Assembly: GCA_020060105.1 (NCBI GenBank)
Contig: JAGVAV010000021.1
Location: 1 to 42,952 of the forward strand
DNA length: 42,952 nucleotides
DNA from: Candidatus Woesebacteria bacterium
GTDB taxonomy: Bacteria; Patescibacteriota; Microgenomatia; Woykebacterales; 2-01-FULL-43-14
Direction: 5' to 3'
The notes under the pieces: model-generated
Database searches by the model: none
What the model saw: only the letters and a program-made list of their open reading frames with translations
Told to the model about the DNA's origin: nothing
Made by a program: the position numbers and the translations under genes
Shown: piece by piece, positions 1 through 42,952 of the stretch
Numbering within the stretch: position 1 is the first letter of the stretch
How the letters are laid out: every line of letters begins with the position of its first letter

Positions 1-8
1 TAACTCAT

Positions 9-62
9 GGTAGGTGTCCTTTCTTTAAGTGCTAACAACTTAAGTTTGACACCTACCTTTTT
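9..62 (+). terminator. Intrinsic terminator of an upstream gene outside the window
   Basis: A 10-bp perfect stem (GGTAGGTGTC at 9-18, GACACCTACC at 48-57) encloses a second stem (TTAAGT 25-30, ACTTAA 38-43) and is followed by five T (58-62). This is the rho-independent layout on the + strand. The gene it would end lies left of the window. Confidence 0.7.
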
Positions 63-115
63 AGTTAGCAATTGTTGCGAAGGTATTGAACCATTGCGAA
101 TGTGACTTATAGTCC

Positions 116-144
116 TTGACAAACGGTCGATTGTATGATATAAT
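116..144 (+). promoter_or_regulatory. Consensus sigma70-type promoter
   Basis: TTGACA (116-121) and TATAAT (139-144) match both consensus hexamers exactly with the optimal 17-nt spacer. Transcription would begin near 151. The first coding region, at 435, is about 285 nt downstream, so the transcript either has a long structured leader or ends early at the hairpin ending at 310. Confidence 0.8.
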
Positions 145-150
145 TGAGTA

Positions 151-310
151 CATAATTGTTAAATTATGCTCAATTACGCCGCTCTTAAGCGACAGCGCAA
201 AAGGAAGACATAATTGAGAACATTAAAAGTAAAAACCGGAGAGAGGCAAAAGCGGCGAGCTTTTGGAAAGAATTACCCTATCGATTCTCTCTAGAAGCTA
301 GCCGCTTTTT
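151..310 (+). ncRNA. Candidate small RNA or attenuator leader
   Basis: This is the predicted transcript between the consensus promoter and an intrinsic-terminator-like hairpin: AGCGGCGAGCTT (251-262) pairs with AAGCTAGCCGCT (295-306) with one mismatch, then TTTTT (306-310). Near the 5' end TGAG-CATAATT pairs with AAATTATG-CTCA. Two other pairings, AGAGAG (240-245) with CTCTCT (287-292) and CAAAAG (247-252) with CTTTTG (260-265), conflict with the terminator stem, so two folds are possible. ATAATTGAG occurs twice. It resembles no RNA family I recognise. The alternatives are a free-standing sRNA or an attenuating leader for the gene at 435. Confidence 0.45.
251..310 (+). terminator. Terminator-like hairpin in the leader of the 435 gene
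   Basis: Eleven of twelve bases pair between 251-262 and 295-306, followed directly by five T. The roughly 32-nt loop is large for a terminator and takes part in the competing fold described for 151-310. Confidence 0.5.
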
Positions 311-340
311 CATTTTCTGCTCTTTAAAATACACCCTTTC

Positions 341-389
341 TTGGAGGAAGTAAGCCCTTCTTGGTTTTAAGAAAGGTCCACTTCCTCCA
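341..389. other. Long perfect hairpin upstream of the 435 gene
   Basis: TTGGAGGAAGT (341-351) and ACTTCCTCCAA (379-389) are perfect inverted repeats. The loop holds a further near-complementary pair, CCTTCTT against AAGAAAGG. No T-tract follows, so it is not an obvious terminator. The 5' arm contains a GGAGG sequence, so the arms also resemble an SD and anti-SD pair. Confidence 0.4.
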
Positions 390-434
390 ACCCATTAAGG
401 ACAAAGAGCCTGAGGGTCTGAAAGGGAGGAAACC

Positions 435-827
435 ATGGCGGTCCAACGATATCAGAGGCGTTTTGGACACCAGGCCGAGGAGTGGGTGATTGACCTGCTT
501 CAGAAGTCTGGCGTCAAAGTTATTGCTTCTGGTGAAAGTAATGACGTGATTAGTAAGATTGACTTTTGGGCTCAAGACCCAGAATCAAATCGGTGGCTTC
601 CATTCCAGTTCACCGTTGACAAGATGGCGGCTTTCGGGGCCAAGGGGCTGGACGCCCTCAAAAGGGGTGTTTTGATTTCTTGGTTGCCTGATTGCGAACT
701 TGAAGAGTGGGCGATGAGTAGGAATGTGAGGCATGGGGAAGAGCTAACGGAGAAATTTTGGTCCCAAGCTCATCGGCTGATGAGTTCTTTCTCCGGGTTT
801 CAACCACAGCAGCTTATCTGGAACTGA
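435..827 (+). CDS. Hypothetical protein, possibly PD-(D/E)XK-like fold
   Basis: This encodes 130 aa, with an ATG after a good ribosome binding site (GGGAGGAAACC). There is no signal peptide or TM segment, so it should be cytoplasmic. The middle reads IDFWAQ...PFQFTVDK, an acidic residue then Q-x-T-x-x-K on a likely beta hairpin, with an amphipathic helix before it. That arrangement loosely recalls the D...(E/Q)-x-K core of restriction-endonuclease-like folds, but no family can be named with certainty. It seems monocistronic, with a structured leader upstream and a small hairpin (828-846) at the stop codon. Confidence 0.6.
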   Translation: MAVQRYQRRFGHQAEEWVIDLLQKSGVKVIASGESNDVISKIDFWAQDPESNRWLPFQFTVDKMAAFGAKGLDALKRGVLISWLPDCELEEWAMSRNVRHGEELTEKFWSQAHRLMSSFSGFQPQQLIWN

Positions 828-1132
828 TGTGGTTGCCTTCACCACAGACTTGGATTGGGAAAGAAGACGAGTTAAGGAGAGAGAAATAGATAGCTTCAAT
901 TTTCTCTCTCTTTCCTTATAATATCCGTAGCCTTCTTGCTTCCTTAAGCACATCTCTGTTTTAAAGAGGTTTGTTTAAGAGAGAGCATAAGTCAAAATAA
1001 TTTGTGCTCTTTGAACATTAATAGATTAAGTAAGTGAAAGACCTCCAGAAAAATTTATGGGTACCGCTTCAGTTAATTTTTAACCGTTGATTGAAGGGTG
1101 CCCGTAAATAAAAGGAGGGAAAAACGAGATCG
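828..1132 (+). other. Non-coding gap with several hairpins
   Basis: No credible ORF is seen. The gap holds TGTGGT/ACCACA directly after the stop (828-846); an AG-rich arm at 873-886 pairing with a CT-rich arm at 901-918; AGAGCATAA pairing with TTGTGCTCT around 980-1010; and an arm near 1060 (GGGTACCGCTTCA) pairing with the segment near 1095 (TTGAAGGGTGCCC). A TATAAT at 917-922 could be the -10 of a promoter for the next gene, but its -35 is weak. AGGAGGG at 1113-1119 is that gene's ribosome binding site. Confidence 0.4.
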
Positions 1133-1381
1133 GTGCTATCGGACCGTTTTTTTGCTCGGTTTCTGATCGCGATTATCTTAACCGTGATCATCTTCGTCCT
1201 TAGCATTTTTTGGCTTTCGTCAAAAAGTGCCGTCGCGACCCCCAATCAATTCCTCCTCGTTCACGAGGAGAGAACTACCGTGGGCCCGATCTACATCTTA
1301 AAGCACGCACCTACAGGCGAGTGCTTTTTGCACACCTATCGCGGGGGCCTAACCTGGACTCTCAAGGAGATGTGTCAGTAA
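1133..1381 (+). CDS. Small single-TM membrane or secreted protein, unknown
   Basis: This encodes 82 aa from a GTG 13 nt after AGGAGGG. Residues about 8-30 form one strongly hydrophobic segment after a basic N-terminus (RFFAR), so it is a membrane anchor or uncleaved signal. The exported part (about 50 aa) reads like a small beta-rich domain with two Cys and a GGLTW motif. No family is recognised. It lies in the run of short, separately spaced genes at the left of the window, and the overlapping 60-aa frame lacks a ribosome binding site. GTG is favoured only by the spacing to AGGAGGG. Confidence 0.5.
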   Translation: MLSDRFFARFLIAIILTVIIFVLSIFWLSSKSAVATPNQFLLVHEERTTVGPIYILKHAPTGECFLHTYRGGLTWTLKEMCQ

Positions 1382-1394
1382 GGAAAAAGTAGTA

Positions 1395-1560
1395 TTACCA
1401 GGCGGAAGTTTTGTTAGCGAAAGCGGCAAGATTTCCCCTGGTTATCTCTTAAGTTTTAGAACCTTAAAAAAGAAAGGAGGAGAGAAATCCTTGATTTTGT
1501 GAGAAGCGCTTTGGTTAACTGATGAAGTTGATCAAAGGCTTCTCGCAAGAGAGCAAAAAT
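1395..1560 (+). other. Hairpins between two small genes
   Basis: ACCAGGCGGAA near 1398 can pair with TTTCCCCTGGT near 1433. Further on, GAGAAGC-CTTTG (from about 1500) pairs with CAAAG-GCTTCTC (to about 1545). Neither has a proper T-tract. They continue the pattern of stable RNA structure ahead of each small gene in this region. Confidence 0.35.
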
Positions 1561-1582
1561 TTGGCCAACGGCAGGAGGGAGC

Positions 1583-2041
1583 ATGTTCGACAACTTTTGG
1601 GTCTTCATGGCTATTATCGCTATTGTGGTGTTTGCGGTGATGGCCGTCCGGCCCATCCTGGACTTCCAGGGACGGAAGAAGTTCACTAAGATCTTTGGCG
1701 TCGACCCCACCAATGACAGCAGCACGCTTTGGCCATGGGTTGATCGGTGCGTAGAATTGGAGATGTTAAAACTCTATAGAACGTGGGACGAAGTAGCTAA
1801 AACTCTTAACAATCACAATGCGAGCGCCCAGGGGGCAGATTATGAGGAGGTGGCAGAGGGCCTCGCTCGGGCCAAGGAGCTAAGCCAGTTGGCTAAGACC
1901 GCGGAGAAAACTGCTCGTGAAGCGGTGAGACTCGCTTACCGCTTTCAGGGAATCAATCCTATTGAGAAAGCCGGTTTGGTCTGGCTCCTTCCTATCAAGA
2001 TCCAGATGCATTTGAAGGAGAATAACGCCCAGGCCAACTAA
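1583..2041 (+). CDS. Membrane-anchored hypothetical protein
   Basis: This encodes 152 aa, ATG with a strong ribosome binding site (AGGAGG, 5 nt upstream). Residues 5-27 form one TM segment. The rest is a cytoplasmic-looking, alpha-helical, charged domain with Ala- and Lys/Glu-rich stretches around residues 85-125 that could form helical hairpins or a coiled coil. No catalytic motif is visible and I do not recognise the family. It is probably a single-gene unit, since a strong RNA hairpin at 2125-2178 follows. Confidence 0.55.
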   Translation: MFDNFWVFMAIIAIVVFAVMAVRPILDFQGRKKFTKIFGVDPTNDSSTLWPWVDRCVELEMLKLYRTWDEVAKTLNNHNASAQGADYEEVAEGLARAKELSQLAKTAEKTAREAVRLAYRFQGINPIEKAGLVWLLPIKIQMHLKENNAQAN

Positions 2042-2064
2042 AGCCAAGAACGGGGGGGGGGACA

Positions 2065-2180
2065 GCAGCGCTTAAGAGTGAAAAAGAGTAACTCTGAGCC
2101 AAATGCGCTCCACCAAGGGCCGCGAAAGGGCGGGACGTTATCGACACGGAAGTGTTTGAGATCGTCCTGCCCTCCTTTAA
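2065..2180 (+). ncRNA. Structured RNA segment, uncertain
   Basis: A strong stem (2125-2137 with 2163-2178, one G-U pair and a bulge) encloses a small hairpin, ACAC-GGAA-GTGT (2144-2155), with a GNRA tetraloop. Upstream, AGCGC near 2067 pairs with GCGCT near 2105 around an inner AGAGT/ACTCT stem. There is no promoter directly upstream and no U-tract, so it may be the 3' UTR of the gene ending at 2041 rather than an independent RNA. A run of ten G at 2052-2061 precedes it. Confidence 0.3.
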
Positions 2181-2189
2181 AGATAGGTT

Positions 2190-2217
2190 TTGATAAACGA
2201 GAATTTGCTGATATAAT
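2190..2217 (+). promoter_or_regulatory. Promoter for the 2291 small ORF
   Basis: TTGATA (2190-2195) and TATAAT (2212-2217) have a 16-nt spacer. The start would be near 2224, about 65 nt before the ATG at 2291. Confidence 0.6.
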
Positions 2218-2245
2218 AGCCAGCAGATTTTCTTCTATCACGCTG

Positions 2246-2287
2246 CTTCACGTCGCAGGTTAGGTACAAACTAACTCTCACGTGAAG
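2246..2287 (+). promoter_or_regulatory. 5'-UTR hairpin next to the start codon
   Basis: CTTCACGT (2246-2253) and ACGTGAAG (2280-2287) form a perfect 8-bp stem around an inner stem GTTAG/CTAAC (2259-2263, 2271-2275). The 3' arm ends three bases before the ATG at 2291 and buries an in-frame GTG (2282), so it could block ribosome entry. Confidence 0.5.
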
Positions 2288-2290
2288 TGG

Positions 2291-2446
2291 ATGAGCGTAA
2301 TTGACTATCTCGAGCAGCGGGGTTTGGCTGATGGTCAGGTCTTTGCCGCAGTTTTCCCCGCAGTTTTCGAACTCCTGGAGAAGGTCGGCGCCCGGACCAC
2401 GACGGACCCGGAGTGGGGACTTCTGGTTTGGGTGAAGGAGGAGTAG
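2291..2446 (+). CDS. Small acidic hypothetical protein (51 aa)
   Basis: The short frame reads MSVIDYLEQRGLADG and ends ...LVWVKEE, a sensible soluble, amphipathic sequence with a well-formed helical part. It has its own promoter (2190-2217) and hairpin leader, and its stop codon sits between the ribosome binding site and the ATG of the next small ORF, which suggests coupling. An in-frame GTG at 2282 would add three residues. There is no clear SD. No family is recognised. Confidence 0.45.
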   Translation: MSVIDYLEQRGLADGQVFAAVFPAVFELLEKVGARTTTDPEWGLLVWVKEE

Positions 2447-2447
2447 G

Positions 2448-2573
2448 ATGAACCAATCGAAACAAAATCGGTCGCGGAAGTTTGACGACCGTGGCCAAAG
2501 ACGACGGAAGATGGGGATGAGCGGGAGCGGAAAAAGGTTTTTTAGGTTGAGATTGAAAGAAAGGATATGCTAA
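2448..2573 (+). CDS. Very basic small protein (41 aa)
   Basis: An ATG lies 6 nt after a perfect AGGAGG that itself overlaps the end of the preceding ORF, so the two are probably translated together. The 41-residue product is rich in Arg and Lys (SRKFDDRGQRRRK, KRFFRLRLKER). It could bind RNA or DNA, or be a short ribosome-associated peptide, but no family is recognised. The ribosome binding site is the main support for calling it a gene. Confidence 0.4.
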   Translation: MNQSKQNRSRKFDDRGQRRRKMGMSGSGKRFFRLRLKERIC

Positions 2574-2582
2574 ACTAAAAAC

Positions 2583-3173
2583 ATGAACTGTCCCAATTGC
2601 CGGGCGGAAATGAACCTGGTCAAAACTCAGTCTCACTACGGCAGCCCCGTTCTGCTGGATCAGTGCCCCGAATGCGGGGGAATCTGGTTTGATCAAGCGG
2701 AACTTTACCGAGTGAGGTTGGACGAATCGGTAAATATTGAAATCGATAAGGAAGCTTTGACTAAAGAAAAGATCTTAAATACCCCCAGTCTTTTCTGCCC
2801 CCGGGATAGATCTCCCCTAAAAAGTTTTAAAGACCCCCATTTTCCGGAAGAGTTGATTGTGGAAAGCTGTTCTTCCTGCGGCGGTTTTTGGTTTAATCGA
2901 GGAGAATTTGAGAACTACCGGGATTATCGCCGGCAAAAGATTAATCAGCCAAGCGATGAGAAGTTAGAAGAAGAAGTTAGATTGATGTTGGAAGCTGAGG
3001 GGGTTGGGGGAAAGTATCAGACTTTGGCTAAACTTAGCCAGTTTCTCTTAACACCGCTTGATCGCACTACCTTAAAGCCGCTGGAAGGCCGGTATCAAAA
3101 CCAAGCTCACCAAGCCGTTAATACTGTCTCCTTGATTATTAAGATCTTATTAGAATTGTTTTTGCGGCGATGA
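2583..3173 (+). CDS. Zinc-ribbon protein, zf-TFIIB type, two ribbons
   Basis: This encodes 196 aa. The N-terminus has CPNC (about 3-6) and CPECGGIWFD (about 28-37), and a second ribbon follows at about 77-116 (CPRD...CSSCGGFWFN). The C-x-E/S-C-G-G-x-W-F pattern is diagnostic of the zf-TFIIB (COG3809-type) family of small zinc-binding proteins, whose role is poorly defined. In the second ribbon the first pair is C-x-x-D, so its zinc site may be incomplete. The C-terminal 70 residues are helical and end in a hydrophobic stretch. No clear SD precedes the ATG. A terminator follows at 3237-3269. Confidence 0.8.
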   Translation: MNCPNCRAEMNLVKTQSHYGSPVLLDQCPECGGIWFDQAELYRVRLDESVNIEIDKEALTKEKILNTPSLFCPRDRSPLKSFKDPHFPEELIVESCSSCGGFWFNRGEFENYRDYRRQKINQPSDEKLEEEVRLMLEAEGVGGKYQTLAKLSQFLLTPLDRTTLKPLEGRYQNQAHQAVNTVSLIIKILLELFLRR

Positions 3174-3236
3174 TGATAAGGCTGCGATCTCAAAGGTTAT
3201 TATCTTTTTCAGGAGAACGTCAAGGGGCAATTAGCT

Positions 3237-3269
3237 AGGCTTAATTAAACGACTTTAGCCTTATTTTTT
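3237..3269 (+). terminator. Intrinsic terminator after the zinc-ribbon gene
   Basis: AGGCT-AA (3237-3244) pairs with TT-AGCCT (3254-3261) with one bulged T on each side, followed by TTATTTTTT. It also separates the convergent gene ending at 3282. Confidence 0.65.
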
Positions 3270-3281
3270 GGAAGCAGGCTC

Positions 3282-4163
3282 TTATTCTCCTGAGGTTTGA
3301 ATCTGTTTAACCCCCGGTGTTAGAATCTGGGAGTGTTTCTTGACGAGCAGAAAAAGCAGGCTGAGGCCGACGAGAAAAATAACCGGATAGTTGATGATTA
3401 TTTTACCCGGATCGGCAGAGGCGTTGATGAAAGACGCCAGAAAATGAAAAGTTAAGAAAGAGACCGTGGCAAAATAGATGTCTCCCTGGCTGGCTAATCT
3501 TCGGCGGATGATCAGCCAGGAAAACAAGAGGATGACTCCTAAGTAGTTTTGTTGGCTGAGAATAATCAGAAGGATGGCCAGCAAGATTATCCCGATCTTT
3601 TCCCTTTGCCTGATCCCTGGACTTACCCTCTCAGAAGAAGATTTATGGATTAAAAAGCCGAAAAAGACAATCAGGGCGCTCCCGAGTAAGATCGAATCCG
3701 GATAGACAAAGGGAAGGAATTGAGCCATCAGGAAATAAAGAAGGCCTAGGTAAATCAGAGAAAAGGCGTAACCTCGAGGGGAAAGAAAAGGCTTCTTTTC
3801 CCCGGGAATAAGATAATTTACTAACAAATAGGGGAAGGTAATCGTAACCGCGCTGTGGCCGATGGCCAGTAAGAGCATTAATGAGAGGGGATTTTTGATA
3901 TAAAAAGCTTCCTCCAGTATTCCGTAAATCAAGCCGACTAGGAAAATTTGCCAAAGGGAAAATCTTTTTCTTAAAATTAGGTCGAGGATCAGAGCGACTT
4001 GAACTAAGTAGTAGGAAAAAGAAAAAACGATCACTCCCCCGTCGATTTTTTCCAACGCCGTAGAGAAGGTGACGATCTCGGCCGAAAACCAGGCGAGGAG
4101 ACCCATTAGCCATACCCACGGGGGAAAGATAATTGATTTTATACTTAGTTCTCTGATTTTCAT
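3282..4163 (-). CDS. Polytopic membrane protein, unknown (about 8-9 TM)
   Basis: This encodes 293 aa, almost entirely hydrophobic helices with short charged loops. A central part has ILEEAF (about residue 85) and GHSAVTI (about 107), a membrane-embedded Glu-Glu and His that recall intramembrane proteases such as the CPBP/Rce1 group, but the remaining CPBP motifs are not found. I leave function open. The promoter at 4175-4204 gives a 5' UTR of only about five bases. The gene converges on the zinc-ribbon gene. Confidence 0.6.
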   Translation of the reverse strand: MKIRELSIKSIIFPPWVWLMGLLAWFSAEIVTFSTALEKIDGGVIVFSFSYYLVQVALILDLILRKRFSLWQIFLVGLIYGILEEAFYIKNPLSLMLLLAIGHSAVTITFPYLLVNYLIPGEKKPFLSPRGYAFSLIYLGLLYFLMAQFLPFVYPDSILLGSALIVFFGFLIHKSSSERVSPGIRQREKIGIILLAILLIILSQQNYLGVILLFSWLIIRRRLASQGDIYFATVSFLTFHFLASFINASADPGKIIINYPVIFLVGLSLLFLLVKKHSQILTPGVKQIQTSGE

Positions 4164-4174
4164 CTGGTAAGCAA

Positions 4175-4204
4175 ATTATATTAAAAACCTAAGCGCTTAA
4201 GCAA
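4175..4204 (-). promoter_or_regulatory. Minus-strand promoter of divergent pair
   Basis: Read on the minus strand: TTGCTT (4204-4199), an 18-nt spacer, TATAAT (4180-4175). The spacer contains the palindrome AAGCGCTT (4191-4198). Transcription would begin close to 4168, so the mRNA of the gene starting at 4163 is nearly leaderless. Confidence 0.6.
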
Positions 4205-4205
4205 A

Positions 4206-4234
4206 TTGCAAATTAAATTTTATAGGTGTATAAT
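4206..4234 (+). promoter_or_regulatory. Plus-strand promoter of divergent pair
   Basis: TTGCAA (4206-4211), a 17-nt spacer and TATAAT (4229-4234). Its -35 box is one base from the -35 of the opposing promoter, so polymerases could compete. It also shows that a protein start at 4206 is impossible. Confidence 0.65.
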
Positions 4235-4280
4235 TCCGGCCAGAGAAGTCGGGAAGATCTTGAAGGAGGCAAGGAGAGAA

Positions 4281-4682
4281 ATGACTGGGAAATGGTTTGT
4301 CATGTTTGCCGTAGGGTTAGCTCTGATTTTCGTTTCGGCGATTGGCGCGGACCTGGTCACGACGGAAAAAGAATGGGCTTTAGGAATCCGGTCTGTCCTG
4401 GTTCCGTTCACCCCTTTGTTCTACGTCGGCGCGTTAGTGGGATTTGGGGTGTTCGCTTTTTCCCTCTTCTGGGACTTAGGGATGGATAAGCCAGCCCGTA
4501 TCTTGTTAGCATTTATGGCTATCCCCACTCTTTGGGCGTTGATTCTTTTGTTAGAATCTCTTGGAGTGCTCGCTGTTAGTGGCCACCACGTTTGGATAAT
4601 TCCAGTGACGTTACTTACCATCGCAATTGGTTTTGGTCTTGCTTACCTTGCTCTCAAAGCGAAAAGTAAGAGAGAGGGATAA
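4281..4682 (+). CDS. Four-TM membrane protein, unknown
   Basis: This encodes 133 aa from ATG 4281, preceded by AAGGAGAGAA. A longer frame reaches back to 4206 but would begin inside the promoter and is rejected. Four TM segments (about 5-24, 43-66, 76-95, 102-124) are joined by short loops, and the C-terminus is Lys/Arg-rich and cytoplasmic. No conserved family motif is seen. It is a single-gene unit between the divergent promoter and the terminator at 4721-4758. Confidence 0.6.
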   Translation: MTGKWFVMFAVGLALIFVSAIGADLVTTEKEWALGIRSVLVPFTPLFYVGALVGFGVFAFSLFWDLGMDKPARILLAFMAIPTLWALILLLESLGVLAVSGHHVWIIPVTLLTIAIGFGLAYLALKAKSKREG

Positions 4683-4720
4683 ATCTGGGAGAGATTGGAA
4701 AGTTAAGGCGGTCTATCTCT

Positions 4721-4758
4721 GAGACAGTATCCTAAAAGAGGTTGCTGTCTCTTTTTTT
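4721..4758 (+). terminator. Intrinsic terminator after the 4281 gene
   Basis: GAGACAG (4721-4727) pairs with CTGTCTC (4745-4751), followed by seven T. Confidence 0.8.
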
Positions 4759-4830
4759 ACTAAAAATTTCTTAGATGTTTGGGTGGCTAATCATCGCCTT
4801 TTTCTCCCTGCTCTGGGGTAGTTTTAAATT

Positions 4831-5514
4831 TTATTGGCTGCCCCTTAAGGATTTGTCTTTGCCCTTCAACCACACCTTCTTGAAAAAGGGCATTGTGAGT
4901 GTTGACAGCATAAAGGCTCCTGCTGGCACTACCGCATTTAGCCACGGGCTTTGAACACCGATTGTCTGCAAATACGCCCCGATCGCGATGTAAGTAAAGA
5001 CTGCTAGCAATCCCCGTCTCGTCCAACTTATTTCCCAGGCCTTATCCGACTTGACCTTTTGATTCCTTTCCTCAATTTTTTGAATTCTTTGTTCGAGATT
5101 TTCCATATTATTTTCCATTATACTTATCGCTCCAATAATCCATTCTTCTCGTAAGCTGTCTTTCATATCTCGAACTTCTTTTAAGGTGAACCATTTGGCC
5201 TCCAGAATTTCATCTTTTGGCCAATCAAGTTTCCCACCAACTATCTTCGCTTCAAAAGCGTGTTTTGGAGGTGTACTAGAATGTGCTTGGAAAATACCCA
5301 GCTTACGAAGTAGCTCTACGTCGTAACCGATCTCTTCCTTTGCCTCTCTCACTGCTGTATTCTCGATGGAATCACCTTCTTCAACTTTTCCCGCTGGAAA
5401 ATTCCATAGACCATGAACTTTCGTCCCTGGACGATTTTCCTGCACAAGCAAATATTTGCCGTCTTGTTTAATAACTACTCCCGCAACTATATTTGTTTCG
5501 GCTAATTTCTGCAT
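4831..5514 (-). CDS. Nudix hydrolase fused to a coiled coil and two-TM domain
   Basis: This encodes 227 aa. Residues 1-130 are a Nudix domain: the box runs G-x5-D-x7-REAKEEIGY around residues 42-64, with Asp in place of the first Glu, and LWNFPAGKVEEG precedes it. Such enzymes hydrolyse nucleoside diphosphates linked to other groups; the substrate cannot be read here. Residues about 135-155 form a coiled coil (ENLEQRIQKIEERNQKV), followed by two TM helices (about 167-187, 192-210) and a basic tail, resembling a stand-alone small membrane protein I recall from CPR genomes. The gene begins 15 nt after secA and has no SD. A TAAAAT 6 nt before the ATG could give a leaderless transcript. Confidence 0.8.
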   Translation of the reverse strand: MQKLAETNIVAGVVIKQDGKYLLVQENRPGTKVHGLWNFPAGKVEEGDSIENTAVREAKEEIGYDVELLRKLGIFQAHSSTPPKHAFEAKIVGGKLDWPKDEILEAKWFTLKEVRDMKDSLREEWIIGAISIMENNMENLEQRIQKIEERNQKVKSDKAWEISWTRRGLLAVFTYIAIGAYLQTIGVQSPWLNAVVPAGAFMLSTLTMPFFKKVWLKGKDKSLRGSQ

Positions 5515-5529
5515 AACTTTATTTTACTA

Positions 5530-8397
5530 CTACGCCCCGTGACATTTCTTATATTTGTAGGGTTTACCAGTTTTCGGGTCGATCGCCCCGCAGGGGCAAG
5601 GGTCGTTGCGCCCGACCTTGGCGGGGCTGGAAGAGGGGGGAACGCCTACTAGAGCAGGCTCGCGGCGGTTTTCTGATCCCAAATGCCGCCTCTCCTGGTT
5701 GAGCCACGATACCGCTTCTGGGACGCGGCTGGGTATACCTTGCCGCTGGCCGACTTCTTTTTCTTGGGGAACTTCACCAGAGGGAACCGGGGTGGCTTCA
5801 GGTTTAATTTCGGTGACTTGAATTGGCGAAGGTTGAGTCGGCTGAACCTGAACCTTATAAATCCGATGAACTATTTCGTAATCAATGTTGGCCATCAGTC
5901 TTTCGAAGAGATTAAAAGCTTCCGCTTTATACTCAACCAGAGGTTCACGATGACCGTAACCCCGCAAACCGATTCCTTGGCGGAGATCATCAATATTATC
6001 AAGGTGCTCCATCCACAAAGTGTCGATGACAGAGAGAGCGACGGCTCTTTCCAATTGTCTGGCTGTTTCGGGACCTAACTGGTTTTCTCTGGACTCATAA
6101 ATCTCCTGAGCGATCTTCGTTAAGGTTTGGCTGATCTTTTCCGGATCGCCTAGACTTTGAATTTGCTTCAGCAGCTGCTTTTGGCTTTCTTCATCAAAAG
6201 GAATAATAGTGCGGAATTCATTAACCAAGGATTCATATTCCGGCTCGGTAAATCCTTCCGGGGCGTGTAAGGCAACTAGATTACTGATTTCTCGACTGAC
6301 TTTTTCTAAAATCCTTTCTTTGAGCGTAGTGTTGGAAATAGAGGAGGATTCCTCTTGAGGCTCTGCCGTTTCTGTATTTGACGGGGTGTCGCTCGGAGAG
6401 GAGGTTTGGGGCTCGTTTAAAATCTGACGGCGTAAGCGATAAATAATTTCTCGTTGTTTGTTCATCACGTCGTCGTACTCGACTAAGTGTTTTCGGATGT
6501 CGAAGTTATGCCCCTCGACTCTGGTTTGGGCGTTTTCGATCGCTTTAGAAACCATTCCATGCTCAATCGGAATCTCATCCGGGAGATTAAACATATCCAT
6601 TAACTTAACGACCTGGTCTCCACCGAAGAGACGCATAATGTCATCTTGCAAGGAAACGTAAAATCGGCTAGATCCCGGATCGCCTTGGCGGCCGCTTCGG
6701 CCCCGAAGCTGGTTGTCGATTCGCCTCGCCTCATGACGTTCCGTGCCAATGACGTGGAGTCCCCCAAGCTGAGTGACCCCTTCGCCTAGTTTGATATCGA
6801 CTCCTCGGCCGGCCATATTCGTGGCCACGGTTACCGCTCCCCTTTGACCGGCGAGAGCCAAGATTTGGGCTTCCTTTTCGTGATGCTTGGCGTTAAGAAG
6901 AGCGTGGGGAATGCCCTTTCGCTTTAGAAGTTCGGAGAGAAGTTCATTTTTCTCGATTGAGGTGGTCCCAACTAGCACAGGTTGGCCGATTTGGTGTTTT
7001 TCGACAATTTCTTTAACGATCGCTTCGTACTTGCCTCTTTCATTTTTGTAAACAAAATCAGAGTGGTCTTTGCGGATCATGGTTTTATTTGTTGGAACGG
7101 CCACGACGTCTAATTTATAAATTTTGTGAAATTCTTCCGCTTCGGTGGCGGCAGTTCCGGTCATTCCGGCCAATTTCTCATACATCCGGAAGTAATTTTG
7201 GAAGGTGATCGTGGCTAAAGTTTTTGACTCTTTTTGGATCGGCACGTTTTCTTTAGCTTCAATCGCCTGATGAAGACCTTCTGAGTATCTTCGGCCAAAC
7301 ATGAGCCGGCCGGTGAATTCATCAACAATAATGACTTCTCCATCTTTAACCACGTAGTCGCGATCTTTTCGAAATAAGGTCTTGGCTTTGAGGGCTTCCT
7401 CAATATGGTGAACAGTTTCAAAATCCTTTTCGTAAAGATTATCCACTCCCAGCATTCTTTCAATTTTGGCAATACCGATTTCGGTGAGGTTAGCCGTTTT
7501 GAGCTTTTCGTCAATGACGTAATCAGTTTTAGCTTGAAGTTTTTCCACTAGGTGGGCAAAGTCATAATACTTTTCGGTGGATTCTTCAGCCGGGGCGCTA
7601 ATAATTAACGGGGTTCGGGCTTCGTCGATCAAGATCGAGTCTACTTCATCAACAATGGCAAAGTGGTGGCCTCTTTGGGCCATCTGATTTAAAGCCCAGA
7701 CCATGTTGTCTCGGAGATAATCAAAGCCGAATTCATTGTTGGTGCCGTAGGTGACATCCGCGAGATAGGCTTCTTTTCGGGAGACTAACCGGAGGAATTT
7801 TCCGACTCCCAGACCTTCCTGTTCCGGAGTGAGGGAAGACTCTTCGGGGGTTTCACCTTTAATTTCTTTGGTTTTCTCCGCCTCGACTTTAAGCGCGTGT
7901 TCGGGATCAAAAAGATATGATTTCTCGTGGTTGATCACCCCCACGCTGATGCCTAATGCGTGATAGATCGGCCCCATCCATTCCGCGTCGCGGCGGGCCA
8001 AATAATCATTGACGGTGACCAAATGGGTTCCTCGGCCGGTTAAGGAATTAAGATAGAGCGGCAAAGTGGCGACCAAAGTTTTTCCTTCTCCGGTTTTCAT
8101 TTCGGCAATTTTTCCCTGATGAAGGGCGGCCCCGCCAATTAATTGGACATCGAAGTGACGCTTTCCGAGCGTTCTTCGCGAGGCTTCCCGGACGGCGGCA
8201 AAGGCTTCCGGGAGAAGATTATCCAGCGTTTCACCTCTTTCCAAGCGAAGTTTAAATTCGGCCGTTTTCGCCTTTAGCTCTTCCTCAGAAAGCTTTTCCA
8301 TCTCCGGCTCGATAGCGTTAATCTTTTCCACCAGAGGTATGATTTTCTTTATTTCATTTTCGTTTGAATCAAGTAATTTTCCCAAAAATCCAAGCAT
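5530..8397 (-). CDS. secA: Preprotein translocase ATPase SecA
   Basis: SecA drives preproteins through SecYEG by ATP hydrolysis. The 955-aa product has the DEAD-type motor: GEGKT Walker A near 103-107, [16 protein letters not shown] near 250, [12 protein letters not shown], and [12 protein letters not shown] then GRSGRQGD for the second RecA-like domain. The preprotein-binding and helical scaffold regions follow. An acidic, Ser/Thr-rich insert lies around 680-700. The C-terminus is a SEC-C zinc motif (CPCG...KKCHG). ATG 8397 has AGGAAGG 9 nt upstream and is preferred to the TTG at 8403, which would be only 3 nt from it. The Nudix fusion gene is 15 nt downstream. Confidence 0.97.
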
Positions 8398-8535
8398 TTT
8401 CAATTACCTTCCTAAAGTCATTTTGTCGTCCTCGAAATAACCCTTCTTTATTGATGTACGTTTATTTTATCATCTTGATCTTGGAAATTCCAGCGGGCGG
8501 GTAGGGTTTTCTTTGCGCTTAAAAAAGCTTTGTGG

Positions 8536-9090
8536 CTAGATAATAAAACTGATAGTGGCCGTAAGGAGGACAAATCCAAAGGAGAATGGGGCAAGGAAAC
8601 TTGAAATGTTATTGGTTAGGCTTAGGTAAAAAGATTTTTTAAAGCTTAGGCTGTTTCGGTTGAGGCGATGAATCAGAAAGGACTCAAATAAAACGGCGAA
8701 GACCTCGGCCAAAAGTACGAAAGTTAGGAAAAGGATTGCTTGTGGATGATCTTGGCCGCGAATTTGAAAGAGGGTGATTGGTAAAATGACTAAAAGGGGA
8801 AAAATTATCAGCCAGACGATGGGAACGGAAATGACATTAGCTAACCAGACGGAAAAAACCGTTTTTTTAGGTAGCTTGGCAAAGTGAAGAAAGGTCAAAC
8901 CCACTAGCGATTCAATTAACAGGTTTTTGATTAAAGTAACTATCAGAACGCTTCCGCTGATGTACGTGAGGGTTTCGCTGTAGAAATCCATCATCATGTT
9001 GGCGTAAGCAGAAGAAGGGAAAAATAACATTAACGTTAGAATCGGAACAATAATGAAAAGAAGGAGCTGAAAGGTATTTTTTCGAATCAT
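8536..9090 (-). CDS. Polytopic membrane protein, unknown
   Basis: This encodes 184 aa. An N-terminal hydrophobic segment ends in PSSAYANMM, which may be a cleaved signal peptide (AYA). Four or five more TM segments follow, interrupted by a basic loop (FAKLPKKT) and a Glu-containing helix (LLAEVFAVLFESFLIHRLNR). No enzyme motif is recognised. It lies 70 nt after another unknown membrane gene on the same strand and may share its promoter at 9944-9972. Confidence 0.55.
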   Translation of the reverse strand: MIRKNTFQLLLFIIVPILTLMLFFPSSAYANMMMDFYSETLTYISGSVLIVTLIKNLLIESLVGLTFLHFAKLPKKTVFSVWLANVISVPIVWLIIFPLLVILPITLFQIRGQDHPQAILFLTFVLLAEVFAVLFESFLIHRLNRNSLSFKKSFYLSLTNNISSFLAPFSFGFVLLTATISFII

Positions 9091-9160
9091 GTGACTATTT
9101 TATTACCTTGTTTGAGTGTTTTGCAAGAGGATATTTCGGTTGTTTTTCCTTGATAAAGAT

Positions 9161-9898
9161 TCACTTTTTGCGACATTGGATGATGCAGCTTCGGCAAGAA
9201 TCGGAACTGGAGGAAACCACCGAAAAATCGCAAGGTTGGCGAGGATATTTTTCCTGGACGTATTTTTGACACTGCTGAATCTGCTCAGGCAGAGTCTTTG
9301 AGGAACCGCACATTCGAATCCTCTCTTTTTGGACCATTTCCTTCAAGAGATAACTTCCCTGGGTTTTTGAAAGCGCGGTTTGATAAAAGCTAAAACCAGT
9401 CAAACCAACGCTAAAAAGGAAACCGGTTAGGAGGGTAAATGAGAAAAAGGATTTAATTTTTTGGGAGGCGATTTTATTTGCTTTTTGGTAGAGGTAGACA
9501 ACAAGGCAGGAAAAAAGGTACCACTGGAGTAAGGTTACTGGAATGAAGAACTGCATGCTGCTTAAGGTGAGGTTAGTTAAGCTCAAATCCTCCCACTGAT
9601 TGGACATTCCGGGGGTAAGGGCATCGGCGAAGGCGAGAAAAGCGTAATACAAACTTCCTACCAGGTTGACAATGAGAGTATTGACTCCGAGAAAAAAGAA
9701 AATGGCGTAAGTAAAAGGAAAGAAAACGGAAATTAACAGCTGGTAGTAAAAATAAAGATCGTTAAAAGGGGCGGGAAAATTCCTAACATCTCCGAAATTC
9801 TGGCCAAAGAAGATAAAGATCGGAAATCCGATGATGATTAACCCACCGATGGCAAAGATTATCAGACTTGGTATGGAAGCTTTTGGAAATTTGCTCAT
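9161..9898 (-). CDS. Membrane protein with Cys-rich C-terminal tail, unknown
   Basis: This encodes 245 aa with about four to five TM segments in the first 185 residues. A hydrophilic tail (about 190-245) carries six Cys in pairs (MCGSS, QQCQKY, QPCDF, SCRSC, QCRKK). If the tail is outside the cell, disulphide bonding is likely. No family is recognised. The gene has its own promoter (9944-9972), about 40 nt before the ATG, and is followed by the 8536 membrane gene. Confidence 0.55.
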   Translation of the reverse strand: MSKFPKASIPSLIIFAIGGLIIIGFPIFIFFGQNFGDVRNFPAPFNDLYFYYQLLISVFFPFTYAIFFFLGVNTLIVNLVGSLYYAFLAFADALTPGMSNQWEDLSLTNLTLSSMQFFIPVTLLQWYLFSCLVVYLYQKANKIASQKIKSFFSFTLLTGFLFSVGLTGFSFYQTALSKTQGSYLLKEMVQKERIRMCGSSKTLPEQIQQCQKYVQEKYPRQPCDFSVVSSSSDSCRSCIIQCRKK

Positions 9899-9943
9899 CT
9901 TGTTGCTCAGCTTGAGATTCTTAAGCTTAAATGGTTAACTGCT

Positions 9944-9972
9944 TTATATCATAAAATAGGCTTTTTGACAAC
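9944..9972 (-). promoter_or_regulatory. Minus-strand promoter for the 9898 gene
   Basis: Read on the minus strand: TTGTCA (9972-9967), a 17-nt spacer and TATAAA (9949-9944). The predicted start near 9937 gives a 5' UTR of about 39 nt. Confidence 0.6.
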
Positions 9973-10008
9973 GGGACAGCGGCTAGATTGGAGGGACGTC
10001 CAGACAAC

Positions 10009-10149
10009 CTAACGGAAAATTGGTCCTTGACGGACTTTAAGAAAAAAGTTAGGATTCTACTAAGTGTTACCCTAACCGCGGTTGGATTGGTCGATGGGTG
10101 AAAGCAGTCAACGCTTACGCCTGCCGGCCAGTCCACTGCGGTTTTTTTT
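10009..10149 (+). ncRNA. Candidate structured RNA ending in a terminator
   Basis: GTTAGG (10048-10053) can pair either with CCTAAC at 10009-10014 or with CCTAAC at 10071-10076. The second choice touches the 5' arm of the terminator at 10075. An inner hairpin around GGGTGAAAGC...GCTTACGCC lies in the terminator loop. TTGACG (10026-10031) with TAGGAT (10050-10055, 18-nt spacer) may be a weak promoter, which would give an RNA of about 90 nt. No known RNA family matches by eye. It fills the gap between the two divergent blocks of genes. Confidence 0.4.
10075..10149 (+). terminator. Strong intrinsic terminator
   Basis: ACCGCGGTTGGATTGG (10075-10090) pairs with CCAGTCCACTGCGGT (10128-10142) with few mismatches, followed by an eight-T run (10142-10149). 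It lies just upstream of the promoter of the polysaccharide locus and insulates it. Confidence 0.7.
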
Positions 10150-10171
10150 GAGAAATGACGTTAGGGAACTT

Positions 10172-10201
10172 TTGACAAGGACTTATTATTTGCGGTATGC
10201 T
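10172..10201 (+). promoter_or_regulatory. Promoter at the head of the polysaccharide locus
   Basis: TTGACA (10172-10177), an 18-nt spacer and TATGCT (10196-10201). The ATG at 10197 is part of the -10 box, so it cannot be the start codon. The predicted transcription start coincides with the in-frame GTG at 10209. Confidence 0.65.
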
Positions 10202-10208
10202 TAATGAT

Positions 10209-11327
10209 GTGAAAGTCGTTATCATTAATCCCACTTATAATGAAAAAGAAAACATCTCTCGCTTAATCCCGATTCTTCAAGAGGAATTTAAAAAGATTTC
10301 CCACGAAATGCACATTTTAGTTGTCGATGATAATTCTCCTGATGGAACGGCTGAGATAGTCAAAGACTTAATGAAGGTGAGTTCAAACATCCATTTAATT
10401 ACTGGTCAGAAGCAAGGCTTAGGAGCCGCTTATATTCGGGGGATGATCTACGCGATGGAGAAATTAGGAGCAGATGCGGTGATGGAAATGGATGCGGATT
10501 TTTCCCATAAGCCTGAAGACGTAAAAAGGTTGATCGCGGAGCTGGACAAGGGGTTTGATTTTGTTATCGGTTCCCGCTATGTTCCTGGCGGGACGATCCC
10601 TAGAGAATGGGGTTTCTTCCGGAGGATGAATTCAAAGTTTGGCAACATCTTTGCCCGTTTCGTGGCCGGTCTTTATCACGTTCATGACTGCACGGCCGGT
10701 TTTCGGGCTATTAAAACCGACCTTCTTAAAAAATTTGATTTAGGGAGTATTCGCGCTCAAGGGTACTCGTTCCAAATGAATCTGCTTTATCAGGCAGTAA
10801 ACCATGGGGCGAAAGTGAAAGAAGTTCCGGTTGATTTCATTGACCGAAAGATGGGCCAGTCCAAACTTGGCTTAAGCGATATTGCCGAATTTATGCTTAA
10901 CGCTTGGATGATTCGTTTTGAGCGTTCGGAAACTTTTCTAAAATTTGCCATTGTGGGCAGTTCCGGAGTTTTGGTAAACTTGGGAGTTCTTTGGTTTTTG
11001 CACGACGTTTTGAAAACTAGCGACTTAATCGCCAGTCCCTTCGCGGTAGAGGCTTCAATTTTTTCTAACTTTGTTTTAAATAATTACTGGACTTTCGGGG
11101 GTAGGAATCGATATGTGACAGACCGTTTTTTCAAAAAATTTGTCAAATTTAATCTTGTTTCGCTAACGGCTTTGGTTATCACTTTCTCGATTTTCTATAT
11201 CTTAACCCGCTTCTTTGGAGTGTATTATTTGCTTGCCCAAATGGGGGGAATCGCTTTGGCGATGTTTTGGAATTACTTTGTCAATCTTAATTGGACATGG
11301 AATATAAAATCAAATATTAAAGAGTAA
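10209..11327 (+). CDS. Polyprenyl-phosphate mannosyltransferase-like GT2 with GtrA domain
   Basis: This encodes 372 aa. Residues 1-220 are a GT2 domain of the dolichol-phosphate-mannose synthase type (NPTYNEKENI, VVDDNSPDGT, metal-binding DAD at about 95-97, GSRYVPGG). Residues about 240-365 hold four TM helices of a GtrA domain (FAIVGSSGVLVNLG, NNYWTF, FWNYFVNLNWTW). The family moves a hexose from a nucleotide sugar to undecaprenyl phosphate at the membrane, supplying lipid-linked sugars to GT-C enzymes such as those at 20244, 22135 and 40658. The start is set to GTG 10209, because the promoter -10 overlaps the ATG at 10197 and the protein then begins VKVVIINPTYNE. The mRNA is probably leaderless. 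Confidence 0.9.
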   Translation: MKVVIINPTYNEKENISRLIPILQEEFKKISHEMHILVVDDNSPDGTAEIVKDLMKVSSNIHLITGQKQGLGAAYIRGMIYAMEKLGADAVMEMDADFSHKPEDVKRLIAELDKGFDFVIGSRYVPGGTIPREWGFFRRMNSKFGNIFARFVAGLYHVHDCTAGFRAIKTDLLKKFDLGSIRAQGYSFQMNLLYQAVNHGAKVKEVPVDFIDRKMGQSKLGLSDIAEFMLNAWMIRFERSETFLKFAIVGSSGVLVNLGVLWFLHDVLKTSDLIASPFAVEASIFSNFVLNNYWTFGGRNRYVTDRFFKKFVKFNLVSLTALVITFSIFYILTRFFGVYYLLAQMGGIALAMFWNYFVNLNWTWNIKSNIKE

Positions 11328-11400
11328 ATATCAAAACTACATATCAAGAATTAAAGATTTAAAAAATTTTTACTCTTTGCATTTTGATTTTTAATATTTA
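11305..11400. repeat. AT-rich palindromic element, family 1
   Basis: AAAGAGTAAA (11319-11328) faces TTTACTCTTT (11369-11378), with AATATT and TTTTGATT stretches outside. The stop codon of the preceding gene lies in the left arm. The inner sequence CAAAAC-x-x-CATATCAA recurs in the copy at 15940-16020. Confidence 0.5.
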
Positions 11401-11412
11401 AGGGGGTGTGTT

Positions 11413-12141
11413 ATGAAGGGTGTAATCCTTGCCGGGGGCAATGCAACTCGTTTGCGACCCTTAACTTGGGTGACCAACAAGCATTTACTGCCGATTTACA
11501 ACAAGCCGATGATTTTTTATCCTTTGGAGTCAATGGCTAGGGCGGGGATCAAAGAGGTTTTGATTACCACCGGACCAGATCACGCCGGCCACTTTATCAA
11601 TTTACTTCGCAGCGGTAAAGAATTTGGTTTGAAGCTTTCCTATGAGATTCAAGAAGAAGCGGGCGGGCTTTCCCAAGCCGTTTCTTTGGCCGGGGATTTT
11701 GCGGCTGGGGAGAAAGTCCTCGTGATCTTAGGCGATAATATCTTTAAACATAATTTGGCTAATGCGGTTAAGGAATTTGAAGCCCAGCCAAAGGGAGCGA
11801 AAATTTTTGGAAAGCGGATGCCGGAATGCCGCCAGTACGGAGTGATTGAGATTAAAGACGGAAGGGTTGTCTCTATCGAAGAGAAGCCCCAAAACCCCAA
11901 ATCCGATATTGCCCAGACCGGAATTTATATGTACGACGGTCAGGTTTTCGATTTAATAAAAAATCTTAAACCTTCGGCTAGAGGAGAACTGGAAATTACT
12001 GATTTGAACAATTTATACGTTAATCAAGGCACAATGACCTGCGAAATCATGAGTGACTGGTGGGTGGATGCGGGAACCTCTTTTGACGAACTTCTGAGAG
12101 CGAATATGCTTGTGGCGGAGGAAGTGAGGAAAGAAGCTTAA
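11413..12141 (+). CDS. Glucose-1-phosphate thymidylyltransferase-like nucleotidyltransferase
   Basis: This encodes 242 aa. The N-terminus MKGVILAGGNATRLRPLT is the nucleotidyltransferase signature, with Asn where the family usually has Gly or Ser. NKHLLPIYNKPMI, VLGDNIF-type (ILGDNIF), EEKPQNPKS and WWVDAGT are all RmlA/StrD-like, so the likely reaction is dTTP plus glucose-1-phosphate giving dTDP-glucose. It is shorter than classical RmlA (about 290 aa), missing C-terminal helices. AGGGGGTG precedes the ATG. RmlC- and RmlD-like genes follow, supporting a dTDP-deoxyhexose role; another NDP-hexose specificity is possible. Confidence 0.85.
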   Translation: MKGVILAGGNATRLRPLTWVTNKHLLPIYNKPMIFYPLESMARAGIKEVLITTGPDHAGHFINLLRSGKEFGLKLSYEIQEEAGGLSQAVSLAGDFAAGEKVLVILGDNIFKHNLANAVKEFEAQPKGAKIFGKRMPECRQYGVIEIKDGRVVSIEEKPQNPKSDIAQTGIYMYDGQVFDLIKNLKPSARGELEITDLNNLYVNQGTMTCEIMSDWWVDAGTSFDELLRANMLVAEEVRKEA

Positions 12142-12142
12142 A

Positions 12143-12230
12143 AATTCAAAATCACAATAACCAAATAAATCTCAAAAACCAAATTCAAAGTTTTGATTTG
12201 ATTATTTGAACTTGTATATTATTTGGTCAT
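12143..12230. repeat. AT-rich palindromic intergenic element
   Basis: CAAATAAATC-CAAAA (12162-12177) faces TTTTGATTTGATTATTTG (12191-12208), and AACCAAATAA faces TTATTTGGT further out. It fills most of the gap between the rmlA-like and rmlC-like genes. It belongs with the other AT-rich palindromes in style but is not a clear copy of them. Confidence 0.45.
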
Positions 12231-12260
12231 TGGTGCCTAAGATTTGGAGTTTGTATAATT

Positions 12261-12806
12261 ATGGATTTTATTACTCTTAATAATCAAAAAAATTTAATTA
12301 AGGATGTAATTTTGCGCCCATTAAAAGTGAATCGTGATCCTCGGGGTTTTTTGGTTGAGACGTTAAAAACTGATTGGGTTGATGTTTTCGGTTTGAGTTT
12401 GCCTTTTGCCCAAACTTATTACTCTATTACTGAATCAGGTGTGGCTCGGGATGAGGATCGGTGGCACGTGCACCCAACTCAAGTTGATCGGTTTATTTTT
12501 CCTCGAGGTGAGGCGGTAGTTGGTTTATATGATCCTCGGGAGGATTCCCCGACAAAAGGGATGGTTAACCTGGTGAAAATGGGAGAAGACAACGGTGATG
12601 AGGGGCAGTTCCTTCTTTTGATCCCTAGTAAAGTCATGCACGGTTTTCTCGCCGTGGGGAAAACCCCGACGATGATTATTAATTACCCGACGCTGCTGTA
12701 TAACCCCGCAGAAGAAGGACGCGTTTCATTTATGCAGTCAGGAGCCACGCTAGAGGGAAAGACATTTAGTTGGGATTTAGTGAGGGAAATTTTGATTAAG
12801 GATTAA
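12261..12806 (+). CDS. rmlC: dTDP-4-dehydrorhamnose 3,5-epimerase-like (RmlC family)
   Basis: This encodes 181 aa of cupin fold. VNRDPRGFLVET near the N-terminus, RWHVHPTQVDRFIF (about 69-82), and a late VMHGFLAVG are the RmlC pattern. RmlC epimerises C3 and C5 of dTDP-4-keto-6-deoxyglucose, the step before reduction by RmlD, which is the next gene. The histidine motif reads H-V-H instead of the usual single catalytic His after G-L, so it could be a variant epimerase or isomerase of the same superfamily. A TATAAT ends one base before the ATG but sits in a repeat and is probably not a promoter. The stop codon lies in the next repeat. Confidence 0.8.
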   Translation: MDFITLNNQKNLIKDVILRPLKVNRDPRGFLVETLKTDWVDVFGLSLPFAQTYYSITESGVARDEDRWHVHPTQVDRFIFPRGEAVVGLYDPREDSPTKGMVNLVKMGEDNGDEGQFLLLIPSKVMHGFLAVGKTPTMIINYPTLLYNPAEEGRVSFMQSGATLEGKTFSWDLVREILIKD

Positions 12807-12849
12807 AGATTTTCGATTAATGAGTTCTTTAATCATTATTCCTTAATCA
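12793..12849. repeat. Palindromic element, GATTAA family (family 2)
   Basis: TGATTAAGGA (12793-12802) faces TCCTTAATCA (12840-12849) perfectly, and ATTAAAGA (12802-12809) faces TCTTTAAT (12826-12833). The stop codon of the RmlC gene (12804-12806) is inside the left arm. Related sequence lies at 13768-13830 and 31979-32054. Confidence 0.65.
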
Positions 12850-12862
12850 GAATCTATTGAAT

Positions 12863-13783
12863 ATGAAATTACTTGTTACCGGGACCTTTGGCTTAATTGG
12901 TACTAGATTACTAGAAATGAATAATAACCGCTTTGATCTTGTGGCTTTGGATCGGGCCGAGGCGCCAGCCGGTTATGAAACTGTTTCACTGGTTAAGGCC
13001 GATATTACCGATAAAGAGGCGGTGGAAAAGGCCATTGTCGACGCTAATCCGGAAGTAATTTTACACCTGGCCGCTTACACCGACGTTAACGGGGCAGAAA
13101 GTAATCGGGAGTTGGCTTGGAGTATTAACGTTAAAGGGACAATCAATATTGCCGAAGCGGCAAAAAAAGCCGGGGCCAAAGTAATTTTTCTTTCCACCGA
13201 TCATACTTTTGCCGGAGAAAGCAAGGATTATCAGGAAGAAGATGAACAAAGGCCGGTGAATTATTACGGCCAGACCAAATACGAAGCGGAACAGGCCTTG
13301 ATCAAGAGCGGGGCGAAGTATCTGATTTTACGTCTCGCCTACCCGTATCGGGCGAAGTTTGACGCCAAGTCGGACACGGTCCGTTGGATGTTGCCAAAGT
13401 TAGCAGGTGGGGAGACAGTCACTTTAGTTAGCGACCAGTTTATTAGTCCCACTTTTGTTGACGACTTGGTTGAAGCGATTTTTAAATTAACCGAGAAAGG
13501 TTCGACTGGCGTTTTTCACGTGGCGGGCTCTAGTTGTTTGACTTTTTTCGAAATGGGGCAGAAAGTTTGCCAAGTTTTTGGCTTTGACAAAAATTTAGTC
13601 CAGCCGATTAGTCTGGCGGAATTTATTGCCAAAACCAACCGACCGGCTCGACAGCCAAAAATGGGCTGCCTAAATATTAGTAAAGTGGAAAAAGAGATCG
13701 GATTTAGGATGAGTGATTTTGAAACTGGTCTTAGGAAAATGAAAGAGCAGCTTAATGAAGTTAGACTAAAGATCAACGATTAA
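12863..13783 (+). CDS. rmlD: dTDP-4-dehydrorhamnose reductase-like SDR (RmlD family)
   Basis: This encodes 306 aa. The Rossmann motif is G-T-F-G-L-I-G (7-13), then LHLAAYTDVNGAE (about 68-79), STDHTFAG (111-118) and catalytic Y135-x3-K139 (YGQTK). These are RmlD traits: reduction of dTDP-6-deoxy-L-lyxo-4-hexulose to dTDP-L-rhamnose. Compared with the usual 'STDYVFDG', the signature is slightly changed, so another NDP-sugar reductase is possible. ATG 12863 is preferred to TTG 12857 because the protein then begins directly with the strand MKLLVTG. It follows the RmlC gene. Confidence 0.82.
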   Translation: MKLLVTGTFGLIGTRLLEMNNNRFDLVALDRAEAPAGYETVSLVKADITDKEAVEKAIVDANPEVILHLAAYTDVNGAESNRELAWSINVKGTINIAEAAKKAGAKVIFLSTDHTFAGESKDYQEEDEQRPVNYYGQTKYEAEQALIKSGAKYLILRLAYPYRAKFDAKSDTVRWMLPKLAGGETVTLVSDQFISPTFVDDLVEAIFKLTEKGSTGVFHVAGSSCLTFFEMGQKVCQVFGFDKNLVQPISLAEFIAKTNRPARQPKMGCLNISKVEKEIGFRMSDFETGLRKMKEQLNEVRLKIND

Positions 13784-13830
13784 TGAACTCTTGAATATTT
13801 AGTCATTGATCAAAGTAGTTATTAACCATA
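13768..13830. repeat. Degenerate copy of the GATTAA palindrome (family 2)
   Basis: CTAAAGATCAACGATTAATGA... resembles the 12793-12849 element, and an approximate partner GTCATTGATC lies to the right. The stop codon of the RmlD-like gene falls inside it. Confidence 0.4.
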
Positions 13831-13875
13831 TCTGACCTTAGGGAGCTTAAGATGATTGGAGAAGGAGGAACCGGA

Positions 13876-14991
13876 ATGAAGATATTAGTTACCGGAGGTT
13901 GCGGTTATATTGGTTCTCATACTTTAGTTAGTTTGATTGAGGGGGGTTTTGAGGTTATTTCCGCTGATGATAACTCGCGCTCGAGTGAAGAAATCCTGGA
14001 AGGGGTTTTCCAAATCACTGGAAAAAGGGTGAAAAATTACCGGGTTAACCTTTGCGACTTGACGGCGACAAAAGAAATTTTTAGGGAAAATCCGGAAATT
14101 TCCGGTATTATTGACTTTGCCGCCTACAAGAGCGTTCCAGAGTCGGTCGAAAAACCGCTTCTTTATTACCGAAACAATCTTGAATCTTTAACAAACGTTT
14201 TAGATTGCGCCCAAGAATTTAAAGTTTCTTACTTTGTTTTTTCCTCTTCCTGCTCCGTTTATGGAAACATTGAAAAGTTGCCGGTGACGGAAGAATCGCC
14301 TTTGAATGAAGCAGAGTGCCCTTACGCTTACACTAAGCAAATCGGCGAAAGAATTTGCCGAGACCTCGCAAAAGTTACGCCAATCAGATTTGTGATGCTT
14401 CGATATTTTAATCCAGTCGGAGCGCATGAGTCTGGTCTAATCGGGGAAGTTCCCTATGGAAAACTGGAGAATTTAGTCCCGGTCATTACCCAAACAGCGA
14501 TTGGAAAATTGCCTCAGCTGACGATTTTCGGAGACGATTATCCGACTCGGGACGGGACTTGCATTCGAGACTATATTCACGTCATGGATATTGCGAGCGC
14601 TCATACTAAAGCAATTCAGTATTTAATTAGGAATTATCCATCTTCCCGCCATTGCGAGCGACCCGCCAACTGGCGGGGAGCGCGGCAATCCCAACCGTCT
14701 GAGATTGCTTCTTCGGCTACACCAGATCACAATGACAAGTTATATGAGATCTTTAATCTAGGTTCTGGGAACGGGGTCAGTGTTTTAGAAGCGGTTAAGG
14801 CTTTTGAGAAAAGCGCGGGGGTCAAGCTCAATTATAAATTTGGGCCAAAAAGAGCCGGAGACGTAATTGCAATTTATGCGGATAACCAAAAAGCTAGGGA
14901 GAAACTGGGTTGGGATCCGAAAAGAGGTATTGATGAAATGATGTCTAGTGCCTGGAAATGGGAACTAAACTTAAAAAAGAAAGAGGGATAA
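13876..14991 (+). CDS. galE: UDP-glucose 4-epimerase with in-frame repeat insertion
   Basis: This encodes 371 aa, 33 more than the 338 of E. coli GalE. GalE interconverts UDP-glucose and UDP-galactose. Visible motifs: GGCGYIGSH (NAD), SSSCSVYG (about 123-130), catalytic Y150-x3-K154, LRYFNPVGAH, and RDGTCIRDYIHVMD. The extra residues, about 256-288 (SSRHCERPANWRG to PDHNDK), are encoded by a palindromic repeat of about 99 bp inserted just after IRNYP and before LYEIFNLGSG. ATG 13876 follows AAGGAGG by 7 nt; the upstream ATG at 13852 lacks a binding site. The insert falls in a surface loop by homology, so activity may survive. The stop codon abuts the ATG of the next gene. Confidence 0.93.
   Translation: MKILVTGGCGYIGSHTLVSLIEGGFEVISADDNSRSSEEILEGVFQITGKRVKNYRVNLCDLTATKEIFRENPEISGIIDFAAYKSVPESVEKPLLYYRNNLESLTNVLDCAQEFKVSYFVFSSSCSVYGNIEKLPVTEESPLNEAECPYAYTKQIGERICRDLAKVTPIRFVMLRYFNPVGAHESGLIGEVPYGKLENLVPVITQTAIGKLPQLTIFGDDYPTRDGTCIRDYIHVMDIASAHTKAIQYLIRNYPSSRHCERPANWRGARQSQPSEIASSATPDHNDKLYEIFNLGSGNGVSVLEAVKAFEKSAGVKLNYKFGPKRAGDVIAIYADNQKAREKLGWDPKRGIDEMMSSAWKWELNLKKKEG
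14644..14739. repeat. Palindromic repeat inserted in galE
   Basis: The ends are CATTGCGAGCG (14650-14660) and, inverted, CACAATGAC. Inside are CCCGCC-aact-GGCGGG (14662-14677) and GCAATCCC facing GAGATTGC. It is of the widespread 'CATTGCGAGCG...GCAATGACG' type of bacterial dispersed palindrome. It is a multiple of three in effect and stays open in the galE frame. Confidence 0.8.
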
Positions 14992-15936
14992 ATGAAAGTA
15001 GTGGTCATTGGCGGAGGGACTGGGACTTACGCTGTACTATCTGGTCTAAAGAAGTTTCCCGACGTTGAACTGACGGCGATTGTCACGATGATGGACAGCG
15101 GAGGCAGTTCAGGGCGATTGCGGGACGAATTTGGCCATTTGCCTCCGGGGGATGTTCGTAAATGTTTAGTCGCCTTAAGCAACGAGGATTTAATTTTACG
15201 CCGATTATTTAATTTTCGGTTTGAGGAAAACTGTTCCTTAAATGGCCACAGCTTTGGAAATTTGTTTTTAACCGCCTTGACGGAGATTACCGGCGATACG
15301 GCAAAGGCAATTGAAGAAGCTTCAAAAATACTGGCGATTAAGGGTCGGGTCCTGCCAGTGACTCTTACTAATACCACTCTTTGCGCCAAACTGACTGATG
15401 GGAGCGTTATTCGAGGGGAAACGAATATCGATGTTCGCAAAGAAAAAACTGAAGCTATGATTGACTCTGTTTACTTAGACCCTCAAGCTTTGGTCTTTCC
15501 TCTCGTGGTCACGGCTTTGAAAGAGGCGGATTTGATTGTCATCGGGCCGGGTGACCTCTACAGCAGCATTATCCCTAACCTTTTAGTTAAGGGTGTTCCG
15601 GAAGCGGTTAAAGTTTCTAAAGCGAAAAAAGTTTACGTGGTTAATCTGATGACAAAGCACGGCGAATCGGATGGTTTCGGAGCCTCGGACTTTATCAAAG
15701 AAGTCCTCAAATATTTAGGCCCGGGAACGAAAATTGATGCGGCGATCGTTAACAAAGGGAAAGTTGCCCCAGAACAAATGCAAGACTATGAAAAAGAAAA
15801 GGCCTTTCCGGTTAAATATGATTTCTTAGAGTGCCAAAAACTGGTTGGCCGGGTGATCTGGTGTCCCTTAGCCTTTTCCGGGAAACTTTACCGGCACGAT
15901 CCGGAGAAATTGGCAAGAACGATTTTGGGAATATAA
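14992..15936 (+). CDS. YvcK-family gluconeogenesis factor (CofD-like fold)
   Basis: This encodes 314 aa. The N-terminus has GGGTGTYAVLSGLKK (about 7-21), then MMDSGGSSGRLRDEFGHLPPGD (in part, about 34-55), GHSFGNL, TNIDVRKEK and VIGPGDLYSSIIPNL. These are signature segments of the YvcK/UPF0052 family, nucleotide-sugar-binding proteins that direct carbon to cell-envelope precursors in Firmicutes. The ATG directly follows the galE stop (TAAATG), with GAGGG before it, so translation is coupled. Its place beside UDP-sugar enzymes and GlmS fits a regulator of envelope precursor flow, which is inference. Confidence 0.88.
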   Translation: MKVVVIGGGTGTYAVLSGLKKFPDVELTAIVTMMDSGGSSGRLRDEFGHLPPGDVRKCLVALSNEDLILRRLFNFRFEENCSLNGHSFGNLFLTALTEITGDTAKAIEEASKILAIKGRVLPVTLTNTTLCAKLTDGSVIRGETNIDVRKEKTEAMIDSVYLDPQALVFPLVVTALKEADLIVIGPGDLYSSIIPNLLVKGVPEAVKVSKAKKVYVVNLMTKHGESDGFGASDFIKEVLKYLGPGTKIDAAIVNKGKVAPEQMQDYEKEKAFPVKYDFLECQKLVGRVIWCPLAFSGKLYRHDPEKLARTILGI

Positions 15937-15939
15937 AGA

Positions 15940-16020
15940 AAAATCAAGTCTCAAAAATCAAAAAAAATATTTGATCTTTGATATGAGGTTTTGCTTTTCG
16001 CATTTTACTTTTTGATTTTG
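15940..16020. repeat. AT-rich palindromic element, family 1
   Basis: AAATCAAG-(x)-TCAAAAATCAAAA on the left faces TTTTGCTTTTCGCATTTTACTTTTTGATTTT on the right as an imperfect inverted repeat. Read from the right it contains GCAAAACCTCATATCAAAGATCAAA, related to the 11305-11400 and 31929-31971 copies. It is the whole gap before glmS, so glmS has no SD. Confidence 0.6.
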
Positions 16021-16022
16021 TT

Positions 16023-17774
16023 ATGTGCGGAATTTTTGGTTACGTTGGAAAAAGAAATAACGCAGCTGAGATAGTTCTCGAAGGCTTGAAGAATCTGGAA
16101 TATCGAGGCTATGACTCTTGGGGAGTCGTGGTTGAAGGTGGGGAAGGATTGACCGTGGAAAAAAAGGTCGGTAAGATTGGCGAGGCGAAGGTTTCTTTGC
16201 CTTCTTCAAATGTCGGTTTAGGCCACACTCGTTGGGCGACCCACGGTGGGGTGAGCGTTGAAAACGCCCACCCTCATCTAGACTGCACCAAGACGCTCGC
16301 CGTGGTTCACAACGGAATCGTTGAAAATTTTTCTAAACTGCGAAAAGAACTGAAAAAACATGAGTTTGTTTCTGAAACTGATACTGAGGTGATTGTCCAT
16401 CTCGTTGAAGACCTTATCCAAACTAAAACTTTGTCCGAAGCTCTTAGGGAGGCTTTTCGAAAGATAGTGGGGCTAAACGCGGTGGTGAGCTTGAAAGGAA
16501 ATCAGTTAGTCGTGGCGAGAAATGGTTCGCCGCTTGTTTTGGGCTTGGGGGAGGGGGAATTTTTTGTCTCTTCAGACGCTTCGGCGATTTTGCCGCACAC
16601 TAAAGAGGTGGTTTTTCTTGAGGATAATCAGGCGGCGGTTTTAGATGCTGGAGGAATTAAAGTTTTGGATCTCTCATCCGGCCAAGAAATTAGACTAAAA
16701 GCCCAGAAATTAGACTGGAAATCAGAACAAGCTAATCTTGGCCAATATCCTCATTTTATGATTAAGGAAATCTATGAGCAACCAAAAGTAATTGAGAACA
16801 TTGTCAAAACTTCTGAAAAACAAGTTGAAGAATTAGCTGATCTGATTCAGCGCTCTTACGGAACATTTTTGGTTGGTTGTGGCACTGCCGCTCACGCTGC
16901 CCTGGTAGGCCAGTATTTGTTTTCGAGGGTGGCAAGACGACATGTTAACTTTAACGTAGGCAGCGAATTTGGCTACCTAGAGCACTTTCTAACCCCCAAA
17001 AGTTTGGTTCTTGCCCTTTCTCAAAGCGGGGAAACGATAGACATTATCGACTCAATCAAAAACGCTCAAAATAAAGGAGCGAGAGTGGCCTCTCTAACCA
17101 ATGTTTTAGGCTCTACTCTTTATCGAATGAGTGATTACAAAATTCTTTTAGGGGCGGGACCGGAAAAAAGTGTCTGTGCGACCAAGAGTTTCACCGCAAA
17201 AATTGCTTTACTTTTCCTTCTTTCCTTTGCGCTTGGCGGAAGAAAAAGGGAAGGAAAAGAAGTTTTAGAACAAACCTTAAAGGAGGTTAAACGTCTATTA
17301 AGGGAGGAAAATGTTAAGGCGGTTGAGAAGTTAGCCGATAAAATCAAAGATAAGGAGCACCTTTATATCGTTGGTCGAGGTTTAAGTTATCCGGTTTCTT
17401 TAGAAGCAGCTTTGAAAGTCAAAGAAGTTAGCTACATTCATGCCGAAGGGTTTGCCGGAGGGGAATTAAAACATGGGGTAATTGCCTTGATTGAAAAGGG
17501 AACGCCGTGTGTGGTTTTTGCGCCTCGCGATGAAACTTACGGGGCGATTATTTCCGGCGCAATGGAAATGAAAGCCCGGGGAGGCTACATAATTGGTATC
17601 AGTTTCGAAGACCATGAGGTCTTTGATAATTGGCTTAAGGTGGAAGACACTGGTGACGGCTCGGCGGTAACAAACTCTGTCGTTGGCCAATTGCTGGCCT
17701 ATTTTCTAGCGGTTAAGAGAGGGTGTGATCCTGATAAACCCCGAAACCTGGCTAAAAGTGTGACGGTGAAATAA
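16023..17774 (+). CDS. glmS: Glutamine-fructose-6-phosphate aminotransferase GlmS
   Basis: This encodes 583 aa, close to the usual ~600. Cys2 after the start Met (MCGIFGY) is the N-terminal nucleophile of the glutaminase; YRGYDS and HTRWATHGG follow. Two SIS isomerase domains occupy about 245-583 (GCGTAAHAA, LSQSGETIDI, and GRGLSYPVSLEAALK with EGFAGGELKHG), and the C-terminus DKPRNLAKSVTV is standard. It makes glucosamine-6-phosphate from fructose-6-phosphate and glutamine, first step to UDP-GlcNAc. No glmS ribozyme is seen; the upstream gap is a dispersed repeat. It ends near a small GTGTCC hairpin. Confidence 0.97.
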   Translation: MCGIFGYVGKRNNAAEIVLEGLKNLEYRGYDSWGVVVEGGEGLTVEKKVGKIGEAKVSLPSSNVGLGHTRWATHGGVSVENAHPHLDCTKTLAVVHNGIVENFSKLRKELKKHEFVSETDTEVIVHLVEDLIQTKTLSEALREAFRKIVGLNAVVSLKGNQLVVARNGSPLVLGLGEGEFFVSSDASAILPHTKEVVFLEDNQAAVLDAGGIKVLDLSSGQEIRLKAQKLDWKSEQANLGQYPHFMIKEIYEQPKVIENIVKTSEKQVEELADLIQRSYGTFLVGCGTAAHAALVGQYLFSRVARRHVNFNVGSEFGYLEHFLTPKSLVLALSQSGETIDIIDSIKNAQNKGARVASLTNVLGSTLYRMSDYKILLGAGPEKSVCATKSFTAKIALLFLLSFALGGRKREGKEVLEQTLKEVKRLLREENVKAVEKLADKIKDKEHLYIVGRGLSYPVSLEAALKVKEVSYIHAEGFAGGELKHGVIALIEKGTPCVVFAPRDETYGAIISGAMEMKARGGYIIGISFEDHEVFDNWLKVEDTGDGSAVTNSVVGQLLAYFLAVKRGCDPDKPRNLAKSVTVK

Positions 17775-17786
17775 TAATTAACCGAG

Positions 17787-17826
17787 GTGTCCTAGTTAGG
17801 ACACTTCCAAGGTGTCCAAAGGAGGG
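17787..17826 (+). promoter_or_regulatory. Alternative hairpins ahead of the ugd ribosome binding site
   Basis: GTGTCC (17787-17792) and GTGTCC (17812-17817) can each pair with the single GGACAC (17799-17804), so two exclusive hairpins are possible. The downstream one ends two bases before AAAGGAGGG (about 17818-17826), the ribosome binding site for the ATG at 17830. It may modulate translation. Confidence 0.4.
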
Positions 17827-17829
17827 CTT

Positions 17830-19122
17830 ATGAAAGTAACGGTTGTGGGAACCGGATATGTGGGTCTGGTAACCGGAGCGATTTTGGCTGATTTTGGAAA
17901 TCAAGTTTTTTGTTTAGACACTAATGAGGAAAAAATTAATCAGCTCAAATCAGGGAGGGTTCCTTTTTACGAACCTGGACTTGAAGAAATTGTGAAGCGA
18001 AATGCTGAGGCTCAGAGATTGATTTTCACCACTTCCTATAAGGAAAGTGTAATTTATAGCGAGGTGGTTTTTATTTGCGTTGGTACGCCCCCAAAGAGAA
18101 ACGGGGAGGCAGATCTTTCTTTCGTTAAATCTGCCGTTAAAAGCGTTGCCGAGAATTTGGCGGATTATACGGTTGTTGTTGGCAAAAGTACTGTTCCGGT
18201 CGGAACGGGAGAAAAAATGACTGAATTGATTAAGAAGTTTAAGAGTAAAAGGGCAAAATTTGACTGGGTTTCCAATCCGGAGTTTTTGCGGGAGGGGTCG
18301 GCCGTTTTTGATACCCTGCATCCCGACCGGATCGTCATTGGTTCAGAGAGTGAAGAAGCGAAAGAAGTTATGCTTGAACTACATAAGCCGATCGACGGTT
18401 TAGCTCTCTTGACTGACGTTAAAAGCGCGGAGATGATCAAGTACGGCGCCAATGCCTTTTTGTCCACCAAGATTTCATTTGCTAATGCCATGGCCAACAT
18501 CTGCGAGAAGGTTGGAGCGGATGTGGAGTCGGTGATGGATGGGATTGGTTATGATAGAAGAATCGGCCGGCCGTTTCTTTACCCAGGAATTGGTTATGGG
18601 GGAAGTTGTTTTCCTAAAGATGTCTTGGCTTTAATCGACATCGCCAAAAGATCAGGTTATAATTTCAAGCTTTTAAAGGCGGTGGACGAAATAAATAAAG
18701 AACGGGCAAGCCTTTTTGTGGCTAAACTAGAAAAGGCTTTAGGAGGGTTGGGTGGAAAAACGGTGGCTATCCTTGGTTTATCCTTTAAACCAAACACGGA
18801 TGACATGCGGGAAGCCCCGTCGTTGAAAGTGATTAAGATGCTTCGGGAGAGGGGGGCGGAAGTTAGGGCTTATGACCCGGTGGCAAGGGAAAACGCCCGC
18901 AAACTGATGCCCGAAGCGACCCACTGCGTAAATATCTATGAAGCGGTTGATGGCGCGGAGGCTCTTTGCGTGCTGACGGAGTGGAATGAGTTTAAAGAAA
19001 TAGATTTGGAGAAAATTAAGAAGTTGCTTAAGAACCCGATTGTGGTGGACGGCCGAAACATCTACGATCCAATAAGAATGAAAGAATTAGGGTTCAGCTA
19101 CTTTGGGATTGGCCGAAGTTAA
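17830..19122 (+). CDS. ugd: UDP-glucose 6-dehydrogenase
   Basis: This encodes 430 aa. [10 protein letters not shown] (7-16) is the NAD motif, [12 protein letters not shown] the cofactor-binding loop, GKSTVPVGT and [11 protein letters not shown] the middle signatures, and the catalytic Cys is at about 260 in [24 protein letters not shown] belongs to the C-terminal domain. It oxidises UDP-glucose to UDP-glucuronate with two NAD. ATG 17830 follows AAAGGAGGGC; the frame continues upstream to 17812 without better support. It lies 14 nt before the UDP-xylose synthase-like gene, its pathway partner. Confidence 0.96.
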
Positions 19123-19136
19123 GGAAAGGAAAATCG

Positions 19137-20084
19137 ATGAAAGTTTTGGTAGCGGGAGGAGCTGGCTTTATTGGCTCCCATCTTTGCGAAGAATTGATTC
19201 GTCAAGGCGACGAGATTATCTGTGTTGATAGCTTGCTAACCGGAAGTAAAGACAATCTTAAAAATCTGCTCGGCGAGCAGAAATTTTGCTTTCTTCAGCA
19301 CGATGTAATCCAGCCTCTAAAAGGGGATTTAAAGATAGATCAGATTTATCATCTTGCTTCTCCGGCTAGTCCGGTTGATTACCGAGAGCATTCGATTGAA
19401 ACGTTGCTTGTTAATTCTATCGGAACATATCATTTACTTGAGCTGGCAAAGAAAAACACGGCCAAATTTTTACTTGCTTCTACCTCCGAATGTTACGGAG
19501 ATCCTCTAGAGCATCCTCAGAAAGAAACTTACTGGGGGAACGTCAATCCAATCGGGCCGCGATCCTGCTACGATGAGTCAAAGAGGTTTGCCGAGAGTAT
19601 GACCGTAGAGTACGTGCGCAAGTTTGATCTAGACGCCAGAATTATTCGGATATTTAATACCTTTGGACCAAGGATGCGTCAAAATGACGGTCGGGTAGTG
19701 CCCAATTTTTTGAAGCAGGCTAAAAATGGGGAACCGTTGACGGTTTATGGGGACGGAAGTCAAACCCGTTCTTTTTGCTTTGTTTCCGATCTGGTTGCGG
19801 GAATAGTGAAAGCGGTGAATACTCAAGAAACTAAGGGGGAAGTATTTAATCTTGGTAACCCAGAGGAGCACACAATCCTTGAATTTGCCAAGTTGATTAA
19901 AGATTTAACCGGCAGTGATTCGAGAATTATTTTTGAGCCCTTGCCTGAGGATGATCCAAAGCAAAGAAAGCCCGACATTACTAAAGCCAGAAAGATTTTG
20001 GGTTGGGAGCCGAAGGTATCTCTTCAGGAGGCGCTTAAGAAGACTATTCGCGCCTTGCCCAAAATCGAAGTTGTTAATTCTTAA
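19137..20084 (+). CDS. UDP-glucuronate decarboxylase (UDP-xylose synthase)
   Basis: This encodes 315 aa of the extended SDR type. [10 protein letters not shown] (7-16), [15 protein letters not shown] (about 74-88), [31 protein letters not shown] with catalytic Y145-x3-K149, and [15 protein letters not shown] are hallmarks of UXS rather than of other SDR epimerases. The reaction is oxidative decarboxylation of UDP-glucuronate to UDP-xylose. A good ribosome binding site (AAGGAAAGG) precedes the ATG. It follows ugd directly, so UDP-Glc to UDP-GlcA to UDP-Xyl can be made from one transcript. A palindromic repeat (20125-20219) follows. Confidence 0.93.
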
Positions 20085-20124
20085 GATTTTGAATAAGTAC
20101 AGGAGTTAGACAACTGCTTCCAAC

Positions 20125-20219
20125 TGTCATTTCCAGCTTGACTGAGAATCTAGGTAAATGAAGCTTTCTGGATTCCCGTTCCCCGATCGGAGTCGAGGAG
20201 AGGCTCCGCGGGAATGACA
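20125..20219. repeat. Palindromic repeat between UXS and a GT-C-like gene
   Basis: TGTCATTTCC (20125-20134) faces GGGAATGACA (20210-20219), and GAATCTAG faces CTGGATTC inside. This is the common 'TGTCATTCC...GGAATGACA' dispersed type and fills most of the intergenic gap. No promoter is evident. Confidence 0.65.
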
Positions 20220-20243
20220 CGTGCATAAATCGTGAAAGTAAAT

Positions 20244-22118
20244 ATGAAGAAATGGTTGACTTTTAGCCTGATCTATAGCGTTGGTCTTTTTATTAGCTTG
20301 GCTTTGGTTCCACAGATAACCTTGCCTTTCGAAAACCCTTGGGCGGTGGTTGGAACTTTGACAGAAACTCAGTTTAACCCCGTGAATAATCTAGCCCGAT
20401 TCGCGGTGGTGCTTCTCCTCCCTTCTTTAGTGCTTCTTTTAGTTTATCTAAAACTTAGTCGCCAAAAGAAGACAAAACTTATGTTTGAAAGGAAAACGGC
20501 TCAAGTTTCGCCCTTTTCTGAAAATAAACCTTTGAGTACTTCGGTTTCAGGGAAACAAAAATTACTACTCGGATTCTTTCTTGTTTTCTCAATTTTACTA
20601 GCCTTTAACGCCAGGACCCATCACGTGGCCAGGGAGTTTGATTCCTTTCACGAGGGAGAGTCGTTAGGGACGAGTGTTTCCTATTTAGCCGATCGGGTCC
20701 CCTATAAGGACTTTGTTTTTGTCCACGGAGTTTTTCAAGATCCTCTCCGATCTGTAGTTGCTTTTAATATCTTTGGGAAATCAATTGCCGCCGTTCGAAC
20801 TTTGGAATCGGCAGTCAAGGTGTTTGCTTTTGTTTTACTGGCGGTGCTAATTTATTTAATTTTTCAAGGAAATTTATTTTATTCTTTCACCACCTTCTTA
20901 ATTCTTTCTTTGCTTCAACTTGATCACTTCCGTTTTCCTTACCTTATTCTTATTCCGCCTCGGGAGGTGGTAACCTTTTCTTTTCTGATTGCTTTAGTTT
21001 TTCTAAGCTCGTACTTTAACCTTCAGAAGAAGGGGAGAAAGCGCTTTTTTATCGTTAACTTTTTATTTTCTTTCATTCCGATAGCGGCCTTCGCTTATTC
21101 AGTTGACCGAGGTTTCTATCTTTTATCTTTTTACCTGTTAGTTTCTCCTCTTTTATACCTTTTCTTTTTCCGCAAGAGTCCTTTCCGAAGGATTTACCTT
21201 TTTTCCTCAGCGCTGGGTTTATCGGTGGCTTTCTTAACTTTGGGGTTTCTACTTCGGTTTGAGTACGTTGAGTTTTTTAGATTTGTTTTTTTGACTGTTC
21301 CTCGGTACAAAGAACTTATGGATGGTTTTGTTTACCCGTTTTATGAAAAATGGTTTTTGTTAGCGGTGGTTGTTTTCTCCGCCAACACGTATTGGCTCGC
21401 TTCTCGATTTCTTCGGGAAGTCTTCCTTGCTGGTAATAAATTTCAATTGGCGACAAAGAGTTTTCTGGAAAAGTATTTCCTGGAATTTTCTTTGTTAATT
21501 TTATCGGTATTTTTCTTCCGAAGCGCTTTGGGTCGGGCAGACGTGGATCACCTTTATTATAGTTCAATCCTGATTTATCTGTTAACAGTTTACGTTTTGG
21601 TTAAGTACTTTTTACCTTTGATTCTAGATTACTTTAAAGTTCGTCGGGTGGCGACAGGAACTCTCGTTTTGGCAATCGTCTTTCTCTCCGTTATGAGTGT
21701 TAAATGGATTCAGGAGAAAGGTCTGATAACGGAAAATTTTCCACTTCAAAGAAAAGATACAGAGATCATCCCGCCTAGTTACCAAGCAGTAATTAATTTT
21801 CTTAAAGAGAAAATGACGAAGGAAGATAAATTTTTCACTTTTACTTCTGAGGCAAGCTGGTATTATTTCCTTGATAAACCTTCACCGACTCGTTTTCCGA
21901 TTCTTTGGTTTGCCGCGCCTACCTTTTATCAGGAAGAGGTGGTTAATGATTTGATAAAAAACGAGGTTAAATTTGTTCTTTACAAAAACAACAGTGGAGC
22001 CAGCGCGATCGATAACATTAGCAATGAACGTCGATTTCCTTTAATTGCTCAATATCTTAAACAAAATTATGTTCCTTATGAAACAGTTGACGGGCATGAA
22101 ATTTGGATAAAAAGATAA
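20244..22118 (+). CDS. Polytopic GT-C-like glycosyltransferase
   Basis: This encodes 624 aa with 11-13 predicted TM segments. An early extracytoplasmic loop has REFDSFHEGESLG then VPYKDFVFVHG, matching the acidic-residue-bearing first loop of GT-C transferases such as ArnT and PMT relatives. These enzymes take a sugar from a polyprenyl-phosphate donor, which the GT2-GtrA protein at 10209 could supply. The C-terminal 110 residues are extracytoplasmic (QAVINFLKEKMTKEDKFFTF). The start is uncertain: ATG 20244 or GTG 20232, neither with an SD. The acceptor sugar cannot be read. Confidence 0.75.
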   Translation: MKKWLTFSLIYSVGLFISLALVPQITLPFENPWAVVGTLTETQFNPVNNLARFAVVLLLPSLVLLLVYLKLSRQKKTKLMFERKTAQVSPFSENKPLSTSVSGKQKLLLGFFLVFSILLAFNARTHHVAREFDSFHEGESLGTSVSYLADRVPYKDFVFVHGVFQDPLRSVVAFNIFGKSIAAVRTLESAVKVFAFVLLAVLIYLIFQGNLFYSFTTFLILSLLQLDHFRFPYLILIPPREVVTFSFLIALVFLSSYFNLQKKGRKRFFIVNFLFSFIPIAAFAYSVDRGFYLLSFYLLVSPLLYLFFFRKSPFRRIYLFSSALGLSVAFLTLGFLLRFEYVEFFRFVFLTVPRYKELMDGFVYPFYEKWFLLAVVVFSANTYWLASRFLREVFLAGNKFQLATKSFLEKYFLEFSLLILSVFFFRSALGRADVDHLYYSSILIYLLTVYVLVKYFLPLILDYFKVRRVATGTLVLAIVFLSVMSVKWIQEKGLITENFPLQRKDTEIIPPSYQAVINFLKEKMTKEDKFFTFTSEASWYYFLDKPSPTRFPILWFAAPTFYQEEVVNDLIKNEVKFVLYKNNSGASAIDNISNERRFPLIAQYLKQNYVPYETVDGHEIWIKR

Positions 22119-22134
22119 CTTTCTTTAAAAGATT

Positions 22135-23637
22135 ATGAAGAAATTTACTTTAGATAAGACAAGCTGGATAGCTTTTGGGGCCTTTACGGTTTTATCTTTA
22201 ATTCTCGTTTTAAACCATGAACCGTGGCGGGATGAAGCCCAGGCTTGGTTGATTGCTAGAGACAGTTCGGACCTCCTTTCATTGATTTCTTTGATGGGTT
22301 ATGAAGGAACGCCCGCTCTTTGGCACTTGATTCTTTTTCCCTTAGCTAAACTGGGGTTTCCCTACCTTTCTCTGGCGATAGTGAACCTATTAATAATGCT
22401 TGGAGCTGTCTTTATACTTCTTTGCCGCGCCCCCTTTTCGAAGTGGCAAAAGAACCTCTTTATTTTTGGCTACTTTATTTTTTATGAATATAATGTTTTA
22501 GCGAGAAACTACGGCCTTTTATTTTTATTGCTAGTTTTAGTCGCTAGCTTCTACCAAAAGCGTTTCCAGAAGCCGATTATTTATCCTCTTCTGTTAATTA
22601 CCCTCGCCAACACCAGCGTCTTTGGTTTGGTGATCGCCCTTATTTTATGTGCTTTTTATCTTGGGGAACTAACGTATGAAAAAATGTTTCAGAGAAATCA
22701 TCTGATTTCCCTTTCAATGTTAGTTTCTGGTCTTTTCATCGCGATCTATCAGCTTCTGCCTCCGGCGGACTTATCGCCTCACTTGGGCCGATGGGATTGG
22801 AATTTAAGTTTAGTTAGCCTTGCTAAAAGCGCTTTGGGAATTTTTGCCGGGGCTCTCGTGCCCATTCCTCAACTTAAGGTTGATTTCTGGAACACTCTTC
22901 TTATTTCTGGTTCCTTAAAATATTTGCTAGGGGGTTTGCTCTATGGAATCTCGCTGGGTTTATTGGTGAAAAAACCAAGAGCTTTCGCGATTTATTTGTT
23001 AATCACCGTTGGTTTAACAGGTTTATTCGTTTTTAAGTACCCCGGAGCTTTGCGTCACCACGGTTTAATCTTTGTGGCTCTAATTTTTTCTTTATGGATT
23101 TCTCAAAGCTATTCGGAAAAAGCAGTTCTAAATATTAGACTGCTGGGTAGGCTAGCTAGTTACTTTACAAAGAAACGTTTTTTAACTGTTTTAATGTTGT
23201 TTCAAGTAGTCGCGGCATCGTTTGCCGCCTACTACGAGTTAAAGTATGACTTTTCCGCCGCAGGGAACGTTGGAAGGTTTTTGATGGAAAATGGTTATCA
23301 AAGTACTCATTTAATCTCTTCCTACCGATCTTACGCCGCTTCCTCAATATTGCCTTTTATTTCTAACTCTAAGTTTTACTATTTGGAGTACCAAGATTAC
23401 GGGAGTTACATGGTTTGGAATAAAAGGTGGTATAGCGCTAATTTGCTTTCTACAGACGAAATATTAGAGAGATTAACTTCCGCCAAAGCGACTGCCGGGG
23501 AAAAAGAGGTAATTTTTATTTCAAACTTTAAGGTAAGTGATGATAAATATTTTACGGACAGGTATAATCTAATTACTTGTTTTGAGGGAACCATTCAAAA
23601 AGATGAGTCTTTTTGCCTTTATCAAGAGAAAAGATAG
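22135..23637 (+). CDS. GT-C superfamily membrane glycosyltransferase-like
   Basis: This encodes 500 aa with about 11 TM segments. The first extracytoplasmic loop reads NHEPWRDEAQAWLIARD (about 27-43), the canonical D-E motif seen in GT39/PMT-like proteins. A stretch after the last TM helix (about 385-500) is outside. It probably transfers a sugar from a lipid carrier, acting with the 10209 and 20244 products. It starts 16 nt after the preceding gene without an SD and ends 9 nt before the next GT2 gene, so it belongs to the operon. Donor and acceptor are unknown. Confidence 0.8.
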   Translation: MKKFTLDKTSWIAFGAFTVLSLILVLNHEPWRDEAQAWLIARDSSDLLSLISLMGYEGTPALWHLILFPLAKLGFPYLSLAIVNLLIMLGAVFILLCRAPFSKWQKNLFIFGYFIFYEYNVLARNYGLLFLLLVLVASFYQKRFQKPIIYPLLLITLANTSVFGLVIALILCAFYLGELTYEKMFQRNHLISLSMLVSGLFIAIYQLLPPADLSPHLGRWDWNLSLVSLAKSALGIFAGALVPIPQLKVDFWNTLLISGSLKYLLGGLLYGISLGLLVKKPRAFAIYLLITVGLTGLFVFKYPGALRHHGLIFVALIFSLWISQSYSEKAVLNIRLLGRLASYFTKKRFLTVLMLFQVVAASFAAYYELKYDFSAAGNVGRFLMENGYQSTHLISSYRSYAASSILPFISNSKFYYLEYQDYGSYMVWNKRWYSANLLSTDEILERLTSAKATAGEKEVIFISNFKVSDDKYFTDRYNLITCFEGTIQKDESFCLYQEKR

Positions 23638-23646
23638 GGTAACTTT

Positions 23647-24573
23647 ATGGCGGATAAAGATGTTAGCGTGATTATCGTCAGTTGGAATGGAAAGGATCTT
23701 TTGAGAAAGTGCCTTCAGTCCGTTTACTCTTCTCAGGGCGTTTCGCTAGAGGTCTTGGTCGTTGATAACAACTCCACCGACGGGACGGTTGAAATGATCA
23801 GAGAAGATTTTCCCGAAGTAAAATTAATTTCGAATCGGGATAATAAAGGATTTTCATACGCGAATAATCAGGCGCTTTCAAAGGCTACTGGTAAGTACTT
23901 GTTTATTCTTAATCCCGATACCGTTATTGAGAGAAACACAATCAATAAGTTGAGTGTTTTTTTGATGAAAAACAGTTCGATCGGGATTGCCGGTCCGAAG
24001 ATTACTTATGAGGGGGGAAATCTTCAGTACTCTTGCAAGTCCAGGTTTCCTAATTTACGCGACGCTTGGTTTTCTCAGTCGTTGGTAATGCGTTTTTCCC
24101 CTAAAAAGGAAGTTTCGGATTCAATGAACATGGTGGTTTGGGACCACGCTGTAGTTAAAGAAGTTGCTTGGGTCATGGGCGCGGCGATGTTTATCAGAAG
24201 GGAAGTATATGATCAGATCGGCGGTTTTGACGAGCGGTTTTTTATGTATTTTGAGGATGTTGATCTGTGCCAACGAGCCAAAAAAAGAGGTTGGCAGGTA
24301 ATTTATTACCCTGAAACGGTCGTCACTCATTTCGAGGGGCAGAGTTCGGCAAAGATTGGTTCTCAAAAGGGTGTTGCGGCGATGCAGAGCGCGATCAGAT
24401 ACTATCGGAAACAATCCTACCTTTGGGGACTGATCGTCTGGCTAATGTATTTGAGCACCTCTCTGATTTACGGTCTTTTACTTCTGGTCAGGGGGTCTCA
24501 GGAGGCGAAAGAAACGAGGGATTACAACCTTAATCTCTTTAAAAGGGCTTTAACTGGCTGGTGGAATTTATGA
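23647..24573 (+). CDS. GT2 glycosyltransferase, rhamnosyltransferase-like
   Basis: This encodes 308 aa. SVIIVSWNGKDLLRKCLQSV, VVDNNSTDGT (about 41-50), LNPDT (DXD-like, about 97-101), and GGFDERFFMYFEDVDLCQRA are the GT2 core of the WcaA/RfbN type. A C-terminal TM segment (about 262-285) anchors it to the inner face of the membrane. It adds a sugar to the lipid-linked repeat unit; the sugar cannot be told. ATG follows GGTAACTTT. Its stop overlaps the flippase start by four bases (ATGA). Confidence 0.9.
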   Translation: MADKDVSVIIVSWNGKDLLRKCLQSVYSSQGVSLEVLVVDNNSTDGTVEMIREDFPEVKLISNRDNKGFSYANNQALSKATGKYLFILNPDTVIERNTINKLSVFLMKNSSIGIAGPKITYEGGNLQYSCKSRFPNLRDAWFSQSLVMRFSPKKEVSDSMNMVVWDHAVVKEVAWVMGAAMFIRREVYDQIGGFDERFFMYFEDVDLCQRAKKRGWQVIYYPETVVTHFEGQSSAKIGSQKGVAAMQSAIRYYRKQSYLWGLIVWLMYLSTSLIYGLLLLVRGSQEAKETRDYNLNLFKRALTGWWNL

Positions 24574-26189
24574 AATCTCAAGAGATTGGCCGAAAGATTG
24601 TCAAGAACGTCTTTTTTAACACTCTTGGTAGATTTTACGGTCTCTTTGTTAATATCCTGCTGACTCCTTACTTAATTTATTCATTGGGGGCGGAGAAGTA
24701 CGGTTTATGGGTGATCGTCGCTGTCATTACCGGCTACTTTGGTTTACTTGATTTTGGAGTGGGTTCTTCTTTCACCAAATATATTGCCGAATTTTACGCC
24801 AAAAAGGACTTCAAGCAACTAAATCAGTTGGTCAATACCGGTTTGGTCTTTTACGGACTGTTTGGATTATTAATTTTCCTGCTTAGTCTATTGCTTCTGA
24901 AACCAATCCTTTCATTTTTCAATATTTCCTCTGTTTCTCATCCCGAAGTTTATCCCCTTTTCCTGATCTCGGTAGGCTTATTTGCCTTTTCAAATATGAT
25001 AAGCTCTATTAACACTCTGCTTTGGGGTCTTCAAAGGATGGATTTGGCCAACAAAGTGGCTATTTTAGGGACGACTTTAATGGCTCTTGGTTTTTTTACC
25101 GTTTTGAAGCTGGACTTTGGCCTCCTTGGCCTAATCGGCGTTAACGTCGGAGTATTTTTGGTTACTTCCAGCTTAGATTACTTCTTTGCCAAAAAGATAA
25201 TTTCAGACCTTAGGTTGGACCCCAGGCTGTTTCGCCTGGAGATGTTAAGGAAATTGTTTGGCTTTGGTCTGAAAATACAGGTGGGGAGATTTGCTGATAT
25301 GCTCAGTTTCCAGGCCCATAAACTAATTATGAGTAAATTCGTGAGCCTCCAGGGGGTGGCCTTATATCAGGTGGGGGCTCAGGTGGCGACTCAAACTAGA
25401 GACGTTCCGTTATTGTTGCTATCTTCTTTACTTCCCGCTGTTTCGGAGATGCATAGTTTGGGGGAGAAAGAAAAGTTAGCCAAACTTTATTTAAAGGGTT
25501 CGAAGGATCTTGCTTTAGTGAGTATTCCTTTGGCCTTCTTTTTTATTGCCGCCGCTCCTCAGATTATTCGGGTTTGGATTGGAGAGGGGTTTGAGAGCGC
25601 GGCAGTGGTAGTTCAAATCCTTGTTTTTGGTTATTTAACGAACGTTAACATGGGGGTGGCGAGCAGTATTGCCATTGGGAGCGGAAAACCAGAAATGCAG
25701 ATGGAGGCTGGCATCGTGACCGCTTTGGCCACGGTTATTCTCAATACCGCTTTTGCGATTGAGTTTGGTTTCTTAGGCATTCCGGTGGCCACATCTCTCT
25801 CTTTGGTCATCGGCGCTCTTTACTTTTATTGGCGTTTTTCTCGCTTTATTGAAATAGGAAAGGCAGGAGAGACTCTTAGTTTGTATCTAAAACCTCTTTT
25901 TGTAAGTCTTGTTCCTCTGGGCTTTTTATTAATAGTAAATAACAGCCTGATGGAAGGACTTTTTCAAAATCGGCTTTTAGGGTTGGGTCTGTTGATTCTT
26001 GAGGGTTTGTCTTTTCTAATTATTTACGCTTACCTTTTATTATTGAGCGGTTACGTTAAAAATGAAGATATCCTGATTTGGAAAAGGGCTTTTCGGACGG
26101 AAAAATTCGGCTATTCTTTGCCCTTTTTAAGAAAGATTGGTTATTTCTTAGAAAGAGTTTTTCCTGACACGATTAAGGAAAAACCTTAA
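24570..26189 (+). CDS. Polysaccharide flippase (Wzx-like, MOP superfamily)
   Basis: This encodes 539 aa with 14 predicted TM helices. The N-terminus is typical: KNVFFNTLGRFYGLFVNILLTPYLIYSLGAEKYG, then DFGVGSSFTKYIAEF. MOP-family flippases move undecaprenyl-linked repeats across the membrane for polymerisation outside. The start is ATG 24570, which overlaps the upstream stop (ATGA), rather than GTG 24561. Position in the middle of a glycosyltransferase operon supports the role. The gene is followed 8 nt later by the next GT2 gene. Confidence 0.92.
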   Translation: MKSQEIGRKIVKNVFFNTLGRFYGLFVNILLTPYLIYSLGAEKYGLWVIVAVITGYFGLLDFGVGSSFTKYIAEFYAKKDFKQLNQLVNTGLVFYGLFGLLIFLLSLLLLKPILSFFNISSVSHPEVYPLFLISVGLFAFSNMISSINTLLWGLQRMDLANKVAILGTTLMALGFFTVLKLDFGLLGLIGVNVGVFLVTSSLDYFFAKKIISDLRLDPRLFRLEMLRKLFGFGLKIQVGRFADMLSFQAHKLIMSKFVSLQGVALYQVGAQVATQTRDVPLLLLSSLLPAVSEMHSLGEKEKLAKLYLKGSKDLALVSIPLAFFFIAAAPQIIRVWIGEGFESAAVVVQILVFGYLTNVNMGVASSIAIGSGKPEMQMEAGIVTALATVILNTAFAIEFGFLGIPVATSLSLVIGALYFYWRFSRFIEIGKAGETLSLYLKPLFVSLVPLGFLLIVNNSLMEGLFQNRLLGLGLLILEGLSFLIIYAYLLLLSGYVKNEDILIWKRAFRTEKFGYSLPFLRKIGYFLERVFPDTIKEKP

Positions 26190-26196
26190 GGAAGAC

Positions 26197-27123
26197 ATGG
26201 TTTTAAGTAGGGTACCAAAAGTAAGTATTGTCATTTTAAACTGGAATGGTTATCAAGACACTTTAGTTTGTTTGAAGAGTCTTGAACGCTTGACCTATCC
26301 CCGAGCTGAAATAATTGTCGTTGATAATGGCTCGGCGGATGATTCCGAGCGGTTAATCAGAAAAGCTTATCCTAAAGTTAACCTTATTCAAACTGGTCAA
26401 AACCTCGGTTTTGCCGGGGGAAACAACGTTGGGATAAGGGCGGCTCTGGAGCTTGGGGCCCAGTACATTATGCTTCTAAATAACGACACAGTAGTGGAGA
26501 AGAACTTTCTAGAGCCTTTGGTTTGGCATTTAGAAAAAAATAAAAGTGCTGGGGCAGTTCAGCCAAAACTGATGCGAGATAATCAAGAGGGGGTGGTTGA
26601 TTCTTTGGGGCAGGAAATCTGCCGATTTATCGCCAGAGATATTGCCTACGGCCAGAAGGAGAACGGGGAGATTTTGGAACCAAAGGAGATTTTTGGCCCT
26701 TGCGCCGCTGCGGCCTTATTTCGAAAAGAGGTTTTTGAAAAGGTTGGCTTACTTGACCCTCGGTTTTTCATGGTTTTCGAAGATGTTGATTTTTCTTGGC
26801 GGATGCGGGAGAAGGGTTATTCTTCTTGGTTGATTCCCAACTCGGTGGTGTTTCATAAAAGAGGAGTTTCTGGCGGGACAACCAACGAAAAAGTTTCCTT
26901 CCACGCGGCTAAAAACAAACTTTTTTTAAAGATTAAGTATTACCCCTTCCGTTTAGAGGATTATCGAAACGAGTTAAGGACGTTTCTAATCTTACTAAAA
27001 AAAACCCTTAAACTAGGTTGCTTAATTGATTACAAGCTGTTTATAATAACTGGGTTGATTCATCGCCTTAAGTCTCGGGCAAGAGACAGGCAAATTTATC
27101 AAAGGTGGGCTTCAGATGGATAG
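26197..27123 (+). CDS. GT2 glycosyltransferase
   Basis: This encodes 308 aa, KVSIVILNWNGYQDTLVCL, VVDNGSADDS (about 47-56), QNLGFAGGNN, LLNNDTVV (about 98-105, metal site), and LDPRFFMVFEDVDFSWR. It is of the same WcaA-like group as the 23647 product. The C-terminus has one hydrophobic stretch (about 272-292). AAGGAAG precedes the ATG. The last 8 bases overlap the GT4 gene in a different frame, so the two are coupled. Confidence 0.9.
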   Translation: MVLSRVPKVSIVILNWNGYQDTLVCLKSLERLTYPRAEIIVVDNGSADDSERLIRKAYPKVNLIQTGQNLGFAGGNNVGIRAALELGAQYIMLLNNDTVVEKNFLEPLVWHLEKNKSAGAVQPKLMRDNQEGVVDSLGQEICRFIARDIAYGQKENGEILEPKEIFGPCAAAALFRKEVFEKVGLLDPRFFMVFEDVDFSWRMREKGYSSWLIPNSVVFHKRGVSGGTTNEKVSFHAAKNKLFLKIKYYPFRLEDYRNELRTFLILLKKTLKLGCLIDYKLFIITGLIHRLKSRARDRQIYQRWASDG

Positions 27124-28264
27124 TAAAAAATTGATGAAAATCGCTCTTTATCATAATTGCCCGGTTGGGGGAGCCCAACGGGCGATGTTTGAGCAGGCAA
27201 AACGTTTAGCCGAACGGGGGCATGAAATTTATGAATTTAGCTTTTCGACAGCTAATGATGGTCTTTGGGATATCAGGCCTTATTTAGTTAACTCCGTCCG
27301 TCTGCCTTTAAAATCCTCAAAAGGAGTGGTTAAAGTTTCTAAACTTTTGGCGGAGATGGTTAATAACAGCGAGGTGAACGTCGTTTTAGTTCATCAGGAT
27401 ATGTTTACCCAGGTCCCCTTGGGGCTAACTGACTTGAAAAAACCAACAGTTTACTATTGCCATGAGCCTAAAAGGATCATGTTTGAGCCGTACTTATTTG
27501 AAGAATTTCTAAAGCAGGGGAAGCTTGGCTTTAAAGCGTTTATTCCCAAAAGGTTGGCCTTGCATCGGCTTTACGAACAAATTTTGAGGGAGAGGGAGAT
27601 AACTAAAAAAGCTGATTTGGTCCTTGTTAATTCTTATTTTTCCGCGGAAAACGTTTACCGGGCTTATGGAATCTTTGCCGAGGTCAACTACTTGGGAGTG
27701 GATACGCAAGTTTATTACCCCCGAGAAGCGAAATTGGAAAATGCGCTTTTACACGTGGGGACCAGCTTTCATAAGAACCCCTGGTGGTCTATTGAAGTTG
27801 TTTCTAAGCTGCCCGAACTTCAAAGGCCCCAGCTTTGGTTCCGAAGCTCTCCGTCTGAAAAGGACCAGACTGATTTAACTGATTACGCTCAGAGTCGGGG
27901 AGTATCTCTTAGGTTTATCGGAGAGTTGAAGGAAGAAGAGATGGCGAAGTTATATTCTTCGGTCAAATGCACTCTCGCGCCTTATGTTATGGAACCCTTC
28001 GGTTTAACGGTTTTAGAGTCTATGGCTTGTGGAACTCCGGTGATCGGGTTTAAGGAGGGTGGTTTGCGGGAAACGATTATTCATGAAGAAACGGGGTTTC
28101 TCCTAGAACGGAATCTAAACTTCTGGGTGGAAAAATTAGCAGAAGTATTAAAAGAAGGAAAAAAAGATTTTCGCCGGAAATCTTTTAATTGTGTTAAGCA
28201 GAATTGGTCCTGGGATAGATCTATTGATCAGCTAGAAAATATTTTAAGGCAGATAAAAGAATGA
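27116..28264 (+). CDS. GT4 glycosyltransferase
   Basis: This encodes 382 aa in the GT-B fold. YHNCPVGGAQRAMFEQAK is the N-terminal donor-side loop, VYYCHEPKRIM follows, and the C-terminal half has LLHVGTSF and the E-x7-E motif EPFGLTVLESMACGTPVIGF. It transfers a sugar from a nucleotide donor to the growing lipid-linked glycan in the cytoplasm. ATG 27116 with AAAGGTGGG upstream is preferred to ATG 27134. The start overlaps the previous gene by 8 nt and the stop overlaps the next by 4 nt (ATGA). Confidence 0.9.
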   Translation: MDSKKLMKIALYHNCPVGGAQRAMFEQAKRLAERGHEIYEFSFSTANDGLWDIRPYLVNSVRLPLKSSKGVVKVSKLLAEMVNNSEVNVVLVHQDMFTQVPLGLTDLKKPTVYYCHEPKRIMFEPYLFEEFLKQGKLGFKAFIPKRLALHRLYEQILREREITKKADLVLVNSYFSAENVYRAYGIFAEVNYLGVDTQVYYPREAKLENALLHVGTSFHKNPWWSIEVVSKLPELQRPQLWFRSSPSEKDQTDLTDYAQSRGVSLRFIGELKEEEMAKLYSSVKCTLAPYVMEPFGLTVLESMACGTPVIGFKEGGLRETIIHEETGFLLERNLNFWVEKLAEVLKEGKKDFRRKSFNCVKQNWSWDRSIDQLENILRQIKE

Positions 28265-29280
28265 AAGAAAAAATTGCTGTTTCGGTAATCGTGGTAAATT
28301 GGAATACCAAGGAACTTTTGCGAAACTGCTTAGAATCAGTTTACGCCAAAACGAAGGATCTTTCTTTCGAGGTAATCGTGGCTGATAACGCTTCGGCGGA
28401 TGGGTCGGGAAAAATGGTAAAGGAAACCTTTCCTCAAGTGATTTTGCTTGAAAACAAGCAGAATGTGGGTTTTGCCAAGGCGAATAACCAAGCAATGAAG
28501 AAAGCAAAGGGAGAATACCTTTTTCTTTTAAACAGCGATACTCTTTTGCGAAACAATGTTTGCTTAACTTTGAAAAATTTTCTCGATTCTCACCCTCAGG
28601 TTGGGGCTGTTGGGCCGCACTTGTTTAATCAGGACGGAAGCTTGCAAGTTTCTTGCAGCGTTTTTCCCAATCTCAGGCAGGCTTTTTTAAACTTGGTTCT
28701 TCAGCAACCAGTTTACGGTTATCCGCCAAAGGATTACGATAAAAACTCTTTTTCGGTCGAAACGATTATCGGGGCAGCTTTGATGGTCCCCAGAGCCGTA
28801 TTTGAGGAGGTCGGCGGATTAGACGAAAGCTACTTTATGTACTCCGAAGATGTGGATTGGTGTCGGCGAATCGCCCAAAAAGGTTACGAAAGATGGTATG
28901 TAAAAGAAGCCCAAGTAATCCATTTTGGGGGGAAAAGCAGTTTGCAGGATGCGGCTCGGACCAAAAAAGATTTTAATCGCTCGTTAATGATTTACTATGG
29001 AAAATATCACAATCCGTTAGAAACTGCTTTATATGGATTTTGTGTTTGGTTTGGTAGTACTTTCGGATCAGATGTAGTTACATTGAGGAGGATACTGAAG
29101 GCGACGGTAAAATGGCTTTTGAAGTTAGTAAACAGTATCAAAAATCAAATATCAAAGCACGAGTTACGAACTTTACGTCATTTCGAAGGAGTGGAACGAC
29201 TGAGAAATCTAGCCGTAGCGATTAAACGCTTCGCTAGATCTCTCACCCTTCGGGTTCGAGATGACGTGCGTAAGTCCTGA
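28261..29280 (+). CDS. GT2 glycosyltransferase with a repeat-encoded C-terminal tail
   Basis: This encodes 339 aa. SVIVVNWNTKELLRNCLES, VADNASADGSG, LLNSDT, and GGLDESYFMYSEDVDWCRR define the WcaA-like GT2 core (about 1-260), followed by a hydrophobic segment (about 255-285). From about residue 292 the sequence is translated repeat DNA: first an AT-rich family 1 fragment, then a 91-bp palindrome (29176-29266) read as LRHFEGVERLRN... to RVRDDV. The natural protein would end near 290. The start overlaps the GT4 stop by 4 nt, and the next gene begins 5 nt later. Confidence 0.88.
   Translation: MKEKIAVSVIVVNWNTKELLRNCLESVYAKTKDLSFEVIVADNASADGSGKMVKETFPQVILLENKQNVGFAKANNQAMKKAKGEYLFLLNSDTLLRNNVCLTLKNFLDSHPQVGAVGPHLFNQDGSLQVSCSVFPNLRQAFLNLVLQQPVYGYPPKDYDKNSFSVETIIGAALMVPRAVFEEVGGLDESYFMYSEDVDWCRRIAQKGYERWYVKEAQVIHFGGKSSLQDAARTKKDFNRSLMIYYGKYHNPLETALYGFCVWFGSTFGSDVVTLRRILKATVKWLLKLVNSIKNQISKHELRTLRHFEGVERLRNLAVAIKRFARSLTLRVRDDVRKS
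29137..29175. repeat. Family 1 fragment in the end of a GT2 gene
   Basis: TATCAAAAATCAAATATCAAAGCACG... shares the A-and-C-rich ATCAAA pattern with the family 1 palindromes and directly abuts the 29176 palindrome. It is in frame and contributes residues around 292-305. Confidence 0.45.
29176..29266. repeat. 91-bp palindrome inside the 3' end of a GT2 gene
   Basis: CGTCATTTCGAA (29176-29187) faces TTCGAGATGACG (29255-29266) with one mismatch; GAGAAATCTAGC faces GCTAGATCTCTC with one mismatch; CGTAGCG faces CGCTTCG in the centre. The whole unit would fold into a single long hairpin in RNA. It is translated in frame. Confidence 0.8.
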
Positions 29281-29285
29281 TTATT

Positions 29286-30998
29286 ATGAAGTTATCTGTC
29301 GTCATTATTACCAAAAACGAAGAAAAAGTGATTGAAGATTGCCTGAAAAGCGTTTCTTGGGCCGATGAGATCGTGGTGGTTGACGATTACAGCACCGACA
29401 AAACGGCTGAAATTGCCAAAAAATACGCTTCGAAGCTGCTTTTTCGAAAACTAGATACTTTAGGAAAGCAAAAGAGATTTGCTATCAGCCAGGCAAGGCA
29501 TGACTGGATTCTTAGTTTAGACGCGGATGAACGGGTAACTCCTGAACTAGCTCAGGAGATTCAGAGTTTGCTAAAGGGGAAACCTCCCCTAGGGGCTTAT
29601 AATATTTATTTTACCAACCATTTTCTTGGCCACCCTGTCAAGTATGGTGGGGAAGATTATTACCATCTTCGCTTGTTTCACAAAGATTTTGCGGAGATGA
29701 CCCCGGCGGCGATCCACGAGGGGTTAAGGGCTAAGGGGGAGGTAGGTTTTTTAAAAGGCAAAATCAGCCACTATTCTTATAAGAGTTTAAGGCAGGTAAT
29801 AAAGAAGTTTTGGCAGTATTCAAAACCGGAAGGGGAAAAACTTTTAGAAAGTGGCGCTAAGTTCCGTTACTTTTACTTGGTTAAATATCCCTTGCTTGAT
29901 TTCTACATTAGAGTGTTTCATAAGAGAGGCTACAAAGATGGAATTTGGGGAATTCTTTTAGCTTTGGCCTTTAGTTTTTACGAATTTGCCCGCTTTTGGC
30001 AGTATTTTCGATTATCCCGCTTTGGCCAGTTTTCTCTTGACCGATCAAAAGAGAAGATTTTACCGAGTGGCATTTCGGTCTCGGTGGTGATTGTGAGTTG
30101 GAACACGAAGGAAGTAACCAGGAACTGCCTAACTTCTGTTTTCAGAGAAACTAAAAATTTAAACTTTGAAGTTTTTGTGGTGGATAACGCTTCAACCGAT
30201 GGGACAGTTCCGATGATAAAAAAAGAGTTCCCCCAAGCTAGATTGATTGAAAATTCTGAAAACAAAGGTTTTGCCGCGGCGAATAATCAAGCGATTAGAA
30301 AAGCTGCCGGAGAATTTATCCTCCTACTTAACTCCGATACGATTGTAATAGAGAACGCGATTGAAAAACTTGCCTGCTTTGCTCGGACTCATTCCGATGC
30401 TGGAGTGGTCGGGGGTCGGCTTTTGAATAAAGATAAAACTCTTCAACCCTCCGCCCGGAATTTTCCCAATATTTTTACCCATTTTATTGAGATCAATGGT
30501 TGGCATAATTGCTTAAAAAAGAACAAATATTTAGGATTTATTCGTAAATTTTATCATTTAATTTCTTCTCACGATAAGAGCCGAAAGGTTGATTGGGTTT
30601 CTGGAGCTTTCTTTTTGATCAGAAAAGAGGTAATTGAAAAAGTGGGTTTGTTGGATGAGCATTACTTTATGTATTCGGAGGAAATGGATTTTTGTTTCAG
30701 GGTCAAAAAGAAAGATTGGGAGGTTTATTTCACTCCGGAGGCGGAGGTGATTCACCTTGGTGGGGAAAGCGCCCGCCAAGTGAAAGAGGAAATGCTTCTC
30801 GCTCAATTTCAGACGTTTCGGCTGTTTTGCCAAAAAAACTACTCTTACTTTAATCGATTACTTTTAGATACTGTCACGAAAGGAGCTTTGACGGGACTTC
30901 GGTTAAGAATTTGGCTTAGCCGCAAAGTGAGAGGCGACTCAAGAGAAAAGCAGGAAATGGGAGCAGCTTATGGGAAAGTTTGGGAGGCCTTAAGTTGA
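29286..30998 (+). CDS. Bifunctional GT2-GT2 glycosyltransferase fusion
   Basis: This encodes 570 aa. Domain 1 (about 1-255) begins MKLSVVIITKNEEKVIEDCL, has WADEIVVVDDYSTDKT and SLDADERVTPELAQEI, and resembles the WaaE/KdtX-like beta-1,4-glucosyltransferase type. Domain 2 (about 262-520) restarts with SVSVVIVSWNTKEVTRNCL, VVDNASTDGT, LLNSDT, and SEEMDFCFRVKKK, like the other WcaA-type GT2s here. Two active sites on one chain would add two residues in series. The linker around 240-262 follows a hydrophobic, membrane-associated segment. Its TGA overlaps the next TTG start by 4 nt. Confidence 0.92.
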   Translation: MKLSVVIITKNEEKVIEDCLKSVSWADEIVVVDDYSTDKTAEIAKKYASKLLFRKLDTLGKQKRFAISQARHDWILSLDADERVTPELAQEIQSLLKGKPPLGAYNIYFTNHFLGHPVKYGGEDYYHLRLFHKDFAEMTPAAIHEGLRAKGEVGFLKGKISHYSYKSLRQVIKKFWQYSKPEGEKLLESGAKFRYFYLVKYPLLDFYIRVFHKRGYKDGIWGILLALAFSFYEFARFWQYFRLSRFGQFSLDRSKEKILPSGISVSVVIVSWNTKEVTRNCLTSVFRETKNLNFEVFVVDNASTDGTVPMIKKEFPQARLIENSENKGFAAANNQAIRKAAGEFILLLNSDTIVIENAIEKLACFARTHSDAGVVGGRLLNKDKTLQPSARNFPNIFTHFIEINGWHNCLKKNKYLGFIRKFYHLISSHDKSRKVDWVSGAFFLIRKEVIEKVGLLDEHYFMYSEEMDFCFRVKKKDWEVYFTPEAEVIHLGGESARQVKEEMLLAQFQTFRLFCQKNYSYFNRLLLDTVTKGALTGLRLRIWLSRKVRGDSREKQEMGAAYGKVWEALS

Positions 30999-31900
30999 AT
31001 ATTTCAGTTGTTGTTGTAAATTGGAACGGTGGGGAGGCAGTTCTTAAAACCCTCCGCTCGGTGACAAAAGCCGCCGGAGAAAAGGAAGTTTGGTTAGTGG
31101 ATAATGCTTCTACTGATGAGTCGTTGGAAAAAATAAGAGAAGAGTTTCCCTTGGTGAAAATTTTGGCCAATAGGGAAAACCTTGGCTTTGCCCGGGCGAA
31201 CAATCAGGCTGCCGAAAAGGCTAAGGGAGAATATCTTATTTTGTTAAATCCAGACACCGAGGTGATGGAGGAGACTTTTATCAAAACCAGTCTTTACTTT
31301 CAGAGCCATCCGAAAGTGGGTATTATCGGCGGACGACTGGAAAATGAAGACGGTTCGGTCCAAAAATCCGGCCGGCGGGATCCGACAGTACTTCGAGAAC
31401 TTGTTTACTATTCCGGCTTGTGGAGGTACCACGAAAAGTACTTTCAGGCAAGATTTGACTTCCCGGCTGGATTAGACTGGGAGAAAGACCGGCTGGTTGA
31501 CGAGGTCTCGGGGGCGTATTTGGCGATTCGACGGAAGGTAGTTGAAGAGATAGGCCTTTTCGATGAACGGTTTTTTATGTATTATGAAGACGCGGACCTT
31601 TGTTTAAGGGCTAGGAAAGCCGGATGGCAGGTGGTTTACGTTCCTGAAATAAGAATCAAGCACCTTCAGGGCCAAAGCGCGAAAGTCTTACCTAAGAGGG
31701 TAAATGCCTGGCTAATCAAAAGCGCCCTTGTTTTTGCCCGGATTTGGTATCCCTATTATCAATACCTGATCCTGAAGAGTTTTTTTATCCTTAAAGGATT
31801 GTTGGAGTTAGGAAAGTTACAGTTGAATGATTTTCTCGGACGAGGTAACAAAGAGGATCGGCAGGATGCGAAGAGGGCGTGGGGAGAAATAATAGGCTAA
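30995..31900 (+). CDS. GT2 glycosyltransferase
   Basis: This encodes 301 aa from TTG 30995, which overlaps the previous stop (TTGA) and has GGGAGG 7 nt upstream; an in-frame TTG at 30980 is less well placed. VVVVNWNGGEAVLKTL, VDNASTDES, LLNPDTEV, and LFDERFFMYYEDADLCLRA give the WcaA-like GT2 core. A C-terminal hydrophobic stretch (about 245-275) suggests membrane association. It is the last of the strictly contiguous GT genes before a repeat-filled gap (31901-32102). Confidence 0.9.
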   Translation: MNISVVVVNWNGGEAVLKTLRSVTKAAGEKEVWLVDNASTDESLEKIREEFPLVKILANRENLGFARANNQAAEKAKGEYLILLNPDTEVMEETFIKTSLYFQSHPKVGIIGGRLENEDGSVQKSGRRDPTVLRELVYYSGLWRYHEKYFQARFDFPAGLDWEKDRLVDEVSGAYLAIRRKVVEEIGLFDERFFMYYEDADLCLRARKAGWQVVYVPEIRIKHLQGQSAKVLPKRVNAWLIKSALVFARIWYPYYQYLILKSFFILKGLLELGKLQLNDFLGRGNKEDRQDAKRAWGEIIG

Positions 31901-31928
31901 GTCCCAAATTAAAAGCGCTACTTTATTA

Positions 31929-31971
31929 AGATCAAAGATCAGAACTCAAAGTGCAAAACCTAGTTTAAAAC
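31929..31971. repeat. Family 1 repeat, half copy
   Basis: By base-by-base comparison, 35 of 43 positions match the reverse complement of 36808-36850, the right flank of the four-helix-bundle gene, including CAAAACCTAGTT. No gene or opposing arm accompanies it, so it looks like a solo end. Confidence 0.7.
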
Positions 31972-31978
31972 GCTAAAT

Positions 31979-32054
31979 TTGATTAATGAATAACGATTAA
32001 CGATTAAAGAAAGAAGAAATATTCCTTAATCCTAAATCATTAATCTTTAATCAA
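31979..32054. repeat. GATTAA palindrome, family 2
   Basis: TTGATTAATGAATAACGATT (31979-31998, continuing to about 32011) faces its partner ending TTAATCAA at 32054; 27 of 33 positions match as an inverted repeat. It lies in the 200-nt gap before the next GT2 gene. Confidence 0.65.
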
Positions 32055-32102
32055 GTAGTCTATACACCCTTTAAAGATTTGTGTTTAAGAACTTTCTTAA
32101 CT

Positions 32103-32858
32103 ATGATTGTTTCAGTGATCATTATCGCAAAAAATGACGAAGAAAGAATTGAGAGGGCGCTTGAAAGCGTTAAATTTTCCGATGACGTGATTGTGGTGGT
32201 TGATGACCGAACCACCGATAAAACGGAAGAATTGGCCAAGAGTTATACTTCAAAAACTTACGTTCGGAAATGGGAAGGTTTTGGCCCGCAGAGGACTTTT
32301 GCCGTTTCGAAAACTAAGCATGATTGGGTTCTTTGGATTGATTCAGATGAAGCGGTGACAAAGGAACTTCGGGAATCGATTGAAAAACTGCCGGAAAGCC
32401 CTTCTTTTAGTGCTTTCCGGATAGGAATTCTAAGCGAGTTTATGAATAAGTGGATGTATTACTCCTGGTCTCCGGTTCGTGATCGACATATTCGTTTGTT
32501 CAATAAACAAAAATGCAAGTTCGATAAAAGTAACGTCCACGAAAAGTTAGTGGTAGACGGTGAAATAGGTTATATCGAAGGGTTATTAGAACATCGGACT
32601 TTTAAGGGAATGAATAAACACGTCGATAAAGTTAATCTCTACTCAACTTTGGCGGCTCAGGATTTGTTTCATCGGGGGGTCATTTTCCAGTGGTGGCAGT
32701 TAATTTACCATCCAACTTACGCATTTTTAGTTTCTTATTTCAAACGGCAGGGGTTTCGAGACGGTTTAAGGGGCTTTGTTCTCTGCAGCATGTATGCTTT
32801 TAACACTTTCCTTGACTACGTTAAGTTGTGGGAGTTAAAGGAGAGCAGGAAGAAATGA
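32103..32858 (+). CDS. GT2 glycosyltransferase, WaaE/KdtX-like
   Basis: This encodes 251 aa, ATG 32103. IVSVIIIAKNDEERIERALESV, VVVVDDRTTDKTEEL, GFGPQRTFAVSKTKHDWVLWIDSDEAV and the late VNLYSTLAAQDLFHRG are typical of the WaaE group, also seen in domain 1 of the 29286 product. A TTG at 32079 in frame is less likely. It follows a repeat-filled gap without a clear SD or promoter. The TGA overlaps the next ATG by four bases. Confidence 0.9.
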   Translation: MIVSVIIIAKNDEERIERALESVKFSDDVIVVVDDRTTDKTEELAKSYTSKTYVRKWEGFGPQRTFAVSKTKHDWVLWIDSDEAVTKELRESIEKLPESPSFSAFRIGILSEFMNKWMYYSWSPVRDRHIRLFNKQKCKFDKSNVHEKLVVDGEIGYIEGLLEHRTFKGMNKHVDKVNLYSTLAAQDLFHRGVIFQWWQLIYHPTYAFLVSYFKRQGFRDGLRGFVLCSMYAFNTFLDYVKLWELKESRKK

Positions 32859-33964
32859 AAATCGCTTTCGTGACTCCCTGGCAGGAAAAAGACGGAATCA
32901 GTCTTTACGCAAAGGAACTTGTTCAAGGTTTTAAGAGTACTAAGGAGTTGCGTACCTTCCGTTATTTCGAGCCCGCGCGTAAGTTTCCCCGTGATATGGA
33001 AGTGATGGTATTTCCGATGAGGCGGGGAGAAGAAGATAGTTGGTCTAACTGGGTTGAGGATATCAATCAATATGACCTAATGCACCTTCAGCACGAATAT
33101 TCTTGGTGGGGGAGCTACACTAACCCTTGGGGGAACCGATTTCAGAATTTCCTAAAAAGCATTCAGGTCCCTAAGGTGGTGACGTATCATTCCGTGGATT
33201 TGATTGGTTTTGAGCGTCCACGATGGGGATGGTGGGGGAAGCGGCAACATCGAAAAGTTTTTAGCGCTGCTGATCAAATTATCGTTCACACCCAAGCGGC
33301 TAAGGATGGCTTAGTCAAAAACGATCTTAAAGGAGAAAAAATCCAAGTTGTTCCTATTGGAGTTTCGGAAAGAAGAACCGTTAAAGACTCCGAGGCGCTG
33401 AAAAAATTTAACTTGACGGGAAAAAGATTTGTTTCCATATTCGGCTACCTTAATCCCGATAAAGGCTACGAAATTGCTTTGGCCGCTTTGAAAAACATTT
33501 TAGATCTTTACCTTGTCATTGGCGGCGATATTCAGGACGAGACAAATCAGCAGTATAAAAAAGACTTAAGGGTTCTTATTTCTCAAGAGGAAAAGATTAA
33601 GAACCGAGTGGTTATCACTGGATACCTCGGTGAGGAAGAGATGATATCGCTAATGGATAGTTCCTGGGCAATTCTTCTGCCCAGAACCCACGTAAACGCT
33701 TCACATGAATTAAGCTTGGCCTTATCGCAGGGAAAAGCAATTATTGCTTCTGATCTGCCTTATTTTAAGGAAGTTAACGAACGGTATGAATGTTTAGCTA
33801 TTTGCCGAGCTGGGGATGCGGGATCACTCCAGAAGATTTTAGAGAAAATACTTGCTGACGAAAAATTCAGGAAAAATTTGGAACAAAAGGCAAACCAGTA
33901 CGCCAAGCGGTACTCTTGGGATTTCGTTGCAAACGAAACTTTGTCAATTTATCGAGCTCTGTAG
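32855..33964 (+). CDS. GT4 glycosyltransferase
   Basis: This encodes 369 aa. KIAFVTPWQEKDGISLYAKELVQG is the N-terminal donor-side region; LMHLQHEYSWWG, VVTYHSVDLIGF, QIIVHTQAAKDGL, and IFGYLNPDKGYEIAL with SHELSLALSQGKAIIASDLPY are typical of GT4. The C-terminal acidic motif is less canonical than EPFGLTVLE. ATG 32855 overlaps the upstream stop (ATGA), with AGGAGAGCAGGAAGA before it, and is preferred to the longer frame from 32828. Its stop lies inside a palindrome (33961-33988). The 34018 product is a close paralogue. Confidence 0.88.
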   Translation: MKIAFVTPWQEKDGISLYAKELVQGFKSTKELRTFRYFEPARKFPRDMEVMVFPMRRGEEDSWSNWVEDINQYDLMHLQHEYSWWGSYTNPWGNRFQNFLKSIQVPKVVTYHSVDLIGFERPRWGWWGKRQHRKVFSAADQIIVHTQAAKDGLVKNDLKGEKIQVVPIGVSERRTVKDSEALKKFNLTGKRFVSIFGYLNPDKGYEIALAALKNILDLYLVIGGDIQDETNQQYKKDLRVLISQEEKIKNRVVITGYLGEEEMISLMDSSWAILLPRTHVNASHELSLALSQGKAIIASDLPYFKEVNERYECLAICRAGDAGSLQKILEKILADEKFRKNLEQKANQYAKRYSWDFVANETLSIYRAL

Positions 33965-33988
33965 GGGCGTATTGCAATACGCCCCTAC
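33961..33988. repeat. 28-bp perfect palindrome at a GT4/GT4 junction
   Basis: GTAGGGGCGTATTG (33961-33974) is followed at once by its exact reverse complement (33975-33988). The TAG stop of the upstream gene (33962-33964) lies in it. This sequence type is known as a dispersed repeat in several phyla. No T-tract follows, so it is not a standard terminator. Confidence 0.85.
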
Positions 33989-34017
33989 AAGGGTGGTTGA
34001 AATTTTGGAGATTGAAT

Positions 34018-35151
34018 TTGAAACTAGCCTTTTACGCCCCATGGGAAATAAAAGACGGTATCTATACCTACACTCGATTTTTAAGAGAAGGTTTAGAGAA
34101 AAGCGGTGTGAAATCCAAAATTATTCCTCATTACGAGGAAAGAATGAGCGTGGATTACTTGAAAAGTGTTGCGGAAGGGATTAATAAAAAATATGATTTG
34201 GTTCATCTTCAGCACGAGTTTGGCTACTTCGGTAACTGGAAAAATATTTTTAACCCCTTACTTTCAACTTTCCTAAAAAGCATTAAAACTAAGAAAGTGA
34301 TCACCGTTCATGGTTTTCATCCTTGGCTAGTGGAAATGGATCCTCGCCGGCCCTATCCTCCTTTCCGGCCGTTAAAAAAACTAATCCGCAATTTTCTTCG
34401 AGAAACTCCTTGGGCCAAGCACACTTTTAGCCGGGTTTTTAACGAGACGGATGGGGTTATCGTTCACACCGATTTTCACCGAGAGCACCTGATCAAAACG
34501 GGCGTGAGGCCGGAAAAGATTGTCGTTATTCCTCATGGGGTGGAGGCTGACCAGGAGAAAGAGGATGGGGAAGCTTGGAAAAAGAAAAAAGGTTTGGGCG
34601 GGAAAAGGATTTTAACTATCTTTGGGTTTTTGGATCAGTCCAAGGGTTACGATTTGGCGTTAAAAGCCTTAGAAGAGCTGCCTAAGGAGGTTGTTTTAGT
34701 TATCGCCGGAGGGACGCGGATTCCTGAACAAATCGAGTATCAAAAAATGCTTCAGGCGGAGATTGAGGAAAAAAATTTAAAAAGCCGGGTCGTCGAAACA
34801 GGCTTTTTAGAGGAAGAAGAGGTGAAGGAAGTAATGGCGGCGACAGATGTTCTTTTAGTTCCTCAGCACTACGCCTCTACTTCCGGATCGCTTCATTTGG
34901 GTCTTAGTTTTGGTAAAGCCATCATCGCTTCGGACCTTCCTTACGCTGAAGAATTAAATAAGCGGTTGGAATGTTTAAAACTAATTCCTCGCGGCAGCGA
35001 CCTCGATTTAAAGAGGGCGGTGGAGGAGTTGTTGGAGGATGATAGGAGAAGAAAGGATTTGGAAGAAAAGGCGATCAGTTACGCTCGGACTTACAGTTGG
35101 GAAGAGATTGCGAAGTTACACAAAGAACTTCACGCGAGATTGGTGAAATAA
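34018..35151 (+). CDS. GT4 glycosyltransferase, paralogue of the 32855 product
   Basis: This encodes 377 aa from TTG 34018, chosen because MKLAFYAPWEIKDGIYTYTR then aligns with the start of the 32855 product (MKIAFVTPWQEKDGISLYAK) and GGAG lies 7 nt upstream. The longer frame from ATG 33916 would run back through the palindrome into the upstream gene. LVHLQHEFGYFGNW, VITVHGFHPW, GVIVHTDFHREHLI, IFGFLDQSKGYDLAL and STSGSLHLGLSFGKAIIASDLPY are shared with its neighbour, so the two arose by duplication. The C-terminus is helical. Confidence 0.87.
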   Translation: MKLAFYAPWEIKDGIYTYTRFLREGLEKSGVKSKIIPHYEERMSVDYLKSVAEGINKKYDLVHLQHEFGYFGNWKNIFNPLLSTFLKSIKTKKVITVHGFHPWLVEMDPRRPYPPFRPLKKLIRNFLRETPWAKHTFSRVFNETDGVIVHTDFHREHLIKTGVRPEKIVVIPHGVEADQEKEDGEAWKKKKGLGGKRILTIFGFLDQSKGYDLALKALEELPKEVVLVIAGGTRIPEQIEYQKMLQAEIEEKNLKSRVVETGFLEEEEVKEVMAATDVLLVPQHYASTSGSLHLGLSFGKAIIASDLPYAEELNKRLECLKLIPRGSDLDLKRAVEELLEDDRRRKDLEEKAISYARTYSWEEIAKLHKELHARLVK

Positions 35152-35187
35152 TAAATTTGGTGACTACCGTACTTTTCCCTGCCAGTA

Positions 35188-35193
35188 TATAAT
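35188..35193 (+). promoter_or_regulatory. Possible -10 box before the GT9 gene
   Basis: TATAAT in an AT-rich setting, 37 nt before the TTG at 35230. There is no convincing -35 at 16-18 nt, so this is only a possible internal promoter in the 78-nt gap. Confidence 0.35.
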
Positions 35194-35229
35194 ACATATT
35201 GTAATTTAGGCGTTTGGAAAGAGGGTAAG

Positions 35230-36384
35230 TTGATTCTTTTTTCTAATCTCGAAATTTATAACCGAAAAAAGCGTTTTGTCGTGTTTTTTATTGACTTGAT
35301 CGGAAGACTGCTATTTTTATTTGCTCCTAGAAATCGGGTAAAAGAATCTATTTTTAAAGACGTAAAGAAGATTTTGTTAATAAGAATGGATTATATTGGC
35401 GATGTTGTTATGACGACGGCGGTTATTAAGCCGCTAAGAAAAGCTTTTCCGAACGCTAAAATTAGTTTCCTTTGCAGCCCCTGGTCGAAAGAGATCCTGG
35501 AAGGAAACCCTTTTATTGATGAAATAATTATCCACGAGGCTCCTTGGCACAGTAAGAAGAAAAAAGTAGATTGGCTGAAAGAGTGGCGTTTTTCCAAGGA
35601 ACTAAAACAGAAAAATTTTGATTTAGCTATCGAGTTTCGGGGGGATGTCCGGGATATCTTCTTTTACTCTTACTTGCCTCATATTCCTATCCGAGTAGGG
35701 TATGGAAGAGGAGGTGGGGGTTACCTTTTGACCGATGAGGTGGTAACCAACATTGATTTACACTGGATAAGAAGAAATTTGGCATTGTTGGAGTACTTAA
35801 AAATTCCGGTGGAAGGGGAAAAACCTAAGGTATTTTGTTCAGATAAAGATAGAAAAGCGACTCGGGAGACGATTAAAAGTTACGACTTATCAGGTGGCAA
35901 ATATCTTATTGGAGTTCAGTCAATGGCCAGAGTCCAAACTCGAGAATGGCTAGAAGAACGCTTCGCCGAAGTAGCTGATCGATGTGTTCGAGAATTAGGC
36001 GCCCGCGTTTATTTCACCGGGGGGCCGAAAGACGTCGAAAAAGTGGCGCGGATTCAGGGAACGATGAAAGAAAAATCGGTTAACCTAGCCGGGAAGTTGA
36101 GTTTGAAAGAAGAAGCAGCCTTATTTGAAAAAACTGATTTGTTTTTGTCTAATGAAACTGGTTTGATGCATCTAGCTTCGGCGATGAATGTCCCCCTGGT
36201 GGCTCTTTTCGGCCCCCAACTTCCTTCGAGGTTCGGGCCTTTTAGTGATGAACATACGGTTATTTGGCATAATTGCGGCTGCTGGCCATCTGATCAGACA
36301 AAATGCCGAGAGCCAAGCTGCATGGAATTGATTTCGGTGGATGAAGTGTATGAGGCGATGAGAAGAATGTTGGAGGAAGGTTGA
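35230..36384 (+). CDS. GT9 glycosyltransferase (heptosyltransferase-like)
   Basis: This encodes 384 aa from TTG 35230 (GAGGG 4 nt upstream). An N-terminal amphipathic or TM-like stretch (FVVFFIDLIGRLLFLF) precedes KILLIRMDYIGDVVMTTAVI, the conserved start of the GT9 domain. GVQSMARVQTREW and SNETGLMHLASAMNVPLVALFGP are the C-terminal signatures. The last 30 residues have a Cys cluster (CGCWPSDQTKC...SCM) that I recall in related GT9 proteins. Such enzymes add ADP-heptose or other sugars; the donor is unknown. The family 1 / four-helix-bundle unit lies directly downstream. Confidence 0.9.
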   Translation: MILFSNLEIYNRKKRFVVFFIDLIGRLLFLFAPRNRVKESIFKDVKKILLIRMDYIGDVVMTTAVIKPLRKAFPNAKISFLCSPWSKEILEGNPFIDEIIIHEAPWHSKKKKVDWLKEWRFSKELKQKNFDLAIEFRGDVRDIFFYSYLPHIPIRVGYGRGGGGYLLTDEVVTNIDLHWIRRNLALLEYLKIPVEGEKPKVFCSDKDRKATRETIKSYDLSGGKYLIGVQSMARVQTREWLEERFAEVADRCVRELGARVYFTGGPKDVEKVARIQGTMKEKSVNLAGKLSLKEEAALFEKTDLFLSNETGLMHLASAMNVPLVALFGPQLPSRFGPFSDEHTVIWHNCGCWPSDQTKCREPSCMELISVDEVYEAMRRMLEEG

Positions 36385-36396
36385 CGTAATGTTACT

Positions 36397-36807
36397 ATGG
36401 AAACAGAAAATCAAAGTGTAAAGATCAAAAATCAAAACCTAACTAAAAGTTTAAAAACAGAAGTTAAGTATAGAGCGTTTTGTTTATCAATTGAAGTGAT
36501 CAGGTTTCTGGGAAACATTGACTCAAGGAATTATATAAGAATTATTACGGATCAACTGGTAAGGTCTACTACTTCTATTGGGGCAAATATAGTTGAGGCA
36601 AAAGCATCCGCTTCAAAAAAGGAGTTTCTGAATTACTTTCAAATAGCTTTGAAGAGTGCCAACGAGACAAAGTACTGGTTTGCTATGTTAAAAGAGCTGT
36701 TGCCTGAAAGAAAAGAAAGAATTGATGATTTCCTTAAAGAAACAGAGGAAATTGCTAAAATAATTGGAACTAGCGTTTTAACTATGAAAGATAAAAGAAG
36801 TCTTTAA
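36397..36807 (+). CDS. S23-type four-helix-bundle protein (TIGR02436/PF05635)
   Basis: This encodes 136 aa. The core (about 28-128) is four amphipathic helices with KYRAFCLSIEVIRFL, DQLVRSTTSIGANIVEAKA (family signature), KKEFLNYFQIALKSANETKYWF and EETEEIAKIIG-type positions. S23 proteins are encoded in 23S rRNA intervening sequences, and relatives (Avd) accompany diversity-generating retroelements. Here the first 18 codons (VKIKNQNLTK) are translated from an AT-rich repeat, and the inverted partner begins directly after the stop. No SD is seen. It lies between unrelated GT9 and polymerase genes on the same strand, so it probably inserted there. Confidence 0.85.
   Translation: METENQSVKIKNQNLTKSLKTEVKYRAFCLSIEVIRFLGNIDSRNYIRIITDQLVRSTTSIGANIVEAKASASKKEFLNYFQIALKSANETKYWFAMLKELLPERKERIDDFLKETEEIAKIIGTSVLTMKDKRSL
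36407..36451. repeat. Left family 1 inverted repeat, inside the S23 gene
   Basis: AAAATCAAAGTGTAAAGATC...ATCAAAACCTAACT, read in the + direction, is an imperfect inverted partner of 36808-36850 (about 28 of 41 positions by eye, with ATCAAAACCTA exact). It codes for residues about 4-18 of the four-helix-bundle protein. Confidence 0.65.
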
Positions 36808-36850
36808 TTTTTGAACTAGGTTTTGATCTCTGAGTTTTGACTTTTGATCT
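36808..36850. repeat. Right family 1 inverted repeat, after the S23 gene
   Basis: It starts in the base after the stop codon of the S23 gene and ends five bases before the ATG of the polymerase gene. Its reverse complement matches 31929-31971 at 35 of 43 positions. Confidence 0.7.
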
Positions 36851-36854
36851 ATAT

Positions 36855-39800
36855 ATGAAGAAGCTGCTCGAAAAAATTCAAAAAATCTGGCCTTGGGTCG
36901 TCGGAGGATATCTTTACCTCGTTTTGTTATTTCCAAAACTGGCGATTCTTCCCACTGCCTGGGGAACGCCAATAAGACTAGAAGACTTACTTCTTCTTCC
37001 GGTATTAATTACTACACTGATTTTACACTTCAGACCTAAAAGTTTTCCTCGTGAGACGTGGCCTTTCCATCTGTTTTTCCTGATCTTAACGGTAATTTTC
37101 TTCCTCTCAACGTTGATTGGAACTTTCCGTGGGTCTTTAGGCCGGCCTGATCTGGCTTTCATTTTTGTCTTGAGGATGGTCGAGTATTTTACTTTCTTTT
37201 ACCTCGCCTTTCTTACCTTTCGAAGTTTTAAGGCGATTTTTGTTTGGATCGCCGGACTAATCTTAATTGCACTCCCAATTGCTCTCTTTGCCATTCTCCA
37301 ATATTTTGGCGTGGTGGGGGGATGGGGGGGAGGTCAATTCGCTTATCAGTTTTTTAATGAAATACCTCAAGGAAGGGTTTTTTCGACTTTTTCAGGACCG
37401 TACGAATTGGGAGCATTTTTAATCATAATCCTTCTTTTTATCCTGGCTTTTTTTCCTTATGTGAAACAACTTTACCAAAAGTGTATCTTACTTCTTATTT
37501 ATTTATCTGGGGTACTAGCTTTATCCTATACTGGCTCAAGAATACCGCTTCTGGCTTTAGTGGTTGGCGGTTTGATTACTTTGTTTTTCTCTCCTTCTAA
37601 AAAGAAAACGAGTTTATTGCTCGCCCTTGCGTTAATCACTCCATTTTTCACCTCCCGAATTTTAGTGGAAAGATACGATCTTTTACTTGCTCACTTAGAA
37701 TTATCCTTTAATCGAGAGCCTACGGTTAGTCCGGTTCCACCTTCCTTAATAGGAACTTCCGTTGCCTACAACCTAATTCCTCTAAATAAGGAGCTTTTAG
37801 AAGCTAAAGAAGAAGGACCAGTTACTTCTGAAGTTACTTTGCCGGAAGGTAGCTTGAGTTTATCTTCTTTTTCGGCTTCCTTATCAGAAACAACTTCGGC
37901 ATCAACGGCGGCCACAACTTCTGCTACTGTGCCTTCAACGAATCTTTTAACAGAAGAAAAAAAGAGAGAAAAAGAATTGGACCCCTACCAGAGTCTTCCT
38001 AATCTGCTTAAGGCAGGCGGGTTTGAAAAGTCTGAAGGCTGGCAGTTGTTTGGCAAAGCTAAAGTAATTGAAAATCTAGAAAAAGCTTATGAGGGAACTC
38101 GCTTTTTGCAGCTGGAGCCGGATGAGGAGCCTCAAGGAGTTTCTTGGGAGATAAAAAACCTAGATCCGTATAAACGTTACCGGTTGAGTTTAAAGGTTTA
38201 TCGGGAAACTCCGGAAGTAGTTTTTCGGTTTGTGACAAATAACGAGGCAGATTGGTTTCCGGTGATGTCTTATCAGGGGTATCGGGGAAAAGTACCGTTA
38301 AGTGGTGTTGGACAGATTTACCTGAAAATTTCCAAAAACGCACCCTCGGATAATTGGAGCTTTGCCTCAGTAGATTTTGACAGCGTTACTGATCTTAAAG
38401 CATTTACGCCGAATAATCGAGTTATTAAAGGTGTGTTTCGGATTGATGACATTAAATTACAGGAGATCGGAGCGATTCACTCTTTAGTTGAATTGGCCGC
38501 TCCGGCTTCACCTAAACTATTCGGTCTTCCCATCCTGGATAAAAGTTTAGCTGGGAGAGTTTCACTCCAATGGCCGCTAGTGATGGCGGAATTTAAAAAC
38601 AGTCCGATTGTTGGAGGGGGAATGTCGGTAATGGGCACGGGAGTGGATGGGGAATTTATGACCTTACTAGCGGAGACTGGATTACTGGGATTTTTGGCTT
38701 TTGTTTCCTTCCTTGTTTTTATCGAGTATTGGTTGTGGAGAAAAAGTCGACAAAGCCTGGGTGTAAGCAAGATATTCTATGTTGCCTTAATGTCTCTCAT
38801 TGCCGCAATAGTAGTAGAGGGTGTTTTTGTAGATGTCTTCCGAGCTTCTAAAATTGCCAGCCTTTTCTGGTTTTTAGTTGGACTGGGAATTTCGTTTTCT
38901 TTTATAAATTCTGTTTCACCCAGGTCTTCTAGGGAAATTGACGAATGGATAGAGAAAAAAGTTCGCTCAAATAGGTTTTTTAGTAGAGCCTGGCTCTTTT
39001 TCGCTGGGATTAAAGCATTCCTCTTTAGCCGGAAGCCTTTGGAGTTTATTTTTGACTACCTTTTGCTTTTCTTCTTGGCTTTCAACGTTTTGTTTCCAAA
39101 AATTCCCCTTTACGGCACCGGCGTCATGGCGACTCCGATAAGGGTAGACGACCTCGTTACGGCGGGACTCTTGGGAGGAACGATCGTTCTAGGTTTAGTT
39201 TTGAAGAGAAAACTTTTGCCCTCTAAAGATCGTCTTCTTCTATTGGCGGCTTTGTTTGTAGGGATGATGGTGGTATCTTCGGGTTACGGGATAGTAACGG
39301 GAGTAGTCCCTGATTACAAGCTTCCAGGCTTATTTATTTTTCGCCAACTTGAGTATATGATTCCGCTCTATGTTGGCTTGGTTACCCTCCACTCTTTCAA
39401 GCAAATTAAGATTTATCTAATTACCTTTACCCTATTAGTAATTCCCGTGGCTATTCACACTTTTCTTCAACTTTATGGGATTTGGGGCGGTTATGGCGGG
39501 GGTTTTTACAACTACCAGTATGTTCGAGTGGATGATCGAGTTTTTGCTTCTTTCTCCGGACCCTACGAGATTGGTGCCTATTTTGTCATTACCTTAAGTT
39601 TGATTGCTGCTTTAGTGGTTGGCTTAAAAAGATGGTTTAGGGTCGGGGCAGTTTTACTTTTTGCTCTAGCCATTTATTCTTTTTCTTTTATTAATGCCCG
39701 AATTCCCCTCGTCGCTCTCTTTGTTTCCATGCTCTTTTTGATACCAGCAACGCGAAAGATTTTTACGCCCTTATTAATAGCTTTCGTAATTCTTGTTGCT

Positions 39801-40670
39801 CCGGTTTTTATTTCTCCAATTGCTCAGTATCGAGTTAATCAATTTATATCTGAAATTAACATGCGCTATTTGAAAGATATGCCTTATTTTAAGGACGATT
39901 GGTTTCAAACAAACATAAGAATATATATTGGCTCCACGGTGGATCGGGTAGATAAGTTTTACCAAGCACGCTCAGAGGGAATTAAGATCCCGTGGTTGTC
40001 TAACGATTCGTTTAATAAAGAAAAGACTGGTTCTTCTCCAGAAAAGACAGAAAACCAAGATGTTATTTCTCAAACCACTCCGGCCAAAGAGTCGGAAGGG
40101 GTCCAGTCGGAGTTGGTGATTTCTGAGCCTACTCCGGAAAATTTTCCCAAAGAAGAAGAGACGAATCCAGCCCCAACGCCCCCACCCCCTCCGATTTCAG
40201 AAACGAAAAGGTTATATGAGAGATTTGCCCTAAGCGATGGTTCTTTAAGTTGGCGATTGGAAACACATTGGCCAAAAGCCATTGAAACTTGGCAAAAAAG
40301 TCTTTTAATAGGATCCGGGATGTCGGTTGTGGGAATTGGGGTGGATAGTGAATATCTTACTCTTTTAGCCGAAACTGGTCTGGTGGGGTTAGTGATTTTC
40401 TCTTCCTTTCTCGGCTATCTTATTTATCGGAGTTTTTCTGTTTTGAGAAAAATCAATTTACAGTTAGATAAGGCTTTGCTTTCGGGAGTAACTGTAGCGT
40501 TAATCGGACTGGTAATCGAGGGTGTATTGGTAGACGTATTTCGCGCTTCTAAAATTGCCTATCTTTTTTGGTTTTTCGTGGCGGTGGTTATCGTTTCAAC
40601 TAAACTAGGACAAAATAAAAAAGAACAAGTGACTTTAGATCAACTTAAGGGGGAAAGATTAGGAAGTTAG
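36855..40670 (+). CDS. Tandem-duplicated O-antigen polymerase/ligase-like protein with a CBM-like insert
   Basis: This encodes 1271 aa in two homologous halves, each a Wzy/WaaL (Wzy_C-type) membrane protein. Matching landmarks: GGWGGG (about 155) and GGYGGG (about 878); VFSTFSGPYELGA (about 175) and VFASFSGPYEIGA (about 896); TGSRIPLLAL (about 226) and INARIPLVAL (about 946); MSVMGTGVDGEFMTLLAETG (about 588) and MSVVGIGVDSEYLTLLAETG (about 1156); VFVDVFRASKIASLFWF (about 658) and VLVDVFRASKIAYLFWF (about 1225). Half 1 has an extracytoplasmic insert (about 376-539) that resembles a carbohydrate-binding jelly roll (NLLKAGGFEKSEGW). Half 2 has a Pro-rich linker (about 1089-1116) there. It should polymerise flipped repeats or ligate glycan outside the membrane. 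ATG 36855 is preferred to TTG 36837, which is in the repeat. Confidence 0.9.
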   Translation: MKKLLEKIQKIWPWVVGGYLYLVLLFPKLAILPTAWGTPIRLEDLLLLPVLITTLILHFRPKSFPRETWPFHLFFLILTVIFFLSTLIGTFRGSLGRPDLAFIFVLRMVEYFTFFYLAFLTFRSFKAIFVWIAGLILIALPIALFAILQYFGVVGGWGGGQFAYQFFNEIPQGRVFSTFSGPYELGAFLIIILLFILAFFPYVKQLYQKCILLLIYLSGVLALSYTGSRIPLLALVVGGLITLFFSPSKKKTSLLLALALITPFFTSRILVERYDLLLAHLELSFNREPTVSPVPPSLIGTSVAYNLIPLNKELLEAKEEGPVTSEVTLPEGSLSLSSFSASLSETTSASTAATTSATVPSTNLLTEEKKREKELDPYQSLPNLLKAGGFEKSEGWQLFGKAKVIENLEKAYEGTRFLQLEPDEEPQGVSWEIKNLDPYKRYRLSLKVYRETPEVVFRFVTNNEADWFPVMSYQGYRGKVPLSGVGQIYLKISKNAPSDNWSFASVDFDSVTDLKAFTPNNRVIKGVFRIDDIKLQEIGAIHSLVELAAPASPKLFGLPILDKSLAGRVSLQWPLVMAEFKNSPIVGGGMSVMGTGVDGEFMTLLAETGLLGFLAFVSFLVFIEYWLWRKSRQSLGVSKIFYVALMSLIAAIVVEGVFVDVFRASKIASLFWFLVGLGISFSFINSVSPRSSREIDEWIEKKVRSNRFFSRAWLFFAGIKAFLFSRKPLEFIFDYLLLFFLAFNVLFPKIPLYGTGVMATPIRVDDLVTAGLLGGTIVLGLVLKRKLLPSKDRLLLLAALFVGMMVVSSGYGIVTGVVPDYKLPGLFIFRQLEYMIPLYVGLVTLHSFKQIKIYLITFTLLVIPVAIHTFLQLYGIWGGYGGGFYNYQYVRVDDRVFASFSGPYEIGAYFVITLSLIAALVVGLKRWFRVGAVLLFALAIYSFSFINARIPLVALFVSMLFLIPATRKIFTPLLIAFVILVAPVFISPIAQYRVNQFISEINMRYLKDMPYFKDDWFQTNIRIYIGSTVDRVDKFYQARSEGIKIPWLSNDSFNKEKTGSSPEKTENQDVISQTTPAKESEGVQSELVISEPTPENFPKEEETNPAPTPPPPPISETKRLYERFALSDGSLSWRLETHWPKAIETWQKSLLIGSGMSVVGIGVDSEYLTLLAETGLVGLVIFSSFLGYLIYRSFSVLRKINLQLDKALLSGVTVALIGLVIEGVLVDVFRASKIAYLFWFFVAVVIVSTKLGQNKKEQVTLDQLKGERLGS

Positions 40671-42331
40671 TATATGTACTGCTGCTGTTAATTATTACTG
40701 CAGGAGTTTTTTGGTATACAGTTGAGCTTAGGAAACCTTGGTTCGGGACACTTTCTACCCACCATCACCAATTTATTTCTGGCAGTACCCTAAAGTTTAG
40801 CAAAAACTGGTATAAAGAAGGGCCGCTAAACTTAAAGTTTGGTACCTTTGAGAATCCGCAATCGGTGGAATTCCCAGACCTTTCAAGCAGAGGACCTTAT
40901 CCTTCTTACCCTCCTGGTTATGTCCTGCCGATTTATCTAACCAGCGTTGTCGTCAATCAAGAACCTAACCCAGTAATGTTAATGAGTTATAACCTTGTTA
41001 ATCATTTGCTAATCGCTTTTTTTCTTTCCTTGACTATTTTTTTCTTTTTAAGACAGTTAAAGTTCAGCAATTTAAGTGCTTTTTTGTTTGCCGTAATTCC
41101 CATACTTATTGAACTGTTGCTACCTCCTCCTCTTTATTTTCACCAAAACGTTTATTTTGCCGATCAGGCGGTAATTCTACCTTTTGTCCTTTTTATCTTC
41201 CTAGAGGTAATTAAAAAAGATATCAGAGGGAAGTCTGGGATTGGCGTGAATCTCTTACAAGGTCTAGTTCTTTTCTTGGGAGTATTAACAGATTGGTTAT
41301 TTATTTTTGTTGCTTTGGCAATGTATTTGAAACGCTTGATTTTAAATGATTTAGGGAAAAGCTTTGTTTCGGTCTTAATATCTAGTTTTAAATTCTGGTT
41401 TCCAGTAGTACTGGCGTTATTTTTATTTATCTTTCAGCTTTACCTTTTAGATGTATTACCGCAATTCTTTGGAAGGTTTAACTCTTGGACTGGGTTATGT
41501 AAGCTAACTTGGGCAGATTTTAACAGTGTCCTTTGGGGGGAGCATATTTCTCGTGGTTATTCAAAGTTAGCGGTTGGATTACTTTGGGGAAGCTTGGGAA
41601 TATTTATCCTTGCAGCAGTTTACCTTCTTTTTCAGCACTTTAAGAAAAGGTTTGTTTGTGAAGAGATAAAAAGAACAACACTTTTAATAGGTATTTTACT
41701 TGTTCCTTGTTTCTTACAAGTTTACGCAGTGAAGTGCCACTCAATTACCCATAATTTTTCCGTTTTGAAGTTTTCTGTTCCTTTAGCAACCGTGCCTTTT
41801 GTTCTTGTTCCGGTCCTTTTGTATCTGTTACTGAGGCCAAGGATAAAAGGTGACATTCTGAGGATTTTTAGAAAAACTAGAATTCTAATCGTTATAAGTA
41901 TTGTTGCGCTTGTGTTTAGTTACCTAGGTTATATCCATCCCCGCTTTATTTATTTTTTCCCTGAAGTTGATAAGCCTATTGAAGAAATTGGGGGTTTCAT
42001 TTCTAATAATACTGGCTACAAAGACATAGTCTTTTCTCCTGATTTTGAAATTCCCCATAACCCCCCGGAGCAACTTTCTTATTCCATGAAAAGGGTTTAC
42101 CTGGCTAGTTCGATTGAAGATATATATAGCAAAGTTAAAGCAGTTGAAGAAGAGTTTGAGATTAATATTTTTACTTTGGGTCAAGAGGTTAACAGCAACG
42201 AAATGGGCAAATTAGTAACAAAGGCTTACGATATAAAAAACCAAGGGGCAATGCGTTTATATAAGATAAAAAAAGAGGTTTTCTTGGAAGAATATAGTAA
42301 AATAAAAAAAGCAAATAGCCAAGTTAATTAA
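40658..42331 (+). CDS. Polytopic GT-C-like membrane protein with probable ATT start
   Basis: The open frame begins after a TAA at 40646-40648. The first ATG/GTG/TTG in it is GTG 40865, which would drop a TM helix and a conserved-looking loop. From ATT 40658, which has AAGGGGG a few bases upstream, the product is 557 aa: (I/M)RKLVYVLLLLIITAGVFWYT, then LSTHHHQFISGSTLKF, FPDLSSRGPYPSYPPGYVLP, and about ten more TM segments. It overlaps the polymerase gene by 13 nt, as expected for coupling. The early loop with Asp fits GT-C enzymes, though the key acidic pair is not clear. The last 110 residues are extracytoplasmic. Confidence 0.7.
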   Translation: MRKLVYVLLLLIITAGVFWYTVELRKPWFGTLSTHHHQFISGSTLKFSKNWYKEGPLNLKFGTFENPQSVEFPDLSSRGPYPSYPPGYVLPIYLTSVVVNQEPNPVMLMSYNLVNHLLIAFFLSLTIFFFLRQLKFSNLSAFLFAVIPILIELLLPPPLYFHQNVYFADQAVILPFVLFIFLEVIKKDIRGKSGIGVNLLQGLVLFLGVLTDWLFIFVALAMYLKRLILNDLGKSFVSVLISSFKFWFPVVLALFLFIFQLYLLDVLPQFFGRFNSWTGLCKLTWADFNSVLWGEHISRGYSKLAVGLLWGSLGIFILAAVYLLFQHFKKRFVCEEIKRTTLLIGILLVPCFLQVYAVKCHSITHNFSVLKFSVPLATVPFVLVPVLLYLLLRPRIKGDILRIFRKTRILIVISIVALVFSYLGYIHPRFIYFFPEVDKPIEEIGGFISNNTGYKDIVFSPDFEIPHNPPEQLSYSMKRVYLASSIEDIYSKVKAVEEEFEINIFTLGQEVNSNEMGKLVTKAYDIKNQGAMRLYKIKKEVFLEEYSKIKKANSQVN

Positions 42332-42356
42332 CTCAGTTTAGTTATTGCAGGAGCGT

Positions 42357-42952
42357 ATGAAAGTTTTAGTAACTGGAGGAGTCGGGTTCATCGGTTCTCA
42401 TCTCTCTGAAAAATTGCTTGATAAAGGATGGAAAGTTGTCGTTTTAGATGATTTTAACGATTTTTACAGTCCGAAAATAAAAAGAGAGAATGCGGAGGTT
42501 ATCGCTCGTAAGGGTGCTTTAATCGTTGAGGGTGATATTAGGAATCCCCTAATAGTGAAGGAAGCGGTCAAAGATGTTGAAGCGGTGGTTCATTTAGCCG
42601 CTCGGGCAGGAGTGAGACCTTCTGTTCAAAACCCCTCTTTGTACCAAGAGGTTAACATTCTTGGGACGACAAACCTTTTAGAAGCGGTTGAAAATCTAAA
42701 TTTAAAGGCTTTTATCTTTGGTTCTTCCTCTTCTGTTTATGGCGAAAGCCAGAAAATTCCTTTTTCTGAAGTCCACTCGGTTGATAATCCGATTTCTCCC
42801 TATGCCGCCAGTAAAAAAGCGGGGGAGCTCATTTGTTACACATACCACCATCTTTATAATATTCCGGTTACTTGCTTAAGGTTCTTTACAGTATACGGAC
42901 CGAGGCAAAGACCTGATCTAGCGATTCGGAAATTTGCTGATTTGATTGAACA
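42357..42952 (+). CDS. UDP-glucuronate 4-epimerase-like SDR (truncated by window end)
   Basis: The visible 198 aa start at ATG 42357 with AGGAG 4 nt upstream. They read MKVLVTGGVGFIGSHLSEKL (NAD motif), DDFNDFYSPKIKREN, VVHLAARAGVRPS, GSSSSVYGES, catalytic Y-x3-K in SPYAASKKAGE, and RFFTVYGPRQRPDLAI. The PRQRPDLAI segment is typical of UDP-glucuronate 4-epimerases and related UDP-sugar epimerases, which would make UDP-galacturonate from the product of ugd. The C-terminal third lies beyond the window. Confidence 0.85.
   Translation, partial: MKVLVTGGVGFIGSHLSEKLLDKGWKVVVLDDFNDFYSPKIKRENAEVIARKGALIVEGDIRNPLIVKEAVKDVEAVVHLAARAGVRPSVQNPSLYQEVNILGTTNLLEAVENLNLKAFIFGSSSSVYGESQKIPFSEVHSVDNPISPYAASKKAGELICYTYHHLYNIPVTCLRFFTVYGPRQRPDLAIRKFADLIE

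Follow-up and report, generated by a model that had tools for sequence, protein, structure and literature searches.

An S23 Gene between Inverted Heptamer Arms as a Probable Compact Mobile Unit with Gene-less Hairpin Derivatives

The S23 gene of the window (the whole 42,952-nt stretch analyzed here, one contig of a Candidatus Woesebacteria genome of 1.09 Mb and 97.9% completeness) probably belongs to a compact mobile unit of about 450 bp. This unit consists of the S23/IVP gene and two inverted, degenerate tandem arms of 7-nt words; gene-less hairpins would be its MITE-like derivatives, and its spread is, we infer, driven by S23. The S23 family takes its name from intervening sequences (IVSs) of 23S rRNA, for which mobility has been proposed but not demonstrated, and we read the window unit as the intergenic counterpart of S23-coding rRNA IVSs.

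This reading joins two old puzzles, the role of S23/IVP (the “four helix bundle protein” that is common among bacteria) and the origin of intergenic heptameric repeats, which are tied to each other by a dose-response and by empty sites. The loose old idea of the mobile rRNA IVS thereby becomes testable in cultivable genera, such as Dysgonomonas.

RESULTS

The S23 gene of the window and its arms

The product of the S23 gene is a true PF05635 protein (Pfam E value, 6.9e-20; 71.7 bits against a curated cutoff of 33.8) and also matches TIGR02436 (NCBIfam E value, 1.6e-24), as a sequence-only reading of this DNA had supposed. It has a solved relative (PDB 2rld; E value, 2.6e-13) and retains the family-invariant Q, R, N, and E columns. 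A glycosyltransferase-like gene stops 12 nt before the start of S23, and on the other side the right arm reaches as far as the next start codon; both neighbors are protein genes co-directional with S23. The inverted repeats that had been claimed around it are real: positions 36410 to 36458 pair with positions 36800 to 36848 over 49 nt with 71% complementarity, and the inverted match between the arms of this locus (L003) exceeds that with every swapped partner. The opening codons are likewise written inside the left arm; however, what had been described as an AT-rich repeat is not one fixed repeat but an array of degenerate 7-nt words (Table 1).

There is room for only the S23 open reading frame (ORF) between the arms, where Pfam finds no other domain or transposase. 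Rfam detects no rRNA in the window, so the unit does not lie inside a 23S rRNA gene. Compared with shuffled sequences, the entire unit does not fold better as RNA (z = -0.63). Within the order, no syntenic relative of the site was found, the downstream gene being too variable. That gene (36855 to 40670) encodes an internally duplicated, O-antigen-ligase-like membrane protein of 1277 aa, with halves that are about 32% identical and a repeat at the DNA level (38804 to 38878 and 40505 to 40579).

Table 1. Features of the S23 unit and of the gene-less hairpins in the window
Feature	Positions	Strand	Description
S23 / 23S-rRNA-intervening-sequence-protein gene	36397..36807	+	Four helix bundle, 136 aa
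Left arm, degenerate heptamer array	36400..36458	+	Reverse strand TTTTGAT TTTTGAT CTTTACA CTTTGAT
Right arm, inverted heptamer array	36808..36855	+	TTTTGAT CTCTGAG TTTTGAC TTTTGAT
ORF-less hairpin A	11305..11401	.	Window-S23 arm type; array 11367-11401; L003 match, 0/200 random foreign sets as good
ORF-less hairpin B	15936..16022	.	Window-S23 arm type; L003 match, 0/200 random foreign sets as good
Solo arm C1	31924..31971	.	Window-S23 type; score 29 vs L003, best foreign 16
ORF-less hairpin C2	31975..32057	.	GATTAAC / GTTAATC heptamers; self-inverted score 32; 28 vs L001, best foreign 24

Gene-less hairpins in the window's genome

The ORF-less relatives that the same reading had listed are present at 11305 to 11408, 15936 to 16022, and 31924 to 32057, each as a small inverted pair. 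The last of them had been given as 31929 to 31971. Its likeness to the unit holds, since 31924 to 31970 is 81% complementary (38 of 47 positions) to the right arm at 36809 to 36855, but it is part of a composite, the left portion of which has the arm type of the window S23 and the right portion that of L001. The window's genome has three S23 genes, L001, L002, and L003, the last being that of the window. All four window solos (A, B, C1, and C2) fit the arms of these genes better than those of three foreign S23 loci drawn at random, in each of 200 draws. Rfam assigns no known RNA family to the window solos. Of 200 shuffles, only 1 folds as well as or better than hairpin A as RNA (z = -2.7); the fold of hairpin B is unexceptional (z = -1.0), and hairpin C shows little or no folding beyond shuffles.

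A scan of 275 kb of this genome yielded 17 period-7 arrays, 12 of which have a nearby inverted partner, compared with none for periods 5, 6, 8, 10, 11, and 13 and one for period 9. The solo types largely correspond to the three S23 arm types: A, B, C1, and others go with the window S23, C2 and L249 with L001, and two solos in L244 with L002. When three genomes were considered, the solos that matched arms of S23 genes from their own genome at a p value of ≤0.05 amounted to 11 of 17, 30 of 42, and 11 of 35, with 5% expected. In another genome (G046), L252, L253, and L256 hold long composite heptamer strings of several arm types, partly mirrored and devoid of S23, which are nested hairpins.

We also asked which genes are enclosed by arm pairs lying 200 to 600 nt apart. 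S23 is the sole such gene, barring one composite at L050 and one rsmA case in which the array is inside the gene; two further S23 genes were recovered by their arms alone. At L116:1908-2244, a heptamer array lies within the coding sequence of an rsmA/ksgA-like gene and reads ...TLDPKPYTLYPKYK...

Heptamer arms across S23 loci

S23 was found in 104 of the 137 genomes of the window's class. We read the flanks of 43 S23 genes from this class; nearly all of them start in or just after a degenerate 7-nt tandem array, and the 3' flank of nearly all holds the reverse complement of the upstream 7-nt word, a word that varies between loci. At S23 genes of this class, strong elevation is confined to period 7 and its double, 14; period 8 is elevated at S23 loci in some other groups.

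The survey was extended to 186 S23 loci, 80 of which were named as belonging to Patescibacteria, Bacteroidota, Proteobacteria, Acidobacteria, Omnitrophota, and others, although names on metagenome-assembled contigs may be wrong, for example, that of the single archaeal locus, L156. Among these loci, which were selected by strong protein score and are not independent when related, and with array thresholds of our own, a strong period-7 array was located upstream of 109 of 186 S23 genes (59%) versus 35 of 271 control boundaries (13%; Fisher p = 5e-25) and downstream of 79 of 186 (42%) versus 43 of 279 (15%; Fisher p = 1e-10). Control boundaries were other gene boundaries within the same loci; the arrays are far nearer S23 than other genes, as would be expected if the repeats seen in the window belonged to the S23 gene. 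A period of 7 or 8 is found on at least one side at 149 of the 186 loci; in the remaining 20% or so, no array passes our threshold.

C makes up only 10% of the upstream arms and G only 11% of the downstream arms; thus, the strands are not equivalent. In comparisons with swapped partners, the upstream arm of 47 to 60% of loci scored best with the reverse complement of the downstream arm from that same locus, with 3% expected. In three S23 units (L031, L041, and L137), the arms are direct rather than inverted. Fixed terminal repeats are ruled out, given that the arms differ from locus to locus. Stronger constraint on the arms than on the ORF was not seen, the arms being not more conserved. Each element carries its own degenerate tandem arms of 7-nt, sometimes 8-nt, words, which turn over with the element.

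Array density, orientation, and rRNA-linked units

In partial and unequal samples (3 to 276 kb per genome), the density of period-7 arrays per 100 kb rises with S23 copy number, from 1.8 in genomes with none to 3.6 in single-copy genomes, 7.9 in those with two to five copies, and 21 in those with at least six, while other periods range from 0.3 to 3.8 per 100 kb with no such increase. The same trend is seen within a single genus, g27, where the density is 1.4 per 100 kb without S23, 14.2 with five copies, and 35 with eight; the S23 genes' own arms would yield only about 2 arrays per 100 kb in the richest g27 genome. Judged from their sequences, the solos bear the arms of S23 genes of their own genome, and their number is proportional to that of the S23 genes.

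Where S23 lies between two co-directional genes, it is in sense orientation in 121 cases and antisense in 2 (p of about 1e-33). This bias fits a transcribed unit that is tolerated in operons, and it could reflect selection or ordinary operon behavior rather than an insertion rule.

Fifteen S23 loci lack a coding neighbor on at least one side, and an Rfam search of seven of them placed one within an rRNA gene. Namely, at L097:2300-3130, in a related genome (G020), a heptamer-armed S23 unit is located in an insertion of a 16S rRNA gene, which links the intergenic and rRNA forms. Another insertion in this 16S rRNA gene contains a LAGLIDADG-like ORF (1437 to 2054; named by eye), and a second S23-like ORF is found in L097 at 5006 to 5392. 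In two other genomes, L074 (G026) and L078 (G046) have S23 units at one site near a 16S rRNA gene, which in L074 is directly downstream of S23 according to Rfam.

Related copies and empty sites

S23 pairs with at least 70% identity and no common neighbor have median upstream-arm scores of 15 to 35, relative to a baseline of 8.5. In the three best cases (L050/L099, L023/L034, and L001/L042), DNA homology starts in the left arm, stops in the right arm, and is lost beyond. L050 and L099 are in one genome, about 2.7 kb apart, with ORFs that are 90% identical; L001 is an S23 gene of the window's own genome.

The sdhA-sdhB junction houses many Bacteroidota S23 genes. This frdAB-like site is a recurrent S23 home (L143, L149, L155, L157, L163, L171, L173, L178, and L185) at which arms and word length, 7 or 8, vary. 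No single origin was found for all S23 genes at this junction; they fall into at least three tree groups. Of the Dysgonomonas species compared, nine have an empty junction, with 6 to 19 nt from stop to start, and eleven carry an S23 gene there. These S23 genes form three types, which have distinct arms and share 55 to 66% identity with each other and at least 74% within a type, with the exception of one decayed copy. Host proteins show about the same similarity across all of these species, and a sister pair, L222 (empty) and L223 (occupied), has flanks that are 96.4% identical. According to the Dysgonomonas species tree, occupancy requires seven changes, only two of which are forced given how weak the tree is. 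The otherwise empty junctions of L213 and L215 retain a single CTTGTAACT word, which looks like a footprint left by the loss of a type III unit.

Genus g27, which belongs to the window's class, offers a comparable intergenic site. G061 has no insertion there, G046 carries an S23 unit, and G026 carries a decayed S23 unit that has different arms and is oppositely oriented. At two more shared sites (L040/L044 and L036/L042), the paired S23 genes belong to separate parts of the tree. A clear target-site duplication cannot be read at the Dysgonomonas and g27 junctions, where the ends blur into the arrays. As read from these alignments, the arms are part of the unit, the unit is gained or lost whole between genes, and the same sites are hit repeatedly.

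These results bear on what the window by itself had suggested, a mobile element with MITE-like derivatives. That proposal turns out to be largely right and too narrow: arms are present in many phyla, and both empty sites and solos sharing arms exist. The orthologous empty and occupied sites that it called for were found in Dysgonomonas and g27, and the arms of the solo copies that it anticipated do recur at S23 genes in the same genome. The ends, which it expected to be consistent, are shared by related S23 genes at unrelated sites but have no fixed sequence.

DISCUSSION

Possible mechanism of spread

We infer that the S23 protein recognizes its own arms and promotes their spread. The protein, which is a pentameric helical barrel in solved relatives, would bind the repeated 7-nt words of these arms, and word repetition could provide avidity to such an oligomer. 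By holding the arm hairpin, S23 may help new copies of the unit, or of any gene-less hairpin bearing these arms, to arise elsewhere, the copying itself being performed by host replication or repair enzymes. When a sense unit lies among co-transcribed genes, RNase III might cut the paired arms from the mRNA, as it does for the rRNA form; insertion between such genes would then cost little. The putative recognition of the arms is weakened by the observation that they are not more conserved than the ORF.

No recombinase was found in the unit. If S23 drives the spread, this would be a mobile unit without any known kind of recombinase. A broader version of the idea, for which we see slightly less than an even chance, is that S23 defines a nearly pan-bacterial class of such units, each spread by its own protein as cognate hairpins of 7-nt words, and that this class is the source of the widespread heptameric repeats of bacteria.

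Alternative scenarios

The main rival to S23-driven spread is that the heptamer hairpins are themselves mobile, or self-amplifying, through some other host factor and that S23 is a captured passenger. The excess of solos over S23 genes (with 17 arrays counted in one quarter of the genome, against 3 genes), the lack of a known catalytic domain in S23, the faster turnover of the arms relative to the gene, and the existence of bare hairpins both alone and nested in each other all agree with it. Yet in genomes free of S23, array density drops to the level of other periods, even within one genus, which weakens this scenario; moreover, S23 is the only gene found between closely spaced arms, apart from the rsmA and L050 cases, and the S23 arms that solos match are those of the genome in which they lie. 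We therefore regard a passenger role as improbable. A quite different possibility is that S23 is an ordinary operon gene with nothing mobile about it and that the arrays are products of slippage or regulatory leaders acting in translation or RNase III processing. Heptamer arrays are indeed a known, unexplained class for which polymerase slippage is suspected (PMC4692102), and both the strong sense orientation of S23 with its neighbors and the reuse of sdhA-sdhB in many Bacteroidota would follow naturally. This scenario is already contradicted by the evidence from empty sites and copies, and we consider it very unlikely: different S23 types have inserted independently at one site, close relatives occupy unrelated sites and lose their homology within the arms, and the arms pair within a locus, differ between loci, and recur in the solos.

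The two remaining scenarios assign the movement to an enzyme encoded elsewhere. S23 could belong to a small retroelement served in trans by a reverse transcriptase (RT), like its structural relative Avd of diversity-generating retroelements (PMC10053308), and the sense bias would suit an RNA route. However, RT (PF00078) was not found in the window's genome, and 24 of the 137 genomes of the class have it; S23 is present in 19 of these 24 and in 85 of the 113 RT-free genomes, indicating no association. RT is thus rejected as the partner, and a retroelement appears highly improbable. Hairpins moved by host Y1 (REP-associated) transposases, as in REPIN/RAYT systems, are the least credible scenario, with almost no chance of being correct, even though 96 of the class's 137 genomes encode Y1_Tnp, that of the window four times. 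S23-positive genomes of the same order (G003, G006, G007, and G008) have no Y1 (PF01797), while the S23-free genome G027 has 18 of them and 0 heptamer arrays in a 15-kb sample. A Y1/RAYT partner is rejected as not required, and none is in the unit. As a separate observation, ten equal-scoring copies of one Y1 transposase are distributed over contigs C1, C6, and C10 to C12 of G051, likely a recent burst.

Comparison with known systems

The preferred reading, an S23 unit that spreads together with its arms, shares features with several known systems. As with DNA transposons and MITEs, copies are found at unrelated sites with homology stopping at the ends, and orthologous sites can be empty. REPIN/RAYT and MITE/transposon pairs also combine a gene-bearing unit with many gene-less hairpins that have matching ends. 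The analogy with REPIN/RAYT drawn from the window alone holds for this layout but not for the machinery: S23 has no known nuclease domain, and Y1 is dispensable. Furthermore, the S23 unit has no transposase, its ends are unfixed tandem arrays, and there is no clear target duplication. Avd is a structural relative, being a pentameric four-helix bundle; in contrast, no RT, template, or variable repeat is near the S23 unit, and RT is not associated with it. S23 genes have been noticed within cas operons, with no explanation offered (PMC3936711).

Intergenic heptamer arrays, sometimes inverted, are abundant and unexplained in Xanthomonas, Nostoc, Beggiatoaceae, and Microcystis (PMC4692102, PMC4679880). 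They resemble the arrays described here in being intergenic and in their turnover of length and sequence; these papers do not mention S23 and deal with one heptamer family each. Across the open-access literature searched, we found no paper linking S23 genes to both heptamer arms and solo hairpins. In the literature searched, the link between S23 and heptamers goes no further than one observation on an IVS: in the 23S rRNA of Coxiella, heptamers (GACAGAT) are located just before S23p, in an IVS that RNase III excises (PMC4990558).

It is to the rRNA forms that the unit is closest. Insertions in rRNA genes of the CPR encode 23S_rRNA_IVP (PMC11270868), in the same host group and with the same protein, and L097 is the matching case here; the passages of that report considered here treat them as rRNA insertions only and do not describe arms or intergenic copies. 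The 23S rRNA IVSs with an S23 ORF (Leptospira, Coxiella, and others) share with our units the protein family, the pairing of inverted ends with S23 in the loop, and the sense orientation, and that of Coxiella also has its tandem heptamers directly before the ORF (PMC4990558). They differ in that the window unit lies between protein genes and has long heptamer arms, which come in many sequences among S23 units. In addition, the S23 units described here occur together with scattered gene-less hairpins whose arms match theirs, and the units are gained and lost between sister species.
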